DNA of 7,173 bases from JALTID01 sp027004335 [NCBI: bacterium] (GTDB lineage Bacteria > JALSQH01): positions 1-7,173 of the forward strand of contig JALTID010000205.1 of assembly GCA_027004335.1 (NCBI GenBank), given 5' to 3'. The stretch's first letter is position 1. Each line of letters starts with the position of its first letter. The position numbers were made by a program, and so were the translations under genes. The notes under the pieces were generated by a model, which saw only the letters and a list, made by a program, of their open reading frames with translations, made no database searches and was not told the DNA's origin. Below, in pieces: positions 1 through 7,173 of this stretch.

Positions 1-677
1 ACCCTGGCTTTCTCAAGTTCCAGATAGCCCCCCATCTTCATGGGATCTGAATAGTGAACTTCGCTGTATTTCACTTTTCCAAAAATCCACATCAGCATAT
101 CAAAAAAATGAATCCCAATATTTGTGGCAATCCCACCAGATTTGGAAATATCTCCCTTCCATGAGATAAAATACCACTTGCCTCTTGAAGTTATGTAAAT
201 CAACTCAATATCATGGATCTTATCAGGTGGCTCATTTTCAATTCTCTTTCTTAATTCAAGAAGGGCAGGATGTACTCTCAGTTGAAGGATGTTGTAAACT
301 TTTTTACCCGTTTCTTTTTCTATTTCTGCGAGAGCATCAAGGTTCCATGGATTAAGAACGAGAGGTTTCTCACAAATAGCATCAGCTCCGATTCTTAAGG
401 CAAATCTTATATGCGCATCGTGAAGGTAATTGGGGGAACAGATGCTAACATAATGGATCCTTTTATCCTCCCCGCTTCTTCTAAGTTTCTCTGCATGTCT
501 ATCGAATCTTTCAAACTCTGTAAAAAAATGTACATCATCAAAATACTGATCAAGTACTCCAACCGAATCACATTTATCAAGTGCTGCCACGAGCCTGTTG
601 CCGGTTTCCTTTATCGCCTTTAAATGCCGTGGCGCAATGTAACCTGCTACACCAACCAATGCAAAATTCTTGATCAT
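1..677 (-). CDS. wlbA: UDP-N-acetyl-2-amino-2-deoxyglucuronate dehydrogenase, WlbA/WbpB type (C-terminus cut by window edge)
   Basis: Translating the minus strand from ATG at 675-677 gives 225 uninterrupted codons running off the left edge. The family is usually about 310-320 residues, so roughly the last 90 are missing. Seen: an N-terminal Rossmann segment (MIKNFALVGVAGYIAPRH, residues 1-18), FFTEFERF (51-58), the Gfo/Idh/MocA signature CEKPLVLNPWNLD (102-114) with the EKP lysine at 104, and GGIATNIGIHFFD (181-193) with the likely active-site histidine at 190. The opening segment and EKPLVLNPWN are what I recognise as typical of WlbA/WbpB. Known for the family: NAD-dependent cytosolic oxidation of C3 of UDP-GlcNAc-uronic acid, the step before amination towards diacetamido uronic acids in O-antigen. 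AGGGG at 683-687 lies 5 bases before the start. The gene has its own promoter behind the upstream operon's terminator. The exact sugar substrate is inferred from family resemblance; membership of Gfo/Idh/MocA is near certain. Confidence 0.88.
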   Translation of the reverse strand, partial: MIKNFALVGVAGYIAPRHLKAIKETGNRLVAALDKCDSVGVLDQYFDDVHFFTEFERFDRHAEKLRRSGEDKRIHYVSICSPNYLHDAHIRFALRIGADAICEKPLVLNPWNLDALAEIEKETGKKVYNILQLRVHPALLELRKRIENEPPDKIHDIELIYITSRGKWYFISWKGDISKSGGIATNIGIHFFDMLMWIFGKVKYSEVHYSDPMKMGGYLELEKAR

Positions 678-682
678 TTTGA

Positions 683-687
683 CCCCT
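683..687 (-). promoter_or_regulatory. Ribosome binding site of the wlbA-type gene
   Basis: AGGGG on the minus strand, 5 bases upstream of the ATG at 675-677. It supports this start, which also gives the complete N-terminal Rossmann strand expected for the family. Confidence 0.6.
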
Positions 688-705
688 GAGAGTTTTTAAT
701 ATGAT

Positions 706-733
706 ATTTTAAGATAATGAGAAAATTTTTCAA
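706..733 (-). promoter_or_regulatory. Probable sigma-70 promoter for the wlbA-type gene
   Basis: On the minus strand TTGAAA (728-733) is followed by a 16-base spacer and TAAAAT (706-711), each one base off consensus. Transcription would start near 699 and leave a leader of about 22 bases before the ATG at 677. The -35 box abuts the T-tract of the upstream terminator, so the wlbA-type gene appears to be transcribed independently of the lipoprotein operon. The region is very AT-rich, so chance matches are possible. The alternative TATCAT at 701-706 has no -35 at a usual spacing. Confidence 0.5.
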
Positions 734-774
734 AATAAAAATCCTCTCTTCCCCCTAAAACCAGGGTAGAGAGG
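732..774 (-). terminator. Intrinsic (Rho-independent) terminator of the lipoprotein/barrel operon
   Basis: On the minus strand CCTCTCT (768-774) pairs perfectly with AGAGAGG (743-749). After an A-A mismatch the stem continues with CCC (764-766) against GGG (751-753) and a possible T-G pair, closing an apical loop of about 8 bases. ATTTTTATTTT follows directly (732-742). The hairpin starts 23 bases after the stop codon of the barrel gene. The T-rich side is present only in the minus direction, so it terminates the operon rather than anything on the plus strand. Confidence 0.9.
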
Positions 775-797
775 TTCAATATGTTAGTATTAATAGT

Positions 798-1784
798 TCA
801 AAATTCGTAGCTGTACTTAAAGACAACACCTCCTAACTGATCTGGATTCTTCACTCCTGAAATAGTACTCTTAAGAGGCACCATCACATACATACCGGCA
901 AGGGCAAATGTCCCGTATTCTGTCTGAAAACCGGCCTCCATCACCCCGTTAAACCCAAGGGCAAAACCATTATAATCTTCAGGTCTCTTAATGTAGTATG
1001 AGTTCTGTTTTAAATAATAGCTGGTATGGTAAAAACAGAAAGAAAGATAGGGTCTGAAACCAAGATAAAATTTGTCAGTTAACCCATAATTCAACCCTGG
1101 TCCCAGAGAAATGATGTTCATAGAATTTTCCCAGTGAGCTTCGAACTCACCTATCTGTGGATCACTCTGAGAGAAATCAGTTTTACCACCCAATCTTGTA
1201 TAATCTATACTTCCAGCTAAAATTATTCCGGGATTACTCTTGAAAAGTCCCTTTACATTAAACTGACCACCCACTCCAAAAACTAGAGAATTATAGATAT
1301 TCCCTATGAGATAACCTCCAAAGATGAAAGGCTCTATCCCTTTCTTTTCTTTCTCGGAAGAAACACGAATAAGGGCGATACTGCCTCTTGGAGGAACCCA
1401 TCCATAAATAATATAATCCCCAGGCATGGAGATAGTAAGCTTCCAGATCATAGTTCTTCCAAGATAAAAATTACCCCACCTGCGCCGGGTTGGAAGAGCA
1501 GTAAAAACCTTCTTCTTGAACAATTTTTTGTTTCTGAATATTTCAATTCCCACTTTTTGAGGCGTAGGGGAAATTAGAAGAGGTACAATTTTAACTCTGA
1601 AGGTACCGGCAGATCCAATTTTCAAAAGAACAGGATATTTTTTACCCAGATACGCATATGCTCTGCCCTCCAGACTCGTTCTCCCCCCTTTTCTTGTAAC
1701 AACCTGGATTTTTGCATCCGCCATCAGTGATGAAGAAAAGAGAAAAATTATAATAACTACAAAAAACTTTCTTACATCCTTCAT
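798..1784 (-). CDS. Secreted protein with a soluble N-terminal domain and an eight-stranded outer-membrane beta-barrel
   Basis: I do not recognise a named family. Numbering is from the ATG at 1784 (328 residues). Residues 1-24 form a signal peptide: charged MKDVRK, a hydrophobic FFVVIIIFLF core, and an ADA signal peptidase I site after A24. Residues about 25-145 are basic, beta-rich and without membrane segments (several alternating strands, e.g. GTFRVKIVPLL and PGDYIIYGWV), suggesting a small beta-sandwich. A charged linker EKEKKG follows. From about 153 to the end I count eight amphipathic, aromatic-rich strands, the last ending in YSYEF; a terminal Phe is the usual recognition signal for BAM-assembled barrels. 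This resembles OmpA/OmpW-sized barrels in architecture only. The gene is second in an operon with the giant lipoprotein and is followed by a terminator. An in-frame GTG at 1796 would give 332 residues and a GTGA overlap with the upstream stop; I prefer the ATG for its better Shine-Dalgarno site. A structural, anchoring or transport role is inferred from domain type only. Confidence 0.85.
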   Translation of the reverse strand: MKDVRKFFVVIIIFLFSSSLMADAKIQVVTRKGGRTSLEGRAYAYLGKKYPVLLKIGSAGTFRVKIVPLLISPTPQKVGIEIFRNKKLFKKKVFTALPTRRRWGNFYLGRTMIWKLTISMPGDYIIYGWVPPRGSIALIRVSSEKEKKGIEPFIFGGYLIGNIYNSLVFGVGGQFNVKGLFKSNPGIILAGSIDYTRLGGKTDFSQSDPQIGEFEAHWENSMNIISLGPGLNYGLTDKFYLGFRPYLSFCFYHTSYYLKQNSYYIKRPEDYNGFALGFNGVMEAGFQTEYGTFALAGMYVMVPLKSTISGVKNPDQLGGVVFKYSYEF

Positions 1785-1790
1785 CTCAAA

Positions 1791-1794
1791 CCTC
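1791..1794 (-). promoter_or_regulatory. Ribosome binding site deciding the barrel-gene start
   Basis: GAGG on the minus strand lies 6 bases before the ATG at 1782-1784. The alternative GTG at 1794-1796 has only a poor GGA a few bases upstream. The site overlaps the lipoprotein stop codon (1793-1795), so ribosomes finishing the lipoprotein arrive at this site, which suggests translational coupling. Confidence 0.5.
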
Positions 1795-4700
1795 ACTGTT
1801 CCGAAAACTCAATCACATAATCTTTCATCAAGCTGTGACCACTGGTATCTTTTACACCCTGAGTAAATACCAGATAGTAACTATTACCACTCTGTAAAGA
1901 CAAACCGTCACAGGTTATCTTCTTATTGCCGTTATCAAAAGCGTAAGAGCCACAACTAATATTCCCTCCAGAATCTGCATCGTATAGATAGAAAGTAGTA
2001 TTATCCACAGATGTGGGATCAACACCAATATTAGTATAAACAGTTACAGATGAAGAATAGTTTATCGTTTCACCATCAGATGGAGTACTGCAAAGAACCT
2101 CGGGGACTGAATCTGTAGCGGAAAAACTAAAGGTGTAATCTGCTCCCATGGGTGTCCCACCAAGATCAGTTATAACAGAGCCATCAAGTGTCACACTATA
2201 GGTCACTCCACCTGCAAAGGGTTCAGCAGGGATAAAGGAGAAGGAATTTGTGGTCCACTCGCCACCCATTGGTACGATACATCCCTCCACACTGAATGTT
2301 TTTCCACAGGCGCTGTAAGTGACCTGAAAACTTCCACTTCCACCAGAAGTATCAGGATAAATCGTATTTACTGCTATAGGTTCACTGAAATTAACAACTA
2401 CTGTGGTTGAGGTTGTTACTCCCGTTGAGCCATTGGCGGGGGATGTTGATACCACCACCGGAGCATCTGACTCCGTAGTAAAATTATATATCTCCTTTAC
2501 CCCACTAGAATTACCTGGATCATAATTGTTCAATGCCATATCCTTTACATACTTGGATAGATAAACATAATAGGTTGTTCCTCCTATATATGGAGAATCT
2601 GGAACAAAAATTATCTGATGAACTGAGTAACTATCTATCACCTTTACCTTCCCACTCAGACAGTTTATTGAATTTAATAAACCTGGGGCCGTATCAAGCC
2701 CTTGCACAGAAGATACACAAAAATCTACCTGATTTGTTACTGAAGCTGGATAAATATTTTCATCAAAATCCACAACCACTGGCGAGGTTACCGTTGTTCC
2801 TCCAGTTTGAGTCAGAGGGGTAGTAACATTCTGAACATTAGGTGGATTAGATTCCACTGTAAAGGTAAAAGATACATCTATGCCCCCATTCCTGCTGGCA
2901 TCTGCCGCATCAGAAGTAGAAATAAGGGTGTAGTCTTGGCCATGGACCATGTTCTCAAGTGGTGTAACCCTTACAATTCCCTGATCATCAGCGGGGTTTA
3001 CAGGATCATAATCAATTCTGATTGGTAAATGATTACTGCTGGAATCTTTAAGATAAAGTATATTATCCTGAAGTGACGCAACAAGCATATCCTGGTCATA
3101 AGTTAGATCAAACCATTCATCCCCATGTATTGTTTGGCCATTACCTGAATTACTTGTTGAACCATATTCACTCACCACACTAACTGTTCCAACACCATTG
3201 TTAGCGTTTCCAGTAGGCGTAAAAGTCCCACTTGAATATATAACTGGATTGCCTACTTCATCACGAATGTCTGAATAGATATAGTAGGTATGTTGATCTC
3301 CATTGGTAAATTCTGGAACTGGTATAAACGTCGCGCTTCTTGTTCTATCATCATAAGCAATTAAACCTACCTTCCATTTCCCTGCTGTATCATCATATAT
3401 TTTTAAAGTATCATCATTTATCGTGGTTATATCCATTGCCCTTGAAAAAACTATTATGAAATTCGTGGTCTGTTCCTTAGCATATTCCACAATATAAGTT
3501 GTTTTTTTACTGGTATGGAATTTATATCTATAAGTCCTTGCAAGAGGATTATTCTGATATGTTCTAATTCCACTCTCTCCACCAATAACAACTGCAATAT
3601 AGTCTTTGTCAAAATCAAGATAGGATAAGGGAACAAGCTTAAAAGACTTACTATTTAATTCTTCAATGGAGCCAGTTACTTTAGAACCGTAACTATCCTC
3701 TATGTATAAAGAATCAGTTGTCACAGTTGTAACATTTATAGGTTCACCAAATTTCACAATTAGATAAGAAGTAACGGGAACATCTTTATTTTGTCCGGCA
3801 AGAAGGTTCCTGGTAACTTTATAATTTTGCATTCCTACACTACTGATAAGGGGATCATTCCTTGTAGTAAAAGAGCTTACATATTCATTGAGATGTTCTC
3901 CACTATTTGATTCAATTCTTGCCGTGAGATGTATCTTATAAAGCTGACCATACCTGAGGGGAAGGACTCCTCTCCTACATGGAGTACTTTGAGGTTGTGG
4001 GTAGATAAATATTCTATCTATTGTGTTAGCAGTTCCATCACCAAGTCCGTCATAGGTATCACCAGAATCAGGCAGAAGATCTGTAGTATCATCATATTTT
4101 ATTTTCACAGGGACTGTTCTTACAAAACCATTATCATCTGTATAGGTCAAATAAGCATCAGTATTGTCAATTGAGGACTTTTTCATCATTGTGGTAAATT
4201 TTACCTCTATAACTTGTGAAACGGGGACTCCAAGTTCTCCATTTGGAGGTAGTACATACTCAATCAGTGAAGATGTTCTTGTTCTAAATCCAGAGGTAAA
4301 TGTCTCTGTTAGAGATTGATTATGTATATCCAGAACATTTCTGGAAATTACTACAGTATAAACTGTATCATACTCAAGTTGCTGTGAAGGAATAAGGACC
4401 GCTGTTCTCGGATAGGTCGCTGAAAGCGGATATTTAATAGTGGAAGTAACTGCCTGAGATGCTAAGGTCTCAGGATTTGAATAGCCTGTAACATCCCCTT
4501 TCACAATAAAGAAATTAGGTTCATAACCATCACTGGAATAGCTGCTATCTGAAGTGAGAGTTTTCCCATATATAGGGGAAGAAAATGTTATATATATCTT
4601 GCCGTTTATATCAAAACCTACCTTACCAGGATGGGGAATGATCTTTTCAACAGTAAGTGGAGGATATTTAGCTGTGGTGAAAGTATAATCTACATCCTGG

Positions 4701-6154
4701 GAGAGAAATCCACCCTCAATTGTTGCATCAGAAGCTCTAACCCCATTTACTCCACCTTTTATCCAGACATGATATAAAGTATTGTATGATAACTTCTCCA
4801 CAGGTTTAAGTGTAACTTTTGTTCCACCAGACAACGTCAGAGTAGCAGGTATTTTTGTAGTAGTATCAGTGTCATATGTAAGATAAATATTGTCTGATGT
4901 TACAGAATCTGGAGATAGTTCATTGCTAAAAATAAGCTGAATGGTTGTAGAGGGGTCTATATCAACTGCACCCTTTGAAGGAAGTGCAGCAACAAGGGTA
5001 AGAGGGGGAGGATCAAGAGTCTTGAAAGTTATAGTTACATTATTAGGGATCAACCAGCCCTGTTCCCATGTGGCTCTTGTAGATTTTATCCCCGAGGGAC
5101 CACCTGAAATTAATATAGAATATGTCGTGGAATATGTAAGTGAAGAGGGATAAATTGTTACCACAGTACTACCCGGTGAATACTGGTAATTAAATGCAAT
5201 AGGCGTCCCAGTTGTTGTATCAATCAAACCTATATTTCCTGCAAAAGATGATGGGGAAATTGCCTCTGAGAAATATAATTTTACTACAGAAGAGAGAGCA
5301 ATATTATCTGATTGATCAGAGGGAGATGAAAAAGCAAGGAACAGTGGAGGGGGATCAACAATTTTAAAAGGAATATTAATTGCATCAGGTTCCAGCCAAC
5401 CAGAAACATCTGTTGCTCGCTGACTCTTTACTCCTTTAGGACCACCTATAATTTCTATTTCATACATAGTTGAATAATCAAGATAACCCTGCTCCTTCAC
5501 ATGGCCTGAAAAAGGTGTAAGAGAAAGTGTAACAACTGTAGATGATGGGGAATAGGAAAGATTAAAAGAAATATTTTTCCCATAAAATGGACTTTCAGGA
5601 TCAACATTTTTTACCACAATACCTGAAAGAGAGTCAGGATTAACAGTTTCAGAAAAATAAAGTTTTATAGTTGGTGTTCTTGAATTATTATCGCTACCAG
5701 GCTCTGGAGTGGAGTATATAAGCTGGAGAGGGGGTGGATCAACTGTGTAAAAAGAAAAATCAACTTCCTTGGCAAGATTGGAACCATCCTTAGCTCTCCT
5801 AAGCCCCTGAGTAACTTTTACAATATAAGTCGTACTGTATTTAAGAGGTTTCTCTGGCATAAATGTCACAGTGTAGGATGTTGCCTGGTAGGAGTAGGTC
5901 CCATTTATCTGGTTACCCGCTTTATCAGTAACTACGATGGCCTGGGAATTAATGGTAGACTGAACTACTCCATCGGAAAAGGTGATTTTAATCGCGGTAT
6001 CCAGTGGTACATTATCCTGTCCCGATGGTGATACCGCAATTACCTGAAAAGGATGAACCACCTCGATGGTGAGTTTCTGCTTACTACATGAAAAAAGAAA
6101 AAATGCAAGCAGAAAAATAAAAATAGCTTTACCTCCCTTCAAAAATCTATCCAT
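1793..6154 (-). CDS. Giant outer-membrane lipoprotein with about twelve tandem Big_5-type Ig-like domains
   Basis: A 1453-residue protein. Residues 1-22 are a lipoprotein signal (MDRFLKGGKA, then a hydrophobic core) ending in a lipobox LFS-C23; the +2 residue is Ser, not Asp, so by the E. coli Lol rule it would go to the outer membrane. The rest is a chain of about 110-135-residue units that begin with a P-x-x-G-type turn, then a strand ending in F-S-x-x, and finish with a Y-x-x-x-Y-x-V strand and F-x-T. This is the Big_5 bacterial Ig-like pattern. Approximate units: 36-137, 138-267, 271-380, 385-495, 500-627, 630-765, 769-882, 885-985, 990-1100, 1104-1227, 1231-1346 and 1349-1453. Units 8 and 9 are the most diverged. 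No enzymatic domain, membrane helix or C-terminal sorting signal is visible. A rod-like surface or periplasmic adhesin, scaffold or stalk is the inferred role. It is the first gene of a two-gene operon with the barrel protein, with its own promoter and a strong ribosome site. There is no frameshift or internal stop. Confidence 0.9.
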   Translation of the reverse strand: MDRFLKGGKAIFIFLLAFFLFSCSKQKLTIEVVHPFQVIAVSPSGQDNVPLDTAIKITFSDGVVQSTINSQAIVVTDKAGNQINGTYSYQATSYTVTFMPEKPLKYSTTYIVKVTQGLRRAKDGSNLAKEVDFSFYTVDPPPLQLIYSTPEPGSDNNSRTPTIKLYFSETVNPDSLSGIVVKNVDPESPFYGKNISFNLSYSPSSTVVTLSLTPFSGHVKEQGYLDYSTMYEIEIIGGPKGVKSQRATDVSGWLEPDAINIPFKIVDPPPLFLAFSSPSDQSDNIALSSVVKLYFSEAISPSSFAGNIGLIDTTTGTPIAFNYQYSPGSTVVTIYPSSLTYSTTYSILISGGPSGIKSTRATWEQGWLIPNNVTITFKTLDPPPLTLVAALPSKGAVDIDPSTTIQLIFSNELSPDSVTSDNIYLTYDTDTTTKIPATLTLSGGTKVTLKPVEKLSYNTLYHVWIKGGVNGVRASDATIEGGFLSQDVDYTFTTAKYPPLTVEKIIPHPGKVGFDINGKIYITFSSPIYGKTLTSDSSYSSDGYEPNFFIVKGDVTGYSNPETLASQAVTSTIKYPLSATYPRTAVLIPSQQLEYDTVYTVVISRNVLDIHNQSLTETFTSGFRTRTSSLIEYVLPPNGELGVPVSQVIEVKFTTMMKKSSIDNTDAYLTYTDDNGFVRTVPVKIKYDDTTDLLPDSGDTYDGLGDGTANTIDRIFIYPQPQSTPCRRGVLPLRYGQLYKIHLTARIESNSGEHLNEYVSSFTTRNDPLISSVGMQNYKVTRNLLAGQNKDVPVTSYLIVKFGEPINVTTVTTDSLYIEDSYGSKVTGSIEELNSKSFKLVPLSYLDFDKDYIAVVIGGESGIRTYQNNPLARTYRYKFHTSKKTTYIVEYAKEQTTNFIIVFSRAMDITTINDDTLKIYDDTAGKWKVGLIAYDDRTRSATFIPVPEFTNGDQHTYYIYSDIRDEVGNPVIYSSGTFTPTGNANNGVGTVSVVSEYGSTSNSGNGQTIHGDEWFDLTYDQDMLVASLQDNILYLKDSSSNHLPIRIDYDPVNPADDQGIVRVTPLENMVHGQDYTLISTSDAADASRNGGIDVSFTFTVESNPPNVQNVTTPLTQTGGTTVTSPVVVDFDENIYPASVTNQVDFCVSSVQGLDTAPGLLNSINCLSGKVKVIDSYSVHQIIFVPDSPYIGGTTYYVYLSKYVKDMALNNYDPGNSSGVKEIYNFTTESDAPVVVSTSPANGSTGVTTSTTVVVNFSEPIAVNTIYPDTSGGSGSFQVTYSACGKTFSVEGCIVPMGGEWTTNSFSFIPAEPFAGGVTYSVTLDGSVITDLGGTPMGADYTFSFSATDSVPEVLCSTPSDGETINYSSSVTVYTNIGVDPTSVDNTTFYLYDADSGGNISCGSYAFDNGNKKITCDGLSLQSGNSYYLVFTQGVKDTSGHSLMKDYVIEFSEQ
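1796..6049 (-). repeat. Array of about twelve diverged Ig-like (Big_5) domains within the lipoprotein
   Basis: This protein-level repeat covers residues 36-1453. The recurring unit opening can be seen as SPSGQDNVP, STPEPGSDN, SSPSDQSDN, ALPSKGAVD, IPHPGKVGF, LPPNGELGV, TSPANGSTGV and STPSDGETI, each followed 12-18 residues later by a (T/Y/N)FS-like strand end. The units are too diverged at the DNA level to recombine easily, except possibly the N-terminal group. The exact number is uncertain by about one because units 8 and 9 (885-1100) lack parts of the motif. Confidence 0.8.
4655..5740 (-). repeat. Closely related N-terminal sub-array with DPPPL linkers
   Basis: Residues 139-500 hold three units that each begin with a DPPPL linker (139-143, 267-271, 381-385), with a related YPPL (497-500) opening the next unit. 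Near its end each carries GG-x-x-G-(V/I)-(K/R)-(S/A)-x-x-AT: GGPKGVKSQRATDVSGWL at 237, GGPSGIKSTRATWEQGWL at 351 and GGVNGVRASDATIEGGFL at 467. The match is far stronger than between other units, so these probably arose by later duplication. Confidence 0.75.
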
Positions 6155-6160
6155 TCAACT

Positions 6161-6166
6161 CCTCCT
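6161..6166 (-). promoter_or_regulatory. Strong ribosome binding site of the lipoprotein gene
   Basis: AGGAGG on the minus strand, within AAGGAGGAG, 6 bases before the ATG at 6152-6154. It fixes the start, which also gives an ideal lipoprotein signal peptide. Confidence 0.85.
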
Positions 6167-6186
6167 TTTTCTCATTTCATGCAAAA

Positions 6187-6199
6187 AAATTGCCAATTT
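6187..6199 (-). other. Short palindrome in the lipoprotein mRNA leader
   Basis: On the minus strand AAATTG-G-CAATTT is a perfect inverted repeat around one central base, with further T residues after it. It lies between the predicted transcription start (about 6218) and the Shine-Dalgarno site. It could be an operator or, folded as a 5-bp AT stem with a T-run, a weak terminator or attenuator. The stem is too weak to claim termination. Confidence 0.25.
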
Positions 6200-6224
6200 G
6201 TTTATCTCTAAAACAGGATTTTAA

Positions 6225-6253
6225 ATTATAATGGAATATAGTGAGATTGTAAA
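6225..6253 (-). promoter_or_regulatory. Sigma-70 promoter of the lipoprotein/barrel operon
   Basis: On the minus strand TTTACA (6248-6253), a 17-base spacer and a perfect TATAAT (6225-6230). Only one base differs from consensus and the spacing is optimal. The expected transcription start is near 6218, giving a leader of about 64 bases before the ATG at 6154. The -35 box begins 4 bases past the lpd stop codon, so the operon need not depend on read-through from lpd. Confidence 0.78.
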
Positions 6254-6257
6254 TCCT

Positions 6258-7173
6258 TCACTCCCCATGGATGTTCCACCCCTCAGGGACCTGAAATGCT
6301 TCTCCAATTGCTTCAGAAAAGGTAGGATGGGTAAAGATAAGCTTCTCCATATCAGTGATCTTTAATTTATTTTTTAATGCTACCACCCCTGCATGAATCA
6401 TCTCCCCTGCATTCCCTCCTGCAATATGAACACCAAGAATTTCCTTAGAATCACTTGAATAGTACACCTTAACCATTCCTGCAAGGGCATCCTCAGCAAG
6501 AGCCCTTCCCGTCCATCTCATCTGAAATCTGGCTACTTCATAGTTAATATTCTTACCCTTTAGCTGTACCTCATCTAAACCCACCCATGCAATTTCAGGC
6601 TCTGTAAAAACCACTTTTGGAACAAGAAGAGGATCAAAAGGTTCAGGGGTTTCACCCACTATCATCCTGATCACCTGCTCCGCCCCAAAATATGCAGTAT
6701 GAGCCAGCATCCCTCTTCCAGTGATATCACCTACAGCAAAATGACCGGGCATAGAAGTTCTCCAGAACTCGTCCACCTTTACCCAGCCATGTTCATCCTT
6801 ATCAATAAATTGACCATCCCAGCCAGTAGCAGGTCTCCTTCCAAGTGCCACGACAACTTTCTCTCCCTCTATTTCACTATTAGACGTTTTAACCACATAA
6901 CCTCCGGAAACCTTTTCGACTCCCTCTACAGGAGAAGATAGGTGTACCTTCACCCCTATCTTTTTAAGTTCCCTCAACAAGATCTTGCTTAGCTCCTCAT
7001 CAGCACCAGGGACCAGAACTGGCATCATCTCCACTATCTCCACATCTACTCCAAAACTTCTCAGCCAATATGCTGTTTCTACTCCGATAACACCACCACC
7101 AACTACAATTACCTTCTCAGGTAATGAAGCAATATCAAATACTCCCTCTCCTGAGAGCAAATCCCCCCATTTC
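6258..7173 (-). CDS. lpd: Dihydrolipoamide dehydrogenase (E3), N-terminus outside the window
   Basis: The reading frame is open to the right edge, giving 304 residues of a protein usually about 450-475 long; the TTG at 7158-7160 is an internal Leu, not a start. Numbering from the edge (KWGDLLSGEG): an NAD-binding Rossmann motif GGGVIGVE at 25-32, the acidic end of its second strand (EIVE, 45-48), VALGRRP (108-114), the second FAD-contact motif FAVGDITG followed by MLAH (145-158), and the C-terminal dimerisation domain with the His-Glu catalytic dyad in HPTFSE (H282, E287). The family is a flavoprotein that reoxidises the dihydrolipoyl arm of pyruvate, 2-oxoglutarate or branched-chain dehydrogenase complexes or the glycine cleavage system, passing electrons to NAD+. 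The redox CxxxxC pair would be in the missing N-terminal part, so mercuric reductase and similar relatives are not formally excluded, but MLAH and HPTFSE favour E3. No convincing terminator is seen after the stop. Confidence 0.88.
   Translation of the reverse strand, partial: KWGDLLSGEGVFDIASLPEKVIVVGGGVIGVETAYWLRSFGVDVEIVEMMPVLVPGADEELSKILLRELKKIGVKVHLSSPVEGVEKVSGGYVVKTSNSEIEGEKVVVALGRRPATGWDGQFIDKDEHGWVKVDEFWRTSMPGHFAVGDITGRGMLAHTAYFGAEQVIRMIVGETPEPFDPLLVPKVVFTEPEIAWVGLDEVQLKGKNINYEVARFQMRWTGRALAEDALAGMVKVYYSSDSKEILGVHIAGGNAGEMIHAGVVALKNKLKITDMEKLIFTHPTFSEAIGEAFQVPEGWNIHGE

Follow-up and report, generated by a model that had tools for sequence, protein, structure and literature searches.

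The window analyzed here is a stretch of 7,173 nucleotides from a bacterium of a barely sampled phylum, and it carries on its minus strand a gene for a very long lipoprotein followed by a gene for a smaller protein with a barrel-like C-terminal part (Table 1). The lipoprotein gene stops at TGA (1795-1793), and 8 bases later the barrel protein gene begins at ATG (1784-1782), with a GAGG ribosome site lying over the upstream stop; an additional in-frame GTG of the barrel protein gene occurs at 1796. In the 103-bp intergene upstream of the lipoprotein gene, the score of the promoter-like site was reached in 4 of 1000 dinucleotide shuffles, while promoter-like sites across the whole window are not above chance (19 observed vs 21.2 expected). 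At the other end, a terminator-like hairpin (774-743, minus strand) is followed by ATTTTTATTTT, with a folding energy of -19.2 kcal/mol across 735-800; a simple terminator scan of the window did not list this hairpin, its inner loop probably being the cause. The first-pass annotation had described precisely this layout, with its spacing, ribosome site, promoter and terminator, and it was borne out. Its description of the operon as self-contained is slightly overstated. Upstream, lpd is encoded on the same strand, and between it and the lipoprotein gene the simple scan listed no terminator, so that read-through into the latter is possible.

Table 1. Features of the two-gene locus (positions are those of the window)
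Feature	Position	Strand	Basis
Promoter-like site, TTTACA-17-TATAAT	6225-6253	-	11/12 consensus positions
AGGAGG ribosome site, lipoprotein gene	6161-6166	-	Sequence
Lipoprotein gene	1793-6154	-	ORF, 1453 aa
Signal peptide and lipobox (LFS-C, Cys23)	6086-6154	-	Sequence, simple pattern rule
Big_5 domain 1	5750-6043	-	In each relative, the best match is domain 1
Big_5 domains 2-4, membrane-proximal, duplicated within the lineage	4742-5713	-	HMM, domain comparison
Big_5 domains 5-12, distal part	1805-4645	-	HMM, domain comparison
GAGG ribosome site overlapping lipoprotein stop	1791-1794	-	Sequence
Barrel protein gene	798-1784	-	ORF from ATG, 328 aa
Signal peptide of barrel protein	1719-1784	-	Sequence pattern; cleavage site by eye
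N-terminal basic beta domain (predicted)	1341-1718	-	AlphaFold2 best model pLDDT 80.8, charge count, fold matches
C-terminal putative beta-barrel, ends in Phe	798-1340	-	Amphipathic-strand score
Terminator-like hairpin and T-rich tail	735-774	-	Sequence, folding energy

The lipoprotein matches the Pfam family Big_5 (PF13205) in 11 stretches (E 8.5e-113; 370.8 bits against a gathering cut-off of 23.6), and an HMM built from the Big_5 loci under study resolves 12 domains. Together with the lipobox region FLLAFFLFSC at residues 14-23, this upholds the giant Ig-repeat lipoprotein of the first reading. The protein is acidic (91 K+R vs 149 D+E); it had no match by sequence in the PDB at E 0.1, and its one match in PHROGs is a family of unknown function.

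At least three members of the lipoprotein family were found, namely the window protein and two relatives (G015 and G189), a lower bound since the genome searches scored no more than 5 candidates per genome in one case and 2 in the other. A pattern scan of genome contigs with the family alignment gave 27 hits, among which the contig of G015 was the sole confirmed member. This contig, JAJRZV010000102.1 of the MAG Dive96_bin4.233 (JAJRZV01 is listed as Candidatus Bobupiota in a portion of PMC11382960), encodes an 11-domain lipoprotein with the domain order of the window protein and an identity to it of 30% by BLASTP or 33% in a MAFFT alignment. The pattern rule assigns the window and G015 proteins to the lipoproteins, and in G189 the lipoprotein signal was recognized by eye. 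Domains were compared by scores from non-overlapping segments only, because linkers common to neighboring segments inflate the scores of adjacent domains. For 9 of the 11 domains, the best match between the window and G015 lies on the diagonal, a result reached by none of 20000 permutations; domains 5-11 match in order, the two exceptions being domains 2 and 3. In G189, domain 1 again corresponds to domain 1, and 5 of the 8 domains from 5 to 12 are found at the expected offset, the best matches of domains 7, 9 and 11 lying elsewhere.

The membrane-proximal domains behave differently. Within the window protein, the pairs 2-3 and 3-4 reach 84 and 69 bits (45% and 41% identity), as against 28, 31 and 50 bits for domains 2-4 with the corresponding domains of G015. 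In G189, an alternation of domains 2/4/6/8 with domains 3/5/7 is the mark of a duplicated two-domain unit, and the distal domains there lack such alternation. By domain matching, the three members have proximal parts of 3, 3 and 8 domains. By these comparisons, the membrane-proximal domains were duplicated independently in different lineages, and what emerged is an old family that has kept much of its domain order. This pattern suggests a stalk of variable length bearing a conserved outer part. The first-pass annotation had read the pair as a surface apparatus, a lipoprotein stalk docked on or displayed through its partner barrel; the stalk half of that proposal is supported by distal domains that keep their order and proximal domains that were duplicated, and the docking or display half found no such support.

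The Ig-like domains of leptospiral Lig proteins are Big_2. Lig proteins are surface proteins built from bacterial Ig-like repeats (PMC7821625) and resemble the window lipoprotein in this makeup; by domain description they differ from it, as Pfam assigns the domains here to Big_5. Another likeness is to Periscope proteins and BIg-repeat stalk adhesins, which are likewise described, in a portion of PMC9704523, as tandem Ig-like chains anchored at one end and differing in length by repeat duplication. Unlike the highly identical repeats of Periscope proteins, however, the best of nine repeat pairs here is 45% identical in the window and 43% in G189; moreover, the anchor is a lipid, and the variation seen here, with one genome per species, is between distant lineages rather than strains.

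The 328-aa product of the downstream gene is likely an outer-membrane protein. It ends in YSYEF, an aromatic end, and its amphipathic-strand score ranks 19th of 606 and was reached by 29 of 1000 shuffles, although the same score places third the window's own Gfo/Idh enzyme; a cruder strand score for the barrel part was reached by 275 of 2000 shuffles. A whole-chain AlphaFold model was unusable from residue 161 onward (pLDDT 20-28). Thus, of the barrel with an extra soluble domain annotated earlier, the eight strands are a prediction from sequence pattern, and the extra domain is predicted to fold separately as a beta domain: the best of five AlphaFold2 models reached the value in Table 1 and was free of helices 4 residues long or longer, the other four scoring 53.9 to 70.0. 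This N-domain is strongly basic (26 K+R vs 6 D+E). Its Foldseek matches are to mixed families at TM about 0.4-0.5, including a CBM6/35-like jelly roll at E about 1e-3; VIA gave Z up to 7.7 for CBM6, a value tied or exceeded by unrelated families (best Z 8.2), and the 50 matches listed from a viral fold library are mostly phage proteins, long targets with low TM on the target side. No family exceeded the Pfam cut-off for the barrel protein; nothing in Pfam matched the barrel part at E <=1, and the N-domain alone had a single sub-cut-off match (Phage_DNA_bind, E 0.21). By sequence, the best PDB match was at E 1.6, and PHROGs gave none.

At E 0.001, neither a set of 97 other genomes nor a further search of 385 other genomes gave a relative of the barrel protein, and at E 0.01 none came from one other genome of the same phylum. 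At E <=0.1, 12 of the 385 genomes had a match (best 0.009), against about 38 expected by chance with per-genome E-values taken at face value. Of 165 pattern hits in genome contigs, none was confirmed, in a scan whose reach is limited to close relatives. Among the three family members found, a barrel-like gene adjoins the lipoprotein gene in the window only. G189 has no adjacent barrel-like gene, and G015 has none within 229 bp of the lipoprotein stop, a negative that covers immediate adjacency only, as a transposase starting at that distance ends the contig. In the sister genus, polysaccharide-synthesis genes occupy the same site.

Neighbors of Big_5 genes at large were also tallied, in a sample that was not random (74 regions hand-picked from among the matches listed, 13 more, and the window). 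It contained 97 Big_5 ORFs at 88 loci, 42 of them with a same-strand downstream neighbor within 100 bp. With the window left out, that neighbor is barrel-like in 2 of 41 cases, close to the background of 5/290 (p 0.21); with the window included, the figure is 3/42 (p 0.067), and against an alternative background of secreted-looking other genes (2/117) the window-free p is 0.28. Directly downstream of Big_5 genes stand a FadL-type gene with a sub-cut-off Pfam match (L131), a barrel-like gene with no Pfam match (L144), and an OmpA-type gene over the Pfam cut-off (L032), the last left out of the barrel-like count as an OmpA-fused protein without the aromatic end. All three were rejected as instances of the same pair, their Big_5 proteins having only 3, 2 and 3 Big_5 domains. 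The barrel gene thus looks like a local companion, not a conserved partner, of the lipoprotein. A conserved apparatus is not supported, and what the first-pass annotation had named as telling against its proposal, homologues rarely adjacent across genomes, is largely what was observed, in a family of which three members, a small number, were found. Open-access literature searches, by topic words only, found neither an Ig-like lipoprotein with a barrel in one operon nor lipoprotein adhesins with bacterial Ig-like domains from uncultured bacteria.

A spacing as tight as 8 bp favors some link in function between the two genes. It is the objection, along with the ribosome site over the upstream stop, to regarding them as unrelated envelope genes brought together in a variable surface locus and sharing a functionally meaningless transcript. 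That account is consistent with the difference at this site between the two genera compared, with the pairing not being seen in the other two family members, and with the failure to find a barrel relative; we consider it rather unlikely. A dedicated pair, with the barrel serving to dock, flip or thread the lipoprotein for display of the rod on the outside, would draw on the same coupling, on the shared promoter-like site and terminator, on the opposite charges of the acidic lipoprotein and the basic N-domain, and on the window-inclusive tally. An eight-stranded barrel is narrow for the passage of folded Ig domains, and this counts against such a pair, as do the two relatives lacking an adjacent barrel-like gene (one of them covered to 229 bp only), the lack of barrel relatives at E 0.001 and the window-free tally. 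It would correspond, in split form, to an inverse autotransporter or to RcsF-OmpA, the OmpA-RcsF complexes providing a precedent (PMC7553776, in part), and we judge it a shade less probable still. A further version is a two-gene surface-display device: the acidic, lipid-anchored Ig rod would be caught by a small barrel bearing a basic beta domain in the periplasm, and be fixed or passed by it at the outer membrane. Such a device, equivalent to an inverse autotransporter split in two and so far seen only in the window's rare lineage, strikes us as quite improbable.

Known systems offer partial parallels to such a pair. Inverse autotransporters (type Ve), such as intimin and invasin, also combine an Ig-like chain with an outer-membrane barrel (PMC7718877 and PMC9704523, in the portions consulted). 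In these, a single polypeptide carries both the barrel and the Ig passenger, whereas here there are two ORFs with a stop between them, the Ig chain has a lipobox and a soluble domain precedes the barrel at the N-terminus of its protein. Slam barrel genes often adjoin the gene of their lipoprotein substrate (PMC7857515, in part), and the barrel-like gene here likewise lies beside a lipoprotein gene. According to the same text, Slam has two TPRs and a predicted 14-stranded barrel, compared with the roughly 180-residue barrel-like part and all-beta N-domain of the present protein; identity with Slam was rejected, as the best N-domain model, being free of helices of that length, leaves no place for a TPR there.

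The reading that we tentatively prefer is of a rod with a conserved outer part, anchored in the outer membrane, and of a separate, co-expressed outer-membrane protein on which the rod family does not depend. Signal peptidase II cleavage would leave Cys23 acylated, and the twelve Ig-like domains would lie in line as an outer-membrane-anchored rod, about 50 nm long if extended. Domain 1 would form the membrane-near base, domains 2-4 a stalk whose length is changed by duplication, and domains 5-12 the conserved, presumably exposed working part, most likely binding at or near the cell surface. The downstream gene is probably translated by coupling, and its product would be a separate outer-membrane protein holding its basic beta domain in the periplasm, where the ligand would most likely be an anionic envelope glycan. 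Glycan binding is weakly grounded, since the fold matches are middling and mixed and four of the five models score lower. The barrel protein would be co-expressed with the rod in the window lineage, the rod family being independent of it, and any contact between the two proteins is hypothetical.

Against this rod reading, the lipoprotein chain could be folded back or lie within the periplasm. One such arrangement has the lipoprotein inside the periplasm and the barrel tethered to peptidoglycan via its basic domain, the two jointly stabilizing the envelope. The N-domain is indeed strongly basic and, preceding an even number of strands by our own count, would face the periplasm. The usual periplasm is narrower than the length of twelve in-line Ig domains, however, and a proximal part of 3, 3 and 8 domains is odd for a spacer of fixed width; we regard a periplasmic rod as unlikely.

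These observations define a lipoprotein family of rare lineages that has kept much of its domain order and has rebuilt its membrane-near part by duplication. If it is a true surface stalk, the idea of a variable-length stalk extends to lipid-anchored proteins of uncultured phyla, and domains 5-12 are pointed to as the working part. According to part of a review (PMC7857515), the surface display of lipoproteins in phyla without Slam suggests export systems yet to be discovered. A co-transcribed lipoprotein and barrel would therefore allow a concrete test of this idea, even if a dedicated partnership is not favored by conservation. Among the other Big_5 loci, further long chains occur (16 domains in L130, 11 in L095 and 10 in L084), and the genes downstream in L088 and L089 start, by eye, like type IV prepilins.

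The minus-strand gene order in the window is lpd, lipoprotein, barrel protein and a Gfo/Idh/MocA oxidoreductase, and both outer genes are cut by the contig edges, the window being an entire contig of a draft genome (1.5 Mb, 80% complete). The barrel-protein reading frame begins 8 bases past the lipoprotein stop, which is overlapped by a GAGG. The first-pass annotation had placed the two genes between one shared promoter and one terminator. A promoter-like site does lie 71 bp 5' of the lipoprotein ATG, and shuffling the intergene yields an equally good one in 4 of 1000 trials, with such sites no more frequent window-wide than by chance; a predicted terminator-like hairpin and a T-rich tail follow the barrel gene. 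However, no terminator separating lpd from the lipoprotein gene appears in the scan, so the pair may also be transcribed by read-through from lpd.

The lipoprotein reading frame encodes 1453 residues, and Big_5 domains tile the mature chain. The earlier estimate of about twelve Ig-like domains held: Pfam recognizes 11, and an HMM trained on the fetched loci finds 12. An extended rod of such domains would measure about 4 nm per domain, and the lipoprotein would probably be sorted to the outer membrane. A search of 98 genomes (E 1e-5) matched 13, the genome of origin included; G015 covers most of the chain, and 11 match only briefly, across one or two domains each. The G015 contig is JAJRZV010000102.1, and a review lists JAJRZV01 as Candidatus Bobupiota, of black smoker origin (PMC11382960). 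With the G015 protein as query, 7 of 385 genomes matched at E 1e-12, G015 included and with at most two candidates scored per genome; on that scoring G189 was the single further long relative (E 5.2e-99), with 17 domains by the locus-trained HMM when read from an internal lipoprotein-like start.

Domains were then compared one by one using non-overlapping cuts. Nine of the 11 window domains compared with G015 (1 and 4-11) best match the same-numbered G015 domain (0 of 20000 permutations), the exceptions being domains 2 and 3. Against G189, domain 1 matches domain 1, and domains 5, 6, 8, 10 and 12 match at an offset of +5 (5 of 8), domains 7, 9 and 11 having no best match there. Within the window, domains 2 and 3 are 45% identical and domains 3 and 4 are 41% identical, and in G189 a two-domain unit recurs in alternation through domains 2-8 (copies 37-43% identical). 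These matches and repeats indicate that, in two or more lineages, duplication has remodelled the region separating domain 1 from the distal half, and that distal order was largely kept.

The proposal that lipoprotein and barrel form a paired apparatus found no backing in conserved adjacency. On the G015 contig (JAJRZV010000102.1), no barrel-like frame was seen by eye in the 229 bp past the lipoprotein stop, beyond which the contig edge carries part of a Mutator-family transposase, and the barrel protein had no match in the whole G015 genome at E 0.1. The G189 lipoprotein is followed by a secreted-looking protein of 178 aa without a Pfam match. No relative of the barrel protein was found among 385 other genomes at E 0.001; the phylum of the window genome is represented by two genomes in the set compared. 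In 88 hand-chosen loci, 42 of 97 Big_5 ORFs have a close same-strand downstream neighbour, which is barrel-like by a set rule in 3 of 42 cases versus 5 of 290 for other genes (p 0.067), or 2 of 41 excluding the window (p 0.21). Together, these results indicate that, within what could be searched, the pairing is not a recurrent system. That the two proteins nonetheless function as dedicated partners is an unlikely reading, retained as the novel case because of the tight gene spacing and the opposite charges of the acidic lipoprotein and the basic N-terminal domain of the barrel protein, though comparison across the genomes and loci searched lends it no support. The best-supported picture, itself held tentatively, is that a lipid anchor would hold a stalk-like Ig rod whose base varies in length and whose outer part is largely conserved, the barrel protein being a co-expressed, lineage-specific companion.

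The sister-genus genome G001 is 97% complete; there, lpd and the Gfo/Idh gene share contig and orientation (61% and 88% identical to those of the window). They are separated by six opposite-strand genes, of which five match Pfam families (NeuB, cytidylyltransferase, polysaccharide flippase, pyruvyl transferase and asparagine synthase), and a UDP-GlcNAc epimerase gene comes after the Gfo/Idh gene. This gene content argues that the operon sits, beside polysaccharide genes, at a site variable between these two genera. The barrel protein has no counterpart among G001 matches, and the genome's sole lipoprotein match is part of a different protein with a look-alike in the window genome. Genes neighbouring the ~1000-aa secreted protein of the table are similar by eye in both genera, unlike those of the window lipoprotein.

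The barrel protein had no Pfam match above cut-off, and neither NCBIfam (E 1) nor PHROGs (E 0.1) gave any; by sequence, its best PDB match had E 1.6. Its last 177 residues are 19% aromatic and 14% glycine, ending in Phe. Its amphipathic-strand score ranks 19th among 606 proteins of the fetched loci and is reached by 29 of 1000 shuffles (275 of 2000 for a cruder score); the score is unspecific, the window's Gfo/Idh enzyme ranking 3rd. Among other Big_5 genes, three barrel-like neighbours rank 1st, 6th and 283rd, the last being OmpA-fused and scored over its last 178 residues only. A C-terminal beta-barrel is therefore likely rather than demonstrated, and the eight strands first assigned to it are a count by eye. 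The extra soluble domain corresponds to the N-terminal domain, which, predicted alone from one sequence, is all beta in the best model (pLDDT 80.8; the other models reached 53.9 to 70.0). Its structural matches fall among several beta-sandwich types unrelated to one another (best Z 8.2), including carbohydrate-binding modules, TNF-like proteins, histone-deacetylase-type plant domains and BcsB. The domain is strikingly basic (26 K+R versus 6 D+E).

Coordinates of window features and of Big_5-associated features at other loci
Locus	Position	Strand	Feature
Window	1793-6154	-	Lipoprotein
Window	798-1784	-	Barrel protein, 328 aa
Window	678-797		AT-rich, 5' of Gfo/Idh gene; second possible long hairpin on folding
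L035 (window genome, contig C199)	2784-5732		Second secreted protein, ~1000 aa, one Big_5 domain near N-terminus
L036 (G001)	4599-7604		Same
L144	4816-9268		Big_5 protein of other architecture, then directly a secreted-looking protein ending in Trp
L131	5946-10174		Same
L037	6788-7735		FecR-like gene (by eye) directly 5' of Big_5 gene
L145	10560-11447		Same
L148	10246-11085		Same
L088	5799-13000		Big_5 protein adjoining prepilin-like protein (GFTL-type N-terminal motif, by eye)
L089	5959-9027		Same; Big_5 protein itself begins prepilin-like (same motif, by eye)

The L144 Big_5 protein carries an LTD match above cut-off, and that of L131 has weak OB-fold and FlgD-like matches. The Trp-ending protein downstream in L131 has a weak FadL-type match; its L144 counterpart has none.
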